A stretch of DNA of 62,264 nt from Arthrobacter sp. SDTb3-6. Lineage in GTDB: Bacteria > Actinomycetota > Actinomycetes > Actinomycetales > Micrococcaceae. The stretch is from NCBI RefSeq assembly GCF_013376095.1, contig NZ_JAAMFN010000025.1, forward strand, positions 1 through 62,264, given 5' to 3'. The notes beneath the pieces are model-generated. The model was not told the DNA's origin. It did not search any database and was given only the letters and a program-made list of their open reading frames with translations. Positions within the stretch are counted from its first letter, which is position 1. Each line of letters starts with the position of its first letter. Position numbers and translations under genes: made by a program. Shown piece after piece: positions 1 through 62,264 of this stretch.

Positions 1-1826
1 GCATCCTCCGGGCCGTCGCAGGCCGCGGCCCGGGCGGTCAGGTGCAGCACGCCCTCGGGCACATCGGCTGACAGCACCAGCGTCCGGGACAGGCCCACGG
101 ACGTGCCGCCGCCGGAGACCAGCAGTTCCGGCGGGGTGGAGGAGACCTTCAACTGCGTGGGGTCGCCCCAGCGGTCGTCCAGCTTTTGCCCGGTCGGCGC
201 CGAGAAACGCACCGTCAGTGCCAGCCCGCCGCTGGCCACGGCAGTCCTGGGGCGCTGGGTCTGTGCGGCGCCCTCGTCGACCTGCAGTGCCTGCTTGGGC
301 AGCGGCACGCGGATCAGCTGGTGCTTGTTGGCTTCCACCACGATGAGCAGCGGGACGTCGCCGGACTCGTCCAGCAGCACGTCGCTGGGCTCGGCCAGCC
401 CGCGGGCCAGCGTGCTGACCTGCCGTGTGGCGGGGTCGTAGCGTCGCACGGCACCGTTGTAGGTGTCCGCCACGGCCACGGAACCGTCCGGGAGCACGGC
501 GACTCCCAGCGGGTGCTGCAGGCGGGCCTGGGCGGCGTCGCCGTCGCGGAAGCCAAAGTCGAAGAGGCCCTCGCCGATGGCGGTCTCCACGGTCGCCGTC
601 CGCCCGCCGGCATCGCCCGCAGGTCCGAACTTCACCACGCGCAGCGCTGACGTTTCGGAGTCGGCCACCCAGAGATTTCCCTGGGCGTCCTCGGTCAGGC
701 CGGAGGGCTGGGCAAACCAGGCCTGGTGGGCCGGACCGTCAAGCAGTCCCTCGAGCCCGTTGCCTGCAACAATCTCCACGGCACCGCTGGCCGGGTCAAA
801 GCCAAAGAGCTGGTGCGTTCCGGCCATGGCAACCACCACTGTCTCCAGCACGGAGGAATACGCCACATCCCACGGCGAGGACAGCGCAATCTCGAGGGGC
901 GCGGTGCCGAGCTGCGTCGCAGAGGCCGGGGCGCCGTCGTCATCCACCCGCGCAGGGCCCGCATCCAGGAGCCGCTGCACGCCATTGCCGGCCACGGTCC
1001 GCACCTCGCCGGTGGCGAGCGTGACCCCGCGGAGGCGATGGTTTACCGAGTCGGCCATGATCACGTCGTACCCGACGCGCGCGGCCAGTGCGGCCGGGAG
1101 CAGCGCCACGCCCTGGGGTTCGTTGAACTCGGCCTGCCCGGCGGAACCGTCCGTGTGCCCCCTGGTCCCGGCCCCGATGGTGCGCACCACGGTGGCCAGG
1201 TCCGGACCCATCTCCACGAGCCGGTGGTGGCCGGTGTCGGAGACGAGGAAGTTCCCGCCCGCCAGCGGCAGCACCTTGCCGGGAAAGCGAAGGTCGCGGG
1301 AGACGGGCTCGGGAGCCACATAGGGCCCGTCGCCGCGGTGCAGGGTCCCCTTCGCCTCATGCTCGGCGATCAGTTCGGGGATGAAGGAGGCCAGGCCGGC
1401 CGCATGCCCCTCGCCGGAAAGGTGGGCCACGATGTAGCCCTCGGGGTCCACCACCACCAAGGTGGGCCAGGCGCGCGCGGAGTAGGCCTGCCAGGTGGCC
1501 AGCTCGGGGTCGTCCAGGACGGGGTGGGTGATCTCATAACGTTCGACCGCGGCGGCGAGGGCCGCGGGGTCCGCCTCGTGCTCAAACTTCGGCGAGTGCA
1601 CGCCCACCGTGACCAACACGTCCCTGTACTCCTCCTCGAGGGGGCGCAGTTCGTCCAGCACGTGCAGGCAGTTGATGCAGCAGAACGACCAGAAATCGAG
1701 GATGACAATCTTGCCGCGCAGCTTTTCCAGGCCCAGCTCGGCGCCACCGGTGTTGAGCCAGGCACGGCCCTGCAGTTCGGAGGCGCGGACGCGGACGGTG
1801 GCGGCGGTGTTCGTTGCAGAATCCAC
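1..1826 (-). CDS. NHL-repeat thioredoxin-like protein (NHLRC2-like), 3' end outside window
   Basis: The 608 visible codons start at GTG (1826-1824), which overlaps by one base the TAG stop of the upstream CopD/CtaG gene, so the two are probably translationally coupled. Residues 1-150 form a TlpA/thioredoxin-like domain with the redox motif WSFCCINCLHVL (CxxC = C50, C53), followed by NHL beta-propeller repeats (for example VAVLPDGSVAVADTYNGAVR). Family members couple a thiol-disulfide domain to a propeller; their substrates are not well defined. I see no signal peptide, so a cytoplasmic location is likely. The C-terminus runs off the left edge, and the family's usual length of about 650 suggests little is missing. 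Proximity to an oxidase-assembly gene hints at a role in thiol or copper homeostasis (inference). Confidence 0.85.
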   Translation of the reverse strand, partial: MDSATNTAATVRVRASELQGRAWLNTGGAELGLEKLRGKIVILDFWSFCCINCLHVLDELRPLEEEYRDVLVTVGVHSPKFEHEADPAALAAAVERYEITHPVLDDPELATWQAYSARAWPTLVVVDPEGYIVAHLSGEGHAAGLASFIPELIAEHEAKGTLHRGDGPYVAPEPVSRDLRFPGKVLPLAGGNFLVSDTGHHRLVEMGPDLATVVRTIGAGTRGHTDGSAGQAEFNEPQGVALLPAALAARVGYDVIMADSVNHRLRGVTLATGEVRTVAGNGVQRLLDAGPARVDDDGAPASATQLGTAPLEIALSSPWDVAYSSVLETVVVAMAGTHQLFGFDPASGAVEIVAGNGLEGLLDGPAHQAWFAQPSGLTEDAQGNLWVADSETSALRVVKFGPAGDAGGRTATVETAIGEGLFDFGFRDGDAAQARLQHPLGVAVLPDGSVAVADTYNGAVRRYDPATRQVSTLARGLAEPSDVLLDESGDVPLLIVVEANKHQLIRVPLPKQALQVDEGAAQTQRPRTAVASGGLALTVRFSAPTGQKLDDRWGDPTQLKVSSTPPELLVSGGGTSVGLSRTLVLSADVPEGVLHLTARAAACDGPED

Positions 1827-4108
1827 TAGTGCTTTTCTCCTTGTGACCCAGGTTGGGAACGTGAACCGGATGGGGTACCAGACGGTGAAGCTGGGGGCGC
1901 AGCCGGGCTGTTGTGCAGGTGCGGCAGCGGCGGTCCGCTGTGGGCGGAGTCCATCGTGGCGTCACGCCGGGCCAGCTGGGCAAACATGTCATTGTAAGCG
2001 TTGAGGTCGGCGTAGTTATTCCGAACGGCGGCCCGGTCCTTGCGCTTGGTCTCGCGCGCATCCGACTTCGACCACATGTAGGCGACCCCCATGGCAATGG
2101 CCAGGGTGGGGACCTCCCCCACGCCCCAGGCGATGCCGCCGGCGGTTTGCTGGTCAACCAGCGCCGAGTCACCCCAGGGCCGGCCCATGTTGCCAAAGTA
2201 TTCGCCCGAGAGCAGGTTGGTGGCCATCATCAGGGAGACCCCGAAGAATGCGTGGAACGCCATGGTTGCCAGGAGCAGCAGCAGCCGCATCGGGTACGGG
2301 AAGCGGCGCGGGAGCGGGTCCGAGCCGATCATGCTCATGATGAAGATGTAACCCGTCAGCGTGAAGTGCACGATCATCAGCTCGTGGCCCACGTGGTAGC
2401 GCATGGCCAGGTTGAACAGGGGCGAGTAGTAAAACACGACCAGGCTGCCGGCGAAGTTGGCTGCGGCAAACAGCGGGTGCGTGATCAGCTGCGAGTACCG
2501 GGAGTGCACCAGCACCAGGATCCATTCGCGGACGCCCCGGCTGCCGTCCCGGCGCGGGGTCAGCGCCTGCAGTGCCAGGGACACGGGCGAGCCCAGCGCC
2601 AGGAACAGGGGGGCGATGACCATCAGCGACATGTGCTCCACCATGTGGGCGCTGAACAGGACCTGGCCGTACACGGCCGTCCCGCCGGAGGTGATGTAGA
2701 CCAGGGACACGAGCCCGGCAAACCAAGACACGCTGCGCAGCACGGACCACTTGTCCCCGCGGCGGCGCAGCTTGATGAGGCCGGAGATGTACGCGGCCGC
2801 GGCGGCCAGGGCGAAGGCCACCCACAGCCAGTCCATCCGCCACTCGGTGAACCACCGGGAGAAGGTCAGCTCCGGTGGCAGCGGGTAGTCGGTGAGAATC
2901 TGGGCCGGGGTCAGCGCCGCCTGCACCAGTTCCCGGGACTGCGGGGGCGCGGAGCGGCTCAGGCCCACGGCGAGGCCGCTGGTGATGCCCATGATCAGCA
3001 GTTCGCCAAAGACCAGCTGCCAGAGCAGGCGGCGGGTGCGGGCCGCCGTCGCTGGTTTTTCACCCCCGGCCAGGCGGGGAATGATCCAGGTCCGGTGCAT
3101 CCAGCCGATCACGCCGAGCAGGATGGTGGCGGCGGACTTGGCCAGGATCAGCTGGCCGTAGCTGGAGTAGAAGAGGTCGTGCCAGTTGGTGATGCGGATG
3201 GCGGCGTTGACAATTCCGGAGCCGGCCACGCCTGCGAAGGCGAAGATGGCGAGCGTGGAGAAGCGCTGCAGCGTCGGGGCGGTGATCTTGCCCAACACCC
3301 CGGAAACCACCACCAGCACAATGATGCCGCCCACCCACAGCGAAACGCCGGTGATGTGCAGGAACAGCGAGTTCACGGCGCCAACGTGGTCGGCACTGGA
3401 GGCGGAGTGGCCGATCAGCGCCTGCGGCACAAACGCCAGCAGGGCCACGACCAGGGGGACGGCCAGGGCGCTGATATTGCGCAGGCCAAACACGAGGGTG
3501 GTGGTGACGGCGGCGCAAATGACCACCATGAGCCAGGCCTGGCCCACGGGCAGCGACGTCATGTAAAACACCAGCTGGTGGGTGTATTCGCTGCTGCCGG
3601 ACACGGACAGCCCGGAAATGCTTGAGTACGTCAGCACTAGGACGGCGATGGCTGCCAGGGTCCAGACGCCGCCGGCCACCGCAGCCAGCGTCATGACGCG
3701 GGTGAAGGCGGGATGTTCGGGGACGTGGTGGCGCTTGGCGGAGTCCGCCTTTTGCTTGCCGGTGTGGGGCCGGCGGGACGTGGCATCCTTGGGCAGGATC
3801 ACGATGGCGAACACCAGCGAGCCCACGACCGTGGCCAGGGCCAGGTTGTGGATGGTGGTGGCCACGGGCAGGCCCCAGCGGGTGAAGGCCCCCGGATCGC
3901 CGAGCTGCTGCACCCCGGCGGCGCCGGTCCACAGCAAAGCGCCCACGACGCCGGCCATGGCGCCGGCCAGCCCAAGCCACCACCACGGCCCGCGAATGCC
4001 GCCGGCAAAAGTGGCGGCCAGACCGGGTTTTGGCGCGGCAATCTCCGGGCGGGGACTCGTGGCGGGGGCTGATTCTACGGGTGGCACCCTTCCATTGTCT
4101 GGCACCAT
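1826..4108 (-). CDS. CopD-CtaG fusion membrane protein (copper transport / cytochrome c oxidase assembly)
   Basis: This is a 760-residue polytopic membrane protein. The N-terminal half resembles the CopD/YcnJ copper-resistance domain (several TM helices, residues about 50-400). The C-terminal half (about 420-680) is a CtaG/caa3-type oxidase assembly domain with His-rich helices, for example HMVEHMSLMVIAPLFLALG, HVGHELMIVHFTLTGYIF and FHAFFGVSLMM. The tail is Pro/Ser-rich and probably cytoplasmic. Such fusions are common in actinobacteria and are thought to move copper to the membrane for oxidase assembly. The start is uncertain: ATG at 4108 has no clear ribosome-binding site, and a GTG at 4087 lies 6 bases after a GACAAT hexamer and could be a leaderless start. 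Confidence 0.88.
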   Translation of the reverse strand: MVPDNGRVPPVESAPATSPRPEIAAPKPGLAATFAGGIRGPWWWLGLAGAMAGVVGALLWTGAAGVQQLGDPGAFTRWGLPVATTIHNLALATVVGSLVFAIVILPKDATSRRPHTGKQKADSAKRHHVPEHPAFTRVMTLAAVAGGVWTLAAIAVLVLTYSSISGLSVSGSSEYTHQLVFYMTSLPVGQAWLMVVICAAVTTTLVFGLRNISALAVPLVVALLAFVPQALIGHSASSADHVGAVNSLFLHITGVSLWVGGIIVLVVVSGVLGKITAPTLQRFSTLAIFAFAGVAGSGIVNAAIRITNWHDLFYSSYGQLILAKSAATILLGVIGWMHRTWIIPRLAGGEKPATAARTRRLLWQLVFGELLIMGITSGLAVGLSRSAPPQSRELVQAALTPAQILTDYPLPPELTFSRWFTEWRMDWLWVAFALAAAAAYISGLIKLRRRGDKWSVLRSVSWFAGLVSLVYITSGGTAVYGQVLFSAHMVEHMSLMVIAPLFLALGSPVSLALQALTPRRDGSRGVREWILVLVHSRYSQLITHPLFAAANFAGSLVVFYYSPLFNLAMRYHVGHELMIVHFTLTGYIFIMSMIGSDPLPRRFPYPMRLLLLLATMAFHAFFGVSLMMATNLLSGEYFGNMGRPWGDSALVDQQTAGGIAWGVGEVPTLAIAMGVAYMWSKSDARETKRKDRAAVRNNYADLNAYNDMFAQLARRDATMDSAHSGPPLPHLHNSPAAPPASPSGTPSGSRSQPGSQGEKH

Positions 4109-4160
4109 GCCGGTCCAGGGCGAATCAGGGACTTCCCAGCTTCACCTGCGGATTAAACAC

Positions 4161-4194
4161 GCGGGGGCGGCCGGCAGGTGCCGGCCGCCCCCGC
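4161..4194 (-). terminator. hairpin terminator after HU gene
   Basis: A perfect 15-bp GC-only stem (4161-4175 with 4180-4194) has a 4-base loop, 17 bases past the HU stop codon. On the minus strand it is followed by GTGTTTAATCC, a weak U tract. Confidence 0.75.
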
Positions 4195-4210
4195 GGCGAA
4201 GTTGTGGTGA

Positions 4211-4498
4211 TTACTTCTTGTTGGAAACGGCAGCCTTCAGCTTGGAGCCGGCGGACAGCTTGACGCTGTGGCCTGCGGCAATCTGGATGGTTTCGCCGGT
4301 CTGCGGGTTGCGGCCGGTGCGAGCTGCACGGTCGGTGCGCTCGATGGAGAGCCAACCCGGGATGGTGATCTTTTCACCGGCGGCAACGGAGCTCTCGAAT
4401 ACCGAGAACAGTGCGTCCAGGACGCCGTTCACTGCGGTCTGGCTGGTCTCAGCCTTTGCAGCAACTTCCGCAACCAGTTCGCTACGATTCTTAGCCAT
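4211..4498 (-). CDS. hup: HU-family histone-like DNA-binding protein
   Basis: A 95-residue nucleoid protein that bends DNA as a dimer. It has the HU fold: helical N-terminus (MAKNRSELVAEVA), a beta-arm region with GRNPQTGETIQI (the GRNP motif that contacts DNA at the arm) and a short lysine-ending tail (SNKK). It lacks the long lysine/alanine tail of mycobacterial HupB, so it is the short form. The start at 4498 is chosen because AGGAGG lies 6 bases upstream; a start 7 codons further up would bury that site. It is monocistronic, with its own consensus-like promoter and strong terminator. Confidence 0.95.
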   Translation of the reverse strand: MAKNRSELVAEVAAKAETSQTAVNGVLDALFSVFESSVAAGEKITIPGWLSIERTDRAARTGRNPQTGETIQIAAGHSVKLSAGSKLKAAVSNKK

Positions 4499-4521
4499 GT
4501 TTGTCCTCCTGGACGTCAAGA

Positions 4522-4550
4522 AATTCTTGTTCCACGCGGTTGCGTGTCAA
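4522..4550 (-). promoter_or_regulatory. HU gene promoter
   Basis: On the minus strand there is a perfect -35 TTGACA (4550-4545), a 17-base spacer and a -10 AGAATT (4527-4522), 24 bases before the HU start codon. Confidence 0.6.
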
Positions 4551-4688
4551 CCACTGCTAGCGAACTTACCAGTTCTTCCGCGGGATTCCGGCAATTTTGG
4601 GCGTTTTTCGTGGTTTTTGGACCGATTTGCAGTGATTCCTGCCCCGGTTTTCACCCCCGGGCGCCCGCAGCGGCCCAAAAACGGCCCG

Positions 4689-5897
4689 TTAACGCGCCAC
4701 ACCGGGGCGAAACGGGGCAAACGACAACGGCTCGTCGCGCAACATGGAAAGCCCGCATTCCAGTGCTCCCAGCACCACGCCGTCGGCCCCCAGCGTGGAC
4801 GCCGCCAGCTCGGGCACGGGCGGCTGGAAAACGTCATCCAGCACGGCGGCGGCCTTGTCGATGACGGGCTGCGCAGCCTGGGCGATGGCCCCGGCCACGA
4901 TGACCTTCTCCACGTCCAGCAGGCTCACCAGTATCTGGGCAACGCGGGCCAGCCGCTCCCCCAGGCGGTCCACAATCCCCTGCGCCGCCGCATCCCCGCC
5001 GGCTGCTGCGGCAAACACCGCCTCGGCGGACAACTGCGCCCGGGGAAGCTGCGCCAGCGCCGAGCCCGGCGGCAGGGTCCTGGCCTTGCTGGCCGCCACA
5101 GCCCATTCCCGGGCCAGGAACCCCAGCCCTTCGGAGGAACCGGCTCCCTGGACAATGTCCAGCAGGCGCATTTCGCCCGCACCGCCGTGCCGGCCGCGCA
5201 GCAGCCTGCCGTCAACGACCAGCCCCGCACCGAAGCGTTCACCGGACAATAGCGTTGCAAAGGAGTCAAGGCCCGGGTTGCGGGCGTGTTCGGCGAGCGC
5301 CGCCAGGTTTGCGTCGTTGTCGACCATGGTCCGGCCGCAATCGTCAAATACGGCAGGGAAGCCCGGATTCATGTGCTGCCAATAGTCGTGTCCCGCCGGG
5401 GAGTGTCCCTGTCCGTCCACGGGGGCCGGCACGCCGACCACCACGAGGAAGACCTCCTCCGGGCGCACATCCGCGTGTGCCAGCACGGAATCGACGGCAC
5501 CGCGCGCCGCCGTCCGCCGGACGGGGCCCTGCACGCCGTCGATCGTGTGGCCGGTCCGGGCGAGGATGGTGCCGCGCAGATCGGCCACGGCCGCGGTGAC
5601 TGTGTGTTGGCCGGCGTCGACGGCGACGATATAGCCGGCCCGGTCGCGCAGCCGGTAGCGGCGGGCGGGCCGGCCCTTGCTGTACTGGCCGGCCTCCCGG
5701 GAATCAGCCACCTCGTCGATCCACCCCTGCGCCACGAGGGTGTCGCAGAGCCCCAGGACCGTGGACCGGGTCAGCCCTGTCGCCGCCATGACCTCCGACG
5801 CCAGAAAGGTCTGGGCAGCCAACGCATAGCGCAGCACCGCCCCTACGTTCATGCGCCGCAACAATTGCGGCGACGTCGCCACATCTTCCCGTAACAT
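4689..5897 (-). CDS. ROK-family transcriptional repressor of the divergent sugar operon
   Basis: 402 residues: an N-terminal winged helix (about 10-65, SEVMAATGLTRSTVLGLCDTL) and a C-terminal ROK sugar-kinase fold (about 85-390) with the ATPase-like segment IVAVDAGQHTVTAAVADL. It is transcribed divergently from a sugar ABC operon starting 160 bases away, so it probably represses that operon until a sugar binds. Around residue 235 the usual ROK metal site (E-x-GH followed by CxCGxxGC) is replaced by GGAGEMRLLDIVQGAGSSEG. All zinc cysteines and the histidine are missing, as is seen in some regulators that only sense sugar. The ligand may be maltose, trehalose or an alpha-glucoside, judged from the neighbouring GH13 enzyme (inference). 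Confidence 0.88.
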   Translation of the reverse strand: MLREDVATSPQLLRRMNVGAVLRYALAAQTFLASEVMAATGLTRSTVLGLCDTLVAQGWIDEVADSREAGQYSKGRPARRYRLRDRAGYIVAVDAGQHTVTAAVADLRGTILARTGHTIDGVQGPVRRTAARGAVDSVLAHADVRPEEVFLVVVGVPAPVDGQGHSPAGHDYWQHMNPGFPAVFDDCGRTMVDNDANLAALAEHARNPGLDSFATLLSGERFGAGLVVDGRLLRGRHGGAGEMRLLDIVQGAGSSEGLGFLAREWAVAASKARTLPPGSALAQLPRAQLSAEAVFAAAAGGDAAAQGIVDRLGERLARVAQILVSLLDVEKVIVAGAIAQAAQPVIDKAAAVLDDVFQPPVPELAASTLGADGVVLGALECGLSMLRDEPLSFAPFRPGVAR

Positions 5898-5943
5898 CCC
5901 TTGACCCCATCGCCGTCGTGAGGCAATATTACCTTTGCTTATT

Positions 5944-5962
5944 AAATATAGGTTCTAGATTT
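5944..5962. promoter_or_regulatory. putative ROK operator in divergent intergenic region
   Basis: A 19-base imperfect palindrome, AAATATAGGTTCTAGATTT (8-bp arms, 3-base centre, one mismatch), lies in an AT-rich island between the ROK gene and the sugar operon. Its position suits an operator controlling both promoters. The surrounding -10/-35 elements are not clear enough to assign. Confidence 0.5.
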
Positions 5963-6056
5963 AGTTATTAGAGAAACGCCGCCGCGCAGCCGGCGGACCA
6001 TCGGAGTCCAGCCAGGGATGTCCAGCCAGGGAAGTCCAGCCAAGGGAGACAATGAC

Positions 6057-7349
6057 GTGCAATCCACTACACCAGCAGCGCAGCCGGGACTGAGCAGGCG
6101 GTCGTTCCTGTTCGGTGCCGCAGCGTTGGGAGCCGGGCTGTCGATGGCCGGATGCGCCCCGGGCCAGGGGTCCGGCGGGAAAACCACCACCATCACCTTC
6201 TACGTCTCCAAGCCGGAGGTGATCGGCTATTTTGACGGCTTGATCAAGCAGTTCCACGCGAGCCAGGACACCGTCCGGGTCATCCGCGATTCCACGTCAA
6301 GCATGTCCGCAGACTTCGTGCGGAACCAGCCCCCGGACCTGGGCTGCTGGAACTACAACTTCTCCGTGGCGGCCTTCGTCAGGCATGGGGCCCTGAGCGA
6401 TCTCTCCGACATGGCCGAGGCCAAGTCGATCAATCCCAAGTTGTGGCCACTGCTCCAGCAGACGGCCACCTACCCCGGCCGCACCAGCGCCATCCCGTAC
6501 TCGGTCATGGCTGCCTCGGTCATCTACAACAAGGACATGTTCGCCAGGTACGGTTTGGCCGTGCCCACCACCTGGTCCCAGCTGCAGGCGGTGTGCAGGA
6601 CGCTTCAGGGCGCCGGGATCTCCCCCTTCTACAACACGCTCAAGGACAACTGGACCGTGGCACAGGGCATGTTCGACTACAGCGTCGGCGGCATGGTGGA
6701 CATCCCCCGGTTCTTCAGCGCCCTGGACGCCGAGGGCACCTCGGTGCGGGCCGGATCTGCCGCGTCGTTCCACAAAGACTTCCAGGGCCCCATGCAGCAC
6801 ATGTCCCAGCTTGCCCTGCTGGCGAACCAGGATGCCGCAAGCCGCGGATACGGCGACGGCAACCTCGCCTTCGCCCAAGGCAAGGCGGCCATGTACCTGC
6901 AGGGCCCATGGGCACTGAACGAAATTGCCAAGACCGCGCCCACGATGAACCTGGGCACCTTCCCCCTCCCGGTCACCGAAGACCCTGCAGACCTCAAGGT
7001 GCGCGTGAACGTCGACCTCGCCTTGTGGATCCCGGAAGCGTCGAAAAAGAAGGCGGCGGCACGCCAGTTCCTGTCCTTCCTCATGCAGCCGGAGGTCAAC
7101 GACAAATACAATGCCGACAACAACGGCTTCGGCGTCCGGACGGATTCCCCGCCGGCGAGGAACCCCGCACTGGCCGGCATGCAGAAATACTACGACGGCG
7201 CCGCCTTCTACCTGGGCGCCTCGCAGCTGATCCCGGCCTCCATCCCCGTGGCCGACTATGCCCAGGCCATCGCCCTTGGGTCCGCCCCCGGGCCGGAACT
7301 GGCCACCCTGGACTCCGACTGGTCCCGGCTCGCCCTGCGCAACGCCTGA
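6057..7349 (+). CDS. sugar ABC transporter substrate-binding lipoprotein (Tat-type signal)
   Basis: A 430-residue extracellular solute-binding protein of the carbohydrate (CUT1) type. The signal peptide has a twin arginine (SRRSFLFG) and ends in a lipobox SMAGC with the lipidated cysteine at residue 33, so the protein probably folds in the cytoplasm, leaves by Tat and is anchored outside. GTG at 6057 is chosen because AAGGGAG lies 8 bases before it; an in-frame ATG at 6018 has no good site. It is the first gene of an operon with two permeases and an alpha-glucosidase and delivers the sugar to the permeases. The exact sugar cannot be read from the sequence. Confidence 0.9.
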   Translation: MQSTTPAAQPGLSRRSFLFGAAALGAGLSMAGCAPGQGSGGKTTTITFYVSKPEVIGYFDGLIKQFHASQDTVRVIRDSTSSMSADFVRNQPPDLGCWNYNFSVAAFVRHGALSDLSDMAEAKSINPKLWPLLQQTATYPGRTSAIPYSVMAASVIYNKDMFARYGLAVPTTWSQLQAVCRTLQGAGISPFYNTLKDNWTVAQGMFDYSVGGMVDIPRFFSALDAEGTSVRAGSAASFHKDFQGPMQHMSQLALLANQDAASRGYGDGNLAFAQGKAAMYLQGPWALNEIAKTAPTMNLGTFPLPVTEDPADLKVRVNVDLALWIPEASKKKAAARQFLSFLMQPEVNDKYNADNNGFGVRTDSPPARNPALAGMQKYYDGAAFYLGASQLIPASIPVADYAQAIALGSAPGPELATLDSDWSRLALRNA

Positions 7350-7383
7350 CCGCCGTCCCGCACCCACGAATCGAGTAAAGATC

Positions 7384-8274
7384 ATGGCCCTTTCATCCCC
7401 GGCTCCGGTCCGGCGGCGACGCCGCGTCGAACCCGTCTTCTATCTCTTCCTGTTGCCCACCGTCATCCTGTTCACCCTGGCGATCATGGTTCCTGCCGTC
7501 ATGGGCATCGCCCTCAGCTTCACGAACTCCGTCGGCTTTGGCGATTTCAGGTTCATCGGCCTGACCAACTACATTGCCGTCTTCTCCGACCCGGCCATCC
7601 TAGCGGCATACCTGTTCACGATTGGCTTCGCCGTCGTGACGGTGCTGCTGGTCAACGTGGTCGCGTTCCTGCTGGCCATCGCCCTGACCTCCAGGATCCG
7701 GGCAAGGATCGCCCTCCGTGCGGTTTTTGTGCTGCCCATGGTGGTCTCCGGCATTGTCATCGCCTATGTCTTCAACTACCTGTTCTCAAACTCGCTGCCC
7801 AGTGTTGCCTCGGCCGTCGGTTTCGGGCCGCTGGAGCAAAGCGTGCTGGCGAACCCGGACCTGGCCTGGCTTGCCATCGTGGTGGTCACCGCCTGGCAGG
7901 CCATCCCGGGAACCCTGCTCATTTACATCGCCGGCGTCCTGGCCATCCCCTCGGATGTCTACGAAGCCGCCTCCCTCGACGGGGCAGGCGGCTGGCGCCA
8001 GCTGCGCTCCATCACCGTCCCCCTGACCGCCGGATATGTGGTCATCAACCTCATCCTGGGCTTCAAGGGCTTCATGAACACCTACGACATCATTGTCGGC
8101 TTGACCGGGGGCGGCCCCGGCACCTCCACGACCAGCGTTGCCATGTCCATCTTCAACGGCTTTTCCAACGGCGATTACTCGTACCAAATGGCCAACGCGA
8201 CCATCTTCTTCCTGATCGCGATCGTCATCGCACTGCTTCAATTGCGCACCACCCGCGGAAAGGCGGCCCTTTAG
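7384..8274 (+). CDS. sugar ABC transporter permease (MalF type)
   Basis: A 296-residue inner-membrane permease with six predicted TM helices after an arginine-rich start (PVRRRRRVEPVFYLFLL). The EAA loop that docks the ATPase is visible near residue 197 (YEAASLDGAGGWRQL). It pairs with the next gene, which begins on the base after this stop codon. No ATP-binding gene is in the operon, so a shared MsiK-type ATPase encoded elsewhere is expected, as is common for actinobacterial CUT1 systems. Confidence 0.9.
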   Translation: MALSSPAPVRRRRRVEPVFYLFLLPTVILFTLAIMVPAVMGIALSFTNSVGFGDFRFIGLTNYIAVFSDPAILAAYLFTIGFAVVTVLLVNVVAFLLAIALTSRIRARIALRAVFVLPMVVSGIVIAYVFNYLFSNSLPSVASAVGFGPLEQSVLANPDLAWLAIVVVTAWQAIPGTLLIYIAGVLAIPSDVYEAASLDGAGGWRQLRSITVPLTAGYVVINLILGFKGFMNTYDIIVGLTGGGPGTSTTSVAMSIFNGFSNGDYSYQMANATIFFLIAIVIALLQLRTTRGKAAL

Positions 8275-9177
8275 ATGAGCACCCAAGTCATGCCCGCCCC
8301 GGCCACGCACACGGCTCCCGCCACCGCGGGGAGCCGCCCCCGCCGTCGTCCATCCCGGGCCCAGCGCGGCAGCTGGGCGCTGACCATCATCCTTGCCCTC
8401 TGCTCCCTCACCGTCCTGGTCCCGCTCTATGCAAGCTGCGTGATGGCCTTCAAAACCACCAGGCAGGCCGTTGACGGAAACGCATTTTCGCTGCCCTTCC
8501 CCTTGAGCCTGGACGGCTTTGTCCAGGCGTGGACGCTCACGGATTTCCCCCGCAGCTTCGCCATCTCCGTTTTCATTGCCGCCGTCACGGTGGCCGGCAC
8601 CATCGCCCTGAGCTCGTTCGCCGCCTTCGCCATTTCACACAACTGGGAAAACCGCGTGTTCCGCTGGTCCTTCTTCTACCTGCTGGCCGCCATGTTCCTG
8701 CCGTTCCCGGTGGTTGCGCTGTCCCAGGTGAAGCTGACCGGCATGGTGCACCTGGACAACCCGGTGGGCGTGGCCATCCTGCACATCATGTTCCAGCTGT
8801 CCTTCAGCGTCATGCTTTTCACCGCCTTCCTGCGCTCCATTCCCACCGAGCTGGAGGAAAGTGCCAGGATCGACGGCGCCAGCACCTGGCAGGTGTTCTG
8901 GCGGCTGGTCTTCCCGCTGCTGGCCCCGATGAGCGCGACGGTGGGCATCTTCGCCTTCCTGGCGTCGTGGAACGACTACATGATGCCGACGCTGATCACG
9001 GCAGACCCTGCCCTGCAGACCCTGCCCGTGCTGCAGAACATCTTTCAGACCCAGTTCAGCAATAACTACAACGTGTCCTTCGCGTCGTACCTGATGGCCA
9101 TGGCCCCGGCCATCATCGTCTATCTCATATCCCAGCGCTGGGTCATGTCCGGGCTGACCCAGGGCGCCATCAAATAA
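8275..9177 (+). CDS. sugar ABC transporter permease (MalG type)
   Basis: A 300-residue permease with six TM helices. The N-terminal basic stretch (SRPRRRPSRAQRGSW) is followed by the first helix, and the EAA loop is EESARIDGASTWQVFWRL near residue 197. The ATG directly follows the TAG of the first permease (zero spacing), which suggests coupled translation and equal stoichiometry. The C-terminus GLTQGAIK is typical of MalG-like subunits. Confidence 0.9.
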   Translation: MSTQVMPAPATHTAPATAGSRPRRRPSRAQRGSWALTIILALCSLTVLVPLYASCVMAFKTTRQAVDGNAFSLPFPLSLDGFVQAWTLTDFPRSFAISVFIAAVTVAGTIALSSFAAFAISHNWENRVFRWSFFYLLAAMFLPFPVVALSQVKLTGMVHLDNPVGVAILHIMFQLSFSVMLFTAFLRSIPTELEESARIDGASTWQVFWRLVFPLLAPMSATVGIFAFLASWNDYMMPTLITADPALQTLPVLQNIFQTQFSNNYNVSFASYLMAMAPAIIVYLISQRWVMSGLTQGAIK

Positions 9178-9203
9178 ACCACCACCCAAGGAGAACAAAC
9201 CCC

Positions 9204-10889
9204 ATGACTGAAACACTTGCCACGGCACGGCAGCTGCCCACCCCCGACGAGACCTGGTGGCGCCAGGCCGCCGTCTACCAGATCTACCCCCGCTCCTTTG
9301 CCGATTCCAACGGCGACGGCATCGGCGACCTGCCCGGCATCACCTCCCGCATCCCGTACCTGGCGGAGCTGGGCATCGACGCCGTCTGGCTCAGCCCGTT
9401 CTACCCCTCGGCACTGGCCGACGGCGGCTACGACGTCGACGACTACCGCAACGTTGACCCCCGCCTGGGCACCCTGGACGACTTTGATGCCATGACGCAG
9501 GCCCTGCACGCCGCTGGCATCCGCCTGATCGTGGACATCGTGCCCAACCACACCTCCGACCGCCACGAGTGGTTCCGCGAGGCACTGGCCGCCCCGAAGG
9601 GTTCCGCCGCCCGCGACCGCTACATCTTCCGGGACGGTTTGGGCCCGGACGGTGCCGCGCCGCCCGCCGACTGGGTGTCCACCTTTGGCGGGCCCGCCTG
9701 GGAACCCGTGGGCGACGGACAGTGGTACTTCCACTTTTTCGCCAAGGAACAGCCGGACCTGAACTGGAACAACCGCCAGGTCCATGCGGACTTCCAGCAG
9801 ACGCTGCGCTTCTGGTCGGACCGGGGCGTGGACGGCTTCCGCATCGACGTGGCGCACGGCCTCGCGAAGGACCTGGGCCAGGACCTGCCCAGTCAGGCCG
9901 AACTCGACGCCACTCCCAAAGACGGCAACCACCCGTTGTGGGACCGCGATGACGTACACGACATTTACGCCGGGTGGCGCACCGTGTTCAATGCCTACAC
10001 CCCCGCCCGCACGGCCGTGGCCGAAGCCTGGGTGGCCTCGGACCGCAGGGCGCGCTACGCGAGTGCGGACGGACTGGGCCAGGCTTTCAACTTTGACCTG
10101 CTCGAGGCCGATTTCGACGCCGGGGCGTTCCGGGACATCATCACGTTCAACCTGGGCCTCGCCGCGGAGTCCGGTTCGTCCACCACCTGGGTGTTCTCCA
10201 ACCACGATGTGGTCCGCCATGCGACCCGCTACGGGCTGCCGGCGCGGAACGGCGACACGGCCAAGCAGGGCTCGGCGTGGCTGCTCAGCGGCGGCACCGT
10301 GCCCCGGCTCGACGCCGCGCTCGGCCTGCGCCGTGCCCGCGCCGCGACCCTCCTGGAACTGGCCCTGCCGGGTTCCGCCTACCTGTACCAGGGCGAGGAA
10401 CTGGGCCTTCAGGAGGTGGCGGACATTCCGGCGGGGCAACGCCAGGACCCGTCGTTCTTCCGCAACCCGGGCGTGGACATGGGCCGCGACGGCTGCCGCG
10501 TGCCGCTGCCCTGGACCCGGGCCGGGGCGTCCTTCGGTTTCGGCACGGGGGATGCCCACCTGCCACAGCCGGCCTGGTTTGCCGAATCGTCCGTCGAGGC
10601 GGAGGACGGCGTGGCGGATTCCACGCTGTCGATGTACCGTGCCGCCCTCGCCCTGCGGTCGCGGCTGCAGGCCGCAGAGTCGCTGGAGTGGCTGGAAACC
10701 GGGCGCGAGGACGTCCTGGCGTTCCGCCGCCCGAACGGGTGGACGTCCATCACCAACTTCGGCACGGACCCCTTCACGCTGCCGGCCGGGGAGGTGCTCC
10801 TGGCCAGTGCCGGGCTCCTGCCCGGTTCACTGCCGGGTTCACTGCCGGGTTCACTGCCCGGGGCGGCAACGGCCTGGCTGCAGCTGTAG
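9204..10889 (+). CDS. GH13 alpha-glucosidase (oligo-1,6-glucosidase / maltase-like)
   Basis: A 561-residue cytoplasmic glycoside hydrolase that should cleave the imported alpha-glucoside. The catalytic triad is intact: nucleophile D215 (GFRIDVAHG), acid/base E274 (AEAWV) and transition-state D335 (SNHDVVRH). The substrate-entry region QIYPRSFADSNGDGIGDL is typical of GH13 subfamilies 23/30 (alpha-glucosidase). AAGGAG lies 11 bases before the ATG. It closes the sugar operon, 26 bases after the permease. The C-terminus carries three tandem PGSL units from a 12-base DNA repeat, just before a low-complexity end. A trehalose-synthase-like activity is less likely. Confidence 0.9.
   Translation: MTETLATARQLPTPDETWWRQAAVYQIYPRSFADSNGDGIGDLPGITSRIPYLAELGIDAVWLSPFYPSALADGGYDVDDYRNVDPRLGTLDDFDAMTQALHAAGIRLIVDIVPNHTSDRHEWFREALAAPKGSAARDRYIFRDGLGPDGAAPPADWVSTFGGPAWEPVGDGQWYFHFFAKEQPDLNWNNRQVHADFQQTLRFWSDRGVDGFRIDVAHGLAKDLGQDLPSQAELDATPKDGNHPLWDRDDVHDIYAGWRTVFNAYTPARTAVAEAWVASDRRARYASADGLGQAFNFDLLEADFDAGAFRDIITFNLGLAAESGSSTTWVFSNHDVVRHATRYGLPARNGDTAKQGSAWLLSGGTVPRLDAALGLRRARAATLLELALPGSAYLYQGEELGLQEVADIPAGQRQDPSFFRNPGVDMGRDGCRVPLPWTRAGASFGFGTGDAHLPQPAWFAESSVEAEDGVADSTLSMYRAALALRSRLQAAESLEWLETGREDVLAFRRPNGWTSITNFGTDPFTLPAGEVLLASAGLLPGSLPGSLPGSLPGAATAWLQL
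10821..10856 (+). repeat. three 12-bp tandem repeats in alpha-glucosidase 3' end
   Basis: Three in-frame copies of CCGGGTTCACTG (the first with one mismatch) encode PGSL x3 close to the C-terminus. Being a multiple of three, copy-number changes would keep the frame. Confidence 0.9.
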
Positions 10890-10924
10890 GCCGGGCGTAT
10901 GCCGCGTCGCTTTCGCGGGCACCA

Positions 10925-10960
10925 AAAAAGGGCGGCAACCCGAAGGTTGCCGCCCTTTTT
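10925..10960. terminator. bidirectional terminator between alpha-glucosidase and rpsN
   Basis: A 16-bp perfect stem (10925-10940 with 10945-10960) has a CGAA tetraloop. A run of A on the left and T on the right of the GC core make it a textbook terminator in both directions for the two convergent operons. Confidence 0.93.
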
Positions 10961-10971
10961 AGAACCGGAAT

Positions 10972-11277
10972 TTACCAGCTGGACTTCGTGATGCCGGGCA
11001 GTTCGCCAGCGTGTGCCATCTTGCGGAAGCGCACGCGGGAGATGCCGAACTTCTGGAGCGTTCCACGCGGACGGCCGTCGATGGCGTCGCGGTTGCGGAC
11101 GCGCACGGGCGAAGCGTTGCGGGGGAGCTTCTGCAGGCCCAGGCGGGCAGCTTCGCGCTCTTCCGGAGTGGAGGCGGGGTTAACGAGGGCCTTCTTCAGT
11201 TCGAGGCGCTTTTCAGCGTAACGCTCGACGATGACCTTGCGCTTCTCGTTTTTGGCGATCATGGACTTCTTGGCCAT
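10972..11277 (-). CDS. rpsN: 30S ribosomal protein S14, zinc-free form
   Basis: A 101-residue S14 of the long C-minus type: there is no CxxC zinc motif, and the C-terminus has the conserved [19 protein letters not shown] block followed by [16 protein letters not shown]. It binds 16S rRNA in the small-subunit head. It is the last gene of an rpmB-rpmG-rpsN operon, starting 5 bases after the rpmG stop. In actinobacteria, such zinc-free trios are often used or induced when zinc is scarce. Confidence 0.97.
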
Positions 11278-11282
11278 AGTCT

Positions 11283-11450
11283 TTAGCGCTCCTCTCGGAA
11301 TTCAACGTGCTGGCGGATCTTGGGATCGTACTTCTTCAGGACCAGGCGGTCCGGGGTGTTGCGGCGGTTCTTGCGGGTCACATACGTGAAACCGGTACCG
11401 GCCGTGCTCTTGAGCTTGATGATGGGACGTACGTCCTTGTCCTTTGCCAT
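11283..11450 (-). CDS. rpmG: 50S ribosomal protein L33, zinc-free form
   Basis: A 55-residue protein, [20 protein letters not shown] followed by [20 protein letters not shown], with no cysteine at all, so it is a C-minus L33. The ATG overlaps the rpmB stop by one base (TAATG), and rpsN follows after 5 bases, so the three are one translational unit. Confidence 0.96.
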
Positions 11451-11686
11451 TAGAGCTTCACCCCTCGTGCCAGAATCTGTGCAACAACGGCGTCAATTCC
11501 GCGTACATCGATGACCTTGATCCCCTTGGCAGAAACCTGCAGGGTGACATTGCGGCGCAGGGACGGAACCCAGTAGCGCTTCTTCTGGATGTTCGGATCG
11601 AACCGGCGCTTGTTGCGGCGGTGCGAGTGCGAAATGCTATGTCCAAAGCCCGGCTCGGCTCCGGTCACCTGGCAGTGTGCTGCCAT
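11450..11686 (-). CDS. rpmB: 50S ribosomal protein L28, zinc-free form
   Basis: A 78-residue protein starting [15 protein letters not shown] with the conserved [16 protein letters not shown] block. Only one cysteine is present and no CxxC pairs, so it is the C-minus form. The start at 11686 is chosen because AGGAG lies 5 bases upstream; longer in-frame extensions are not supported. It is the first gene of the rpmB-rpmG-rpsN operon. Confidence 0.96.
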
Positions 11687-11939
11687 GATCACTCCTAATA
11701 AATGAATGGAAACGGTCCGCTGCTGCAAACCGTGCGCCAAGGCAGCGTCCGCCCCTGGACAGCATGATTCCCACAATTCATTGACAATGATGATGGAAAA
11801 GGCCGTCCGGCGAATACCCGAATGCACGCAACTTGAGCCCCTAACTACCGGCCCGCGGGAACATATTCACCGCAAACCGGAGCAATTGCACACGCTCCGC
11901 GCCACCTGGCGCCTACCCAGTCTAGTGGCTGGCGGGCCA
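11687..11939. other. intergenic region upstream of rpmB; possible Zur half-site
   Basis: No gene is seen here. At 11782-11796 the minus strand reads CCATCATCATTGTCA; its last 10 bases match 9 of 10 of the half-site ATCATTTTCA of actinobacterial Zur boxes, while the other half does not match. A TAGACT hexamer on the minus strand (11924-11919) could be a -10. Confidence 0.3.
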
Positions 11940-12740
11940 TTAAGACCAATCGTCCTTATCATGGCCCCTGCGCCGCGGCGAATGCAGCTCCGGCCAGCGC
12001 GCGGAGAGGTTGTCCCCGGACGACACCCCCCGCAGGCGGCGGCCAATCCACGGCCCCACGTATTCGCGGGTCCAGGCGGCGTTGTCCTTCAGCGTTTCGG
12101 CGGTGGTCCGGACCGGGACGGGCGGCAGCTCCGGCATGGGAATGCGGGCCGTCCCACCCAGCCGTTCCAGGACCCGGTTGGCCATGTTGATGTGACCGGG
12201 CGTGGACATGTGCATGCGGTCCACGCCCCACAGCCGCCAGTCGTTGTATTCGCGGAAGCGCCAGTAGTCGACCAGTTCAGCACCGCGCACCTCCGCCACT
12301 TCCCGCAGCAACTCGTTGTAGACGGCGGTGCGGCCGCGGATGCCGGCAAAAACCTTGGAGCTGCTGGCATCAAATCCGGTGAAGACGAGCACGCGGGCGC
12401 CCGTGCCCGCCAGCTTGGCCAAGGCGAGCGAGTAGGCAGCCAGCATGGCGTCGATGTCCACCTTGGGCCGCAGGATGTCATTGATGCCGGCGTAGATGGT
12501 GACAAGCGTGGGGTTCATGGCCACGGCCGCGTCCACCTGTTCCGCCAGGATCTGCTTCATTTTCTTCCCGCGGATGGCCAGGTTGGCGTAGCCGAACGAA
12601 TCCCCCGGGCAGGCGGCGGCCAGTTGTTCGGCCGTGCGGTCCGCCCAGCCCCGCACCTGGTTGGGCAGCGCCGGGTCCGTGTCGCCGAGCCCCTCGGTGA
12701 ACGAGTCGCCCAGTGCCACGTACCGTTCCGTATATTCCAC
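11940..12740 (-). CDS. SGNH/GDSL-family hydrolase
   Basis: A 266-residue esterase/lipase-like enzyme without a signal peptide. All SGNH blocks are visible: GDSFTEG (nucleophile S13), NLAIRG (block II), GINDIL (block III, Asn in the oxyanion hole) and DRMHMSTPGH (block V Asp and His). GTG at 12740 has AAGGAGG 5 bases upstream. The substrate is unknown; relatives deacetylate sugars or cleave lipid esters. The C-terminal 40 residues are basic and variable (SPRRRGHDKDDWS). Confidence 0.85.
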   Translation of the reverse strand: MEYTERYVALGDSFTEGLGDTDPALPNQVRGWADRTAEQLAAACPGDSFGYANLAIRGKKMKQILAEQVDAAVAMNPTLVTIYAGINDILRPKVDIDAMLAAYSLALAKLAGTGARVLVFTGFDASSSKVFAGIRGRTAVYNELLREVAEVRGAELVDYWRFREYNDWRLWGVDRMHMSTPGHINMANRVLERLGGTARIPMPELPPVPVRTTAETLKDNAAWTREYVGPWIGRRLRGVSSGDNLSARWPELHSPRRRGHDKDDWS

Positions 12741-12813
12741 GCCCGCCTCCTTGCTGCACCTGCCTTGACCAAGTCAATCCTATGTCCGCCCCCGGCCGGT
12801 CCGTTTTTGGCGC

Positions 12814-14637
12814 CTACGCGGCCGGCTCCAGCTGCCCGGCGGATGCGATGAGGGCCGCATACGCTCCCCCGGCGTCCCGCAGCTGCGCCGGCGTGCCCGT
12901 TTCCACGAGTTCCCCGCCGGCCAGGACGGCCAGCTGGTCCGCATCCTCCACGGTGGTCAACCGGTGGGCGATGGTCAGGGTGGTCCGTCCGACGGCGAGG
13001 TGGTCCAGCGCCCCCTGCACCTGCGCCTCGGTGGTGTTGTCCAGCGCGGACGTTGCCTCGTCGAGGATGAGGACGCGCGGGTTGCGCAGGATGGTGCGCG
13101 CGATGGCCAGCCGCTGCTGTTCCCCTCCCGAAAACCGGTGGCCGCGGGCGCCGACCAGCGTGTCCAGGCCGCCGGGGAGTCCGGCCACGAGATCGGCGAT
13201 CCGGGCCGCCCCGAGCGCCTGCCACAGTGCGGCATCCCCGGCGTCGGGCGCGGCAAGCAGCAGGTTGTCGCGGATCGAGGCGTGGACCAGGTAGCTTTCC
13301 TGCGACACCACGCCCACGATCCGGGCCAGGACCTCCGGGGCGATGTCGCGCACGTCAACGCCGTCAATCGTCACGCGCCCGGCCGTGACATCGTGCAGGC
13401 GGGGAAGCAGCGAGCCAAGGGTCGACTTTCCGGACCCCGTGGGGCCCACGACGGCGGTTGCCGAGCCGGCGGGCAGCGCAAGGTCGATTCCGCGCAGGAC
13501 GTCCGGCCCGCCGTCGTACGCGAAACGCACGTTTTCAAAGCGCACCTCACCGCGCACCGTGGCGGGATCCAACGGGATCGGGTGGGACGGTGCCGTGACC
13601 TCCGGGACCAGGTCAAGGTATTCAAAGATGCGGCTGAACAGCGCCATGGCCGTGACCCACTGGACGCCGAGGTTCAGCAGGCCCATGATGGGGCGAAAAA
13701 TGGTGGACTGCAGGGCCGTGAACGCCACCACGGTGCCAATGCTCATGCCGTTCGCAGGCAGTCCGGCGGCAAAGTAGATCAGGGCCGGGATGGCGGAAAA
13801 GATGATGCCCATGGTGGCCATGCGCCAACGCCCGGCCAGCTGCGAGCGCAGTTCCAGGCCGATCAGGCGCTCGGAGCTGGCCGTGTAGAGGGCCGCGTCC
13901 CGGCCGGTGGTGCCCAGGGTCTTCGCCAGGCGGACGCCGGAGATGGACAGCCCCTCCTCGACCTGGGTGTTCATGGTGGCGAGCTCGGCCTGCAGGGTGG
14001 AGGTGACGTCGCGCCGGAGCAGGGCCACGCGGCGGGAGAACCAGACGGCGGGCGGGATGACCACCAGGGACAGGAGGGACAGTTGGGGCGAGAGCGCCAC
14101 CATGGCCACGGCCGTGGCGACCGCGGTGGTCAGGTTGGATGCGACGCCGGTGGCCGTGGAGGTGATGACCGACTGCATGCCGGCGATGTCGTTGTTCAGG
14201 CGCGACTGCACCTCGCCGCTGCGGGTCCGGGTGAAGAATCCCAGCGACTGCCTTTGCAGGTGGGTGAACAAGCGGACCCGCAGGGCGTGCATGATCATTT
14301 GGCCCATGCCGGTGGCCATCCACGTCTGCACCACGCCAATGGCGGCGGTGGCCGCGGCGACGGCGATCATGGCGCCGGCCAGCCAGGCGAGCAACGTGAT
14401 GTTCCGCTCCAGCAGGGCGGTGTCGATGATGCCGCGGACCAGGAACGGCTGCGCCAGGCCGATCACGCTGGAGGCGCTGATGAGAAGCACGACGGCGGCG
14501 ATGGTCCCCTTGTGGGGCGCGAACAGTGCCGCGATGCGCCTGGCGCTTACGGGGTGGCGTGCAAGCTGGGCCTGGTCGGCGGGGCTGACGCGGGCGGGTC
14601 CACGGCCGGCGTGGGGCGGTTTTTTGCTCTCCGTCAT
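12814..14637 (-). CDS. ABC-type exporter, fused permease and ATPase (multidrug/lipid type)
   Basis: A 607-residue half-transporter that should act as a dimer in the membrane. It has an N-terminal six-helix TM domain (about 40-330) and a C-terminal nucleotide-binding domain: Walker A GPTGSGKST (near 402), Q-loop GVVSQES, signature FSGGEQQR, Walker B VLILDEATSALD and H-loop IAHRLTT. The start at 14637 has GGAGG 8 bases upstream and is preferred to one 15 codons further up. It is divergent from a MarR regulator, with an operator-like palindrome inside its promoter spacer, so export of a toxic or signalling compound under MarR control is likely. Confidence 0.9.
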   Translation of the reverse strand: MTESKKPPHAGRGPARVSPADQAQLARHPVSARRIAALFAPHKGTIAAVVLLISASSVIGLAQPFLVRGIIDTALLERNITLLAWLAGAMIAVAAATAAIGVVQTWMATGMGQMIMHALRVRLFTHLQRQSLGFFTRTRSGEVQSRLNNDIAGMQSVITSTATGVASNLTTAVATAVAMVALSPQLSLLSLVVIPPAVWFSRRVALLRRDVTSTLQAELATMNTQVEEGLSISGVRLAKTLGTTGRDAALYTASSERLIGLELRSQLAGRWRMATMGIIFSAIPALIYFAAGLPANGMSIGTVVAFTALQSTIFRPIMGLLNLGVQWVTAMALFSRIFEYLDLVPEVTAPSHPIPLDPATVRGEVRFENVRFAYDGGPDVLRGIDLALPAGSATAVVGPTGSGKSTLGSLLPRLHDVTAGRVTIDGVDVRDIAPEVLARIVGVVSQESYLVHASIRDNLLLAAPDAGDAALWQALGAARIADLVAGLPGGLDTLVGARGHRFSGGEQQRLAIARTILRNPRVLILDEATSALDNTTEAQVQGALDHLAVGRTTLTIAHRLTTVEDADQLAVLAGGELVETGTPAQLRDAGGAYAALIASAGQLEPAA

Positions 14638-14691
14638 GGGCTGCACCTCCAGATGGTGTGCCGGGTGCGGGAGTCGCACCAACTATTCAGG

Positions 14692-14721
14692 AGGTTACCT
14701 CACTATGAGGTTATGGGTCAA
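14692..14721 (-). promoter_or_regulatory. ABC exporter promoter with embedded MarR-type operator
   Basis: On the minus strand: -35 TTGACC (14721-14716), an 18-base spacer and -10 TAACCT (14697-14692). The spacer holds the perfect palindrome ACCTCACTATGAGGT (14697-14711, 6-bp arms, 3-base centre). A repressor bound there would block RNA polymerase. The divergent MarR gene starts 28 bases away. Confidence 0.65.
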
Positions 14722-14739
14722 GCTGGGTAGACTGGCACC

Positions 14740-15201
14740 ATGACTTCCTCCGGAGACCAACCCGCAGACCTGGGCGAGCTGTTTCACTCCGCCTTCCGCG
14801 GCCTGCGCCGCACCTGGGCCGAGCAGCTGGCGCCGTGGGAGATGACGCCGCACCAATGGCGGGCGCTCATGACGCTGTTGCGCGCCTGCACGCCGGGACT
14901 GGACGCGCCTGCAGGGCCCTCCGCGCCGGGCGTCCGGCTGAAGGACCTTGCGGAGCGGTTGCGCATTGCCCCGCGCTCAGCCACCGAGGTGGTGGACCAG
15001 CTTGAAGCCAAGGGCCTGGTGCGCCGCGATCCGGACCCCACGGACCGCCGCGCCACCCTGGTGGTGGCAACGGCGGCCGGGCAGCAGCTTTTTGCGGACA
15101 TCACGGCCCAGCGCCGGGACAGGTCCAGCGAGTACTTTGCCCGCCTCGCTGCCGAAGACCGCGCCGAGCTGGCCAGGATCCTGGCCCTGCTGGGCCGTTA
15201 A
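14740..15201 (+). CDS. MarR-family transcriptional regulator
   Basis: A 153-residue winged-helix repressor, with DNA-binding segment LKDLAERLRIAPRSATEVVD and wing RRDPDPTDRRATLVV (about 65-110). TAGACT ends 6 bases before the ATG, so the mRNA is probably leaderless. It is divergent from the ABC exporter and likely represses both itself and the exporter through the palindrome at 14697-14711. An inducer ligand cannot be read from the sequence. Confidence 0.9.
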   Translation: MTSSGDQPADLGELFHSAFRGLRRTWAEQLAPWEMTPHQWRALMTLLRACTPGLDAPAGPSAPGVRLKDLAERLRIAPRSATEVVDQLEAKGLVRRDPDPTDRRATLVVATAAGQQLFADITAQRRDRSSEYFARLAAEDRAELARILALLGR

Positions 15202-15239
15202 CCCCGGCCCGCCCCGCCTGGCGTTGCGGCCAGGAACAG

Positions 15240-15653
15240 CTACGCGGCGGGGGTTCCCGAAATGTTGATGAGCCACGGCACGCCGAACTTGTCGGTGAAC
15301 ATGCCGAAGGTGTCGCCCCAGGGTGCCTTGGCCAGCTTTTCGCCAATGGTGCCGCCCTCGGAGAGCTTGTTGTAGTAGCCCGTCAAGGTTTCCTCGTCGT
15401 CGCCGGAGAGCGAGACGGTTGAATTGGGCTTGATGTCCATGGCCTGGGGGACGTCGGCGGCCATGAGCACCACGCCGTTGTCGCCTGCCAGCTGGCCGTG
15501 CATGATGTTGTCCGCCTCGGCAGGGTCCTCGGAGACGTGGAATTCGGCGAAGGTGCTCAGGTCAAGCTTGCCACCGAAGACCGAGTGGTAAAACTCCATG
15601 GCCTGCCTGGCGTTGTCGCGAAAGTTCAAATAGGGGTTGAGTTGAACGGACAT
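15240..15653 (-). CDS. VOC-superfamily protein (PhnB/YjdN-like)
   Basis: A 137-residue vicinal-oxygen-chelate fold protein, with the start VQLNPYLNFRDNARQAMEFY and the end WGDTFGMFTDKFGVPWLIN typical of the PhnB/YjdN group (also named 3-demethylubiquinone methyltransferase-like, although they have no methyltransferase fold). Its biochemical role is unknown. AAGGAG lies 8 bases before the ATG. It is monocistronic and convergent with the MarR gene. Confidence 0.88.
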   Translation of the reverse strand: MSVQLNPYLNFRDNARQAMEFYHSVFGGKLDLSTFAEFHVSEDPAEADNIMHGQLAGDNGVVLMAADVPQAMDIKPNSTVSLSGDDEETLTGYYNKLSEGGTIGEKLAKAPWGDTFGMFTDKFGVPWLINISGTPAA

Positions 15654-15726
15654 GGCGGTGCTCCTTGGGGGTTGCTCGCACTGTGATGCAAGACATTATG
15701 CCCCCGATCCCCCGCGCTGTCATCAG

Positions 15727-16692
15727 CTATGCGGCAAGCGCCTGGCCCATCCGCCAATAGCCCATGAAGGCCACCGAATTGCGGTCCATTCCGACGTCGC
15801 GCACCAGGTAACGGCGCAGGCCGCGGATGGCCGCGGCCTCGCCCGCAATCCATGCATACAGGCCGTGCCCGGGCCTGCATTCGGGCGTTTCCCACAATAC
15901 GGCCGAGTCCACGTCAACCTCCTCGGGCTCATCCCCCTGCCGTTTGGCCGCGGGCACGATGACGTTGCGGACGGCCGCGTCCAACAGCGTTCCGTGTGCC
16001 GCGCCGTTGCGCGCATGCCACCGCACCTCCACCCGGGCTGCCGAATGGATGTCCAGGAAGTCGGCCGCCGTGGGCACCTCCAGGACCGCATGCCCGATGA
16101 TGTGCGGGGGCAGCGATTCCAGGATCGCGGCAATGGCCGGCACGGCGGTTTCGTCGCCCACCAACAGCACCCGCCCTGCGCCGCCCGGTGCGAACTCGAT
16201 GCCCAGGCAGCGGCCCCAGCGGGCGCACGGTCCTATTACCAGCAGCGGATCCCCCGGCTGGGCACCCGCGGCCCACAACGCAGCCGGACCGGAGGCGCCA
16301 GGGTGCAGCACAAAGTCAATGTCCAGTTCCGCCGGGGCACCCGGGAAATCCGGCGATGCCGGCACGGCCGGCCGCAGCGCCCTTACCGTGTAGGTGCGCA
16401 TCACCCCCCGCACGGCTTCGTCCACGGCAAGCCAGGCCGGGTACCAGCCGTCCTGCAGGGACCCTCGCACCGCGTGCAGCTCGGGCAGCCCGCGCCCGGG
16501 CGGCGGAATGAGCACCTTGATGCGCAGGTCAAGCGTTTCGCCGCCGGCACCTGTCCCGAAGAGCGCCAGGTCCCCACCGGTGAACGTAATGCGCCGGAAG
16601 TGTGGCGTCAGCTGACGCACGGCCGCCACGGTCAGGGCAAAAGTCCGCAGTGGCCGGGCCGGAGCCTCAACCAGGGACGCCCCGGCGCTCAT
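15727..16692 (-). CDS. siderophore-interacting FAD-dependent ferric reductase
   Basis: A 321-residue SIP/ViuB-family flavoprotein that releases iron by reducing imported ferric siderophore in the cytoplasm. The N-terminal FAD domain contains HFRRITFTG and RTYTVRAL; the C-terminal NAD(P)-binding half contains [14 protein letters not shown]. Its ATG overlaps the stop of the ATPase gene by 4 bases (ATGA), so it is translated with the transporter as the last gene of the operon. Confidence 0.9.
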
Positions 16693-17543
16693 GCCGGCAC
16701 GCCTTGCCGCAAACGCGGGCGAAGCACCGCGGCCCGCCGCCCCAACGGCACCACCAGCGGCGTCCCCGTCACCGGATCCGGCACAACCACCGATTCCAGG
16801 CCAAACACCTCACGCACCAGCGCCGCGGTCAGCACGGCGCCCGGCGGACCCTGGGCCACCACCTGGCCGGCCTTCATGGCCACCAGGTGGTCTGCATACC
16901 GCGCCGCCAGATTGAGGTCATGCAGCACCATGGCAACCGTGGTTTGCCGCCGCGCATTGAGCTCGGACACCACGTCCAGCACCTCCACCTGGTGGGCCAG
17001 GTCCAGGTACGTCGTGGGCTCGTCGAGCAGCAGGGCTCCGGTTTCCTGGGCCAATGCCATGGCGATCCAGACGCGCTGGCGCTGCCCTCCGGACAGTTCC
17101 TCCACATTGCGCGCGGCCAGCTCCAGCGTGCCGGTGACGGAAAGCGCAGCCGCCACGGCGTCGTCGTCGGCGTCCGTCCACTGCCGGAACCACCCCTGGT
17201 GGGGGCTGCGCCCACGCCCCACCAGCTCGGAAACGGTAATGCCGTCGGGCGCTGTTGGGCCCTGGGGCAGGATGCCCAGTTCGCGGGCCAGGGCGCGCGT
17301 GGGCAACTTGTGGATCTCCGTCCCGTTGAGGTGGACGGCACCTGGGCCTGGGGCCAGCAGCCTGGCCAGCCCGCGCAGCAGCGTGGATTTCCCGCACGCA
17401 TTGGCACCGACAATGATGGTCACCTTCCCGGCGGGCAGCTCCAGTGAGAGCCCCTCCACGATGGGTGCCCCGGCGTAGCCGAGTGTCACGTTGCGGGCGC
17501 CCAGTCGTGTGGCATGCGCTTCGAGGGGCATTTCGGGGGGCAT
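16689..17543 (-). CDS. ferric-siderophore ABC transporter ATP-binding protein
   Basis: A 284-residue FecE/FepC-type ATPase with Walker [10 protein letters not shown] (near residue 50), signature LSGGQRQR, Walker [13 protein letters not shown] and H-loop [14 protein letters not shown]. It powers the two FecCD-type permeases encoded immediately upstream (2-base gap). Confidence 0.93.
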
Positions 17544-17545
17544 GG

Positions 17546-18613
17546 TCAGCCTCCTTGGTTGGTGCGGTTGGATGAGACGAGGAGCCAGAGAAGGAATGGG
17601 GCACCGAGCGCGCCGGTCACCACGCCTACGGGCAGCGTGGTTCCGGGGACCGCGTTGACGGCGGCAAAATTGCCGGCCAGCACAATGGCGGCGCCCACCA
17701 GTGAGGCCAGCGGCAGGGACGTGTCGCCGTTGTTAAGCCTCCGGGCGATGGGCCCGGAGAGGAACGCGACGAAGGCGATGGGCCCGGCCGCGGCAGTGGG
17801 CAGGGCGGCCAGCAGCACGCCGAGGACAGTCAGCAGCAGGCGTGCGCGCTGAATGTTGAAGCCGAGCCCGGCGGCGGTATCGTCGCCGAGGGCCAGGCCG
17901 CGCAGCTGGCGCACCCCCGGACCGGTGGCAGGCAGCAGGACCAGCAGGGCCAGGGCGAGGAAGGCCACACGCTGCCAATTCGCCCGGCCCAGGGAGCCGC
18001 TCAGCCAGACCATGACGTCCTGGGCGTTGTTGATGTCCGCGCGGGACAGCATGAATGTCACTCCCGCCTGCATGAAGGCGGCTGCCCCGATGCCCACCAG
18101 GACCAGCCCCGTCCCGCCGCGGCCGCGCGCCAGCCAGGTGATGAGGAGAGCCACGGCCAGGGCCCCGGCCATGGCCGCCGCGGACACCCCGGCGCCAGTC
18201 ACGCCAAAGAGTGCAATCGCGGCAACGGCGGTGGCGCTGGCCCCATAGCTGATGCCGATGATGTCCGGGCTGGCCAGCGGATTGCGCAGCATCGCCTGGA
18301 AAACGGCACCGGCCGTGCCGAACGACGCCCCGGCCAGCAGCCCCAACACGGCCTGCGGCAACTTGTTGTCCATGACGATGAAGCGGGCGCCGGGAATGTC
18401 CGCCCCGCCGAGCAGCCGCAGGAAGTCCGGGATGGTTACGGTGTAGCTGCCCAGCAGGATGTTCACGACAAACAGCGCCGCCACTGTGGCGGCGAGGGTT
18501 GCCAGGACCCAGGCACGACGCCGGCGGGACGCCCGGCGCTGTTGGCGCACCCAGGCGCCACCGGCGGCGGCACCCACGGCGGCAGGCTGCCGTGTCCTGT
18601 GCAGGACGCTCAC
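17546..18613 (-). CDS. ferric-siderophore ABC permease (FecD/FepG type)
   Basis: A 355-residue FecCD-family permease with about ten TM helices. GTG at 18613 is chosen because it overlaps the previous stop in a GTGA tetranucleotide; longer readings give an arginine-rich non-homologous extension. Conserved elements are [20 protein letters not shown] and [15 protein letters not shown]. Confidence 0.92.
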
Positions 18614-19659
18614 AGTTCGGCCCGCCGTCCTCGCCGCACCACGGCGATGAACACGGGCGCACCGATCAAGGCGGCCAGGACACCGGCTGGCACCTCCCCG
18701 GGCAGCAGGACCACGCGTCCGGCGATGTCCGCCGCGAGCAGCACCGTCGGGGCGGCTGCGGCGGAGAGCGGCAGCAACCACCGATAGTCGGATCCCACGA
18801 GTGCCCGGAGCAGGTGCGGCACCACCAGGCCGATGAAGGCGATGGGCCCGGCCAGCGCCGTGGCGGAGCCGCACAACAGCACAATCCCCACGGCGGAAAC
18901 AGCCCGCCCCATCCCGGGCCGCCGGCCCAGGCCCCGCGCCGTGTCATCCCCCAGCGCAAGGGTGTTCAGCAACCTGCCCGTGGAAAGCAGGATCACGGCG
19001 CCCGCCGCCACGAAGGGCAGCACGGCGCCAATGGATCCCCAGGACTTGCCGGCGAGCGCGCCCACCTGCCAGGTACGGAACAGTTCCAGGGAGTCCTGGC
19101 TCGAGACGACCATGGCGCTCATGAGCGAGCCCATCCCGGCGGCCACAGCGGCCCCGGCGAGCGCCAGCTTCACCGGCGTCGCCCCGCTGCGGCCCAGGCT
19201 GGCCACGCCGTAGACCACCGCGGCAGCCACGGCGCTGCCGGCAAAGGCGAACCACAGGTAGGAGGAGACCCCCGCGACGCCCAGGAAAAAGATGCCGGCC
19301 ACCACGGCCAGCGACGCGCCGGCGTTGACGCCCAATATCCCCGGGTCCGCCAGCGGGTTGCGGGCCACGCCCTGCATGGACGTCCCCGCCAGCCCCAGGG
19401 AGGCCCCCACCACCAGGCCGGCCACTGTGCGGACCAGGCGCGCGGCCACGACGGCGTGGTCCCCGTCGGCCGCATCAAAGCGGACCAGGGCGTCCAGGAC
19501 GGCGGGGAGGGCAACGCTCCGGGCCCCGACGGCCAGCGACAAGAGGACCAACAGCGCCAGTGCGGCCACGACGGTGGCCAGCCACAGCATCCTCGGCCTG
19601 GCGGCCACTGAAGCGCAGGCTGCGGCAGAAACCCGGGCTTCAAGGGCGGCTGCGCCCAT
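18610..19659 (-). CDS. ferric-siderophore ABC permease (FecC/FepD type)
   Basis: A 349-residue FecCD-family permease, partner of the next permease. It has the family landmarks MQGVARNPLADPGILGVNAG and GPIAFIGLVVPHLLRALVG. The gene begins 11 bases after the binding-protein stop and has only a weak ribosome-binding site, so it probably depends on readthrough of ribosomes from upstream. Confidence 0.92.
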   Translation of the reverse strand: MGAAALEARVSAAACASVAARPRMLWLATVVAALALLVLLSLAVGARSVALPAVLDALVRFDAADGDHAVVAARLVRTVAGLVVGASLGLAGTSMQGVARNPLADPGILGVNAGASLAVVAGIFFLGVAGVSSYLWFAFAGSAVAAAVVYGVASLGRSGATPVKLALAGAAVAAGMGSLMSAMVVSSQDSLELFRTWQVGALAGKSWGSIGAVLPFVAAGAVILLSTGRLLNTLALGDDTARGLGRRPGMGRAVSAVGIVLLCGSATALAGPIAFIGLVVPHLLRALVGSDYRWLLPLSAAAAPTVLLAADIAGRVVLLPGEVPAGVLAALIGAPVFIAVVRRGRRAEL

Positions 19660-19670
19660 CGCGTTCAGCC

Positions 19671-20723
19671 CTAAGCCTTGGCGGCCGCGGCGCCAAGCCG
19701 GGGCAGGAAGGCATCCAGCGCCCAGGGCAGGCTCAGCGGGGAGGAGGCGGAAATTGCCAAGGTCAGCGTGTTGTCCGAATCCGCCACAAAGGTGCCGTTC
19801 TTGATGGCCGGGATCTGGCCGAGCAGCGGGTCCGCCACGATGGCGTCCTTCGTCGTGGCGTCGGGAACCCAGCTGACGAACACCTGCGAGTCCAGCTCAT
19901 TGGCCTTCTCGGCGGACCAAGGCATGAAAAAGTCCTTTGTGCCCTTTTCCGCGGCAACCACCACGGGGGCCAGCTCCATCCCGATGCTGGTGAGGAACTT
20001 GGGCCGGTTGTCACCGGAGAGGTAGACGTTCACGCCGTCGCCCTTGGCCGGCTCCAGATTGCCGTAGATGAAGGTCTTGCCCGTGATGGCCGGGTACTTG
20101 GCGGCCTGGTCCGCAATGGTCTTCCCCGTGGCGGCGACGAGCTCCTTCGCGGCCTGCGACCTGCCGAGGGCGGCACCGATCAACGTGGTGGCGTCCTGCC
20201 AGGAGGTGCCGTAGGGTGCTTCCGGGTAGGCGACGACCGGGGCGATCTTGCTGAGCTTGTCGTAGTCCTCCTGTGTCAGCCCCGAATAGGCGGCGAGGAT
20301 GACGTCCGGGTTGGTCTTGGCCACCTCGGTGAAGTTGACGCCGTCGGCTTCGGAGTACTGCACCGGGGCCTTGTCGGTGCCAAGGGCGGCGCCGGCCTTC
20401 GCCAGGGCGGCATCCTTCCACGGGGTGGAGCCCTGGTCGTTGCCGCCCCAGTCATTCCTGGGCATGCCTACCGGGATGACACCCAGGGCGATGGCGATGT
20501 CGTCGTTGACCCAGGACACTGTGGCGACCCGCTGCGGGGCGGCCTTGATGACGGCGCTGCCGAACTTGTGCCGGACCGTGACGGGAAAGGTGTCCGCGGC
20601 GGTGTTCTCCGCAGCGTTTCCCACGGTGCCGGTAGCTCCGGTGGAGCACCCTGCCAGTGTGGCGGCGGCAGCCGCAGCTGCCAGCAGTCCGAACGAGAAT
20701 CCATGTCGACGCGAAAATTCCAC
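19671..20723 (-). CDS. ferric-siderophore-binding lipoprotein
   Basis: A 350-residue periplasmic-binding-type protein (FecB/FepB family) anchored outside the cell: signal peptide with twin arginine MEFSRRHGFSFG and lipobox TLAGC near residue 26. The two lobes carry ALGVIPVGMP and the typical PDVILAAYSGL segment. GTG at 20723 has GAGGA 7 bases upstream. It is the first gene of the iron-uptake operon, directly behind an iron box. Confidence 0.92.
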   Translation of the reverse strand: MEFSRRHGFSFGLLAAAAAAATLAGCSTGATGTVGNAAENTAADTFPVTVRHKFGSAVIKAAPQRVATVSWVNDDIAIALGVIPVGMPRNDWGGNDQGSTPWKDAALAKAGAALGTDKAPVQYSEADGVNFTEVAKTNPDVILAAYSGLTQEDYDKLSKIAPVVAYPEAPYGTSWQDATTLIGAALGRSQAAKELVAATGKTIADQAAKYPAITGKTFIYGNLEPAKGDGVNVYLSGDNRPKFLTSIGMELAPVVVAAEKGTKDFFMPWSAEKANELDSQVFVSWVPDATTKDAIVADPLLGQIPAIKNGTFVADSDNTLTLAISASSPLSLPWALDAFLPRLGAAAAKA

Positions 20724-20762
20724 AATTGTTCCTCACCGTAGGCAGGTAGATGACGGCTGTAG

Positions 20763-20781
20763 TTAAGTAAGCCTTACCTAC
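20763..20781 (-). promoter_or_regulatory. DtxR/IdeR-type iron box
   Basis: The minus strand reads GTAGGTAAGGCTTACTTAA, 14 of 19 matches to the consensus TTAGGTTAGGCTAACCTAA and nearly palindromic. It sits 40 bases before the binding-protein start, so iron-loaded DtxR/IdeR should repress the whole siderophore operon. Confidence 0.8.
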
Positions 20782-20875
20782 CCTAGCGGAGATTTTAGGC
20801 ATTAGGGAACACTAGTGTGACGTATTGGATTTTCGTGATGCGCCACTGTGGGATACGAGCACGGCGCGCGGATGC

Positions 20876-21367
20876 CTAGGGCGCCGGCGTGCGCAGGATC
20901 CAGTGGTTGGCATCGAGCCCGCGCATAAGCTTGCGGCCAATGCGGGCCAGGTCGGCCACATCCTGTTCGTCAAGGTGGTCAAAGACCAATTCGCGGACGG
21001 ATGCCACATGGATCGGCGCCAGTTCCGTGATCAGCGCCAGGCCCTCCGCGGTGACGGTGGTCGCGGTGACACGGGCATCATCGGCATGCGTGGCCCGTTC
21101 CACCAGCCCGCGCGCCTGCAGTTTCTTCACTACGTGTGACAGCCGGGACAGCGAGGCACTCGTCCGCGCCGCCAGCTCGCTCATGGGCAGCGTGCGGCTG
21201 GCAGCCTCCGAGAGCATGGCCAGGACATTGTAGTCAAAAAGCGAAAGCCTGGCCGCCTGCTGGAGCGGACCCTCGAGCGCGCCGGGCAGCAACGTGGTGG
21301 TGGACAGCAGCGCCAGCCACGCCGCGCGCTCATCCACGCTCAGCCAGCGTGGCCCCTGTTCAATCAT
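20876..21367 (-). CDS. MarR-family transcriptional regulator
   Basis: A 163-residue winged-helix regulator (SELAARTSASLSRLSHVVKK, wing ATHADDARVTATTVT). The start at 21367 is favoured by GGAAAG 9 bases upstream; in-frame ATGs at 21376 and 21403 would give 166 or 175 residues. It is divergent from an F420/NADPH-type oxidoreductase, with an inverted repeat across the shared promoter, so it probably controls that gene, perhaps in response to oxidants or quinones (inference). Confidence 0.88.
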   Translation of the reverse strand: MIEQGPRWLSVDERAAWLALLSTTTLLPGALEGPLQQAARLSLFDYNVLAMLSEAASRTLPMSELAARTSASLSRLSHVVKKLQARGLVERATHADDARVTATTVTAEGLALITELAPIHVASVRELVFDHLDEQDVADLARIGRKLMRGLDANHWILRTPAP

Positions 21368-21419
21368 GGACACCATCTTTCCATGTGCGGGCGGGTGGGA
21401 CACGTTCCAAAGTTTTTAC

Positions 21420-21454
21420 TTGACAGTTCAACTAAACCGGCCTATATTTAGTTG
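21420..21454 (+). promoter_or_regulatory. promoter of the oxidoreductase gene with MarR-type inverted repeat
   Basis: Consensus -35 TTGACA (21420-21425), a 17-base spacer and -10 TATATT (21443-21448). A perfect 8-bp inverted repeat, CAACTAAA (21429-21436) and TTTAGTTG (21447-21454), flanks the centre of the spacer and overlaps the -10. Confidence 0.75.
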
Positions 21455-21503
21455 TAGCTTCAAGTAATGACTTCCAGCAAACCCCTTGGAAAGTAGGAAC
21501 ACC

Positions 21504-22139
21504 ATGAGCACCATCACCATCATCGGCACCGGAAACATGGCCCGCGGCATTGCCACACGCGCACTCGCCGCCGGCCGCAGCGTCGAGGTACTGGGCCGCG
21601 ACGCGGAAAAGGCCGGCAGCTTCGCCGCCGAACTGGCCAGCAACGTCACCTCCGGCACCGTGGGCACGGCCCCCGCCGGCGACATCGTGGTGCTGGCACT
21701 GCCGTTTGACGACGCCAAGAAAATTGTGTCCAACTACGGGGACGCCCTGGAAGGCAAGACCGTCATTGACATCACCAACCCGGTGAACTTCGAGACCTTC
21801 GACTCGCTCGTCGTCGCCCCGGGCACCTCGGCCGCCGAGGAAATCGCCGCCCTCACCCCCGCCAGCGTCGTCAAGGCCTTCAACACCACCTTCGCCGGCA
21901 CGCTCGTGGCCGGCGAAGCCGGCGGCCAGACCCTGGACGTCTTTATCGCCGGGGACAACGCCGACGCGACGGCAGCCGTCTCCTCCCTCGTCTCCGGCGG
22001 CGGCATGCGGCCCATCGTGGTTGGTGCCCTCAAGCGCTCCCGCGAGCTTGAAGGCTTCCAGTTCCTGGTCATGACCCTCCAGGCCAACCCCGCGTTCGAG
22101 ACGTTCAACTGGAACACCGGGCTGAAGATCGTAGGCTGA
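21504..22139 (+). CDS. F420/NADPH-dependent reductase-like NAD(P)-binding protein
   Basis: A 211-residue single-domain Rossmann protein of the NADP oxidoreductase (Fno/YafB) family. It has the nucleotide motif ITIIGTGNMARGIA at the N-terminus, DIVVLALPFDDAKKIV and VIDITNPVNF, and ends FNWNTGLKIVG. Proteins of this group reduce F420 or act as NADPH-linked reductases; the substrate is not known here. The start at 21504 has AGGAA 4 bases upstream. It is controlled by a strong consensus promoter and probably by the divergent MarR protein. Confidence 0.85.
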   Translation: MSTITIIGTGNMARGIATRALAAGRSVEVLGRDAEKAGSFAAELASNVTSGTVGTAPAGDIVVLALPFDDAKKIVSNYGDALEGKTVIDITNPVNFETFDSLVVAPGTSAAEEIAALTPASVVKAFNTTFAGTLVAGEAGGQTLDVFIAGDNADATAAVSSLVSGGGMRPIVVGALKRSRELEGFQFLVMTLQANPAFETFNWNTGLKIVG

Positions 22140-22184
22140 CCCAACCCAGCCCTTCGGGGCCCCGGCGCTGAGAGAACCGGCGCC

Positions 22185-22239
22185 GAGAGTACAGCTGTGG
22201 CGGCCTCCCTCGCAAGGAGGCCGCCACAGCTGTACTCTC
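22185..22239. terminator. 24-bp perfect inverted repeat between convergent genes
   Basis: The arms 22185-22208 and 22216-22239 are exactly complementary over 24 bases with a 7-base loop (CTCGCAA). It lies between two convergent genes and probably ends both transcripts, although no T tract follows. It is longer than needed for a terminator. Confidence 0.7.
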
Positions 22240-22267
22240 GTGACTCCCGGGCGGGCCGGGCGGCCGT

Positions 22268-23281
22268 TTAGGCGTCGACGGGACGCGTGGGGGCCGTTCC
22301 GTTGCCGAACGGGCGCCCTCCGAGCACCTCGCGGCCGTGCGGGGTCGTCCAGCCGGACGTGTCCGGGCCCTTCGGTACGATCTGCGTCGGGTTCAGGTCC
22401 TCGTGGACGATGTAGTAGTGCTGTTTGATCTGCTCAAAGTTGACGGTGTCGCCAAAGCCGGGCGTCTGGAACAGGTCCCGGGCGTAGGCCCACAGCGCCG
22501 GCATTTCAGTGAGCTTGCTCCGGTTGCACTTGAAGTGCCCGTGGTAGACGGCGTCGAAGCGCACCAGTGTGGTGAACAGCCGCACATCCGCCTCGGTGAT
22601 GGTGTCCCCCACCAGGTAGCGCTGCGTCGCAAGCCTCTCCTCCAGCCAGTCCAGCGCCGTGAACAGGCGGTCGTAGGCGGCGTCGTATGCTTCCTGGCTC
22701 CCGGCAAAACCGCAGCGGTACACCCCGTTGTTGACCTCCGTGAAGACCCGCTTGTTGACGGTGTCGATCTCCTCACGGAGCGCTTCCGGGTACAGCTCCG
22801 GCGCGCCGTCACGGTGGAAGTCACGCCACTCGGTGGAAAAATCCAGCGTGATCTGCGGGAAGTTGTTCGTCACCACGGCCCCGCTCGGCACGTCCACAAT
22901 GGCAGGGACGGTAATGCCGCGCGGGTAGTTGGGGGTGCGTTTGAAGTAGGCCTCCTGCAGGCGCGGAATGCCCAGCACCGGGTCCAGCCCGTCCGGGTCC
23001 AGGTCGAAGGTCCAGCTGCGGACGTCGTGCGTGGGGCCGCACACGCCGATCGAAATGGCATCCTCGAGCCCCAGCAGCCGGCGCACGATCGTGGAGCGGT
23101 GCGCCCAGGGGCAGGCCCGTGAGACGACGAGCCGGTACCGGCCCGCTTCCACGGGATACCCGTCAGCGCCGTCCCGGGTGATCCGGGTTTCAATGTAGTT
23201 TGTGTCGCGGGTGTATTCGCTGCCCGTGACGTAAATGCCCTTGGTGCTAAATTCCGTCCCGCCGGTGTTCTTCGTGTCCAT
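22268..23281 (-). CDS. glutathionyl-hydroquinone reductase-like protein (GST superfamily, Xi class)
   Basis: A 337-residue protein of the YqjG/PcpF type: N-terminal thioredoxin-like domain with the catalytic motif CPWAHR (C57), then a helical GST C-domain containing LVGDTITEADVRLFTTLVRFD. In the family the cysteine removes glutathione from conjugated hydroquinones. Actinobacteria make mycothiol instead of glutathione, so the cofactor is probably mycothiol or another thiol (inference). TAGGCT lies 6 bases before the ATG, which suggests a leaderless transcript. Confidence 0.9.
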   Translation of the reverse strand: MDTKNTGGTEFSTKGIYVTGSEYTRDTNYIETRITRDGADGYPVEAGRYRLVVSRACPWAHRSTIVRRLLGLEDAISIGVCGPTHDVRSWTFDLDPDGLDPVLGIPRLQEAYFKRTPNYPRGITVPAIVDVPSGAVVTNNFPQITLDFSTEWRDFHRDGAPELYPEALREEIDTVNKRVFTEVNNGVYRCGFAGSQEAYDAAYDRLFTALDWLEERLATQRYLVGDTITEADVRLFTTLVRFDAVYHGHFKCNRSKLTEMPALWAYARDLFQTPGFGDTVNFEQIKQHYYIVHEDLNPTQIVPKGPDTSGWTTPHGREVLGGRPFGNGTAPTRPVDA

Positions 23282-23444
23282 GCCCCCAGCCTATGCCGCC
23301 TGCGATGTCCGCAGTTAGCGAAACCGACCCGCCGGAATCCGCAGCTTTTGCCCCGGCCGGCCCAAACCTTGCTTTACTCGGCAAAATCAGCCTGCCTATG
23401 ATCAAAGGCAGCAGGTGATTGTCACCAACAGTGAGGACCCGCAA

Positions 23445-24620
23445 ATGGTCGTGCCGGATGTTTCAGCAACCGCCGACACCAGTACCGCCGCAGGCCAGCC
23501 CCTGGGCAGGCCCGGTTCCGCCACGATTGAATTCCACAACGTGGCCAAAAGCTACCAGGCCGGCCAGCCCGCCGTCGAAAACCTGGACCTGGGCATCGAC
23601 GCCGGCAAGATCACGGTCTTCGTGGGCCCGTCGGGCTGCGGGAAAACCACGTCGCTGCGGATGATCAACCGCATGGTGGAGCCCACCTCCGGCACCATCA
23701 CCGTGGGTGGGCGTGACGTCAGCACCATTCCCGCCCCGGCCCTGCGCCGCTCCATGGGCTACGTCATGCAGTCCGCCGGGCTGCTGCCGCACCGCACCGT
23801 CATGGACAACGTCACCACCGTGCTGCGCCTGAACCGGGTCCCGCGCGCCACGGCGCGCGCCCGCGCCGCCGAGCTGCTGGACACGGTGGGCCTCTCCGCC
23901 GCCATGGGCCGGCGCTACCCCAACCAGCTTTCCGGCGGTCAGCAGCAGCGGGTCGGGGTGGCCCGGGCCCTGGCGGCGGATCCGCCCGTGCTGCTCATGG
24001 ATGAGCCGTTTTCCGCCGTGGACCCGGTGGTCCGCGCCGAACTGCAGCAGGAACTGCTCCGGCTCCAGCGTGACCTCGCCAAGACCATCGTCTTCGTCAC
24101 CCACGACATCGACGAGGCCACGCTCCTGGGCGACAAGGTGGCCGTGTTTGCCACGGGCGGGCGCGTGGCGCAATATGCTGCGCCGGAGGAGATCCTGCGC
24201 GCCCCCGTCGACGACTTCGTAGCCGCGTTTGTGGGCCGGGACCGCGGCTTCCGCCACCTGTCCTTCCATGCCGGCACGTCCGTCCCGCTCCACCCGGCCC
24301 CGTCCGTTGCCACGGACGCCGTGGCCCTGGAGGCCGCGGCTACCGATGCCCCGGCCTGGCGCCTGGCGGTCGACGCCGGCAACCGCCCCCTGGGCTGGCT
24401 GGCGCCCGGCCCCGGCGGCTCCCTGCTGCCCGGCGGCTCCCTGTTCCGCGCCGGGGACTCCCTGCGCAATGCGCTCGACGCCGCACTGTCCTCGCCGTCC
24501 GGGCTGGGCGTTGCCGTGGACGACGCCGGATCGGTCACCGGCGTCGTCAGGGCACCCGAGGTGCTGGCCGCCATCGACGCCGCCCGGGTGGCCCGCCAGC
24601 GCGGCGAAGGCCGCCCCTGA
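23445..24620 (+). CDS. osmoprotectant (glycine betaine/choline-type) ABC transporter ATP-binding protein
   Basis: A 391-residue OpuCA/ProV-like ATPase: Walker A GPSGCGKTT, Q-loop YVMQSAG, signature LSGGQQQR, Walker B VLLMDEPFSAVD and H-loop VTHDIDEA. The C-terminal 130 residues hold a degenerate CBS-like region (residues about 285-385), the kind of module used to sense ionic strength. ATG at 23445 has GAGGA 6 bases upstream; an earlier in-frame GTG at 23415 is possible. It is the first gene of a four-gene operon whose reading frames overlap by 1-4 bases. Confidence 0.9.
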   Translation: MVVPDVSATADTSTAAGQPLGRPGSATIEFHNVAKSYQAGQPAVENLDLGIDAGKITVFVGPSGCGKTTSLRMINRMVEPTSGTITVGGRDVSTIPAPALRRSMGYVMQSAGLLPHRTVMDNVTTVLRLNRVPRATARARAAELLDTVGLSAAMGRRYPNQLSGGQQQRVGVARALAADPPVLLMDEPFSAVDPVVRAELQQELLRLQRDLAKTIVFVTHDIDEATLLGDKVAVFATGGRVAQYAAPEEILRAPVDDFVAAFVGRDRGFRHLSFHAGTSVPLHPAPSVATDAVALEAAATDAPAWRLAVDAGNRPLGWLAPGPGGSLLPGGSLFRAGDSLRNALDAALSSPSGLGVAVDDAGSVTGVVRAPEVLAAIDAARVARQRGEGRP

Positions 24621-25276
24621 TGGACTGGTTCCTGGCCAACCTGCCCCAGGTCCTCTCGCTCACCGGCTCCCACCTGGTGCAGGCGGTGGTCCCGCTGGCC
24701 CTCAGCGCCGTGATCGCCATTCCGCTGGCGCAGCTGGCCCGTCTGAACACGGGGCTGGGTGCGTTCATCCTCTCGGCGGGGTCGCTGCTGTACACCATCC
24801 CGTCACTGGCGTTGTTTGTGATCCTGCCCGGGCTCCTGGGCACCAAGATCCTCGACTTTGCGAACATCATTGTGGCCCTGACCATCTACGCCGTGGCCCT
24901 GCTGGTCCGCTCCACCCTGGACGCGCTCAATTCCGTCGACGACGGCATCCGCCAGGCTGCCACCGCCATGGGCTACAAGCCGCTCCAGCGGTTCCTGGCG
25001 GTGGACCTGCCGCTGTCCGTGCCGGTCCTTTTTGCCGGGCTGCGCGTCATCTCCGTCAGCAACATTTCCCTTGTCACGGTGGGCGCCCTGCTCGGCATCC
25101 CCAGCCTGGGCTTCTTCTTCACCGACGGGCTGCAGCGCAACTTCCCCACCGAGATCCTCGTGGGCATCATCGGGACCCTGGTGCTGGCCGTGTTGGTCGA
25201 TGCGGTGCTGGTGCTGCTCCAACGGCTGCTGACCCCGTGGCTGCGCACGCCCAGGCCGGCGGGGGTGCCCGCATGA
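24620..25276 (+). CDS. osmoprotectant ABC transporter permease 1
   Basis: A 218-residue OpuCB/ProW-type permease with about six TM helices and the EAA loop DDGIRQAATAMGYKPLQRFL near residue 110. The ATG shares its A with the TGA of the ATPase gene, and the stop overlaps the next ATG in ATGA. Confidence 0.9.
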   Translation: MDWFLANLPQVLSLTGSHLVQAVVPLALSAVIAIPLAQLARLNTGLGAFILSAGSLLYTIPSLALFVILPGLLGTKILDFANIIVALTIYAVALLVRSTLDALNSVDDGIRQAATAMGYKPLQRFLAVDLPLSVPVLFAGLRVISVSNISLVTVGALLGIPSLGFFFTDGLQRNFPTEILVGIIGTLVLAVLVDAVLVLLQRLLTPWLRTPRPAGVPA

Positions 25277-26025
25277 GCCTGCCCGCCACCAAGTACACGC
25301 CCGGCGGCCCCTTCAGCCAGGGCTGGCAGTGGCTCACCGACCCCGCCAACTGGCAGGGGCCCCTGGGCATCCCGCAGCGCATCGTCGAGCACCTGGGCTA
25401 TTCCGGCCTGGTGCTGCTGATCTCCCTCGCCATCGCGGTCCCCATCGGGCTCTACGTGGGGCACACGGGCCGGGGACGCGTCGTCGTGGTATCCCTCTCG
25501 GGCGTGCTGCGCGCCCTGCCCACCCTGGGCATCATGACCCTGTTCGCCCTCCTGGCCACGTCCACGCTTTCGCTCATGCCGGCCGTGTGGGCGCTGGTGC
25601 TGCTGGCCGTCCCGCCCATCCTGACCGGCACCTACGCCGGGATCTCCGCCGTCGAACCGGGCATTGTGGACTCCGCCCGCAGCATGGGCATGACCGAATG
25701 GCAGGTGCTGTTCCGGGTCGAGGTGCCCAACGGGCTGGCCGTCATGCTGGGCGGCTTCCGCTCCGCCGTGCTGCAGGTGGTGGCCACGGTCGCCGTGGTG
25801 GCGTTCATCAGCCTCGGCGGGTTGGGCCGGTTTATCATTGACGGGCTGGCCGTGCAGGACTACGGTCAGGTGCTGGGCGGGGCTGTGGTGATTGCGGTGC
25901 TGGCGATCGCCATCGACGGCCTGCTGGTCCTGCTGCAGCGCCTGGCCGTTTCACCAGGTTTGCAAGAGGCCAGGCACGGTCCGGCCGATGTCCCCACAGC
26001 CACCACAACAGGAGGAACACCATGA
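25273..26025 (+). CDS. osmoprotectant ABC transporter permease 2
   Basis: A 250-residue permease (OpuCD type) with EAA loop EPGIVDSARSMGMTEWQVL near residue 134. ATG at 25273 is chosen because it overlaps the previous stop by 4 bases; the upstream in-frame sequence is a shadow of the ATPase gene. Two non-identical permeases form the membrane channel. Confidence 0.9.
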   Translation: MSLPATKYTPGGPFSQGWQWLTDPANWQGPLGIPQRIVEHLGYSGLVLLISLAIAVPIGLYVGHTGRGRVVVVSLSGVLRALPTLGIMTLFALLATSTLSLMPAVWALVLLAVPPILTGTYAGISAVEPGIVDSARSMGMTEWQVLFRVEVPNGLAVMLGGFRSAVLQVVATVAVVAFISLGGLGRFIIDGLAVQDYGQVLGGAVVIAVLAIAIDGLLVLLQRLAVSPGLQEARHGPADVPTATTTGGTP

Positions 26026-26975
26026 CGCACCTTTCCCGACCCACCCGCAGGACCGTACTGGGCGCAGCCGCGGGCCTCTCCGTCCTGCTGGCGGCCACGG
26101 CCTGCAGCGGCAGCCCGCTGGCCACGAATTCCTCCACCGCGAGCGCCGGCGGCACCGCCGGCACGGGCTCACTGGTGGTGGGCTCCGCGAACTTCCCGGA
26201 AAGCGCCACGATCGCCGAAATTTACGCCGGCGCCCTCAACGCCGCGGGGATCAAGACCACCACCAAGTTGAACATTGGCTCCCGCGAGGTCTACGTCAAG
26301 GCCGTGGAGGACGGTTCCATCGATGTGGTCCCCGACTACACCGGCAACCTGCTCGGCTTCCTTGACCCCAAGACCACGGCCACCACGCCCGAGCAGGTGG
26401 TGGCCGCACTGCCCAAGGCGATGCCGGCCGGGCTGTCCGTGCTCAGCGCCGCGAAGGCCGAGGACAAGGACGCCATGGTGGTCACGGCGGCAACCGCGGC
26501 CAAGTACAAGCTGAAGTCCATTGAGGACCTCGCCAAGGTGTGCAACCAGCTCACCCTCGGTGCGCCGCCGGAGTTCCAGACGCGCCCCTACGGGCTGGCC
26601 GGCCTGAAGGCGAAGTACAACTGCGTGCCGGCCAAGTTCACCCCGATCAGCGACGGCGGCGGCCCGCTCACCGTCAAGGCGCTGCTGAACAACGACATCC
26701 AGGTGGCGGACATCTTCACCACCTCACCGGCCATCCCCGAAAACAAGCTCGTGGTGCTGACCGACCCCAAGAACAACTGGCTCGCCCAGCAGGTGGTCCC
26801 GCTGGTCAAGACGGACAAGATTTCCGACGCGGCCAACATGGCCCTGGGCATGGTCTCCGGCCTGCTCACCACCGAGGACCTCATCGCGCTTAACACCGAG
26901 GTGAGCGGTCCGAAGAAGATGGACCCCAAGGATGCCGCAGCCGCCTGGCTGAAGGAAAAGGGACTTACCAAATAA
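26022..26975 (+). CDS. osmoprotectant ABC transporter substrate-binding lipoprotein
   Basis: A 317-residue OpuAC/QAT-family binding protein. The signal peptide (THLSRPTRRTVLGAAAG) ends in a lipobox-like ATAC near residue 28. The mature part begins LVVGSANFPESATIAEIYAG, typical of OpuCC/ProX-like proteins, and DVVPDYTGNLLGFL is the usual ligand-loop segment. It overlaps the second permease by 4 bases and binds quaternary amines such as betaine or choline (family knowledge; ligand not proven). Confidence 0.9.
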   Translation: MTHLSRPTRRTVLGAAAGLSVLLAATACSGSPLATNSSTASAGGTAGTGSLVVGSANFPESATIAEIYAGALNAAGIKTTTKLNIGSREVYVKAVEDGSIDVVPDYTGNLLGFLDPKTTATTPEQVVAALPKAMPAGLSVLSAAKAEDKDAMVVTAATAAKYKLKSIEDLAKVCNQLTLGAPPEFQTRPYGLAGLKAKYNCVPAKFTPISDGGGPLTVKALLNNDIQVADIFTTSPAIPENKLVVLTDPKNNWLAQQVVPLVKTDKISDAANMALGMVSGLLTTEDLIALNTEVSGPKKMDPKDAAAAWLKEKGLTK

Positions 26976-26984
26976 GGAGTTGCC

Positions 26985-28418
26985 ATGACCGGCCCCGCTG
27001 AAACCGTTGACGTCGTTGTGGTCGGAATGGGGCCCGGAGGCGAGTCCCTGGCCGGGGAGCTGGCCGCCGCCGGGCTGTCCGTGGTGGGGGTGGAATCCCG
27101 ACTGGTGGGCGGGGAATGTCCCTACTATGGCTGCATCCCGTCCAAAATGCTGATCCGGGCGGCCGGCACCCTGGCCGAGGCCCGCCGCGTGCCCGGGCTG
27201 GCAGGGCAGGCCACCGTGGAGCCGGACTTTTCCGTGGCGGCCCGGCGCATCCGCGAGGAGGCCACCGACAACTGGGACGACGCCGTCGCCGCCAAACGCT
27301 TCACCGACAAGGGCGGCCGGCTGGTCCGCGGCACCGGGCGGCTGTCCGGCCCGCGCCAGGTCACCGTTGCCGGGAACGACGGCGGCGAGTCCACCTTCTC
27401 GGCGCGCCTGGCCGTGGTGCTCAACCCCGGCACGAACCCCGCCGTGCCGCCCATCCCCGGCCTGGCCGGCACCCCGTTGTGGACCAACCGGGAAGCCCTG
27501 CGGGCGGAAGCGGCACCTGAGTCGCTGATCGTGCTGGGCGGCGGCCCCGTCGGGGCCGAGCTGGCGCAGGCCTTTGCCCGCTTCGGCACGCACGTCACAG
27601 TGGTGGCACGCGGTCCCCGCCTGGTTCCGCGTGAGGAACCGGAAGCTTCCGAACTGCTCGCCGACGTGTTCCGCCGCGAAGGCATTGACGTGCTGCTGAA
27701 CACCAGCACCACGTCGGTGTCCCATTCCGCGGCCGGCTTCTCCGTGGAACTGGCCACCGGCCCGGACTCCACGGGCGCGGACGACGCCGGCCCGGCCGTT
27801 GCGCGGCTGGCGGCGGAGCAGCTGCTGGTCGCCACGGGGCGCTCCTCCACGCTGGGTACCCTGGACCTGGCCGCGGCAGGGGTGGCCTGGGACGGGAAAA
27901 ATGCCCCGGCCCTGGACGGCCACCTGCAGGTGGCGGACGGCCTCCACCTGATCGGCGACGCCGCCGGTGCCGGCGCGTTCACCCATATGTCGATGTACCA
28001 TGCGAACATTGTGGCCGGGAAGATCCTGGCGCAGCATTTCGGCGGGCCGGACAGGGGCACCACGGATTCCCGTGCGGTGCCGCGGGTGACGTTCACGGAC
28101 CCGGAAATGGGGGCCGTCGGGATGACAGAACGGCAGGCGCGGGACGCCGGGCTGCACGTCCGGACCGGGTTCACGTCCCTGGCCGATTCCTCCCGCGGAT
28201 GGATCCACCAGGCCCGCGGCTTCATCAAGCTCGTCGAGGACGCGGACAGCGGCACCCTGGTGGGCGCGGCCGCCGTCGGGCCTTCCGGCGGGGAGGTGCT
28301 GTCCATGCTGGCCCTGGCCGTGCACGCGCGCGTCCCCGTGGACACGCTCAGGACCATGATTTACGCCTACCCCACGTTCCACCGGGCCGTTGAATCAGCC
28401 CTGGCGGACCTCCACTAG
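26985..28418 (+). CDS. FAD-dependent pyridine nucleotide-disulfide oxidoreductase
   Basis: A 477-residue flavoprotein of the Lpd/MerA family: FAD motif GMGPGGESLAGELAAAG, redox-active disulfide C45-C50 in GGECPYYGCIPSKML, and NAD(P) motif LGGGPVGAELAQAFARFG. At the C-terminus the catalytic His of dihydrolipoamide dehydrogenase (HxHPT) is replaced by Tyr in YAYPTFHRAVESAL, so a role as E3 of a dehydrogenase complex is unlikely; a quinone or metal reductase is more plausible. It lies 9 bases after the transporter operon with AAGGAG 5 bases before the ATG. Its stop shares CTAG with the convergent esterase stop. Confidence 0.88.
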   Translation: MTGPAETVDVVVVGMGPGGESLAGELAAAGLSVVGVESRLVGGECPYYGCIPSKMLIRAAGTLAEARRVPGLAGQATVEPDFSVAARRIREEATDNWDDAVAAKRFTDKGGRLVRGTGRLSGPRQVTVAGNDGGESTFSARLAVVLNPGTNPAVPPIPGLAGTPLWTNREALRAEAAPESLIVLGGGPVGAELAQAFARFGTHVTVVARGPRLVPREEPEASELLADVFRREGIDVLLNTSTTSVSHSAAGFSVELATGPDSTGADDAGPAVARLAAEQLLVATGRSSTLGTLDLAAAGVAWDGKNAPALDGHLQVADGLHLIGDAAGAGAFTHMSMYHANIVAGKILAQHFGGPDRGTTDSRAVPRVTFTDPEMGAVGMTERQARDAGLHVRTGFTSLADSSRGWIHQARGFIKLVEDADSGTLVGAAAVGPSGGEVLSMLALAVHARVPVDTLRTMIYAYPTFHRAVESALADLH

Positions 28419-29515
28419 CGCAGGGCCAGCACCGCCCTGCGCACCGCGGCGCTGAGCTGCATGGCCCGGCCGGCGGTGCCGCCTTCCTCGTTCCACGCCG
28501 GGACGTAGCCAAACCCCACCCCGTAGAGGGGGTCGGCGAAGCCCAGGGCCGCGTTGGCGCCGTCGTGCCCGAATGCCGAGGCGCTGCCAAAGTCCATGCG
28601 CGGGTGCGGTTTCATGAAGGTGACGGCAAAGGCACCGGTGTCGCAAAAGACCCTGTCCAGGCCCCAGACCTGCTCCTGGGCCATGACCCCGATGGTTTCC
28701 GGAGACAGGTAGGCAGGCCGTCCGTCCACGCTGGTGATGGCGCCGGCATAGACACGCGCCAGGCCGTCGGCCGATCCCACCCCGGCGCCGCTGCAGCTGC
28801 CGGCCGCCCGGACGCTTCGGAGGTTGGGCAGGGCCAGCAGGTTGCCGGCCTGGACATTGCCGGACATGCCCGCAATGGAGTGCGGATCCAGGAAGCCGGC
28901 CGGCTCGTCGGCATAGCGGACCGGGCGGAAGCGCGGTTCCTCGGACTCGGGCAGGCCCAGGAACATGTCCGCCGCGTAAGGTTCGCGGATCCGCCGGTTG
29001 TAGACGTCCTGAAGCCGCTCCCCCGTGGCCCGGCGGCACAGCTCCTCCAGGAACACGCCCATGGTCAGGGCGTGGTAGCCGAACGTGCCGCTGCCCGGGC
29101 GCCACAGCGGGGCCATGCAGGCGAGCCGGTCCGCCACGGCGGGAAGGTCGTTGTAGTCCTCCATGGCGAACCCGCCCTGCACGCCCACCAGCCCGGCCTG
29201 GTGCGAGAGCAGTTCGCGGACCAGGACGCCGCCCTTGCCGTGGCGGGCAAACTCGGGCCAGTAGGAGGCAACGGGGGCGTCAACGTCCATGAGCCCGTCC
29301 TGGACCAGCAGGCTGAACGCCAGTGCCGCCACGCCCTTCGAGCAGGAAAACACGCCGGTCAGGGAGTCCGCGGACGAGTCCGGGCCGCCCACCAGGTCCA
29401 CCACCTTCACGCCGTCGTGGTAGACGGCGAGCTGGGCGCTGTAGGTGGGATCGGCGTCGAGCATGGAGTCAAAAAGGGTGCGGACGGAGGCGAATTCGGC
29501 GGTGGCAAAGGTCAT
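28415..29515 (-). CDS. serine hydrolase, class C beta-lactamase/esterase (EstB-like)
   Basis: A 366-residue enzyme of the penicillin-binding/esterase family VIII fold. The SxxK nucleophile motif is SCSK (S57, K60) and the Tyr motif is in TFGYHALTMG (near residue 149). There is no signal peptide, so it is probably an intracellular esterase and not a secreted beta-lactamase. TAGAGT ends 6 bases before the ATG, which suggests a leaderless mRNA. Confidence 0.88.
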   Translation of the reverse strand: MTFATAEFASVRTLFDSMLDADPTYSAQLAVYHDGVKVVDLVGGPDSSADSLTGVFSCSKGVAALAFSLLVQDGLMDVDAPVASYWPEFARHGKGGVLVRELLSHQAGLVGVQGGFAMEDYNDLPAVADRLACMAPLWRPGSGTFGYHALTMGVFLEELCRRATGERLQDVYNRRIREPYAADMFLGLPESEEPRFRPVRYADEPAGFLDPHSIAGMSGNVQAGNLLALPNLRSVRAAGSCSGAGVGSADGLARVYAGAITSVDGRPAYLSPETIGVMAQEQVWGLDRVFCDTGAFAVTFMKPHPRMDFGSASAFGHDGANAALGFADPLYGVGFGYVPAWNEEGGTAGRAMQLSAAVRRAVLALR

Positions 29516-29632
29516 GGAACCACTCTAGGGAAGAAGCGGCGCGCCATGGGGACTTCGCCGGGCCGTCCCGGGGCGCCCCCCACTAGACTGAAAATTCGAG
29601 CACCGCCCGCCCGGTCTGGAAGGCAGCTACGC

Positions 29633-32600
29633 ATGCATGACAAGCACACCCTGATCGAGAACCGCCTTAAACGCGTCCTGGCGGAGCGGATCCGGCCGGC
29701 GATCCACACGCCCGTGGCGCCGCTGGATTTGACGGCCTGGCACGTCGAGGGCGGGGCCGGTGAGCCGGTGGACCCGGCCGTGGCGCTGGAGCTTGCCCGC
29801 ACCGGCGCCACGCCGGCGGGCGGCTCGGAGGGTCCCGCGCACGACGCCGGAGCCTCCTTTGCGCCGTTTGCTGTCGGACAGGCGTGGGGTCCGGCCTGGG
29901 GCACCAGCTGGATCCACGTGACCGGCACGGTCCCGCCGGAAGCCGCGGGGCACGCCGTCGAACTGGTGGTGGACCTGGGGTTCAGCCAGTCCTGGCCGGG
30001 TTTCCAGGCGGAAGGGCTCGTGTACCGCCCGGACGGCACCCCGGTCAAGGCCCTCAACCCGCTGAACACCTGGGTGCCGGTTGCGGAGCGGGCCCGCGGC
30101 GGGGAGGCGGTGGATCTTTTTGTCGAGGCGGCGGCCAACCCCTTTGTGTTTACGGACAACCCCTTTGTGCCAACAATGCTCGGCGAAAAGTCCACGGCCG
30201 GACCGGAGCCGCGATACACCCTGGCCCGGGCCGACATCAATATTTTCCACACCGACGTCTGGGAACTGGTGCAGGACCTGGAGGTGCTCTCGCAGCTGGC
30301 GGCCGAGCTGGACCTGGGCGATCCGCGCCGCTGGGACATCCTCTATGCCCTGGAACGCGCGCTCGACGCCATGTCCCTGACGGACATTGCCGGCACCGCC
30401 GCGGCGGCCCGCACCTGGTTGGCGGAGGTGCTGGCCCGGCCGGCGAACGCCAGCGCACACCGGCTCACCGCCGTCGGGCATGCCCACATCGACTCGGCGT
30501 GGCTGTGGCCCGTGCGCGAAACCGTCCGGAAGGTGGCCCGGACCACGTCCAATGTGGTGCAGCTGCTGGCGGACCATCCCGGGCTGCAGTACGCCATGTC
30601 CTCGGCGCAGCAGTATGAATGGCTCAAGGAACAGCGCCCCGAGGTCTACGCCAAGGTGAAGGCGGCAGTGGCCGGCGGACGCTTCATCCCCGTGGGCGGC
30701 ATGTGGGTGGAATCGGACACCAACATGGTCGGGTCCGAGGCCATGGCCCGGCAATTCACGTATGGCCAGCGCTTCTTCCGCGAAAACTTCGGCATCCAGT
30801 GCCAGGAGGTGTGGCTGCCGGACTCGTTTGGCTACTCCGCCGCGCTGCCCCAAATTGTGAAGCTGGCCGGGGCGAAGTGGTTCCTGACGCAGAAGATCTC
30901 CTGGAACACCGACAACAAGTTCCCGCACCACACCTTCAACTGGGAGGGCATCGACGGCACCCGCGTGTTCACCCACTTCCCGCCCGTGGATACCTACAAT
31001 TCCCAGCTGTCCGGGCAGGAGCTGGCCCATGCCGTGCGCAACTTCAGGGACAAGGGCGCGTCCAACCACTCGCTGGTGCCCTTCGGCTGGGGCGACGGCG
31101 GCGGCGGGCCCACGCGCGAAATGCTGGCCCGGGCCCGCCGCACCCACGACCTCGAAGGTTCCCCGCGGGTCACCATCGCCGCGCCACGGGACTTCTTTAC
31201 GGCCGCCGAGGCGGAATATGCGAACGCCCCGGTGTGGAAGGGGGAGCTGTACCTGGAGCTGCACCGCGGCACGTACACCTCCCAGGCATTGACCAAGCAG
31301 GGTAACCGGCGCAGCGAGCACCTGCTGCGCGAGGCAGAACTGTGGAGTGCCACGGCGGCCGTGCGCGGGCTGCTGGACTATCCGTACGGGGAACTGGACC
31401 GGCTGTGGAAGCTGGTGCTGCTGCACCAGTTCCACGACATCCTGCCCGGCTCCTCCATCGCCTGGGTGCACCGCGAAGCGGCCGAACGCTACGCCGAAAT
31501 CGCCGCCGACCTTGAGGAGATCATCGCCGAGGCGCTGGCCGTTCTGGCCCCGCCGGTCGTTCTGCTCCCGCTGCTCGAGCCTGCCGAGGCCCGGGTCCCC
31601 ACAAGCCCGGCCAGCGGGGCCCTCATCCATTTCAACGCCTCCCCCTACCCACGCCGCGGCATCGCCGCGCTGGGCGCGGGCGTCCCGGACCCGGCCACGG
31701 CGGACGTGACGGTGGAGCGGGATGGAGCGGACGTCGTCGTGCATAACGGGCTGGTCAGCGTCCGGTTCGGTCCGGACGGCGTCATCACCTCCATCGTGGA
31801 TGTGGCGGCGGAGCGCGAGCTGGTGCCGGCCGGGCAGGGCGCCAACCTGCTGCAGCTGCACGCCGACTTCCCGAACATGTGGGATGCGTGGGACATCGAC
31901 GAGTTTTACAAGAACACCGTGGCCGACATCCGTGAACTGGATTCGCTGGACATGGCGGTCCTGGACGGCCACGCGGAGATCACCATCAAGCGCAGTTTCC
32001 GGGCCTCGCACATCACCCAGCAGGTACGGATTTCCCCGGATTCGAAGACCATCACGGTGCACAACGACGTGGACTGGCACGAACAGGAGACGCTGCTGAA
32101 AGCCGCGTTCCCCTTGGACATCCATACGGACCAGGCGCGGTTTGAGACCCAATACGGGCACATCCAGCGCCCCACGCATGAGAACACGTCCTGGGACAAC
32201 GCCCGCTTTGAGGTGTGCGCGCACCGCTGGGTCCATGTGGGCGAACCCGGCTTCGGCGCGGCGGTCATCAACGATTCCACGTACGGGCACGACGTTTCCC
32301 GCCACCCCGGCGCCAACGGCTCCAGCTTCACCACCGTGCGGCTGTCGCTGTTGCGGGGACCCCGTTTCCCAGACCCCGGGACTGACCAGGGCCCGCATTC
32401 CTTCAGCTATGGGCTGGTGGTAGGCGCTGAAGTGGCCGATGCCGTAGCCGCCGGGTATGCCCTCAACCTGCCGTGGCGCGCCGTGCCTGATGAAGGCATC
32501 GCTGTTGAACCCCTGGTGCGCGCCGACTCCCAGGCTGCCGTGATTGAGGCCGTCAAGCTGGCCGATGACCGCAGCGGCGACGTGATTGTGCGCCTGTACG

Positions 32601-32782
32601 AGCCGCTCGGGGCGCGGGCACGGGTGGCGTTGTCGGCTTCGTTCCCCGTGGCGTCAGCGGTGGAAAACAACCTCCTCGAGCAGCCGTACGACGCCGGCTC
32701 CCTCACCGTCACTGACGGGCGCCTACATGTCACACTGCGCCCGTTCCAAATCCTGACGCTGAGGCTGAAGCGCGGCGCCTGA
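29633..32782 (+). CDS. GH38 alpha-mannosidase
   Basis: A 1049-residue cytoplasmic glycoside hydrolase. Visible catalytic features are the zinc-ligand motif GHAHIDSAWLWPVRET (near residue 284), the nucleophile Asp in LPDSFGYSAALPQI (near 396) and LLHQFHDILPGSSI (a further zinc ligand). A long beta-sandwich C-terminal half follows. The start at 29633 has GGAAGG about 8 bases upstream; the longer in-frame extension to 28565 is antisense to the esterase and is rejected. TAGACT at 29584-29589 is a plausible -10 with a 37-base leader. It should cleave alpha-mannosides from glycans or recycled mannolipids. Confidence 0.93.
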   Translation: MHDKHTLIENRLKRVLAERIRPAIHTPVAPLDLTAWHVEGGAGEPVDPAVALELARTGATPAGGSEGPAHDAGASFAPFAVGQAWGPAWGTSWIHVTGTVPPEAAGHAVELVVDLGFSQSWPGFQAEGLVYRPDGTPVKALNPLNTWVPVAERARGGEAVDLFVEAAANPFVFTDNPFVPTMLGEKSTAGPEPRYTLARADINIFHTDVWELVQDLEVLSQLAAELDLGDPRRWDILYALERALDAMSLTDIAGTAAAARTWLAEVLARPANASAHRLTAVGHAHIDSAWLWPVRETVRKVARTTSNVVQLLADHPGLQYAMSSAQQYEWLKEQRPEVYAKVKAAVAGGRFIPVGGMWVESDTNMVGSEAMARQFTYGQRFFRENFGIQCQEVWLPDSFGYSAALPQIVKLAGAKWFLTQKISWNTDNKFPHHTFNWEGIDGTRVFTHFPPVDTYNSQLSGQELAHAVRNFRDKGASNHSLVPFGWGDGGGGPTREMLARARRTHDLEGSPRVTIAAPRDFFTAAEAEYANAPVWKGELYLELHRGTYTSQALTKQGNRRSEHLLREAELWSATAAVRGLLDYPYGELDRLWKLVLLHQFHDILPGSSIAWVHREAAERYAEIAADLEEIIAEALAVLAPPVVLLPLLEPAEARVPTSPASGALIHFNASPYPRRGIAALGAGVPDPATADVTVERDGADVVVHNGLVSVRFGPDGVITSIVDVAAERELVPAGQGANLLQLHADFPNMWDAWDIDEFYKNTVADIRELDSLDMAVLDGHAEITIKRSFRASHITQQVRISPDSKTITVHNDVDWHEQETLLKAAFPLDIHTDQARFETQYGHIQRPTHENTSWDNARFEVCAHRWVHVGEPGFGAAVINDSTYGHDVSRHPGANGSSFTTVRLSLLRGPRFPDPGTDQGPHSFSYGLVVGAEVADAVAAGYALNLPWRAVPDEGIAVEPLVRADSQAAVIEAVKLADDRSGDVIVRLYEPLGARARVALSASFPVASAVENNLLEQPYDAGSLTVTDGRLHVTLRPFQILTLRLKRGA

Positions 32783-32784
32783 GT

Positions 32785-33436
32785 GGGTGGTTCGGGTCCC
32801 GGGTGGGGGTTGGTTGTCGGGGTCTGGTTTGTTGGTGTTGGTGTGGTGGCTGGTGGTGTGGTCGGTGAGGTGTTCGTCACCGGGTCCACCAGGAGGCGCA
32901 GGCGCAGGAATGTCCCGGCCCCGGCCAACAGCTTGCGTGCGGTTTCTTCGGTGATGGGGCCGTGTCCGGCGAGTTCGGCCGGTTCATTCCTCACCCCGGG
33001 CGGGCCCAGCACCGGGACGGTGACGATGAGCTGCGCCGCCGGCAGGGGAGGTTCGGCCACGACAACCCCGTCCCGCACCGCATCCAGCTGGGCCACGTGG
33101 TCCTGCACGGGGTCCTCCAACACACCATCAACCACCCCGCCGGCCACACCGGCGGCCAGGCCTTCCACGACCCCCGCCAACCCCGCACGCCCAGCAACCG
33201 GCCCACCACCGGGCACCGGAACCCCGCCATCGGAACCGGCATCCGAAGCCACCAAACTGCCAGCGACAGACGGGTCTGGGTCCGGTTCCGGGGAGGTGGG
33301 CGGGCAGCCCGGCCGGTTCCGGCACGTCCGGGCCGAACGGTTCAACGGAGGGCAGGGTGAGGGCGGCAATGAGTGCCGCCCCCTCGTCCGTGGCGGGGGA
33401 TCCCCCGTTGCCGGGGTCACCAACCGGCTCGTCCAT
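32785..33436 (-). pseudogene. remnant of a DUF222/HNH-endonuclease gene (13E12-type repeat family)
   Basis: A clear start remains at 33436 (MDEPVGDPGNGG, then DEGAALIAALTLPSVEPFGP), 6 bases after a TATAAC hexamer. After about 50 codons the frame changes, and the new frame reads through a Gly/Val-rich linker to QLIVTVPVLGPPGVRNEPAE and LAGHGPITEETARKLLAGAG. These correspond to the segment between the DUF222 and HNH domains in intact family members of 450-550 residues. Most of DUF222 and the whole HNH domain are missing; the tail becomes a Pro/Thr-rich repeat and runs into the mannosidase 3' end. This family is multicopy in the Arthrobacter group, so the fragment may be the product of recombination between copies. 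Confidence 0.6.
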
Positions 33437-33978
33437 ACACCCGTTATAGATACTACCTACGCTAAACACCATAGACGTTAGCAAATGTGTTCTATTTTAT
33501 TTGGTGGGGCGGGTGCTCCGCCAGCCCTTCTGGGTTGATCCTGCGACCCTTTCGGGTGTACCGGCGGCCCTGCACACGGACCGGCCCGTGCCCGGGCCCG
33601 GGACTCGATTGAAGGCTCCGCCTCCGGGGGAACACGCCGGTTTCTGCATCCCTATAGGGCCCCAACAGGCAGGGGATCGACACGCCCGTTCCGCCCAGCT
33701 GCCGGGGCTGCGGCCCACGGCGTGACCACAGTGATGCAGGCCCCGTCACCCAGCCGAGTCCTCCCGACGGTTGCAACCCAGCCTCGATGAGCACGCCCTC
33801 GAACGTGCGGCAGCGTCTACCAAAACAGCCCCGGTTGCAACCGGGCGTTGGAAAACACGCCCCCGATCGCGGGTCGACGCGGGGTAAGCGCGGAAGGGAT
33901 CGGAAAAACACCCCCATTCGCGCGGGAGGGTTTGGGGAAACACGCCCGATTGCAACCGAGCGTTGGAGGTGGGGGAGG
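33437..33978. repeat. gene-free region with degenerate tandem motifs
   Basis: No supported gene is seen. The motif GGTTGCAACC occurs exactly at 33769-33778 and within the perfect 14-base palindrome CCGGTTGCAACCGG at 33831-33844; a variant GATTGCAACC lies at 33949-33958. The second and third copies continue into CGGGCGTTGG and GAGCGTTGG. Variants of GGAAAACACGCCC occur near 33850, 33902 and 33936. It looks like an eroded minisatellite or family-specific intergenic repeat adjoining the DUF222 remnant. Confidence 0.55.
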
Positions 33979-35997
33979 CTACATGGGCCTGAGGGCGGTG
34001 GCCCCGGATTCGTCTACCTCCACCTTGAACTGCAGGCCGCCGGCCTGGAGGCCGGAGACGCTGAAGCCCCCGAACGGCGTCGGCACCTTCGGCGCCGCAA
34101 GCGGCAGCCGTCCCGGCCCCTGCGGCTCCAGCCCGAGGGTGGCCAGCAGGATCGGCACGGCCGAGGCGGCGGCCCACGCCTGCGGTCGGCACGAGGAAGG
34201 ATAGGGCAGCGCGCCGCCCTGGTCCGCGGCATCGCCGGAAAACAGCTCGGGCAGCCGGTAGCCAAATCCCTCCGCGGCATTGACCAGCCCCAGTGCCACA
34301 CGGGCGGCCGCCGCGGAGTGGCCCGCGGCGGCAAGCCCGCCGAGGATGAGGGCGGAATCGTGCGTCCAGACCGAGCCGCAGTGGTAGCGCAGCGGCCAGT
34401 ACGCGGCGTTTGCAGCATCCAGGGTGCGGATGCCGAAACCGGAAAACATGCCCGGTCCCATGAGTCGGTCAGCCACGGCCGCCTCCTCTTCACGGGACAG
34501 CAGCCCCGTTCCCAGCAGGTGGCCCATGTTGCTGGCCACCCCGTCCACGGGACGCTTGTCCGCGTCGAGCGCGATGGCCGGATAGGGCCCCAAGGCATCC
34601 CGGCACCAGAATCCAGCACGGAAACGCTCCGCCAGCGACGCCGCCCAGGACCGCCACTGCGCCCCGCCCGGCCGGCCAAAGGCGTCAAGGAGGGCGGCCC
34701 CGTCCAGTGCCGCCCGGTAGGCGTAGCCCTGGACCTCGGCCAGGGCAATGGGTCCGCGGGCCAGCGAACCGTCCTGCCAGCGGATTGAATCCGCCGAGTC
34801 CTTCCAGCCCTGGTTGGCCAGCCCGTGGCCGGTTGTGTCGAGGTATTCCAGGAAGCCGTCGCCGTCGCCATCCCCCCAGTCACGCAACCAGCCGAGGGCG
34901 GCCTCCAGGTTGCCCAGCAGCTCCCGCACCGGGTCCTCCGGCATGCCCCACCTCCAGGCGTCGTGCAGCAGGCTGATCCACAGCGGCGTGGCATCCACCG
35001 TCCCGTAGTAGACGGGTGGCAGCCGCAGCTGTTCATTGTGTGAGTTGCCCGGCAGCACCAGCTCGCCGCGGCGAAGTTCGTGCAGGATCTTCCCGGGCTG
35101 CTCGGCCGTTTCGGCGTTGTTTTCCCGGCCCTGGCGTGCGGCCAGGGTGCGCAGCGTGCCCGCTGCCAGCTCCGGGTCCACGGGCAACATCATGCGTGCG
35201 GCGATGATTGAATCGCGCCCGAACAAGGTAAAGAACCACGGGGCGCCCGCAGCCAGGAAGGCATCCCCCGGCCGGTCCACGGTGGACATCCGCAGGCCGG
35301 CCAGGTCCTGCTGCGCCCGGGCTGCCAGCGCCTTCAGCCGCGGGTCACGGGCAGTGACTTCCAGCGGGCGGGGGCCTGCGGCCGCAGCCGCCACCGGCGA
35401 CCGGCCGTCCGCAGCCTCAACCGACCAGCCCGCCTCCGCCTTGCCCCGCGCAGGGACGGCGAGGTCCCAGCGGAACACGAGGGCGCCGTCGTCCGCCACG
35501 GCTTGGCCAGCAGCGCCCGGCGCCGCAAACGACGCCGTGACCGCTCCGGCGGAGGCCTCCCAGCGGTCCTCGCGCGGGACGGGCACGACGAGCACCCGGG
35601 GTCCGCCCGACTTGACGGCGGCCATGGGCGAAAAGTCGACGCCCACCCTCAACTCGAGCGACACGTCCGCATCCCCCGGCAGGTCGGAATGCAGCACAAA
35701 CTCCTCGACAACCCGCGAGGCCTCCACCGTCCGGCGCCGGACCAGGACAAGCAGCGGATCAGCGAAGGAACCGCCCACGTCCCGGACCGCGGCCGTAAAC
35801 GAGGAACCGGAGGCGCCCAGCTGCTCCGGCTCCATTCCGTTGACGGTCAGCAGGGCCTCCCCCGCGACCCGGGTGTCGGCGACATAGATGCCCTGGGCCC
35901 CGTCCGGGCGAATTTGCCCATCCGCACCGGACCAGGCCTGCATGGGCGCGGCCAGCTGCACGTTCAGGTCATGGAGAAAGGGTTGGCGTTCGGACAT
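33979..35997 (-). CDS. glycogen-debranching-type amylo-alpha-1,6-glucosidase family protein
   Basis: A 672-residue protein with an N-terminal glycogen-debranching beta-domain (residues 1-240, GIYVADTRVAGEALLTVNG) and an (alpha/alpha)6 barrel (about 260-640) with FFTLFGRDSIIAARMML, LPGNSHNEQLRLPPVYYG and HCGSVWTHDSALILGGLA. Proteins of this architecture act on alpha-1,6-glucosidic or related oligosaccharides; the exact substrate is not known. The start at 35997 has AGGAGG 5 bases upstream and is preferred to an in-frame ATG at 36123. Confidence 0.87.
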   Translation of the reverse strand: MSERQPFLHDLNVQLAAPMQAWSGADGQIRPDGAQGIYVADTRVAGEALLTVNGMEPEQLGASGSSFTAAVRDVGGSFADPLLVLVRRRTVEASRVVEEFVLHSDLPGDADVSLELRVGVDFSPMAAVKSGGPRVLVVPVPREDRWEASAGAVTASFAAPGAAGQAVADDGALVFRWDLAVPARGKAEAGWSVEAADGRSPVAAAAAGPRPLEVTARDPRLKALAARAQQDLAGLRMSTVDRPGDAFLAAGAPWFFTLFGRDSIIAARMMLPVDPELAAGTLRTLAARQGRENNAETAEQPGKILHELRRGELVLPGNSHNEQLRLPPVYYGTVDATPLWISLLHDAWRWGMPEDPVRELLGNLEAALGWLRDWGDGDGDGFLEYLDTTGHGLANQGWKDSADSIRWQDGSLARGPIALAEVQGYAYRAALDGAALLDAFGRPGGAQWRSWAASLAERFRAGFWCRDALGPYPAIALDADKRPVDGVASNMGHLLGTGLLSREEEAAVADRLMGPGMFSGFGIRTLDAANAAYWPLRYHCGSVWTHDSALILGGLAAAGHSAAAARVALGLVNAAEGFGYRLPELFSGDAADQGGALPYPSSCRPQAWAAASAVPILLATLGLEPQGPGRLPLAAPKVPTPFGGFSVSGLQAGGLQFKVEVDESGATALRPM

Positions 35998-36157
35998 GGC
36001 ATCCTCCTGGCGGTGGACTTCGGGCGGTGGACTTCGGGCTGCGGACTGAAGGCGGCGGCTGGGTGCTCCTGGATCCATCCTGCCGTTAACGACGGCAAAT
36101 GCACACAGTCCGGGCCCTGCCATTGCCGCCCCACCTACCCACGGGTAGCATCAAGGC

Positions 36158-36172
36158 ATGAGCGAGTCTTGA
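36158..36172 (+). promoter_or_regulatory. possible leaderless four-codon upstream ORF
   Basis: TAGCAT (36146-36151) is followed after 6 bases by ATG AGC GAG TCT TGA (Met-Ser-Glu-Ser-stop), 49 bases before the acyl-CoA dehydrogenase start. The spacing equals that of leaderless genes elsewhere in the window, so a tiny leader peptide may be translated. This may be chance. Confidence 0.35.
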
Positions 36173-36221
36173 GCTCCGCATGCCGGTTCCTGTCATCGGC
36201 GCCGGCGGAATCGAGGTAGTC

Positions 36222-38186
36222 ATGAGCACACACGTTGACGGCCCGGCGGCCACGGCCCCCGCACAGGTCACGGCCGAAGACGCGCGCAATGCGGCCGAGG
36301 CGGCCCGGGAAACCGAGTGGGAGCGGCCCAGCTTTGCCAAGGGACTGTACCTGGGCGATTTTGACTTGAGCCTGATCCACCCGCACCCCCAGGCCCCGGA
36401 CGACGACGTGGCGCGCGGGGACGCCTTCCTCGAAAAGCTTCAGTCATATGCCCGCACCATGGACCCCTCCATCATTGAACGCGACGCCCTGATACCGGAC
36501 GAATACCTCGCCGGGCTCGCCAAGCTGGGCGTCTTCGGCATGAAGATCCCGCGGAAGTACGGCGGGCTGGGGCTGAACCTGACCTACTACGGCCGAGCCC
36601 TGGCCATCCTCGGCACCGTCCACCCTTCTTTCGGCGCCCTGGTCTCCGCCCACCAGTCCATCGGCGTGCCGGAGCCCGTGAAGGTCTTTGGCACGGAGGA
36701 ACAAAAGCAAAAGTACCTGCCCCGCTGCGCCGCCGGCGCCGTCACCGCCTTCCTCCTGACCGAGCCCGACGTCGGATCCGACCCCGCGCGCATGGCCTGC
36801 GCCGCCGTGCCCACCGCGGACGGAAGCGAATACGTCCTGGACGGCGTGAAGCTGTGGACCACCAACGGCGTCATCGCCGAGCTCGTGGTGGTCATGGCTG
36901 TCGTGCCCTCGCACGGGGTGGATGAAAACGGCAGGAAGACCGGCGGCATCACCGCGTTCGTGGTGGAGGCCGACTCCCCCGGCATCACGGTGGAGCACCG
37001 GAACAAGTTCATGGGCCTGCGCGGCATAGAAAACGGCGTCACCCGCTTCCACCAGGTGAGGGTTCCAGTGGAAAACCGGCTGGGCCGCGAAGGCCAGGGC
37101 CTGAAGATCGCGCTGACCACCCTGAACACGGGGCGCCTGTCCATCCCGGCCATGGCCGCCGGTGCCGGCAAGTGGTCGCTGAAGATCGCCCGCGAATGGT
37201 CCAACGCCCGCACCCAGTGGGGACACCCCGTGGGCCGGCACGAGGCCGTGGGCAAGAAGCTGGCGTTCATGGCGGCCACCACGTTTGCGCTGGAGGCCGT
37301 GTTTGAGCTCTCCGCGGCACTGGCCGACGCCGGCATGAAGGACGTGCGGATCGAGGCGGCCCTGGCGAAGCTGTGGTCCTCGGAAATGTCCTACAAATGC
37401 GCCGACGAGCTGGTGCAGGTGCGTGGCGGCCGCGGCTATGAAACGGCCGCATCCCTCGCGGCCCGCGGCGAGCGCGCCGTGCCCGCCGAGCAGTTGATGC
37501 GCGACCTGCGCATCAACAGGATCTTTGAGGGTTCCACGGAGATCATGCACCTGCTCATTGCCCGCGAAGCCGTGGACGCGCACCTGGCCGCCGCCGGCGA
37601 CCTCGCCTCCACCACCGCCACCCTGCAGCAGAAGGGCAGGGCCGCCGTGGCCGCCAGCGGCTTCTATGCCAAGTGGCTGCCGCAGCTGGTGGTGGGCAAG
37701 GGCCTGGACCCGCGCTCCTACAGCGAGTTCGGACCACTGGCCAAGCACCTGCGCTTCGTGGAACGCGAATCCCGGCGCCTGGCCCGCCAGACGTTTTACG
37801 GGATGGGGCGCTGGCAGGGCCGGCTCGAATACAAGCAGGCGTTCCTGGGCAGGATCGTGGACATCGGCGCCGAGCTGTTCGCCATCGCCGCCTGCTGCAG
37901 CCGGGTTGAAATGCTACGGCTCAAGGACCCCGTCCAGGGCCGGTCGGCACTCCAGCTCGCCGACGCCTTTGCCGGGCAGTCGCGCCTGCGGATCGAGGCC
38001 TTGTTCGACGAACTCTGGCACAACACGGACGACGCCGATGCTTCCCTCTCCGCCTCCCTCCTGGCCGGCGACTACGCGTGGCTTGAAGACGGCATCATCG
38101 ATGTTTCCGAGGGCACGGGCCCGTGGATCGCCGATGCCACGCCCGGCCCCACGACCCGGGAGAACCAGCACCGCAGGTACCGCTAA
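36222..38186 (+). CDS. acyl-CoA dehydrogenase, long form (VLCAD-like)
   Basis: A 654-residue flavoenzyme that should introduce the first double bond in fatty acyl-CoA oxidation. It has the ACAD core (residues about 70-470): FAD-binding segment LTEPDVGSDPARM, WTTNG, NTGRLSIPA and catalytic glutamate in RIFEGSTEIMHLLI (near residue 437). A further 180-residue helical C-domain follows, as in membrane-associated very-long-chain enzymes. The start at 36222 has GAGGT 5 bases upstream. Confidence 0.93.
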   Translation: MSTHVDGPAATAPAQVTAEDARNAAEAARETEWERPSFAKGLYLGDFDLSLIHPHPQAPDDDVARGDAFLEKLQSYARTMDPSIIERDALIPDEYLAGLAKLGVFGMKIPRKYGGLGLNLTYYGRALAILGTVHPSFGALVSAHQSIGVPEPVKVFGTEEQKQKYLPRCAAGAVTAFLLTEPDVGSDPARMACAAVPTADGSEYVLDGVKLWTTNGVIAELVVVMAVVPSHGVDENGRKTGGITAFVVEADSPGITVEHRNKFMGLRGIENGVTRFHQVRVPVENRLGREGQGLKIALTTLNTGRLSIPAMAAGAGKWSLKIAREWSNARTQWGHPVGRHEAVGKKLAFMAATTFALEAVFELSAALADAGMKDVRIEAALAKLWSSEMSYKCADELVQVRGGRGYETAASLAARGERAVPAEQLMRDLRINRIFEGSTEIMHLLIAREAVDAHLAAAGDLASTTATLQQKGRAAVAASGFYAKWLPQLVVGKGLDPRSYSEFGPLAKHLRFVERESRRLARQTFYGMGRWQGRLEYKQAFLGRIVDIGAELFAIAACCSRVEMLRLKDPVQGRSALQLADAFAGQSRLRIEALFDELWHNTDDADASLSASLLAGDYAWLEDGIIDVSEGTGPWIADATPGPTTRENQHRRYR

Positions 38187-38317
38187 GGTAACGGCCGGGC
38201 GAAAACCATTACATATTGGTTTCATTCCTGCGGCACGCCGGGGGCGTGTTTCACCAGGCCAAACGGGTGCCTACCGTAGGAACGTACGCATGCTTGTGGA
38301 CGATATGGGGTATTGCC

Positions 38318-38611
38318 GTGGACTTCAATCACCTGAATTACTATCTGCTGGTCTACATCGGCACGCTCATGCTGGGCCTGCTCATGTTCGCCATCATGAC
38401 CGTCGCCTTCGTGTCCGTGACCTCCGTCGTGGCGGTCATCTACAGCCTGGTGGGCGCGGCACGGCGGATCACGGAGGCCGCGGTGAAGGCCCGGCCCGTG
38501 GTGAGCGGTGTCCCGGCCGTGCTGCGGCACTCCAGCAGGACCATCGTGGTCCAGGCGCCCCGGGCCCGCCCGGTCCAGGAGCGGCCCGCGGACCGGAAGG
38601 AAGCGGCCTGA
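38318..38611 (+). CDS. small predicted membrane protein
   Basis: 97 residues from GTG at 38318, MDFNHLNYYLLVYIGTLMLG onward. One long hydrophobic stretch (residues 8-48) could form one or two TM helices, followed by a basic, Arg/Pro-rich cytoplasmic tail ending RPADRKEAA. I do not recognise a family. The start is uncertain because the ribosome-binding site is weak (GGGG, 9 bases upstream). Its own terminator follows. Confidence 0.55.
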   Translation: MDFNHLNYYLLVYIGTLMLGLLMFAIMTVAFVSVTSVVAVIYSLVGAARRITEAAVKARPVVSGVPAVLRHSSRTIVVQAPRARPVQERPADRKEAA

Positions 38612-38618
38612 AACCACA

Positions 38619-38650
38619 AAATCCCCGCGGCCTGCCGGCAGCGGGGGTTT
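38619..38650. terminator. terminator between convergent small membrane protein and universal stress protein genes
   Basis: A stem CCCCGC/GCGGGG (38623-38628 with 38641-38646) is flanked by AAA and TTT, which extend the pairing. The 12-base loop contains a small GC-rich inner pairing. Confidence 0.75.
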
Positions 38651-38678
38651 CGCAGCGGCCTCACGGCCGGGCACAAAA

Positions 38679-39104
38679 TCAGTCGTCGGTCTTGACGATG
38701 TACACGTCGCACGGGGCGTTGTGGGAGACGGCGTTGGCAACGGAACCCAGCACGCGCCGCAGGCCCTGCATGCGCACGTTGCCCACCACGATGAGCTCGG
38801 CCTTGAGCTTGGTGGCCTCCTCAAGCAGGACGTCGGCCGGCTTGCCCAGGGCGGAGGAGTATTCGGTCTTCACGCCGCTGATCTTCAGCTCGTCGGCCAC
38901 GCGCTGCGCCACCCGCTCGGCCTCGTCGGCGGTGGACAGGAACCATTCGTCGTTGCCGATCTCAACCTTTTCGGTCTTGTCCTCCCCGTAGGCCGTCACC
39001 ACGCGCAGGGTGGAGCCAAGGGATTTGGCCAGGTTGGCTGCCACGCGGGCAGCCTTCATGGAGGTTGAGTTGCCGTCGACGCCGACGATGATAATTCCCG
39101 CCAT
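38679..39104 (-). CDS. universal stress protein (UspA family)
   Basis: 141 residues (143 if the first ATG at 39110 is used; GAAGGA spacing fits 39104 better). It is a single Usp domain starting MAGIIIVGVDGNSTSMKAAR. The nucleotide-binding loop reads GNVRMQGLRRVLGSVAN, one residue shorter than the usual G-x2-G-x9-G-S and with Arg at the second Gly, so ATP binding is doubtful. Such proteins modulate stress and dormancy responses. Confidence 0.9.
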   Translation of the reverse strand: MAGIIIVGVDGNSTSMKAARVAANLAKSLGSTLRVVTAYGEDKTEKVEIGNDEWFLSTADEAERVAQRVADELKISGVKTEYSSALGKPADVLLEEATKLKAELIVVGNVRMQGLRRVLGSVANAVSHNAPCDVYIVKTDD

Positions 39105-39196
39105 TTTCATACATCCTTCGTTTGGGGTGGGGCACCAGCACTATTAACAACCAGCCTATCCACAGAAGCGGGCATATAGGGCGGAAGGTGGGGCAA

Positions 39197-42046
39197 CTAA
39201 CCGAACGTTTCGCGGCCGGCGGCCACCCCGGCCAGCAGTTCCAGCACGTGGCGGTAGCCGGCGCCGGTGGCCCGGGCCATGCCCAGCTCACAGGTCCGGT
39301 TGCAGGAGGCGTGCGCCGTGGCGCCCATCGCGGCCACCTCTGCGGCCTGGGCGGCGGTGGCCGAGGCCGTCAGTTGCGGGTGCAGCATGCCGCGGTCCCC
39401 GGCAAAGCCGCAACAGCCCCAGCTCTCCGGCACCTTCACGGTGGCGGCCACCGCGCCGGCAACCTGTTCAAGTGCGGGGTTCAGGCCCAACCGGGTCGAG
39501 GAGCAGGTGGGGTGCAGCGCGAGCGAATCAATCCGCGTCCACGATTCCCCGAGCAGCGGCAGGATCCGTTCCGCCGTGAATTGCACGGCGTCCACCACGC
39601 GCAGGGCCCGCTGCCCCGGCGCCGACACTTCGGTTTCCACGGTGTGGATGAGTCCCTCGGTGCAGCTGGAGGCGTCGCAAATGATCTCCAGCTCGCCGTC
39701 CCGCGTGGCTTCCCGCAGCAGCTTCAGGGTCCGGGCATGCATCCCGGCGAGCCCGGCCGCCATCCCCTTGGACGACCACGGCGTGCCGCAGCACGCGCCG
39801 TCAATGCCCTCGGGCACCAACAGCTCCAGCCCGGCCCGGGCGCACAATTCCTCAAAGCCGGCCTGGACACCCGGGGAGGAATCGGCGGCCGGGCCAAACA
39901 TGGCGTTCACGCAGGCGGGGAAATACACGGCCGCCGGTGCCCCGGCAGGCGCCGGCCGGCGTCGGGCCTTCCCTCCGGCGGGAAGCTCGGGGGAATACAG
40001 CGGCAGGGTGTCCGCGCCGAGGACCTTCCGGCCCAGCCGGTTCGCCGGAAGCACGACGCCGGAGGGCACCTTCGCGGCCACCGACAGTGCCAGCCCGGCC
40101 CCGCGGGTGACGGCGCCCCAGTGCCCGGCCGCCGCCTCCCAGACCCCGTTTTCCAGTTTCCCGGACGCGTCCCGGCGCAGGTGCTTGACGAGGTTGCCGG
40201 TGTTGATGTCCACCGGGCAGGCGGTCTGGCACATGCCGTCCACGGCGCAGGTGTCCACGGCGGCGTAGTTGTAGTCCGCCTCGAGCGCCGCGGCCAGGGC
40301 GGTGTCGCCGTCCGCGCGGGCCGCCTCGATGGCGCGCAGGGTCACAATCCGCTGGCGCGGGGTGAGCGTGAGGTCCTTGCTGGGGCAGACCGGTTCGCAG
40401 TAGCCGCAGGAGACGCAGCGGTCCACCTCGGGATCGACGGCGGGCGGGGCGGCCTTGATGTGGCGCAGATGCGCGGAGGGGTCGTCGTCGAGCAGGACGC
40501 CGGGGTTGAGCAGGCCGGCCGGGTCGAAGAGTTCCTTGATCCGGCGCATCACCGAGTACAGTTCATCGCCGTACTGGCGGCGGACAAACGGCGCCATGAC
40601 CCGCCCGGTGCCGTGCTCGGCCTTCAACGAGCCGCCTTCGCCGAGCACCACGTCCACCATGTCCTCCGTGAACGCGGCGTACCGTGCCAGCTCGTCCGGG
40701 CTGGCAAACCGGTCGGTGAGCATGAAGTGGATGTTGCCGTCCTTGGCGTGGCCGAAGGTGACCGAATTTTCATAGCCGTACTTCCCAAACAGCGTCCCCA
40801 GAGCCAGGCAGGTCCGGGCCAGCGCGGGCACCGGCACCACCACGTCCTCGAGCAGTGCCGTGGTGCCCTGCGGCCGGGCCCCGGCCATGGAGGTGTACAG
40901 GCCCTTGCGCAGGTGCCACAGCCCGGCCCGGACCTGGGCGTCCGTGCTGAAACGGGCCGGGGCGGCCAGGCCCGGCGTGCCTGCGAGCGCTGCGGCCCCG
41001 GCCTCCAGCCCGGCAAGCTCCGCCGCATCCCCGGTCTGGTATTCCACGAGCAGGGCGGCCTGCCGGTCCACGTGCAGGTCCCGCACGACGCCGGGCACCC
41101 GGGCCAGCCCCTGCCCCACCCTGAGCGAGGCGGCGTCCATGAGTTCCACCGTGGCGGCGCCGCTGGCGACGAGTTCGGGCAGGGCCGTGTTGGCCGCCTC
41201 CAGGTCCGTGAACACGAGCAGCCCGGACGTTGCGTGGGCCAGGCGCGGCACGGTGCGGAACACGGCCTCGGCCACGAAGCCGAGCGTGCCCTCGCTGCCC
41301 ACGATCAGGTGGGCCAGGATTTCCGCCGGTCCGGCAAAGTCCAGCAGCGCATTCAGCCCGTAGCCCATGGTGTTTTTCATGGCGAACTGGTGCCGGATGA
41401 TGCGCGTGGATTCGGGGTTGTCCGTGACCCGCCGGCGAAGTTCCAGCAGGCCGTTGAACAGCTCCGGTTCCTGCGCACGGAGGCGGGCATCGGCATCGGG
41501 CGCCGCGGTGTCGACCACGGTGCCCCCGGGCAGCACCACGGTCAGGGATTCCAGGGTGCGGTAGGCGTTGTCGGTGGTGCCGCACGCCATGCCGGAGGAG
41601 TTGTTCGCCACCACGCCGCCGATGGTGCAGGCCACCTCGCTGGCGGGGTCGGGGCCGAACTTGCGGCCAAACCGCAGCAGGCGGGCGTTGAGGGCGCGCA
41701 CCGTGGTGCCGGGCTGGACGCGCACGCGGGCGCCGCCGTCGAGCACCTCCATGCCGCGGAAGTTTTTGCGCACGTCCACCAGCAGCCCGTCCGTGACGCC
41801 CTGCCCGCTGAGGCTGGTGCCGCCGGAGCGCAGCGTCACCGGCAGCCCGGCCGCCGCGCCGGCCCGGAACAGCTGCCCGACTTCCCGGGCGTTGCGCGGC
41901 ACGGCCACGGCCTGCGGCAGGAGGTAAAAGTGGGACGCGTCGTGGGCGTGGGCGTGCAGGTCCAGCGCCCGCGTGGTGGTCTGCCCCGGGTCCGCCATGG
42001 CGGCCCGAATGGTGGCGACCGATTCCTGTCCTGTCAGCGTCGACAT
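39197..42046 (-). CDS. D-lactate dehydrogenase-like FAD and Fe-S oxidoreductase (GlcD-GlcF-type fusion)
   Basis: A 949-residue protein. The N-terminal half is a PCMH-type FAD domain (GGTSLSGQGVTDGLLVD, NNSSGMACGTTDNAY) and a FAD-oxidase C-domain (TFGHAKDGNIHF, EHGTGRVMAPF). Next come two 4Fe-4S motifs (CVSCGYCEPVC and CAVDGMCQTAC, about residues 545-615). The C-terminal part carries CCG-type cysteine motifs (DGACCGTPWSS, SWGCCGFAGDRG). It should oxidise a 2-hydroxy acid such as D-lactate and pass electrons to the respiratory chain. It is divergent from a GntR/FCD regulator with an operator between them. Confidence 0.9.
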   Translation of the reverse strand: MSTLTGQESVATIRAAMADPGQTTTRALDLHAHAHDASHFYLLPQAVAVPRNAREVGQLFRAGAAAGLPVTLRSGGTSLSGQGVTDGLLVDVRKNFRGMEVLDGGARVRVQPGTTVRALNARLLRFGRKFGPDPASEVACTIGGVVANNSSGMACGTTDNAYRTLESLTVVLPGGTVVDTAAPDADARLRAQEPELFNGLLELRRRVTDNPESTRIIRHQFAMKNTMGYGLNALLDFAGPAEILAHLIVGSEGTLGFVAEAVFRTVPRLAHATSGLLVFTDLEAANTALPELVASGAATVELMDAASLRVGQGLARVPGVVRDLHVDRQAALLVEYQTGDAAELAGLEAGAAALAGTPGLAAPARFSTDAQVRAGLWHLRKGLYTSMAGARPQGTTALLEDVVVPVPALARTCLALGTLFGKYGYENSVTFGHAKDGNIHFMLTDRFASPDELARYAAFTEDMVDVVLGEGGSLKAEHGTGRVMAPFVRRQYGDELYSVMRRIKELFDPAGLLNPGVLLDDDPSAHLRHIKAAPPAVDPEVDRCVSCGYCEPVCPSKDLTLTPRQRIVTLRAIEAARADGDTALAAALEADYNYAAVDTCAVDGMCQTACPVDINTGNLVKHLRRDASGKLENGVWEAAAGHWGAVTRGAGLALSVAAKVPSGVVLPANRLGRKVLGADTLPLYSPELPAGGKARRRPAPAGAPAAVYFPACVNAMFGPAADSSPGVQAGFEELCARAGLELLVPEGIDGACCGTPWSSKGMAAGLAGMHARTLKLLREATRDGELEIICDASSCTEGLIHTVETEVSAPGQRALRVVDAVQFTAERILPLLGESWTRIDSLALHPTCSSTRLGLNPALEQVAGAVAATVKVPESWGCCGFAGDRGMLHPQLTASATAAQAAEVAAMGATAHASCNRTCELGMARATGAGYRHVLELLAGVAAGRETFG

Positions 42047-42073
42047 GACCACATCCCTGTCCTCGTAAATTAA

Positions 42074-42084
42074 TTGTCTGACAA
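42074..42084. promoter_or_regulatory. GntR (FadR-type) operator
   Basis: TTGTCTGACAA is a perfect match to the GntR/FCD consensus TNGTNNNACNA. It lies between the divergent FAD/Fe-S and GntR genes and just before a TATACT hexamer (42086-42091) that may be the -10 of the GntR gene. Confidence 0.75.
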
Positions 42085-42129
42085 GTATACTCAAACAGGA
42101 ACGCTGGACAACCCGAGGAAAGGCAGCCC

Positions 42130-42777
42130 ATGACCCGCCCCCTGGCCACCAAAACCGTGGTGGAAGCCGTGACCGACGACCTTCGCGGGCGCATCCTCAG
42201 CGGCAGCCTCACGTCCGAGACCGCCGTGACCGAGCTGGAAATCGCCACGTCCTACAGCGTGGCCCGTCCCACCGCCAAGGCCGCGATTGAAAAGCTGGTG
42301 GGCGAAAACCTGCTGGTCCGCGGCACGCACAAGAGCGCCCGGGTGGCCGAGCTGGGCCCGGAATCCGTCCGTGACATCTACCTGGCCCGCGCCTACCTGG
42401 AAAGCGAAATCCTGCGCCGGCTGGCCGCCACGCACACCGTGCCGGAGGAGGCCGTGCGGGCCAATGCGGACATCCTGGCCCTGGCCGGCGCAGGGGACCT
42501 CGCCCTGGTGGAGCCGGACATGCGCTTTCACACGGCACTGGTGGACGCGGTCGGCAATGAACGGATCGCCCGCATGTACCGCTCCCTGGTCAGTGAGGTG
42601 CGGTTGTGCATGACACGCGTGCAGGCACTCCACCTGCTGGACAGCGCCGCCATCCACGCCGAACACGAACTGATCCTGGTCCAGCTGGCGGCCGGGGATG
42701 CCGAGGGGGCCGCCGCCACGCTGGACGGCCACCTGGCCGCCGCCCGCGAGCGCCTCGCGGAGGCGTTGGGGACGTAA
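42130..42777 (+). CDS. GntR-family regulator with FCD domain
   Basis: A 215-residue repressor: winged helix (residues 10-75, TELEIATSYSVARPTAKAAI) and an FCD ligand domain (85-210) with metal-binding residues in DMRFHTALVDAV, IHAEHELI and LDGHLAAAR. Such proteins sense small carboxylates, including lactate. It is divergent from the D-lactate dehydrogenase-like gene and probably represses it and itself through TTGTCTGACAA. GAGGAAAGG is the ribosome-binding site. Confidence 0.9.
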   Translation: MTRPLATKTVVEAVTDDLRGRILSGSLTSETAVTELEIATSYSVARPTAKAAIEKLVGENLLVRGTHKSARVAELGPESVRDIYLARAYLESEILRRLAATHTVPEEAVRANADILALAGAGDLALVEPDMRFHTALVDAVGNERIARMYRSLVSEVRLCMTRVQALHLLDSAAIHAEHELILVQLAAGDAEGAAATLDGHLAAARERLAEALGT

Positions 42778-42828
42778 CGAAACGGCCCATGCCTGCCCCC
42801 GGCGCCCGGCAGCGCCTATGCTGGCGCC

Positions 42829-43311
42829 ATGACCTTCACCACGGCAGACCTTTTTGACGAACGCGGGGCCGAACTGGCTTCGGTCTCCCTGCAGTTCCGC
42901 AACTTCGGCACGCGCACCGCATTCAGCGGCCCGGCCCGCACCGTGCGCTGCTTCCAGGACAACGCGCTGGCCAAGGCCGTGCTGGCAACGGCGGGCAACG
43001 GTGCCGTCCTGGTGGTCGACGGCGGCGGCTCGCTGGAAACCGCACTCATGGGGGACATGATCGCCCAGTCCGCCGTGGACAACGGCTGGTCCGGGGTGAT
43101 CATCAACGGGGCCATCCGTGACAGCTTGGTGGTGGACACCCTGCCATTGGGCGTCAAGGCCCTTGGCACCAATCCGGCGAAGAGCGGCAAGGAAGGCACC
43201 GGGGAGGCCGACGTCCCGGTCCAGCTCGGAGCCACCACCGTATGGCCGGGCGCCATGGTCTACGCCGACGCGGACGGCATCCTCGTCGAACGCGGCAACC
43301 CGGTGGCGTAG
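42829..43311 (+). CDS. rraA: RraA-family protein (RNase E regulator / HMG-aldolase fold)
   Basis: A 160-residue protein of the RraA/MenG-like family with the signature GDMIAQSAVDNGWSGVIING followed by AIRD. Family members either bind RNase E or act as 4-hydroxy-4-methyl-2-oxoglutarate aldolases; the sequence alone does not decide. TATGCT ends 6 bases before the ATG, which suggests a leaderless transcript. Confidence 0.88.
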   Translation: MTFTTADLFDERGAELASVSLQFRNFGTRTAFSGPARTVRCFQDNALAKAVLATAGNGAVLVVDGGGSLETALMGDMIAQSAVDNGWSGVIINGAIRDSLVVDTLPLGVKALGTNPAKSGKEGTGEADVPVQLGATTVWPGAMVYADADGILVERGNPVA

Positions 43312-43320
43312 GCCGGGGCG

Positions 43321-43962
43321 CTAGGGCAGGCGCTGCGCCTTCGCCAGGTTCGCGGTGAGCTCCGCCGCGTTCTGGCGCACCCCGTAGGCCGGGCGGTCGC
43401 GTTCCACCCGCCAGCTTTCGGACAGCGGCCCGATGTTCACGGTGTCGAAGCCGAACTCGTCATACAGCCGGGTCACCACCTCCGCGGCGTCAGCATGGTC
43501 GCTGGCCGTGGCCAGGGCGCGGCGGTTGGCGGTGCCGGCCGGGGTGCCCGTGCCGGTGATGTCTGCCGCCGGAAGGTGGTTGAAGCCCTTCGCCACCTTC
43601 GAGCCGGGCAGGTGCTCCTGCAGCAGCCCCGAGGTGGTGGCCTCGCCGTTATCCAGGGCGGGGATGTGGCCGTCGCGCTCCCAGTAGTAGTTGTTGGTGT
43701 CAATGACCACCTTGCCGGCCAGCGGTCCGGGCGGAACGTCCCGGTAGTTCTTGAAGGGGATGGTGACAACGGCGACGTCCGCCGCCTCGGCCGCCTCCTG
43801 CACCGTGGCGGCCCGGGCGCGCGGCCCCAGCTCCGCCACGAGTCCGGCGAGCGTTTCGGGCCCGCGCGAGTTGCTGATGACCACCTCATGGCCCAGCTGC
43901 ACGGCCTTGCGTGCAATCTGGCTGCCGATGTGTCCTGCCCCGATGATTCCCAGTGTTGTCAT
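43321..43962 (-). CDS. NADPH-dependent F420 reductase-like protein
   Basis: A 213-residue Rossmann protein (MTTLGIIGAGHIGSQIARKA) of the NADP oxidoreductase/F420 reductase family, with VVISNSRGPETL and DTNNYYWERDGHIPALDNG. It is the second member of this superfamily in the window (the other is at 21504), but the two are clearly different. The start at 43962 is preferred to 44010 because homologous sequence begins there. It is convergent with rraA. Confidence 0.83.
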   Translation of the reverse strand: MTTLGIIGAGHIGSQIARKAVQLGHEVVISNSRGPETLAGLVAELGPRARAATVQEAAEAADVAVVTIPFKNYRDVPPGPLAGKVVIDTNNYYWERDGHIPALDNGEATTSGLLQEHLPGSKVAKGFNHLPAADITGTGTPAGTANRRALATASDHADAAEVVTRLYDEFGFDTVNIGPLSESWRVERDRPAYGVRQNAAELTANLAKAQRLP

Positions 43963-44028
43963 ATCCACACAACGGCCCGGCGTTCCGGGAAAATTCCCGT
44001 GTTGCGCCACGTTGCGCCGGGCAACGGG

Positions 44029-44514
44029 TCAGCGGAAGTTCGGCTCCCCCAGGAAGGGCGCCAGCTGCGCCTTCTTCTCCGCCGAAATGCGCAGGACGGT
44101 GCCTGTGCCCCCATGGAAGAACGCGATGGAGGTCTCCGCGATGGCGCACTTGAGGCCCGTGACCGGGTCGAAAATGGCGTAGGCCACCGTGATGCTGGCC
44201 CCCTTGACGGAGCTGACCCACACCTCGATCCGGGCGGGGACGTTGCGGTAGTTCAACGGCACCAGGTACTTCACCCGGTGCTCCACCACCAGCGCCTGGG
44301 TGCCGTCCGGCAGCTCGGAAAAGATGGGCAGCTCCACCTCGAGGCCCGGCAGCCCGGTCCCCGCCGGCGGGCCAAAGGCGTGGATGCGGGCTTCCTCCAG
44401 TATCCGCAGCACCTCCACGTTGTTGATGTGCCCATACGCGTCCATGTCTCCCCAGCGCATGGGGACGTTGACGGTCAGCCGCATGCCGCCGTCGTGCCTT
44501 GAATCTGTTGCCAT
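44029..44514 (-). CDS. acyl-CoA thioesterase (hotdog fold, 4HBT family)
   Basis: A 161-residue thioesterase with the active-site segment MRWGDMDAYGHINNVEVLRI (Asp in DxxGHVNN-like motif). It hydrolyses acyl-CoA thioesters in the cytoplasm; the chain-length preference is unknown. ATG at 44514 follows TACGGT by 6 bases, so it is probably leaderless. The longer open frame upstream is antisense to the neighbouring membrane protein and is rejected. Confidence 0.88.
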   Translation of the reverse strand: MATDSRHDGGMRLTVNVPMRWGDMDAYGHINNVEVLRILEEARIHAFGPPAGTGLPGLEVELPIFSELPDGTQALVVEHRVKYLVPLNYRNVPARIEVWVSSVKGASITVAYAIFDPVTGLKCAIAETSIAFFHGGTGTVLRISAEKKAQLAPFLGEPNFR

Positions 44515-44653
44515 GGGCCTACCGTATCGCGCCGGCGCATTTTTGCCGGGCACGGGCCCGCCAACGGGACTTTGCCGTCCCGGGGCCCTACTGTGGAGGG
44601 TGCAGATTTTCCTCCACGCGTTGAGGGAGCCACCCCCGCCGAGAGGAAAAGCC

Positions 44654-45472
44654 ATGATGGGACCCCACCACGCCGCCTGCGGGGCGGCCGCCTGGCTGGC
44701 CCTGACCACCCGCTTCCATGTCGACACGGGCGCTGCCGCGGCGGTGCTGCCGTTCCTGCCGCAGGGGTTCGACGCCGGACTGGGGCTGTTGCACGTCGGT
44801 GCGGCCGGGGTGCTGGCCGGCACCATCGTCACGGCGGGCGCGGCGCTGCTGCCCGACGCTGACCACCGCAACGCGACCATCGCCCACTCCCTGCCGCCGG
44901 TTTCCAACCTCCTGTGCATCGAGGTGGGGCGGCTGTCCGGGGGGCACCGGCACGGGACCCATTCGCTGCTGGGCATGGCTGTTTTTGTGTTCATCTCCAT
45001 GCTGGCGGGCATGTGGACGGCGCAGGTGGAGCCGTTTGGCCTGGTCTTTCCCGGTGCCGGGGTCCTGACGGTGCTGCTGGCGTCGTTCGCGGCCAAGGCG
45101 CTGAAGTTCATCCCCGACTCGATGCGCCGGTTCCCGTGGGTCGTGGGCCTGGCCGTGGGCGTCTTCATCACGTTTTTTGCACCTCAGGACCAGTTTTGGT
45201 TCCCGCTGGCCGTGGGCCTGGGCGTGGCCGTCCACCTCGCCGGGGACATGCTGACGACCGGCGGCTGCAACCTGCTCTGGCCGCTGCGGATCCGCCCGCC
45301 GAAGCTGGCGCGGAAGCTGCCGCTGGTCCGGGGGGTGTGGAAGCGCAACGGAAATGTGGCCGTTCCCGTGCTCGGCAATGCCGGCTCCTGGCGCGAATGG
45401 GTGTTGCTGGTGCCCCTGAGCGGGTACGTCGTACTGGCGATTATTGGCACGTCGGCGCGCTGGCTGGGTTGA
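44654..45472 (+). CDS. membrane-bound metal-dependent hydrolase (YdjM family)
   Basis: A 272-residue integral membrane protein (about six TM helices) of the LexA-regulated YdjM/PF04307 type. Conserved polar motifs are LLPDADHRNATIA, SGGHRHGTHSLLG and HLAGDMLTTGGCNLLWP, all with metal-ligand-like His and Asp. Its function in the cell is not well known. The start at 44654 has GAGAGGAAA 6-12 bases upstream. Confidence 0.87.
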   Translation: MMGPHHAACGAAAWLALTTRFHVDTGAAAAVLPFLPQGFDAGLGLLHVGAAGVLAGTIVTAGAALLPDADHRNATIAHSLPPVSNLLCIEVGRLSGGHRHGTHSLLGMAVFVFISMLAGMWTAQVEPFGLVFPGAGVLTVLLASFAAKALKFIPDSMRRFPWVVGLAVGVFITFFAPQDQFWFPLAVGLGVAVHLAGDMLTTGGCNLLWPLRIRPPKLARKLPLVRGVWKRNGNVAVPVLGNAGSWREWVLLVPLSGYVVLAIIGTSARWLG

Positions 45473-45528
45473 CCAACGCACCAGCAAATTGTAAGGAAAC
45501 GCACAGATCCGTTGGCTAGCATGACTGC

Positions 45529-45999
45529 ATGCCCGCAGTCCGTCCGCCCCGCCGCCGCGTCGAATTTTTCGTGGTGCCGTTCGTGGCTGCCGTGTGCATG
45601 GCGTTCATCATTGGCGCCATCGTGATGGACAAGGACTCCGGCGGATGCGCCCCCGCCTCCTGGCACAACCGCGTGATGCTGACCCTGGCGGGAAACCAGG
45701 CCACGGCGGCGCAGGTGGATTCCGTCACGGCCTGCGTCGGGGCCGAGTGTGTCCCGCTCACGCCCACCTTCGCCCGGAAGTCCTCATCCGGGTCCGTCCT
45801 GCTGGCCCGGCAGCCCGACGGGTCGTGGCAGCTCAAGGTCGGCACGCAACCGGCGTCGTCCGTGACCTTCCGTGCCTTTGACGCCTCCGGAAAGGTGCTG
45901 GGCCAGCAGTCCAACACCTTGAACTGGACCCGGGTGGGCGGCAACGAAAAGTGCGGCGGACCGATGGCCGACCTGCACGTGGACCTCCAGCTGCCCTGA
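45529..45999 (+). CDS. single-pass membrane protein of unknown function
   Basis: 156 residues: a basic N-terminus (PAVRPPRRRVEFF), one TM helix (about 14-32) and a 120-residue extracytoplasmic domain with cysteines near 40, 69, 74 and 142 that could form two disulfides. I do not recognise a family. TAGCAT ends 6 bases before the ATG, which suggests a leaderless transcript. Confidence 0.65.
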   Translation: MPAVRPPRRRVEFFVVPFVAAVCMAFIIGAIVMDKDSGGCAPASWHNRVMLTLAGNQATAAQVDSVTACVGAECVPLTPTFARKSSSGSVLLARQPDGSWQLKVGTQPASSVTFRAFDASGKVLGQQSNTLNWTRVGGNEKCGGPMADLHVDLQLP

Positions 46000-46021
46000 G
46001 CCGCTACGGTTCCGCGGGGTG

Positions 46022-46522
46022 TTACCTGGTGAGGAAATACACGAGCACGCCCGCCGCCCAGGTCCCGGCCGCCAGCGACGCGAAGCCGAATTCGGCCAGC
46101 ATGCCCAAACCCGTGGCCTTCAGCGCCGCCACGGAGGATGAAACGGCCGGCTTCACGGACTTCTGGCGCACCAGTTCGGCCAGAAACAGGCCCAGGACAA
46201 AACCAAGCAGCAGGCCCACGAACGGGACCACAAGGAACCCCACCACGCCCAGGACCAGCCCGGCAACGACGGAGCGGCCAGGGATCTGCCGGGCCTTCAT
46301 GGCCCGGCCCGTCAGCACGGCACCGGACAGCATCCCGGCCGCCACGAACGCCGCACCCACGCCAAACACCACCCAGCCCGCCGGCTGCCCCACGGCGAAG
46401 GCCCAGGCCAGCAGGCTGGCGGCGACGAGCAGGCTGCCGGGCAACACCGGAATGATCACCCCGGCGGCCCCCACCAGGATCGCGAGGCCGCAAATGACTG
46501 TCCAGATGAGCTGTGCGTCCAT
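46022..46522 (-). CDS. DUF456 membrane protein
   Basis: A 166-residue protein with about five TM helices and the Gly-rich helical repeats typical of DUF456 (AGVIIPVLPGSLLVAASLLA, VPFVGLLLGFVLGLFLAE). Its function is unknown. A CAGGAT hexamer 6 bases before the ATG may again indicate a leaderless start. Confidence 0.85.
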   Translation of the reverse strand: MDAQLIWTVICGLAILVGAAGVIIPVLPGSLLVAASLLAWAFAVGQPAGWVVFGVGAAFVAAGMLSGAVLTGRAMKARQIPGRSVVAGLVLGVVGFLVVPFVGLLLGFVLGLFLAELVRQKSVKPAVSSSVAALKATGLGMLAEFGFASLAAGTWAAGVLVYFLTR

Positions 46523-46564
46523 CCGCCCATCCTGCCAGACCCCGCCCCCGTTAGACTTTCAAGC

Positions 46565-48073
46565 GTGACTGCAACCAAGGACAGCGGCCCGGAAACCGGC
46601 CGGGCACGGCAGCGAACCCCGGGCATTGCCCCCGGGGTTGAGGGGCTGCGCCGTGTTGTGGGGCTGCGCCGTGTTGTGGGGCTGCGCCGTGTTGTGGGGC
46701 TGCGCCGTGTTGTGGGGCTGCGCCGTGCAGCCGGCAGCCCGGCGGCCTTGGCCGCGCTGCTCGGCGCCGGCGCCTTTGCGGTCTACATGGTGTATTCGTC
46801 GCTGCAGTGGACCAGCTTCGCCATCCGGTCCTGGGACCTGGGCATCTTCACCCAGCTGGCCCAGGATTACGCGCATTTCCAGGCGCCCATTGTGAGCATC
46901 AAGGGCCAGGGCTTCAACCTCCTTGGCGACCATTTCCACCCCATCCTGGTGTTGCTGGGCCCCGTTTACCGGCTTTTTCCCAGCGCCTTTACCCTGCTGG
47001 TGGTGCAGAACCTGCTGTTCGCCGTCTCGGTTGCCGTGGTGGCCCGGCTGGCGCTCAAACGCCTGGGCCGGGTTCCGGGTTCCTGCCTGGGCTTCGCCTA
47101 TGCCCTGAGCTGGGGGCTGCAGTCGGCCGTGGATGCGCAGTTCCACGAGATAGCGTTCGCCGTGCCGCTGCTGGCGCTCTCGCTCTGTGCGCTGCTCGAG
47201 GAAAAATGGCGGCAGGCCTGGATCTGGGCCGCACTGCTGGTCTTCGTCAAGGAAGACATGGGCCTGACAGTGCTGGTGCTGGGCCTGGTCATGGCCCACC
47301 GCGGGCGCAGGCCGGCCGGACTGTGGCTGGCAGCCTGGGGTGTGGCCTGGTTTGTGCTGTCCACCCGGCTCATCCTGCCGGCCTTCAACCACGGCTCCGC
47401 CTGGGCCTACCAGGGCCAACTGGACATCGACGGCTTCCTGCGGGACCCGGCGTCGTTGTTCCAAAAGGACAAGGTGGCCACGGTCCTGCTGCTGGCTGCC
47501 GTCACGGCCGGCCTGGCCCTGTTTTCGCCGCTGGTGCTGCTGGTGCTGCCCACGCTGGCTTGGCGCTTCCTCGGTGAGCTGCCCTTTTACTGGGGGCAGG
47601 AATGGCAGTACAGCGCCGTGCTGATGCCGATGGTCTTTTGCGCCGCCATCGATGCCCTGTCCCGGCGCAGGGTGCTCCATTCGGCGAGGTTGCGGCTGCT
47701 GTCCGGAGTGGCCATGGCGCTGCTTGCCGTGGCGCTGGGCGGGCATTTCGCGTTCGGCAGGTTCGCCAACCCTGCCCAGGGCTTTCCCACGGCGGGCAAC
47801 GCCGCGGCCCGCAGTGCCTTGGCCGCCGTCCCCGCAGGCGTCACGGTGGAGACGGACATCAGCCTCATGAGCTACCTCGTGGACCGGGACCAGGTGTACT
47901 GGATCGGCAACAGGAACCCGGCTCCGGACTATGTGCTGCTGGACGTCTCCGGCCACCCGGGCGACGCCGACGACTCCACCGCCCTGCAGGCAGAGTCTCG
48001 CTTCCCCGGCAGCCGCTACGTCACCGTCCATGCCGACGGCCACTTCCAGGTGGCCAGGCGGGTGGCCGGGTAG
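46565..48073 (+). CDS. DUF2079 membrane protein with repeated N-terminus
   Basis: 502 residues with about 10-12 TM helices. The conserved DUF2079 core (ASLSSLQWTSFAIRSWDLGI-type region near residue 78, FNLLGDHFHPILVLLGP near 117) resembles polytopic glycosyltransferase-C-like proteins. Residues 26-56 are GLRRVV repeated four times plus GLRRAA, encoded by an 18-base DNA repeat, and would make a highly basic cytoplasmic tail before TM1. GTG at 46565 follows TAGACT by 7 bases (leaderless). The function is unknown. Confidence 0.85.
   Translation: MTATKDSGPETGRARQRTPGIAPGVEGLRRVVGLRRVVGLRRVVGLRRVVGLRRAAGSPAALAALLGAGAFAVYMVYSSLQWTSFAIRSWDLGIFTQLAQDYAHFQAPIVSIKGQGFNLLGDHFHPILVLLGPVYRLFPSAFTLLVVQNLLFAVSVAVVARLALKRLGRVPGSCLGFAYALSWGLQSAVDAQFHEIAFAVPLLALSLCALLEEKWRQAWIWAALLVFVKEDMGLTVLVLGLVMAHRGRRPAGLWLAAWGVAWFVLSTRLILPAFNHGSAWAYQGQLDIDGFLRDPASLFQKDKVATVLLLAAVTAGLALFSPLVLLVLPTLAWRFLGELPFYWGQEWQYSAVLMPMVFCAAIDALSRRRVLHSARLRLLSGVAMALLAVALGGHFAFGRFANPAQGFPTAGNAAARSALAAVPAGVTVETDISLMSYLVDRDQVYWIGNRNPAPDYVLLDVSGHPGDADDSTALQAESRFPGSRYVTVHADGHFQVARRVAG
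46642..46731 (+). repeat. 18-bp tandem repeat inside DUF2079 gene
   Basis: Four exact copies of GGGGCTGCGCCGTGTTGT at 46642-46713, then a fifth copy that matches for its first 14 bases. Copy-number change would add or remove six residues and keep the frame. Confidence 0.95.
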
Positions 48074-48175
48074 CGGCACCGGACCGGCCGGACAATATAC
48101 TTTGAAAGGCCCTGCCGCCCCGGCGTGCGGGCCCTTGGTGAAAACTTCCAGCCCACATAAGGATACGGACGGCAC

Positions 48176-48946
48176 ATGCTTGAAGCGGGGGCAATATTTC
48201 TGGCGGGCTTTTGGGCCGGCATGATCAATGTTGTCGTGGGGTCCGGCACGCTGGTGACGTTCCCCGTCCTGCTGCTGTTCGGCTACCCGCCGCTGACGGC
48301 GAACATCTCCAACAACATCGGCCTCGTGGCCGGGGGCCTGTCCGGCACCTGGGGGTACCGCAAGGAACTGGGGCCCAACAAGGACATGATCAAGCGGCTG
48401 CTGCCGGCGTCGGCCATCGGCGGGCTGGTGGGGGCGCTGCTGCTGCTGGTGCTGCCGGCGTCGGCCTTTGGCACCATCGTCCCCGTGCTGATCGTCATCG
48501 GCCTGCTCATGGTGGCCTTCGGCCCGTCGCTGCAGCGGCTGCTGGCCAAGCGGCGCTACACCGGCCCCGGAGGGGGCCCCTCACGCAGCAGTGCCGGGCT
48601 GGTCGCCGCCATCTTTGTGCTGGGCATGTACGGCGGCTACTTCGGCGCCGCGCAGGGCATCCTGATTGTCGGGCTGATGAGCATCATGACCACCGTGGCC
48701 CTGCAGCAGATCAACGCGGTGAAGAACGTGTTGACCACCTCCGTCAACGGCATTGCCGCCATCACGTTCATGGTGGTGGCCTGGCACTACATCGACTGGA
48801 AGGTCACCGCGCTCATTGCGGTGGGTTCGCTGCTGGGCGGGATGGTGGGTGCCCGGTTTGGCCGGAAGCTGCCGCCCATGGCGTTGCGGGCCACGATCAT
48901 CGTGGTGGGCACGGCCGCGCTGCTGAAGATGGTCTTCTTCTCCTGA
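48176..48946 (+). CDS. TSUP-family transporter (TauE/SafE type permease)
   Basis: A 256-residue polytopic protein with about eight TM helices and the duplicated TSUP motif: N-terminal AGMINVVVGSGTLVTFPVLL and C-terminal GYFGAAQGILIVGLM. The family exports or imports sulfite, sulfoacetate or related sulfur/organic anions; the substrate here is unknown. AAGGA lies 10 bases upstream of the ATG. Confidence 0.88.
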   Translation: MLEAGAIFLAGFWAGMINVVVGSGTLVTFPVLLLFGYPPLTANISNNIGLVAGGLSGTWGYRKELGPNKDMIKRLLPASAIGGLVGALLLLVLPASAFGTIVPVLIVIGLLMVAFGPSLQRLLAKRRYTGPGGGPSRSSAGLVAAIFVLGMYGGYFGAAQGILIVGLMSIMTTVALQQINAVKNVLTTSVNGIAAITFMVVAWHYIDWKVTALIAVGSLLGGMVGARFGRKLPPMALRATIIVVGTAALLKMVFFS

Positions 48947-48965
48947 GCCGTGCCGGCCGGCTCAG
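48943..48965. terminator. short shared hairpin formed from two convergent stop codons
   Basis: CTGAGCCG (48943-48950) and CGGCTCAG (48958-48965) pair perfectly around a 7-base loop. The arms contain the TGA of the TSUP gene and, on the other strand, the TGA of the MFS gene. There is no T tract, so efficiency is uncertain. Confidence 0.5.
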
Positions 48966-50221
48966 TCCACGCCCTTGATCTTCACCACAAACACCGCACC
49001 GAGCAGGCCGATCACCGCCGCCACAACGTACAGCGTCACGTAGCCGCCGAAGACGGTCACCAGCGGCAGCGCGATGACCGGGACAATGACCTGCGGCAGC
49101 GAGTTCGCCACGTTGATCACGCCCAGGTCCTTGCCCCGGCTGGCCGCCGACGGCAGCACCTGGGTGAGCAGGGCAAAGTCCACGGCCAGGTAGGCCCCGT
49201 AGCCGATGCCCAGCACGGCGGCGCCCGCCAAGGCACCCGTCCAGGTGGGCTCGAACGCCAGGATCAGGGCCGCCAGGGCAATAATGGCGGAGGAGGCGAT
49301 GACGAACGGCTTCCTCCGGCCCACCCGGTCCGTCCACCGCCCGCCGATGACGGCGGTGACAAGCGTCAGCACCGCGTAAATGCCCGTCAGCACCAGCACG
49401 CCGAATTCCGGGTTGGCAAAGCCCACGGCGTCGCGGAGGAAGAACAGCAGGTACAGGGTCACCAGGTGGTTGCCGACATTGACCAGGAAGCGGGTAAGCC
49501 AGGCCCAGCCAAAGTCCGGGTGGCGCCGGGGCGAGATCCAAAACCCCGTGAAGAACCTGGCCCAGGAAAACGGCGGGCGGTCGGCGGCGGAGAGCACGTG
49601 GTCGTTGGAAAGGAAGAGGTACGGCACCATGCCCGCCGTGAGCGCAATGGCGCACAGGAGGTAGCCCAGCACGAAGTTTCCGGCGACGACGGCGCCCACG
49701 GCCGCGCCCAGCAGGATCCCCACCACCGTGCCCATGGAGGCCAGCCCGCCGATGGTGCCGCGCTGGCGCACGGGCACCTGGTCCGGCACCGCGGCCGTGA
49801 CGGCGGCCAGCGCGCCGTTGCAGCCCAGCTGCACCAGGCACCACAGCAGCGTCATGGCCGCAACGCCGGGGGCGACGGCCAGGCCCAGCAGCCCGATGGT
49901 GCCCAGCAGGGCGCCGATGAACACCCAGGGGACGCGCCGGCCAAAGCGGGAGAGGGACCTGTCGCTGAAGGTGCCGAACAGGGGGTTGGCCACGAGGGAC
50001 ACCGCGGCCCCGGCCCCGGTCACCAGGGCCAGGATGGCTTCCTTGTCGCCCTCATTGAAGTGGATCGCCTGCTGTCCCAGCAGCACCTGGATGGGGCCAA
50101 AGAAGGCGGTGTTGATGCCGACGTTGACCAGCACCACGGACAGGGTCCAGCGGTTCCTGACGTTGTTTGTGGGTTCGGACAGGGCCGCCCCGCTATGCGC
50201 GCCGTGCTTGCTTTCCGTCAC
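48962..50221 (-). CDS. MFS transporter (sugar/GPH-like type)
   Basis: 419 residues with 12 predicted TM helices and the intracellular loop motifs DRSLSRFGRRVPWVFIGAL (near residue 88) and GRWTDRVGRRKPFVIASS (near 298). The former resembles SLC45/glycoside-pentoside-hexuronide transporters. The substrate is unknown. It lies downstream of and on the same strand as the Gfo/Idh oxidoreductase (53-base gap), so they may handle the same sugar. Confidence 0.87.
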   Translation of the reverse strand: MTESKHGAHSGAALSEPTNNVRNRWTLSVVLVNVGINTAFFGPIQVLLGQQAIHFNEGDKEAILALVTGAGAAVSLVANPLFGTFSDRSLSRFGRRVPWVFIGALLGTIGLLGLAVAPGVAAMTLLWCLVQLGCNGALAAVTAAVPDQVPVRQRGTIGGLASMGTVVGILLGAAVGAVVAGNFVLGYLLCAIALTAGMVPYLFLSNDHVLSAADRPPFSWARFFTGFWISPRRHPDFGWAWLTRFLVNVGNHLVTLYLLFFLRDAVGFANPEFGVLVLTGIYAVLTLVTAVIGGRWTDRVGRRKPFVIASSAIIALAALILAFEPTWTGALAGAAVLGIGYGAYLAVDFALLTQVLPSAASRGKDLGVINVANSLPQVIVPVIALPLVTVFGGYVTLYVVAAVIGLLGAVFVVKIKGVD

Positions 50222-50274
50222 CGTGCCCCCATTTTTGGCTGCCCTCCCGGCGGGAGAGGCTCCCTGGCCCCAGC

Positions 50275-51318
50275 TTACTTTGCGGCGGGCCCGGAGAGCT
50301 GCCCGCGCACCTGTTCAATGACGCGCAGCACCGCCACGGAGCCGGCCGGGTCCACCGGCACCGGCCCGCCGCGCAGCAGGGCCTGCGCCAGCCCCTCGTA
50401 AAAGGCCGTGAAGTTTCCGCGTTCGGTGGGCACGGGCACCAGGGCGCCGTCCCGCCCCAGCACGCCCCAGTTTTCCTTCGGATCCACGCCATAGCCAGGG
50501 TCGCCCGGCCGGATCCCGGCGGCAAGCTGTACCTCCTGCTGGTCCATCGCCTGCTTGGTGAAGGCCGCCTCGGACCCCAGGACGCGCATCCGGGGCCCGC
50601 GCTGGGCCACGTTGAGGTTCATCCACAGATGGGACACCACGCCGCCGGCATGTTCCAGCGCGACGAAGGCGTCGTCGTCGGCCCTCTCCACGGGCCGGCG
50701 GGCGGCAGCCTCCCCGTAGACGCGCACGGGCGGGCCGAACAGCTGCAGCGCCTGGTCGATCAGGTGGCTCCCGAGGTCGTTGAGGATGCCGCCGCCGTCC
50801 GCTGCGGCCGCCTTCGCCTTCCACTCCTTCGTCACGGCCGGCTGCCACCGCTCCAGGCGTGATTCAAATCGCCGCACCTCGCCCAGGGCCCCCTCGGCGA
50901 GGAGCCTGCGCAGCGTCAGGTACTCCCCGTCCCACCGGCGGTTTTGGTACGTGGTGAGCACCAGTCCCCTGCGTTGGGCGAGCGCGATGAGTTCCTCCCC
51001 TTCCCCGCTCGTGAGGGTGAAGGGCTTGTCAACCACGACGGCGCACCCGGCTTCCAGCGCCTCCCGCGCGAGTGGCGCGTGGCTGGCGGGCGGGGTGGCC
51101 ACCACCACCAGGTCCACGCCGCTGCCGGCCGGGGACCATTCCCGCCGGTCCACCACCCTGGCCTGCGGGTGGGCGGCCCGCGCCGCGGCCTGCCGTGCGG
51201 GGTCGCCGGTGACGACCACCTCGAGGGCGAAGTCGTCCAGGGCGTCCAGGAAGGGGCCATGAAAAGTGCTGCCGGCCAGCCCGAAGCCGAGCAGGGCTGT
51301 GCGTATCTTTGCCGTCAT
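50275..51318 (-). CDS. Gfo/Idh/MocA-family oxidoreductase
   Basis: 347 residues: N-terminal Rossmann domain (TALLGFGLAGSTFHGPFLDAL) and C-terminal alpha/beta domain. The EKP-like lysine motif is DKPFTLT (near residue 97) and GGGILNDLGSHLIDQAL carries the catalytic Asp and His. It uses NAD(P) to oxidise a polyol or sugar (for example inositol or glucose derivatives). ATG at 51318 follows TAAAAT by 6 bases, so it is probably leaderless; an in-frame ATG two codons up is possible. Confidence 0.9.
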   Translation of the reverse strand: MTAKIRTALLGFGLAGSTFHGPFLDALDDFALEVVVTGDPARQAAARAAHPQARVVDRREWSPAGSGVDLVVVATPPASHAPLAREALEAGCAVVVDKPFTLTSGEGEELIALAQRRGLVLTTYQNRRWDGEYLTLRRLLAEGALGEVRRFESRLERWQPAVTKEWKAKAAAADGGGILNDLGSHLIDQALQLFGPPVRVYGEAAARRPVERADDDAFVALEHAGGVVSHLWMNLNVAQRGPRMRVLGSEAAFTKQAMDQQEVQLAAGIRPGDPGYGVDPKENWGVLGRDGALVPVPTERGNFTAFYEGLAQALLRGGPVPVDPAGSVAVLRVIEQVRGQLSGPAAK

Positions 51319-51354
51319 GGCCATATTTTACCCGGCACGGAAACACCCCCAAGA

Positions 51355-51373
51355 CGTTGTAATGTATACAACG
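51355..51373. promoter_or_regulatory. inverted repeat between Gfo/Idh and cycA genes
   Basis: CGTTGT-N7-ACAACG (perfect 6-bp arms) lies 48 bases before the cycA start and 37 bases before the divergent oxidoreductase start. It is an operator candidate; no regulator gene is adjacent. Confidence 0.4.
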
Positions 51374-51420
51374 GACCGGGTAATCCAGGTCACTTTCCAT
51401 CAGCATTGAGGGGTATTCCT

Positions 51421-52899
51421 TTGCAGCGCGCAAGCACCACGGCCACCACCGGCACCGCCGGCGGGGGCAATGACAATCCACAACTCACCCGCGCCCTGTC
51501 GAACCGGCACATCCAGCTCCTGGCCATCGGCGGCGCCATCGGCACGGGCCTGTTCATGGGTTCGGGGAAGACCATTTCGGTGGCCGGCCCGTCCGTCATC
51601 TTTGTATACATGATCATCGGCTTCATGCTGTTCTTTGTCATGCGCGCCATGGGCCAGCTGCTGCTGTCCAACCTCAACTACAAGACGTTCAGCGACTTTG
51701 CCGGCGACCTGCTGGGCCCCTGGGCCGGCTTCTTCACCGGCTGGACGTACTGGTTTTGCTGGGTGGTCACGGGCGTTGCGGACGTCATCGCGATTGCCGG
51801 CTATGCCCGCGAGCTGATCCCGGGCGTCCCGCTCTGGCTGCCCGGGGTGGCCACGGTGCTGATCCTGCTGCTGCTCAACCTGCCCACCGTGGCGGCGTTT
51901 GGCGAGACGGAATTCTGGTTTGCGCTGATCAAGATCGTTGCCATCGTGGCGCTGATCGTGGTGGGCCTGGTCATGATCTTTACCGGCTTCACGTCCAGCG
52001 CCGGCACCGCCTCCTTCACGAACCTGTGGAGCCACGGCGGCTTCTTCCCGCACGAGTTCATGGGCTTCGTGGCCGGTTTCCAGATCGCCGTGTTCGCCTT
52101 CGTGGGCATTGAGCTGGTGGGCACCGCCGCGGCCGAGACCAAGAACCCCGAGAAGAACCTGCCGCGCGCCATCAACGCCATCCCCATCCGCGTCATGCTC
52201 TTTTACGTCGGCGCGCTGATCGTGCTCATGTCCGTGACCCCGTGGACGGGCTTCAGGGCCGGGCACTCCCCCTTCATCGGCATGTTCGCCCTGGCCGGCC
52301 TGGGCATTGCCGCCACCGTGGTGAACCTGGTGGTGCTCACCAGCGCCATGTCCAGCGCCAACTCCGGCATCTACTCCACCTCCCGCATGGTCTACGGCCT
52401 GGCGAACGACGGCGACGCCCCCAAGGTGTTCGGGCGCCTGTCCCGGCGCAAGGTGCCCCGCAACGCCCTGTTCCTCTCCTGCATCCTGCTGCTGGCCGGC
52501 GTCGTGCTGCTCTACGCGGGCGACAACGTCGGCAAGGCGTTCGACATGGTCACCACCGTCTCGGCCGTCTGCTTCATGTTCGTGTGGTCGATCATCCTGG
52601 CCAGCTACCTGGCATTCCGGAAGCGCCGCCCGCGGCTGGCGGCAGCCTCGACGTTCAAGACGCCGGGCGGCAAGCCCATGGTGTACGTGGTGTTCGCATT
52701 CTTCGTCTTTATCCTGTGGGCCCTGACCACCCAGCCGGACACCCTCGTTGCCTTGGCCGTCACGCCCGTCTGGTTTGCCGTGATCGGCGCCGTGTATGCC
52801 GTGATGCGCCGGGATCCGAACCACCAGGCGCGCATTGCCCTGTGGCAGCAGGAGGCGGCCGGGGAGAAGGCGGCACTGGGCAGCGCCGAATCACGCTGA
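51421..52899 (+). CDS. cycA: D-serine/D-alanine/glycine transporter
   Basis: A 492-residue amino-acid permease of the APC superfamily, 12 TM helices. Long stretches are near-identical to the CycA family: LSNRHIQLLAIGGAIGTGLF, MRAMGQLLLSNL and FAFVGIELVGTAAAETK. It imports glycine, D-serine, D-alanine and D-cycloserine by proton symport (family knowledge). The start is TTG at 51421, with GAGGGG 8 bases upstream; no ATG fits better. The upstream open frame is antisense to the oxidoreductase. Confidence 0.93.
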   Translation: MQRASTTATTGTAGGGNDNPQLTRALSNRHIQLLAIGGAIGTGLFMGSGKTISVAGPSVIFVYMIIGFMLFFVMRAMGQLLLSNLNYKTFSDFAGDLLGPWAGFFTGWTYWFCWVVTGVADVIAIAGYARELIPGVPLWLPGVATVLILLLLNLPTVAAFGETEFWFALIKIVAIVALIVVGLVMIFTGFTSSAGTASFTNLWSHGGFFPHEFMGFVAGFQIAVFAFVGIELVGTAAAETKNPEKNLPRAINAIPIRVMLFYVGALIVLMSVTPWTGFRAGHSPFIGMFALAGLGIAATVVNLVVLTSAMSSANSGIYSTSRMVYGLANDGDAPKVFGRLSRRKVPRNALFLSCILLLAGVVLLYAGDNVGKAFDMVTTVSAVCFMFVWSIILASYLAFRKRRPRLAAASTFKTPGGKPMVYVVFAFFVFILWALTTQPDTLVALAVTPVWFAVIGAVYAVMRRDPNHQARIALWQQEAAGEKAALGSAESR

Positions 52900-52912
52900 T
52901 AACGTGGCTGGC

Positions 52913-53278
52913 ATGAGTGGGGATGCGCCGAAGGTGACCGGGGTGGGCCGCAACGAGCAGGCGGCCCTGGCCAGGGCCCTGGCGGGCGGCACCGACATCA
53001 CAGTCTTTGTCGACGGCACCGCGCACCGGCTGGCACCGGCCGCGCGGGAGGCCGTCGTCGACCTCCTGGCCCGGCTCTCCCGGGGCGAGGCGGTGACCGT
53101 TTCCAGCGTGGCGGAGCTGCTGACCACCTCGCAGGCGGCGGGGCTGGCCGGGATCTCCCACACCTTCCTGCGCAACCTGACCGACCGCGGGGAGATCCCG
53201 GTCCAGTACCGCGGCTCGCACCGGCGCATCCGCCGCGACGACGTCCTGGCCTGGCTGGCGGCGCAGCAGGACGGCTGA
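52913..53278 (+). CDS. orphan excisionase/MerR-type helix-turn-helix protein (antitoxin-like)
   Basis: 121 residues with a C-terminal HTH of the excisionase type (LTTSQAAGLAGISHTFLRNL, then RGSHRRIRRDDVLAWLAAQ). The N-terminal 60 residues resemble antitoxin halves that neutralise PIN-domain toxins. In related loci a PIN (VapC-like) gene follows immediately; here none does. TAACGT ends 7 bases before the ATG, which suggests a leaderless mRNA. It may be a solitary antitoxin or a small regulator. Confidence 0.75.
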   Translation: MSGDAPKVTGVGRNEQAALARALAGGTDITVFVDGTAHRLAPAAREAVVDLLARLSRGEAVTVSSVAELLTTSQAAGLAGISHTFLRNLTDRGEIPVQYRGSHRRIRRDDVLAWLAAQQDG

Positions 53279-53355
53279 TGCGGGCAGCGTCCGGCCGATG
53301 TCACAAACGTTGACCGCTGCCGCCCGCCATTCTAGAATCTTTTCATCTGACAAAA

Positions 53356-53375
53356 TTCATATTCCATAATATGAA
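53356..53375. promoter_or_regulatory. perfect palindrome upstream of peroxiredoxin gene
   Basis: TTCATATT (53356-53363) and AATATGAA (53368-53375) with a CCAT centre, 42 bases before the peroxiredoxin start, within an AT-rich stretch. It is likely an operator, possibly of an oxidant-responsive repressor (inference). Confidence 0.6.
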
Positions 53376-53417
53376 AATACAATGATGTGGCGTCAGATCA
53401 ACCAACCTGGGAGCACC

Positions 53418-53885
53418 ATGCCTGCACAACTTGCCGCCGGAAAACCGGCACCGAACTTTTCCCTGCCCAACGCCGACGGCGAACAGGTCTCGCTGGCCGA
53501 CTACGCCGGACGCACGGTGGTGGTCTACTTTTACCCCAAGGCCGCGACGCCGGGCTGCACCACCGAGGCCTGCGACTTCCGCGACAGCCTGTCCGCACTG
53601 AACAATGCCGGCGTTGACGTGGTGGGCATCTCCACCGATCCGCAGCAGGACCTGGCCAGGTTCACCACGGACTTCGGGCTGAACTTCCCCCTGCTTTCGG
53701 ACCTCAACCACGAGGTGGCGGAGTCCTGGGGCGCCTGGGGTGAGAAGAAGGTCAACGGCACCACGCTGATCGGCACGCTGCGCTCCACGGTGGTGGTGAA
53801 CCCCGACGGCACCGTCCGGTCCGCCGGGTACAACGTCGCCGCGGACGGCCACGTTGCGCGCCTGCGCCGCGAACTGGGACTCTAG
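53418..53885 (+). CDS. bcp: thiol peroxidase / bacterioferritin comigratory protein (peroxiredoxin)
   Basis: A 155-residue BCP/PrxQ-type peroxiredoxin that reduces peroxides with thiols. The peroxidatic cysteine C47 and resolving cysteine C52 are in PGCTTEACDFRD, the atypical 2-Cys spacing. The usual PKAxTPGCT stretch is present as PKAATPGCT. ATG at 53418 has GGGAG 4 bases upstream; an in-frame ATG at 53382 is less likely. Confidence 0.93.
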   Translation: MPAQLAAGKPAPNFSLPNADGEQVSLADYAGRTVVVYFYPKAATPGCTTEACDFRDSLSALNNAGVDVVGISTDPQQDLARFTTDFGLNFPLLSDLNHEVAESWGAWGEKKVNGTTLIGTLRSTVVVNPDGTVRSAGYNVAADGHVARLRRELGL

Positions 53886-53914
53886 CCGGACCACCCCCCT
53901 GCGTGCTGCAGGGC

Positions 53915-53955
53915 CCCAAGGGGCGCGCCACTTCTGCCGTGGCGCGCCCCTTGGG
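53915..53955 (+). terminator. hairpin after bcp
   Basis: A perfect 17-bp stem (53915-53931 with 53939-53955) has a 7-base loop (TTCTGCC), 30 bases after the bcp stop. No T tract follows. Confidence 0.65.
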
Positions 53956-54007
53956 CGTTAACTTGGCGCAGCTTCAAGGCGGCGCGCCGCAATGTCCGCC
54001 CGGGGGA

Positions 54008-54075
54008 TTGACAACCCCCGTGTGATGCTGTTCACTATTGCATATGCTGAAATAACAGTTCCACGATACGAGAAT
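54008..54075 (+). promoter_or_regulatory. uraD operon promoter with CRP-like box and shared regulon palindrome
   Basis: -35 TTGACA (54008-54013), 17-base spacer and -10-position TTCACT (54031-54036; weak). A CRP/GlxR-like box TGTGA-N6-TCACT overlaps the -10 (54021-54036). From 54059 to 54075 the reverse strand reads ATTCTCGTATCGTGGAA, which matches 15 of 17 bases of the site in front of the NCS1 permease gene. It lies 64 bases before the uraD start. Confidence 0.65.
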
Positions 54076-54138
54076 TAATTTTCAATTCGTATAGCCTACG
54101 CCGTGGATGCCAGCATTTGAGTTACAAGGACAGCAAAC

Positions 54139-54636
54139 ATGTTGCTGCAACAATTCAACGAAGCGGACAGGGCGCAGCTGGACGCAACGCTTCGTCCGTG
54201 CGTGGACAACCAGCGGTGGATCGATGAGATCGCCGCGGCCCGCCCCTTCACCACCCTGAACGAGCTCTTCAGCCATGCGCTCAAGGCTGCCGCCCCGTTT
54301 TCCGGCACGGAAGTTGCCGCCGCCATGGCGCACCATCCGCGCATCGGAGAGCAGGCCGCCGGCAACAGCGCGGAGGCGAGGCTCTCGCGCAGGGAACAGT
54401 CCGGCGTCGACCCTGCCAACGCGGAACTTGCCCGGGCCCTGGCCGAAGGCAACCGCGCCTATGAGGAAAAGTTCGGCCAGGTGTTCCTGATCCGGGCCGC
54501 CGGCCGCACCCCGCAGGAAATCCTGGCCGCGCTGGAGCGGCGCCTGGCCAACACCGCCGAAGAAGAAGCCCCCATCGTGGCGCAGCAGCTGCGCGAAATC
54601 GCCGTGCTGCGCCTCAAAGGAGTGATGAGCCAATGA
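54139..54636 (+). CDS. uraD: OHCU decarboxylase (2-oxo-4-hydroxy-4-carboxy-5-ureidoimidazoline decarboxylase)
   Basis: A 165-residue enzyme that makes (S)-allantoin from OHCU, the last step of uricolysis. The catalytic motif AHHPRIGE is intact (His66 is the expected catalytic residue). It overlaps the next gene by 4 bases (ATGA), forming uraD-uraH-uricase in one transcript. Genes for xanthine dehydrogenase and allantoinase are not in the window. Confidence 0.93.
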   Translation: MLLQQFNEADRAQLDATLRPCVDNQRWIDEIAAARPFTTLNELFSHALKAAAPFSGTEVAAAMAHHPRIGEQAAGNSAEARLSRREQSGVDPANAELARALAEGNRAYEEKFGQVFLIRAAGRTPQEILAALERRLANTAEEEAPIVAQQLREIAVLRLKGVMSQ

Positions 54637-54971
54637 GCTCCCTGATAACCACCCACATTCTGGATACCGCAGCGGGGCAGCCCGCGGCAGGTGTCGCCGT
54701 CGAGCTTTACGCCCGCGACGGCGGGGCATGGCACCAGATTGCGACGGGCACCACTGATGCTGACGGGCGGGTGAAAGATCTTGGCCCCGCGACGCTGCCG
54801 GGCGGCGACTACCGCCTCCGCTTCGACACGGGCGCCTACTTCGCCGGCATCACCACGGACACCTTCTTCCCGGAGGTGGCCCTGACATTCACGGTTGCGG
54901 AAGGCCAGGCGCACTACCACGTGCCCCTGCTGCTGAGCCCGTTCGCCTATTCAACGTACAGAGGAAACTGA
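54633..54971 (+). CDS. uraH: 5-hydroxyisourate hydrolase (transthyretin-related)
   Basis: A 112-residue transthyretin-like enzyme that hydrolyses 5-hydroxyisourate to OHCU. It has THILDTAAGQPAAGV with the conserved His8, and the C-terminal signature is YRGN in place of the usual YRGS, so the last residue is changed. It overlaps uraD and is followed by uricase after 2 bases. Confidence 0.92.
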   Translation: MSSLITTHILDTAAGQPAAGVAVELYARDGGAWHQIATGTTDADGRVKDLGPATLPGGDYRLRFDTGAYFAGITTDTFFPEVALTFTVAEGQAHYHVPLLLSPFAYSTYRGN

Positions 54972-54973
54972 TC

Positions 54974-55885
54974 ATGACCACGAACAGCAACATCATCCTG
55001 GGAGCCAACCAGTACGGCAAGGCCGAGGTCCGCCTTGTCAAGATCACCCGCGACACCGACCGCCACAGCATTGAGGACCTCAACGTCACCTCCCAGCTGC
55101 GCGGGGACTTCACGGCCGCCCACCTCGAGGGCGACAACGGGCACGTGGTGGCCACAGACACCCAGAAGAACACCATCTTCTCCCTGGCCCGCGACGGCGT
55201 GGGCTCCCCCGAGGCGTTCCTGCAGCGCCTCGCCGAGCACTTCACCAGCTCCTTCGACTGGGTCACCGGCGGGCGCTGGGCCGCTGAGTCCTATGCCTGG
55301 GACCGCATCCAGGCCAACGGCACCGGCCACAACCACTCCTTCGTGCGCAACGGCCAGGAGGTGCGCACCGCCGTCGTGGTCAAGGACGGGGACACGGTCC
55401 ACGTGCTGGGCGGGCTGAAGGACCTGACAGTGCTCAAGTCCACTGAGTCAGGCTTTGTCGGCTACCCGAAGGACAAGTACACGACGCTGGCCGAGACCAC
55501 GGACCGGGTCATGTCCACCGACGTCGCGGCCCGCTGGCGCTACAACCCAGCCGCCGTCGCCACCCTGGACTTCAACAAGACCTACGACGACGTCAAGGCG
55601 CTCCTGCTCGAAGGCTTCACCGAGGGCTATTCCCACGCCCTGCAGCAGACCTTGTTTGAGATGGGCAAAAAGGTCATGGACGCGCACGAGGAAATCGACG
55701 AGATCAAGTTCTCCATGCCGAACAAGCACCACTTTGTGGTGGACCTGTCCCCGTTCGGCCAGGACAACCCCGGCGAGGTGCTCTTCGCCGCGGACCGCCC
55801 CTACGGGCTGATCGAGGCCACCGTGGTCCGTGAAAACGGCACCGACGCCGGCAACGCCTGGGAGGGCATGGCCGGCTTCTGCTAG
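54974..55885 (+). CDS. pucL: urate oxidase (cofactor-free uricase)
   Basis: A 303-residue uricase that converts urate and O2 to 5-hydroxyisourate and H2O2. The catalytic Lys (K16 in NQYGKAEVRLV) and Thr (VVATDTQKNTIF) are present, and the C-terminal half carries NKHHFVVDLSPFGQDNPGEV. It completes the pathway with uraH and uraD upstream. The peroxide it makes fits the neighbouring peroxiredoxin gene, although that gene has its own promoter. Confidence 0.95.
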   Translation: MTTNSNIILGANQYGKAEVRLVKITRDTDRHSIEDLNVTSQLRGDFTAAHLEGDNGHVVATDTQKNTIFSLARDGVGSPEAFLQRLAEHFTSSFDWVTGGRWAAESYAWDRIQANGTGHNHSFVRNGQEVRTAVVVKDGDTVHVLGGLKDLTVLKSTESGFVGYPKDKYTTLAETTDRVMSTDVAARWRYNPAAVATLDFNKTYDDVKALLLEGFTEGYSHALQQTLFEMGKKVMDAHEEIDEIKFSMPNKHHFVVDLSPFGQDNPGEVLFAADRPYGLIEATVVRENGTDAGNAWEGMAGFC

Positions 55886-55898
55886 CCGGCACCAAAAA

Positions 55899-55930
55899 GG
55901 GCGGGCGGGGGAGGCAACCCCCGTCCGCCC
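55899..55930 (+). terminator. hairpin after uricase gene
   Basis: A 13-bp GC stem (55899-55911 with 55918-55930, one mismatch) has a 6-base loop, 14 bases after the stop. It may only partly separate the NCS2 permease from the upstream genes. Confidence 0.6.
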
Positions 55931-55993
55931 GCGGCGGCAACTCCCAAAGCGGGTTGCACGCATACCAAGGGTAAGCAGACAAGGAGGTCCGCT

Positions 55994-57472
55994 ATGACCA
56001 AGATCCACGCTTCAACCACCAAGGCTGTCCGTCCCGAGGACGAAAAACTCGGCATCGGCGTCAGCTTCGCGTACGGCTTCCAGCATGTCCTGACCATGTA
56101 TGGCGGCATCATCGCCGTCCCGCTGATCATTGGCCAGGCGTCCGGCCTGGGCTCGGCGGACGTCGGCCTGCTGATCGCCGCCTGCCTGTTCATGGGCGGC
56201 CTGGCCACCCTGCTCCAGACCCTTGGCGTGCCATTCTTCGGTTCGCAGCTTCCGCTGGTCCAGGGCACGTCCTTTGCCGGCGTGGCAACGATGCTGGCCA
56301 TCCTCAACGGCGGCGGCGGCATTCAGTCGATCTTCGGCTCCGTCATGGTCGCCTCGCTGATCGGGTTGGTGATCACCCCCGTGTTCCAGCGCATCATCAA
56401 GTTCTTCCCGCCGGTGGTCACCGGCACCGTCATCACCACCATCGGCCTGACGCTGATGCCGACGGCTGCCGGCTGGGCCATGGGCGGCAACAGCAAGGCG
56501 CCGGACTTCGGCAGCCCGGCCAACATCGGCCTGGCCGGACTGACCCTGGCCATCGTGCTGCTGCTGAGCAAGATCGGCAGCGGCACCATCTCCCGGCTGT
56601 CCATCCTGCTGGCCATGGTCATCGGCACCCTCGTGGCCGTGTTCATGGGCAAGGCCGACTTCTCCAAGGTGGGGACCGGGCCGGTCTTCGCCTTCCCGTC
56701 GCCGTTCCACTTCGGGATGCCGACCTTCCAGGCCGCGGGCATCATTTCGATGGTCATTGTCATCCTGGTGACGCTGGTGGAGACCTCGGCGGACATCCTG
56801 GCCGTCTCCGAGATCATCGGCACCAAGGTGGACTCGCGCCGGCTCGGCAACGGGCTGCGGGCGGACATGGTCTCCAGCGCGGTGGCCCCGGTCTTTGGCT
56901 CCTTCCCCCAGACGGCGTTCGCCCAGAACGTGGGTCTGGTGGCCATCACGGGCATCAAGAGCCGCTTTGCGGTCACGGCCAGCGGCGTGATCCTGCTGGT
57001 GCTCGGCCTGCTGCCCATCGTGGGCCGCGTGGTCGCCGCCGTCCCGACGGCGGTCCTCGGCGGCGCGGGCATCGTCCTGTTCGGCACGGTGGCGGCCAGC
57101 GGCATCCGCACCCTGTCCACCGTCAGCTACAAGAACAACATGAACCTGGTCATCGTGGCCACGTCGGTGGGTTTCGGTGTCATCCCCATCGTCCAGCCCA
57201 CCTTCTACAGCCATTTCCCGGCCTGGTTCGGCACCATCTTCGACTCCGGCATCAGCTCTGCCGCCGTCATGGCCATTGTGCTGAACGTGCTGTTCAACCA
57301 CCTCAAGCGCGGCAACCCGGAGAACCCCTCTGTGTTTGCCGCCGGCACCGAGCGGCGGATTTCCCCGGAGGTGCTGGGCAGCCTGCAGCATGGGGACCGC
57401 TGCGAGGAAGGGAAGCTGATCGACGCCGACGGCAAGGAGGTCCCGGTGCTGGAACCTGACCCGCAGCACTGA
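55994..57472 (+). CDS. NCS2 urate/xanthine permease (uracil-xanthine permease family)
   Basis: A 492-residue transporter with about 14 TM helices. The family signature is FAQNVGLVAITGIKSRFAV, and QLPLVQGTSFAGVATM is the conserved TM3 region. It is most likely a urate or xanthine:proton symporter feeding the uricase pathway, with AAGGAGG 6 bases before its ATG. Members of this subgroup carry purines rather than ascorbate. Confidence 0.92.
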   Translation: MTKIHASTTKAVRPEDEKLGIGVSFAYGFQHVLTMYGGIIAVPLIIGQASGLGSADVGLLIAACLFMGGLATLLQTLGVPFFGSQLPLVQGTSFAGVATMLAILNGGGGIQSIFGSVMVASLIGLVITPVFQRIIKFFPPVVTGTVITTIGLTLMPTAAGWAMGGNSKAPDFGSPANIGLAGLTLAIVLLLSKIGSGTISRLSILLAMVIGTLVAVFMGKADFSKVGTGPVFAFPSPFHFGMPTFQAAGIISMVIVILVTLVETSADILAVSEIIGTKVDSRRLGNGLRADMVSSAVAPVFGSFPQTAFAQNVGLVAITGIKSRFAVTASGVILLVLGLLPIVGRVVAAVPTAVLGGAGIVLFGTVAASGIRTLSTVSYKNNMNLVIVATSVGFGVIPIVQPTFYSHFPAWFGTIFDSGISSAAVMAIVLNVLFNHLKRGNPENPSVFAAGTERRISPEVLGSLQHGDRCEEGKLIDADGKEVPVLEPDPQH

Positions 57473-57497
57473 TATCCATCCCCGTTCCCAACCACGT

Positions 57498-57540
57498 ACG
57501 ACGCCGGCACCCGCCTCCCCAGGGCGGGTGCCGGCGTCGT
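57498..57540. terminator. hairpin between NCS2 permease and SDR genes
   Basis: A perfect 18-bp stem (57498-57515 with 57523-57540) has a 7-base loop. The two genes are convergent, so it probably serves both. Confidence 0.75.
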
Positions 57541-57568
57541 TCGTGGTGGGCCGGGGGTTTTGCCGCGT

Positions 57569-58348
57569 TCAGCCGCGGCCGATGAACGGCATGCCCGCGG
57601 CCGTGATGACGAGCGAGCCGATGTTGGCCGAGGCGGGGAGCTGGGCCATCAGCAGCACGGTGCGGGCGGCGTCGGCCACGGGGAAGGTGGGTTCCACGAG
57701 CCGGCTCCCGTCCGCCTGGAGCGCTCCGGTGGCGACGTCCAGGGTGGCCATGATGTCCGTGGCCGTGTTGCCGATGTCGATCTGGCCGCAGCTGATGCCG
57801 AAGGCCCGCCCGTCGAGCTCGATCGACTTGGTCAGGCCCGTCATGGCGTGCTTCGTGACGGTGTAGGCGACGGATTTGGGCCGCGGCGAGTGGGCCGAGA
57901 TGGAGCCGTTGTTGATGATCCGCCCGCCGCCGGGCTGCTGTGCCTTCATGACGCGGACGGCGGCGGCCGCGCACAGCATGGAGCCGGTGAGGTTCACGGC
58001 CAGCACGGCGTCCCAGTCCGCCGGGGAGATCTCGTCCACCGCGGCCGCCGGGCCAAAGGTGCCGGCGTTGTTGAACAGCACATCCACCCGGCCAAACCGG
58101 TCCACGGCGGCACGGAAGAGGTTTTCGACGTCGTCCGGCCGGGTCACGTCGGTGGGCACGGCCAGCGCCTGGGGGTGGCCCTCGGCGGTTTCCCCCAGCT
58201 CCGCCGCACGGCGGCCGGCCAGGACCACCCCGAAGCCGTGGCGCAGGAATTCCCGGGCCACGGCCCGGCCGATTCCCGAGCCGGCGCCTGTGACCACGGC
58301 AATCTTCGCCGGTGCGCCGCTGCCTGCGGGGGTGTCGGTCTCCGCCAT
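57569..58348 (-). CDS. short-chain dehydrogenase/reductase
   Basis: A 259-residue classical SDR: cofactor motif TGAGSGIG (near residue 20), NNAG (near 94), catalytic Ser in NGSISAHS and YxxxK in [14 protein letters not shown] or NAD use is not clear. The start at 58348 has GGAGAAG 4 bases upstream. It is divergent from the ADH gene, so the two may work in one oxidation pathway (inference). Confidence 0.9.
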
Positions 58349-58519
58349 GGGCTTCTCCTGTCTATCGTTGCCGCATAAAAAAGTAGTTGGCGCGGGAACG
58401 CAGGCCCGCCTGTCCATTCTCGCCCATGGATTCTGCGCCTGCGGTCCGCGGGAAGAATCCGGGGTTTTGGGCGTTATGCACATTGTCTTACATTCAAACG
58501 CATGAAAAGGGGAAGCGTC

Positions 58520-59482
58520 ATGAAGGCATGGCAGTTTACGGGCACCGACAAGGCTCTCGGGTTCAACGGGGTCGCCGAGCCGAAGGCCGGTCCCGGCCAG
58601 GTTGTGGTCGAGGTCAAGGCTGCCGGGGTCTGCCACTCCGATGTGACAGCCCTGGATGATCCAGGCTGGATGCCTCTTTTTCCCGTGCTGCCGCGCACCA
58701 TGGGCCACGAAAATGCCGGCGTGATCGTCGAGGTTGGCGAGGGCATGGACCAGTGGCAGGTCGGCGACCGCGTCGGCCTGGCCCCTGTCATGGCTGACGG
58801 CGACGCCCTCGGCTACGGCAAATGGGACGGCGGATTCGGGCCAAAACTGCTCGCGACGTCGGACAACCTGGTCAAGCTGCCCGACGAGGTTTCATTTGAA
58901 CTTGGTGCGATGGCGACTGACGCCGGCCTCACCGCGTATCACGCCATCATGACTGTCGGCGGCGCCAAGCCGGGCATGAAGGTTGGCGTGATTGGCCTCG
59001 GCGGCCTGGGCTACATTGGCGCCCGCGTCGCCGCGCTCTCCGGCGCCAAAGTGTATGGGGCGGAGATCAATCCGGAAACACGGAAACTGGCCGATGAGAT
59101 TGGGCTGGCGGGCGTCGCCGAGTCGATCGACGCGTTCAAGGACAAGAAGCTCGACCTCATTGTCGACTACGCGGGTTTTGGGACCACCACGGCCGCCGCA
59201 ATCGAGACACTCGCTGAGTTTGGGACGTTGGTCCAGGTCGGCATGGGCCGCCTGGAAGCGACCATCAACACCTACCCGATCATCATCAACCAACTCAGCA
59301 TCAAGGGTTCCAAGTCCGGCACCAAGGAAGACCTCGAGGCACTGTACGGGCTGATGAAGTCCGGCGAATTGAACCCGCCGATGAACCTCATCACCCAAGC
59401 CGAGATCCCTGGCGCGATTGACAAGCTGCGTGCCGGCGGAGTGGTCGGCCGCTACATCGCGACTATAAGTAGGCTGGACTAG
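58520..59482 (+). CDS. zinc-dependent alcohol dehydrogenase (ADH-A-like, no structural zinc)
   Basis: A 320-residue medium-chain dehydrogenase. Catalytic zinc ligands are C38 (GVCHSD), H63 (GHENAG) and Asp in [12 protein letters not shown] instead of the usual Cys, the same C/H/D set as in Rhodococcus ADH-A. The four-cysteine structural zinc lobe is absent. The Rossmann motif is [17 protein letters not shown]. Start 58520 has AAGGGGAAG 5 bases upstream. Its stop shares CTAG with the convergent racemase gene. Confidence 0.92.
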
Positions 59483-60207
59483 GCAGGTCCCGTGATCGGC
59501 CAGCCGGTCACCTTCTTGGGCCGCGGCGGCGCGTACGTGCGCACCTTGGAGGTGGACAGGCCGAGGCGCACCAGCGATTCGGCAATCGTGACGGCGGCAG
59601 CCACGCCGTCCACCACGGGCACGCCCGTGCGTTCCCTGACCAACTCGTTCAGCCCGGCCATGCCGCCACAGCCCAGGACGATGACTTCCGCCCTGTCCCG
59701 CGTCACGGCGAGCTCGGATTCGCGGACAATGGACTCCACGGCCCGCTCCGGATCCTCCTCGAGTTCCAGGACGGCCAGGCCGCTGGCCCGCACCGACGCG
59801 CAACGGGCGTCCAGGCCCGCCAGCTTCAGCCGGTCCTCAATCAGGGGGACGGCACGGTCCAGCGTGGTCACCACCGAATACTTGTAGCCCAGGAACATGG
59901 CCGTGCTGGCCGCCGCCTCGGTGATGTCGACGACCGGCACCTCGAGGAGTTCCTGCAGGCCCTCCCGGCCGTGCTCGCCGTAGCCGGCCTGGATGACGGC
60001 GTCGAACGGTTCGGGGTAGTTGGTGATCGCGTCCATGACGGCAACGGCCGCCAGGTAGCTTTCAAAGTTTCCCTCGCAGGACTCGGCGCCGAAGCGGGGC
60101 GTGATGCCGATGATCTCGGTGCCTGGGGCCGCCACACTGCGCGCCTGCGCCGCGATGGAGTCCGTCATGGACGTTGTGGTGTTGACATTGGCCACGAGGA
60201 TGCGCAT
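59479..60207 (-). CDS. Asp/Glu/hydantoin racemase-family protein lacking the first catalytic Cys
   Basis: 242 residues of the Asp/Glu/hydantoin (allantoin) racemase fold. The second catalytic cysteine is intact (C180 in VIVLGCGGMAGL), but the position of the first holds glycine (G75 in VIQAGYGEHG instead of the usual ACFGD). Arylmalonate decarboxylase, a relative, also keeps only the second cysteine. It is co-oriented with and 41 bases after the NCS1 permease gene, which suggests an allantoin or hydantoin substrate. AAAGGGA precedes the ATG. Confidence 0.85.
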   Translation of the reverse strand: MRILVANVNTTTSMTDSIAAQARSVAAPGTEIIGITPRFGAESCEGNFESYLAAVAVMDAITNYPEPFDAVIQAGYGEHGREGLQELLEVPVVDITEAAASTAMFLGYKYSVVTTLDRAVPLIEDRLKLAGLDARCASVRASGLAVLELEEDPERAVESIVRESELAVTRDRAEVIVLGCGGMAGLNELVRERTGVPVVDGVAAAVTIAESLVRLGLSTSKVRTYAPPRPKKVTGWPITGPA

Positions 60208-60248
60208 GGCAGTCCCTTTCTTGCTTGTTTGGCTGTTTGGGTGCCGGG

Positions 60249-61808
60249 TCAGTGGGTGCTCGCGACGGCGATGGGTTCGCCGGACGCTTCGGTGAAGCTT
60301 TGGTTCCGGTCCGAGATCCAGTAATACGTTACGGCCGCGATGCCCGCACCGAAGAACCAGGAGAAGGAGGACAGCTCGTGGAACGTGGGAATGAAGGCGA
60401 TGAGCAGGGCCACGACGCCGGCGGGCACCAGTGCGGCGATCGCCTTGGGGTTGACGCCGCGGCGGTAGTGGTAGCTGGCGTTTTCGTCGGTCGTATACAG
60501 GTGCGGCACGTTGACCTTGCCGCGGCGCAGCAGCCAGTAGTCGGCCATGATGACACCGAACAGCGGGCCCAGCAGGCCGCCCAGCCCGCCCAGGAAATAC
60601 ACGATCACGACGGGGTTGTTGTACAGGTTCCAGGGCAGGATGACCAGCCCGATCGTGGCACTGATGATGGCCGCCTTGCGGAAGTTCAGGTGCCGCGGGA
60701 AGAGGTTGGTGAGCGCGTACACGGGTGCCACGACGTTGGCCATGAGGTTCACCGCCACGGTAAGGATCAGCAGCGCCAGGCAGGCAACCACCAGCAGGAA
60801 GGTGTTCGGAATGAGGTGGACCACATCGGCCGGGCTTTGGATGATGGTACCGTTGATCTTGAACTGGGCCCCTGCCATGACCACCACGATCGCCCCGAAC
60901 AGGAGCATGTTGATCGGGATGCCCCAAAAGTTGCCGCGAACGATGGACTTCTCGCTCTTGGCCGAGCGGGTGAAGTCGCAGAAGTTCAGCACGAAGGTTC
61001 CGTAGATGGCCACCCACAGGGCGCCGCCGCCAAAGATGGTGCGCCACATTTCGCCACCGGTCAAGGCATGGTTGGTGGTCCAGGCGATCGAGCCGCCGGC
61101 ACGGATGAACATCCAGATGGCGATCGTGGCCATCGTGACCAGGATGATGGGGCCCGCAAAGGCCTCGTACTTGCGGATCATGTCCATGCCGTAGCTGACA
61201 ATGACCACCTGGACAATCCAGAGCGCAATGAACGTCAGCCAGCCAAGCGCGGACAGGCCCAGGATCAGGCTCTTGTCCAGCCCGTGCAGTGGGGGAAAGA
61301 CCGCCACCAGCATGACGCGGAAGACCACCGAGGCCAGGAACGTCTGTACGCCGAACCAGACAATGGCCACGCCGCCGCGCAGCAGCGAGGACACCTGGGC
61401 GCCCTTGATGCCGAAGCTGATGCGGCTCATGACGGGGAACGGGACACCTGTCCGCACGCCCATGAACCCGGAGAAGTTAAGCAGCCCAAACAGCAGCGCG
61501 GCGCCGATGCCCAGGGCCAGCAGGATTTGCCAGCCGCCCAGACCCAGCGCAAACAGGCCGATGGCGAAGGCATAGTTGCCGAGGCTGTGGACGTCGTTGG
61601 CCCAGAGCGTGAAGATGCTGTAGGACGACCAGCGGCGCCCCTTTTTCCGGGTGGGCGCAAGGTCCTGGTTGAAGAGTGTGGCGCTGAGCGTGTATCCCTC
61701 CGGGGTTGCGTAGGGCACATGCTCCGTTGCATGCGCCGCTGCCGGCAGGCGGTCAGTCATGGCCGGCACCATTGCCGGTTCAAGATCATTGGGTATCCGA
61801 GCGTTCAT
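60249..61808 (-). CDS. NCS1 hydantoin/allantoin permease
   Basis: A 519-residue NCS1 transporter with 12 TM helices, of the PucI/Mhp1 group: WANDVHSLGNYAFAIGLFAL (TM1 region), GPLFGVIMADYWLLRRGKVN and NLYNNPVVIVYFLGGLGG. It should import allantoin, hydantoin or a related purine or pyrimidine derivative with Na+ or H+. The start at 61808 has GGAG 7 bases upstream. It is the first gene of an operon with the racemase relative. Confidence 0.9.
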   Translation of the reverse strand: MNARIPNDLEPAMVPAMTDRLPAAAHATEHVPYATPEGYTLSATLFNQDLAPTRKKGRRWSSYSIFTLWANDVHSLGNYAFAIGLFALGLGGWQILLALGIGAALLFGLLNFSGFMGVRTGVPFPVMSRISFGIKGAQVSSLLRGGVAIVWFGVQTFLASVVFRVMLVAVFPPLHGLDKSLILGLSALGWLTFIALWIVQVVIVSYGMDMIRKYEAFAGPIILVTMATIAIWMFIRAGGSIAWTTNHALTGGEMWRTIFGGGALWVAIYGTFVLNFCDFTRSAKSEKSIVRGNFWGIPINMLLFGAIVVVMAGAQFKINGTIIQSPADVVHLIPNTFLLVVACLALLILTVAVNLMANVVAPVYALTNLFPRHLNFRKAAIISATIGLVILPWNLYNNPVVIVYFLGGLGGLLGPLFGVIMADYWLLRRGKVNVPHLYTTDENASYHYRRGVNPKAIAALVPAGVVALLIAFIPTFHELSSFSWFFGAGIAAVTYYWISDRNQSFTEASGEPIAVASTH

Positions 61809-62105
61809 GCCTTGGCTCCGCTGTTCGTTTTTTCCACGCCTCGATTTCTCGTATCGTGAAAACCAATTTTTGAATAGTGAGAAGACTTTATGATGTGGTT
61901 CACACCGTGTCAAGTGGCGCACATCACGCCCCACACTCCATGGGGACCGGCGTTCGAGCTTGATTCACGGACGGGGGCCCGATATTCTCAAGATACAAGA
62001 TTCAATTCTCACCTTACGAAAACGATTCGCAAGGTGGTCCCCTCCCCCCGGAACCACGGCCGCACAGCGCACGACGCCCGGACGCCTTCAAACAGACAGG
62101 TTGAC
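61809..62105. promoter_or_regulatory. divergent control region: NCS1 promoter, CRP-like box and shared regulon palindrome; aceE upstream region
   Basis: For the NCS1 gene (minus): TTGACA (61913-61908), 17-base spacer, -10 TAAAGT (61890-61885), CRP-like box TGTGA-N6-TCATA (61904-61889) and the 17-base imperfect palindrome TTTCTCGTATCGTGAAA (61845-61861) in the 5' leader. A further stretch of TTCTC-starting motifs lies at 61985-62012, nearer aceE; their meaning is unclear. No clear aceE promoter can be assigned. Confidence 0.6.
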
Positions 62106-62264
62106 ATGTTTCTTCGAGACGATAACTCCCATATTTTGAGCGGGTTGACTGGTGCGTTGCCTGATCGTGATCCGGAGGAGACTGCTGAGTGGTTGGAGTC
62201 GTTGGATGCGTTGATTGGTGAGCGTGGCACGGAGCGGGCGCAGTTCATTATGCGTAGTTTGCTG
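62106..62264 (+). CDS. aceE: pyruvate dehydrogenase E1 component, homodimeric type (5' part only)
   Basis: The first 53 codons are visible (MFLRDDNSHILSGLTGALPD, then RDPEETAEWLESLDALIGER), a clear match to the N-terminus of actinobacterial AceE. The gene continues past the right edge (full length about 910 residues). Its codon use differs from the rest of the window: Leu is TTG in most cases, and GGT, CGT and GAT are frequent. The ribosome-binding site is poor (AGG). Confidence 0.88.
   Translation, partial: MFLRDDNSHILSGLTGALPDRDPEETAEWLESLDALIGERGTERAQFIMRSLL

What the first reader, a model, noticed from the sequence alone, without database searches (positions are those of the whole stretch)
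54008..61913. One shared operator and CRP-like box in front of two urate/allantoin operons
The uraD operon promoter and the opposite-strand NCS1-racemase promoter have the same architecture. Both have TTGACA with a 17-base spacer and a CRP-like TGTGA-N6-TCA box (54021-54036; 61904-61889). Both also carry, 23-24 bases below the -10, a 17-base imperfect palindrome (core TTTCnCGnnnCGnGAAA): ATTCTCGTATCGTGGAA (54075-54059, minus) and TTTCTCGTATCGTGAAA (61845-61861), identical at 15 of 17 positions. Sequence similarity plus equal position makes chance unlikely. They are 7.8 kb apart and point at a single, previously unassigned regulator (perhaps IclR-type) that joins uricolysis and allantoin/hydantoin import.
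Basis: partly seen in the sequence, partly recalled or inferred. Interest (0 to 1): 0.78.

Follow-up and report, generated by a model that had tools for sequence, protein, structure and literature searches.

The report
RNA leader and operator before uraD

Summary
Comparison splits the finding in two. (1) The box is an IclR-type operator (TTYCRYNRTRYGRAA). In this genome it recurs at a second permease gene, bcp, and in a purine cluster that encodes an IclR-family regulator with a box at its own promoter. That regulator has orthologs in all 30 chosen genomes. (2) The uraD copy is also the 5' strand of stems P2a/P2b of a ~78-nt structured RNA (54041-54118). The RNA precedes uraD by 15-35 nt in Arthrobacter, Pseudarthrobacter, Paenarthrobacter, Sinomonas, Microbacterium and Paraoerskovia. 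On 73 distinct rows 97.8% of cells pair and 9 of 18 pairs change on both sides, in three helices. It has no Rfam match and differs from the xanthine-I (NMT1) riboswitch. The NCS1 leader has no such RNA. Best reading: an IclR-type repressor site just downstream of the promoter, overlaid on a riboswitch-like leader tuned to a urate-pathway metabolite. RNA structure is well supported; ligand, switching, transcript start and IclR binding are inferred. Other Micrococcaceae genera carry a second, unrelated structured uraD leader.

The parts
54008..54013 (+). -35 hexamer TTGACA of the uraD operon
   Evidence: sequence; present in all 19 uraD leaders of the genus
54021..54036 (+). CRP-like box TGTGATGCTGTTCACT; its end overlaps the weak -10 candidate TTCACT (54031-54036)
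   Evidence: TGTGA-N6-TYA in 19 of 74 leaders with the RNA
54041..54118 (+). structured RNA leader (here called uraD-I): P1 54044-54049/54111-54116, J1 AAATAACAGT 54050-54059, P2a 54060-54065/54102-54107, P2b 54066-54071/54087-54092, variable apical loop 54072-54086, J2 AGCCTACGC 54093-54101, TGC 54108-54110
   Evidence: covariance-model match 98.4 bits; covariation
54126..54130 (+). probable Shine-Dalgarno AAGGA of uraD, about 10 nt after P1
   Evidence: sequence
54139..54636 (+). uraD, OHCU decarboxylase
   Evidence: TIGR03180
54633..54971 (+). hydroxyisourate hydrolase (uraH/hiuH)
   Evidence: TIGR02962
54974..55885 (+). urate oxidase
   Evidence: TIGR03383
55994..57472 (+). NCS2 xanthine/urate-type permease
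   Evidence: TIGR03173
59479..60195 (-). Asp/Glu/hydantoin racemase family gene of the NCS1 operon
   Evidence: PF01177; no NCBIfam match
60249..61808 (-). NCS1 permease, allantoin-permease-like
   Evidence: PF02133; best NCBIfam match NF008476 is below its cut-off
61889..61904 (-). CRP-like box TGTGAACCACATCATA, mostly inside the -35/-10 spacer
61885..61913 (-). NCS1 promoter TTGACA-17-TAAAGT
62007..62022 (+). second, weaker box (2 mismatches) upstream of the NCS1 promoter
53362..53377 (+). further IclR-type box in front of bcp (peroxiredoxin), the gene upstream of uraD

Best explanation
The uraD operon has two overlapping controls. A conserved IclR-type box about 20 bp downstream of the likely transcription start is bound by the IclR-family regulator of the purine/glyoxylate cluster, which also acts at NCS1, bcp and its own divergent promoter; when its effector appears it releases and transcription proceeds (regulator and box inferred from comparison, binding not shown). 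The transcript then begins with a ~78-nt folded RNA (P1, P2a, P2b and two conserved junctions; structure supported by covariation) ending about 10 nt before the Shine-Dalgarno sequence. It most likely senses a urate-pathway purine (uric acid or a near relative) in its conserved junctions and sets translation of uraD by stabilising or releasing P1 next to the ribosome site (inferred). The box forms the 5' strand of P2a/P2b, so the same bases serve as operator and as RNA stem. The NCS1 operon shares only the operator.
For: RNA: the element is in 19 of 19 uraD leaders of the genus. On 73 distinct rows 97.8% of cells pair, 9 of 18 pairs have two-sided changes in all three helices, covariation score 0.239 against 0.104 shuffled and at most 0.087 for slid versions. 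Microbacterium-type members replace UCCACG/CGUGGA by UCCGGC/GCCGGA. At the two pairs with most change (24-143, 28-128) the one-sided intermediates are 13 G-U and 0 A-C. Of 91 viral stretches with a 16-nt seed the 80 listed gave 0. uraD follows at 16-35 nt in 54 of 56 family loci and at 15-35 nt in 73 of 77 named loci; the six others end before the gene. In the four carrier genera of the family sample 56 of 59 UraD genomes have the RNA, 0 of the other 133 (by-genus counts by hand). Operator: the box lies 41-53 bp after TTGAC in five uraD leaders where neither RNA was recognised (L422, L426, L457, L461, L462), and 50-54 bp in 61 of 74 leaders with this RNA. Its last base A33 is invariant in 73 of 73 rows although it can pair in only 35. 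IclR gene, its boxes and neighbours.
Against: No ligand, transcript start or protein binding was tested; the promoter scan finds no consensus promoter and no terminator at 53880-54240. The RNA's range is narrow: 6 of 394 genomes of the class sample, none outside the order. Pairing is not perfect: over all 18 pairs the odd cells are 20 G-U, 16 A-C and 13 other; pair 31-125 has 6 A-C and no G-U, the outermost P1 pair is unpaired in 15 of 73. One of five leaders printed (L070) has almost no P1 in the folding calculation, and the 73 leaders folded show no clear on/off state at the ribosome site (median unpaired probability 0.41), so the expression platform is unknown. In Microbacterium-type rows P2a drifts from the box (1 mismatch, 2 in three rows), so dual use may not hold everywhere. 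Covariation counts sequences, not independent events, and named rows were selected with a seed that covers J1. 41 IclR-type DNA-binding domains in the genome leave the choice of regulator open.
Confidence: 0.6

Rival explanations
1. DNA only: the uraD leader holds a double IclR operator (one intact box and one interrupted by about a helical turn); apparent RNA pairing is the inverted repeat of two operators recognised by one protein.
For: The 3' strands of P2b/P2a read TTCGTAT-9 bp-CGTGGAT, an interrupted box. The box is at a near-fixed distance from the promoter in leaders with and without RNA.
Against: Microbacterium-type members change both strands of P2a to UCCGGC/GCCGGA or UCCGGG/CCCGGA, while the iclR upstream regions of the same genomes (G398, G385, G650) keep boxes of the usual kind. 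G-U intermediates dominate at the two most variable pairs. P1 pairing and the invariant junctions AAATAACAGT and TGC are not operator features. The apical stretch varies from 3 to 56 nt in the family rows.
Confidence: 0.1
2. RNA only: the leader is a regulatory RNA and the likeness of P2a/P2b to the IclR box is chance or shared composition.
For: The sequence is almost fully used by the RNA stems, and the box drifts in Microbacterium-type members.
Against: A box at <=1 mismatch is found in 33 of 53 uraD leaders without this RNA against 5 of 1060 shuffles (in some of the 33 the best box lies away from the promoter). Invariant A33 without consistent pairing. Same-genome boxes at the IclR cluster.
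Confidence: 0.2
3. The RNA is a target of an RNA-binding protein, small RNA or leader-peptide mechanism rather than a metabolite aptamer.
For: No ligand is known. An AUG in GGAUGCC or GAAUGCC of the 3' strand is invariant.
Against: In the few leaders read by eye the frame after that AUG stops at different places or stays open. Invariant bases sit in internal junctions, as in ligand pockets of known riboswitches. One gene, uraD, is downstream wherever it could be read.
Confidence: 0.22
4. A CRP/GlxR-type protein is the shared regulator and the palindrome is secondary.
For: TGTGA-N6-TCA boxes at both promoters and TGTGA-N6-TYA in 29 of 53 other uraD leaders.
Against: Only 19 of 74 leaders with the RNA carry it. 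By general knowledge it is a global-type motif and would not define a pathway regulon.
Confidence: 0.08

Closest known systems
Xanthine-I (NMT1 motif) riboswitch
   Same: A P1 / J1 / P2a / J2 / P2b rod with conserved bases concentrated in the two junctions, in front of purine-oxidation genes; binds xanthine and uric acid (PMC7373994, PMC8266621, passages read).
   Different: Reported only in Proteobacteria. Its junction is G7-A-A-G-C-G12 with A39-U40 opposite, P2a has three pairs and J2 is A16/C33-C34-G35 (assembled from residues named in the text; figures not seen). Here J1 is AAAUAACAGU with UGC opposite, P2a has six pairs and J2 is AGCCNACRC. No Rfam match overlaps the element at E<=10.
IclR-family operators, group 1 (GKTYCRYW3-4RYGRAMC)
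   Same: Box TTYCRYNRTRYGRAA, an IclR-family gene with a box at its own promoter, catabolic regulon.
   Different: Here one operator doubles as a strand of an RNA stem. The main text of PMC8222616 has no occurrence of Arthrobacter or purine (term search).
E. coli AllR (allantoin regulon repressor)
   Same: IclR-family control of allantoin-related genes.
   Different: AllR binds KTTGGAAWAWTWTTCCAAC (Table 1 of PMC8222616). The regulator here matches the NCBIfam AllR, IclR and BhcR models only below their cut-offs.
CRP/GlxR-type boxes
   Same: TGTGA-N6-TCA at both promoters.
   Different: Not conserved across the set; protein not identified.

Membership tests
Cis-regulatory structured RNA leader (riboswitch-like) | Secondary structure supported by compensatory changes | tested here: met
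   9 of 18 pairs in three helices, 97.8% of cells paired on 73 distinct rows
Cis-regulatory structured RNA leader (riboswitch-like) | Invariant bases in joining regions | tested here: met
   J1 and TGC invariant in 73 of 73; part of the rows were selected by a seed covering J1, but the 52 distinct family rows found with the covariance model alone also share J1
Cis-regulatory structured RNA leader (riboswitch-like) | Constant place before functionally related genes | tested here: met
   uraD at 15-35 nt in 54 of 56 family and 73 of 77 named loci, the other six ending before the gene; also 6 of 6 Microbacteriaceae loci
Cis-regulatory structured RNA leader (riboswitch-like) | Ligand binding and ligand-dependent expression | not testable with these tools
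   needs in-line probing and reporters
Xanthine-I (NMT1) riboswitch | Match to a curated model of the class | tested here: not met
   0 gathering-score hits in the window; none overlapping 54020-54140 at E<=10
Xanthine-I (NMT1) riboswitch | Pocket bases G10, C11, G35, A39, U40 in their junctions | tested here: not met
   compared by eye with the residues named in passages of PMC8266621; junction sequences and P2a length differ
IclR-family group-1 operator | TTYCRY-N3-RYGRAA palindrome | tested here: met
   uraD and NCS1 sites of the window have 1 mismatch (second-last base of the 15-mer); 53 of 74 uraD-I leaders have 0 mismatches, 18 have 1, 3 have 2
IclR-family group-1 operator | Same box at the promoter of an IclR gene in a pathway cluster | tested here: met
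   best box at 0-1 mismatch in 29 of 29 iclR upstream regions of 250 nt and in the thirtieth, L416
IclR-family group-1 operator | Protein binding | not testable with these tools
   gel shift needed
CRP/GlxR site | TGTGA-N6-TCACA conserved at the promoter | tested here: inconclusive
   TGTGA-N6-TYA in 19 of 74 and 29 of 53 leaders

The most novel reading that the evidence does not exclude
A new riboswitch class for a urate-pathway metabolite whose aptamer stem is at the same time the operator of the pathway's IclR repressor, so one short sequence is read once as DNA and once as RNA; a second, unrelated leader RNA in sister genera was built on the same operator independently.
Probability: 0.35. 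Interest if true: 0.88.

Novelty: new variant of a known kind. Interest (0 to 1): 0.74.

Why it matters
The validated riboswitch for oxidised purines that I read about (NMT1) is reported only in Proteobacteria. A different architecture in actinobacteria, fixed in front of uricolysis, offers an immediately testable aptamer for urate or a neighbour, of possible use as a uric acid sensor. If the overlap with the IclR operator holds, it shows how a DNA operator and an RNA stem can be selected in the same bases, and that this may have arisen in two different leader RNAs.

Tried and rejected
NMT1/xanthine-I membership: rejected on model match and junction bases. Known Rfam family: none, for the window's leader or for twelve other uraD leaders (the two weak hits lie on the opposite strand). 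Shared RNA at NCS1: rejected; model R2 over 34 loci (20 NCS1-type, 4 of this genome, 10 iclR regions) gives one 14.6-bit hit at E 0.66, and R1 with filters off gives 98.4 bits at 54041-54118 and at most 11.9 elsewhere in the window. The 17-bp palindrome as the true unit: replaced by a 15-bp box after comparison. A short leader peptide: not supported by eye. A terminator or consensus promoter: none found by scan. A weak match in another family (L129, 22.4 bits, E 0.072) has none of the nine window proteins beside it and was left out of the structure counts. Folding of leaders with the ribosome site gave no clear switch.

Rows left out: A1 has 17 of 19 uraD leaders (two identical to L019 omitted). 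A4 was hand-picked for diversity: 43 of the 56 family loci, 6 Microbacteriaceae loci, 25 of the 77 named loci; some are the same strain twice (73 distinct rows). A5 has 29 of 38 type II leaders (duplicates, truncated or diverged rows and one long-loop row left out). Of the 117 seed stretches five gave no convincing match: L169, L202, L211 (Bacteroidota by title) and L259, L264 (titles not looked up). In searches of more than 40 genomes the tool used stricter filters, so weak members may be missed. Mononucleotide shuffles were used, which is a mild control.
Full report
The two 17-mers are at the given places, differ at two of 17 bases and are the only window matches at up to three mismatches; the whole genome adds one site at three mismatches. 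The uraD-side genes are uraD, hydroxyisourate hydrolase, urate oxidase and a xanthine/urate-type permease; the opposite operon is an NCS1 permease and an Asp/Glu/hydantoin racemase. The promoter elements and CRP-like boxes are as described, except that the uraD -10 at a 17-base spacer is the poor hexamer TTCACT and a consensus scan calls no promoter there. The strict 17-mer at up to two mismatches is found in only 6 of 23 genomes of the genus, the own one included.

Comparison within the genus changes the picture. UraD is found in 17 of 23 genomes. In all 19 uraD loci the leader is almost frozen: TTGACA, then TTCACTATT, CTGAAATAACAGTTYCACG, a loop of variable length, ATAGCC, ACGC or ACAC, and GTGRATGCCAG. 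The halves are complementary. They form P1 (AUGCUG/CAGCAU), P2a (UCCACG/CGUGGA) and P2b (AUACGA/UCGUAU), separated by junctions AAAUAACAGU / UGC and AGCCNACRC. Three two-sided changes, one per helix, appear already among 17 leaders.

A covariance model (R1) found the element in 56 of 295 genomes of the family, in 4 of 32 genera. In the window it scores 98.4 bits at 54041-54118 and at most 11.9 elsewhere. On the 56 hits (52 distinct) 97.9% of cells pair and 7 of 18 pairs change on both sides. A second model (R2) matched 19 of 396 genomes of the order, one of them weakly (22.4 bits), with a second family among them, and 6 of 394 of the class, none outside the order. R2 matches 77 of the 80 listed and 35 of the 37 unlisted, two of these being cut by the stretch end. 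Titles name Arthrobacter, Pseudarthrobacter, Paenarthrobacter, Sinomonas, Microbacterium, Paraoerskovia and two unplaced actinobacteria; the three listed failures are Bacteroidota. The 80 listed of 91 viral stretches with a shorter seed gave none.

On 74 chosen rows (73 distinct) 97.8% of cells pair and 9 of 18 pairs have two-sided changes. The covariation score is 0.239 against 0.104 in shuffles and at most 0.087 when partners are slid. The strongest single fact is in Microbacterium-type members: P2a is UCCGGC/GCCGGA, although the iclR upstream regions of three such genomes keep boxes of the usual kind. At pairs 24-143 and 28-128 the intermediates are 13 G-U and no A-C, as expected of RNA. 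Over all 18 pairs the tally is less clean: 20 G-U, 16 A-C, 13 other, with six A-C at 31-125 and most of the rest at the P1 end. These are counts of sequences, not of independent events, and rows from the seed scan were selected for the 5' junction.

uraD begins 16-35 nt after the element in 54 of 56 family loci and 15-35 nt in 73 of 77 named loci; the six others end before the gene. The same holds in six of six loci of the second family. In the family sample UraD occurs in 192 of 295 genomes. By hand count the RNA is present in 17 of 17, 15 of 15, 4 of 4 and 20 of 23 UraD genomes of the four carrier genera and in none of the other 133. The -35 hexamer lies such that transcription would start at or just before P1, by inference.

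No Rfam family matches. The nearest known design is the xanthine-I (NMT1) riboswitch, which has the same rod of P1, P2a, P2b and two conserved junctions and binds xanthine and urate, but is reported from Proteobacteria. Its pocket bases (G10, C11, G35, A39, U40) and three-pair P2a are not found here (PMC7373994 and PMC8266621, passages). Searches of the held library gave no paper that, by its listing, describes this RNA (some searches listed only part of their papers). Term searches of the main text of two large surveys of new bacterial RNAs find no Arthrobacter, Microbacterium or urate, apart from one reference title (PMC11109978 and PMC8632094), and a review of former orphans has none either (PMC7266159). 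Subscription papers and supplements were not seen.

The box fits the published IclR group-1 consensus (PMC8222616, passages). In this genome the consensus gives 19 sites at up to two mismatches against four for the reversed pattern. They include a second NCS1-type permease gene (contig C52), bcp, an MFS transporter (C61), and three sites in a 19-kb stretch of contig C89. That stretch has a xanthine-dehydrogenase-type gene, 8-oxoguanine deaminase, an IclR-family regulator, a malic-enzyme-like gene, malate synthase, ureidoglycine aminohydrolase, 2-hydroxy-3-oxopropionate reductase and a TPP enzyme. An ortholog of that regulator is present in 30 of 30 genomes that I chose among carriers of the RNA. 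A box with at most one mismatch is in the 250 nt before iclR in 29 of 29 and in the thirtieth. Before bcp a box at 0-1 mismatch is found in the 16 distinct loci of the window's genus read, while 15 loci of genus g7 (Sinomonas) have none better than three mismatches; peroxiredoxin would fit the peroxide made by urate oxidase (inference). Against a firm assignment, the genome has 41 IclR-type DNA-binding domains.

Is the uraD box an operator or only an RNA stem? Of 53 uraD leaders lacking this RNA, 33 have a box at no more than one mismatch, against 5 of 1060 shuffles; in some of the 33 it lies away from the promoter. In five leaders where neither RNA was recognised it is 41-53 bp after TTGAC, and in 61 of 74 leaders with the RNA 50-54 bp. 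The last base of the box, an adenine, is invariant in 73 of 73 rows although it can pair in only 35. I therefore think both roles are real in Micrococcaceae: an operator at a nearly fixed place, over which the RNA stem was built. In Microbacterium-type members the stem drifts from the box by one or two bases, so dual use may be weaker there.

The mechanism beyond this is inference. An IclR repressor at about +20 would block transcription until its effector (glyoxylate or a purine catabolite) appears. The RNA, ending about ten bases before the ribosome site and without a terminator found by the scan, would act on translation through P1. Folding calculations do not show a clear switch, and no ligand was tested.

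A second, unrelated leader RNA was met on the way. It is in 38 of 53 other uraD leaders, from eight genera. In 24 of the 29 aligned rows the outer stem starts with box-like TTCCRY. It encloses CAUCGARUC, a variable hairpin and GGGUGUUCAGC, and the last can pair with GCUGA(N)CACCC just before the start codon. Own stem strands pair better than the median cross-genus pairing in 29 of 29 (mean -15.7 against -9.7 kcal/mol). A model (R3) matches 6 of 297 genomes of the order, four in this family with strong scores and two weak ones outside. Eight leaders of this type were among the twelve scanned against Rfam without a match of note.

Noticed in passing
38 loci: L424, L425, L427-L429, L431-L439, L441, L443-L450, L452-L456, L458, L464-L471, L473: A second, different structured uraD leader (type II) in eight other Micrococcaceae genera, with a covarying outer stem and a conserved strand that can pair over the start-codon region; no Rfam match in the eight that were scanned.
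   Followed up: partly
window 53362-53377: IclR-type box in front of bcp (peroxiredoxin), present at 0-1 mismatch in the 16 distinct loci of the genus read; suggests that peroxide defence is co-regulated with urate oxidase.
   Followed up: partly
L387 (G000 contig C89, 664-18905): Purine/glyoxylate cluster (xanthine-dehydrogenase-type gene, 8-oxoguanine deaminase, IclR regulator, malic-enzyme-like gene, malate synthase, ureidoglycine aminohydrolase, TPP enzyme) with three IclR-type boxes; the IclR gene and the malic-enzyme-like gene are divergent.
   Followed up: partly
L083, L086, L087, L090, L092-L103 (genus g10): In the sister genus g10 the RNA precedes uraD-uraH without a urate oxidase match within the stretches held; in L086 a GATase-domain and an AIR-synthase-like gene follow.
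   Followed up: partly
L013 and L028 (G012); L021 and L029 (G019); G018 contigs C4, C7, C15: Duplicated uraD loci with duplicated RNA leaders in two genomes, and three RNA copies, at least two of them near contig ends, in a third.
   Followed up: no
L389 near 15891 (G000 contig C52:91890-91906): A second allantoin-permease-like NCS1 gene has its own near-perfect IclR-type box.
   Followed up: no
window 53910-53961: Strong GC-rich hairpin between bcp and the uraD promoter; it lacks a T-run and the scan does not call it a terminator.
   Followed up: no
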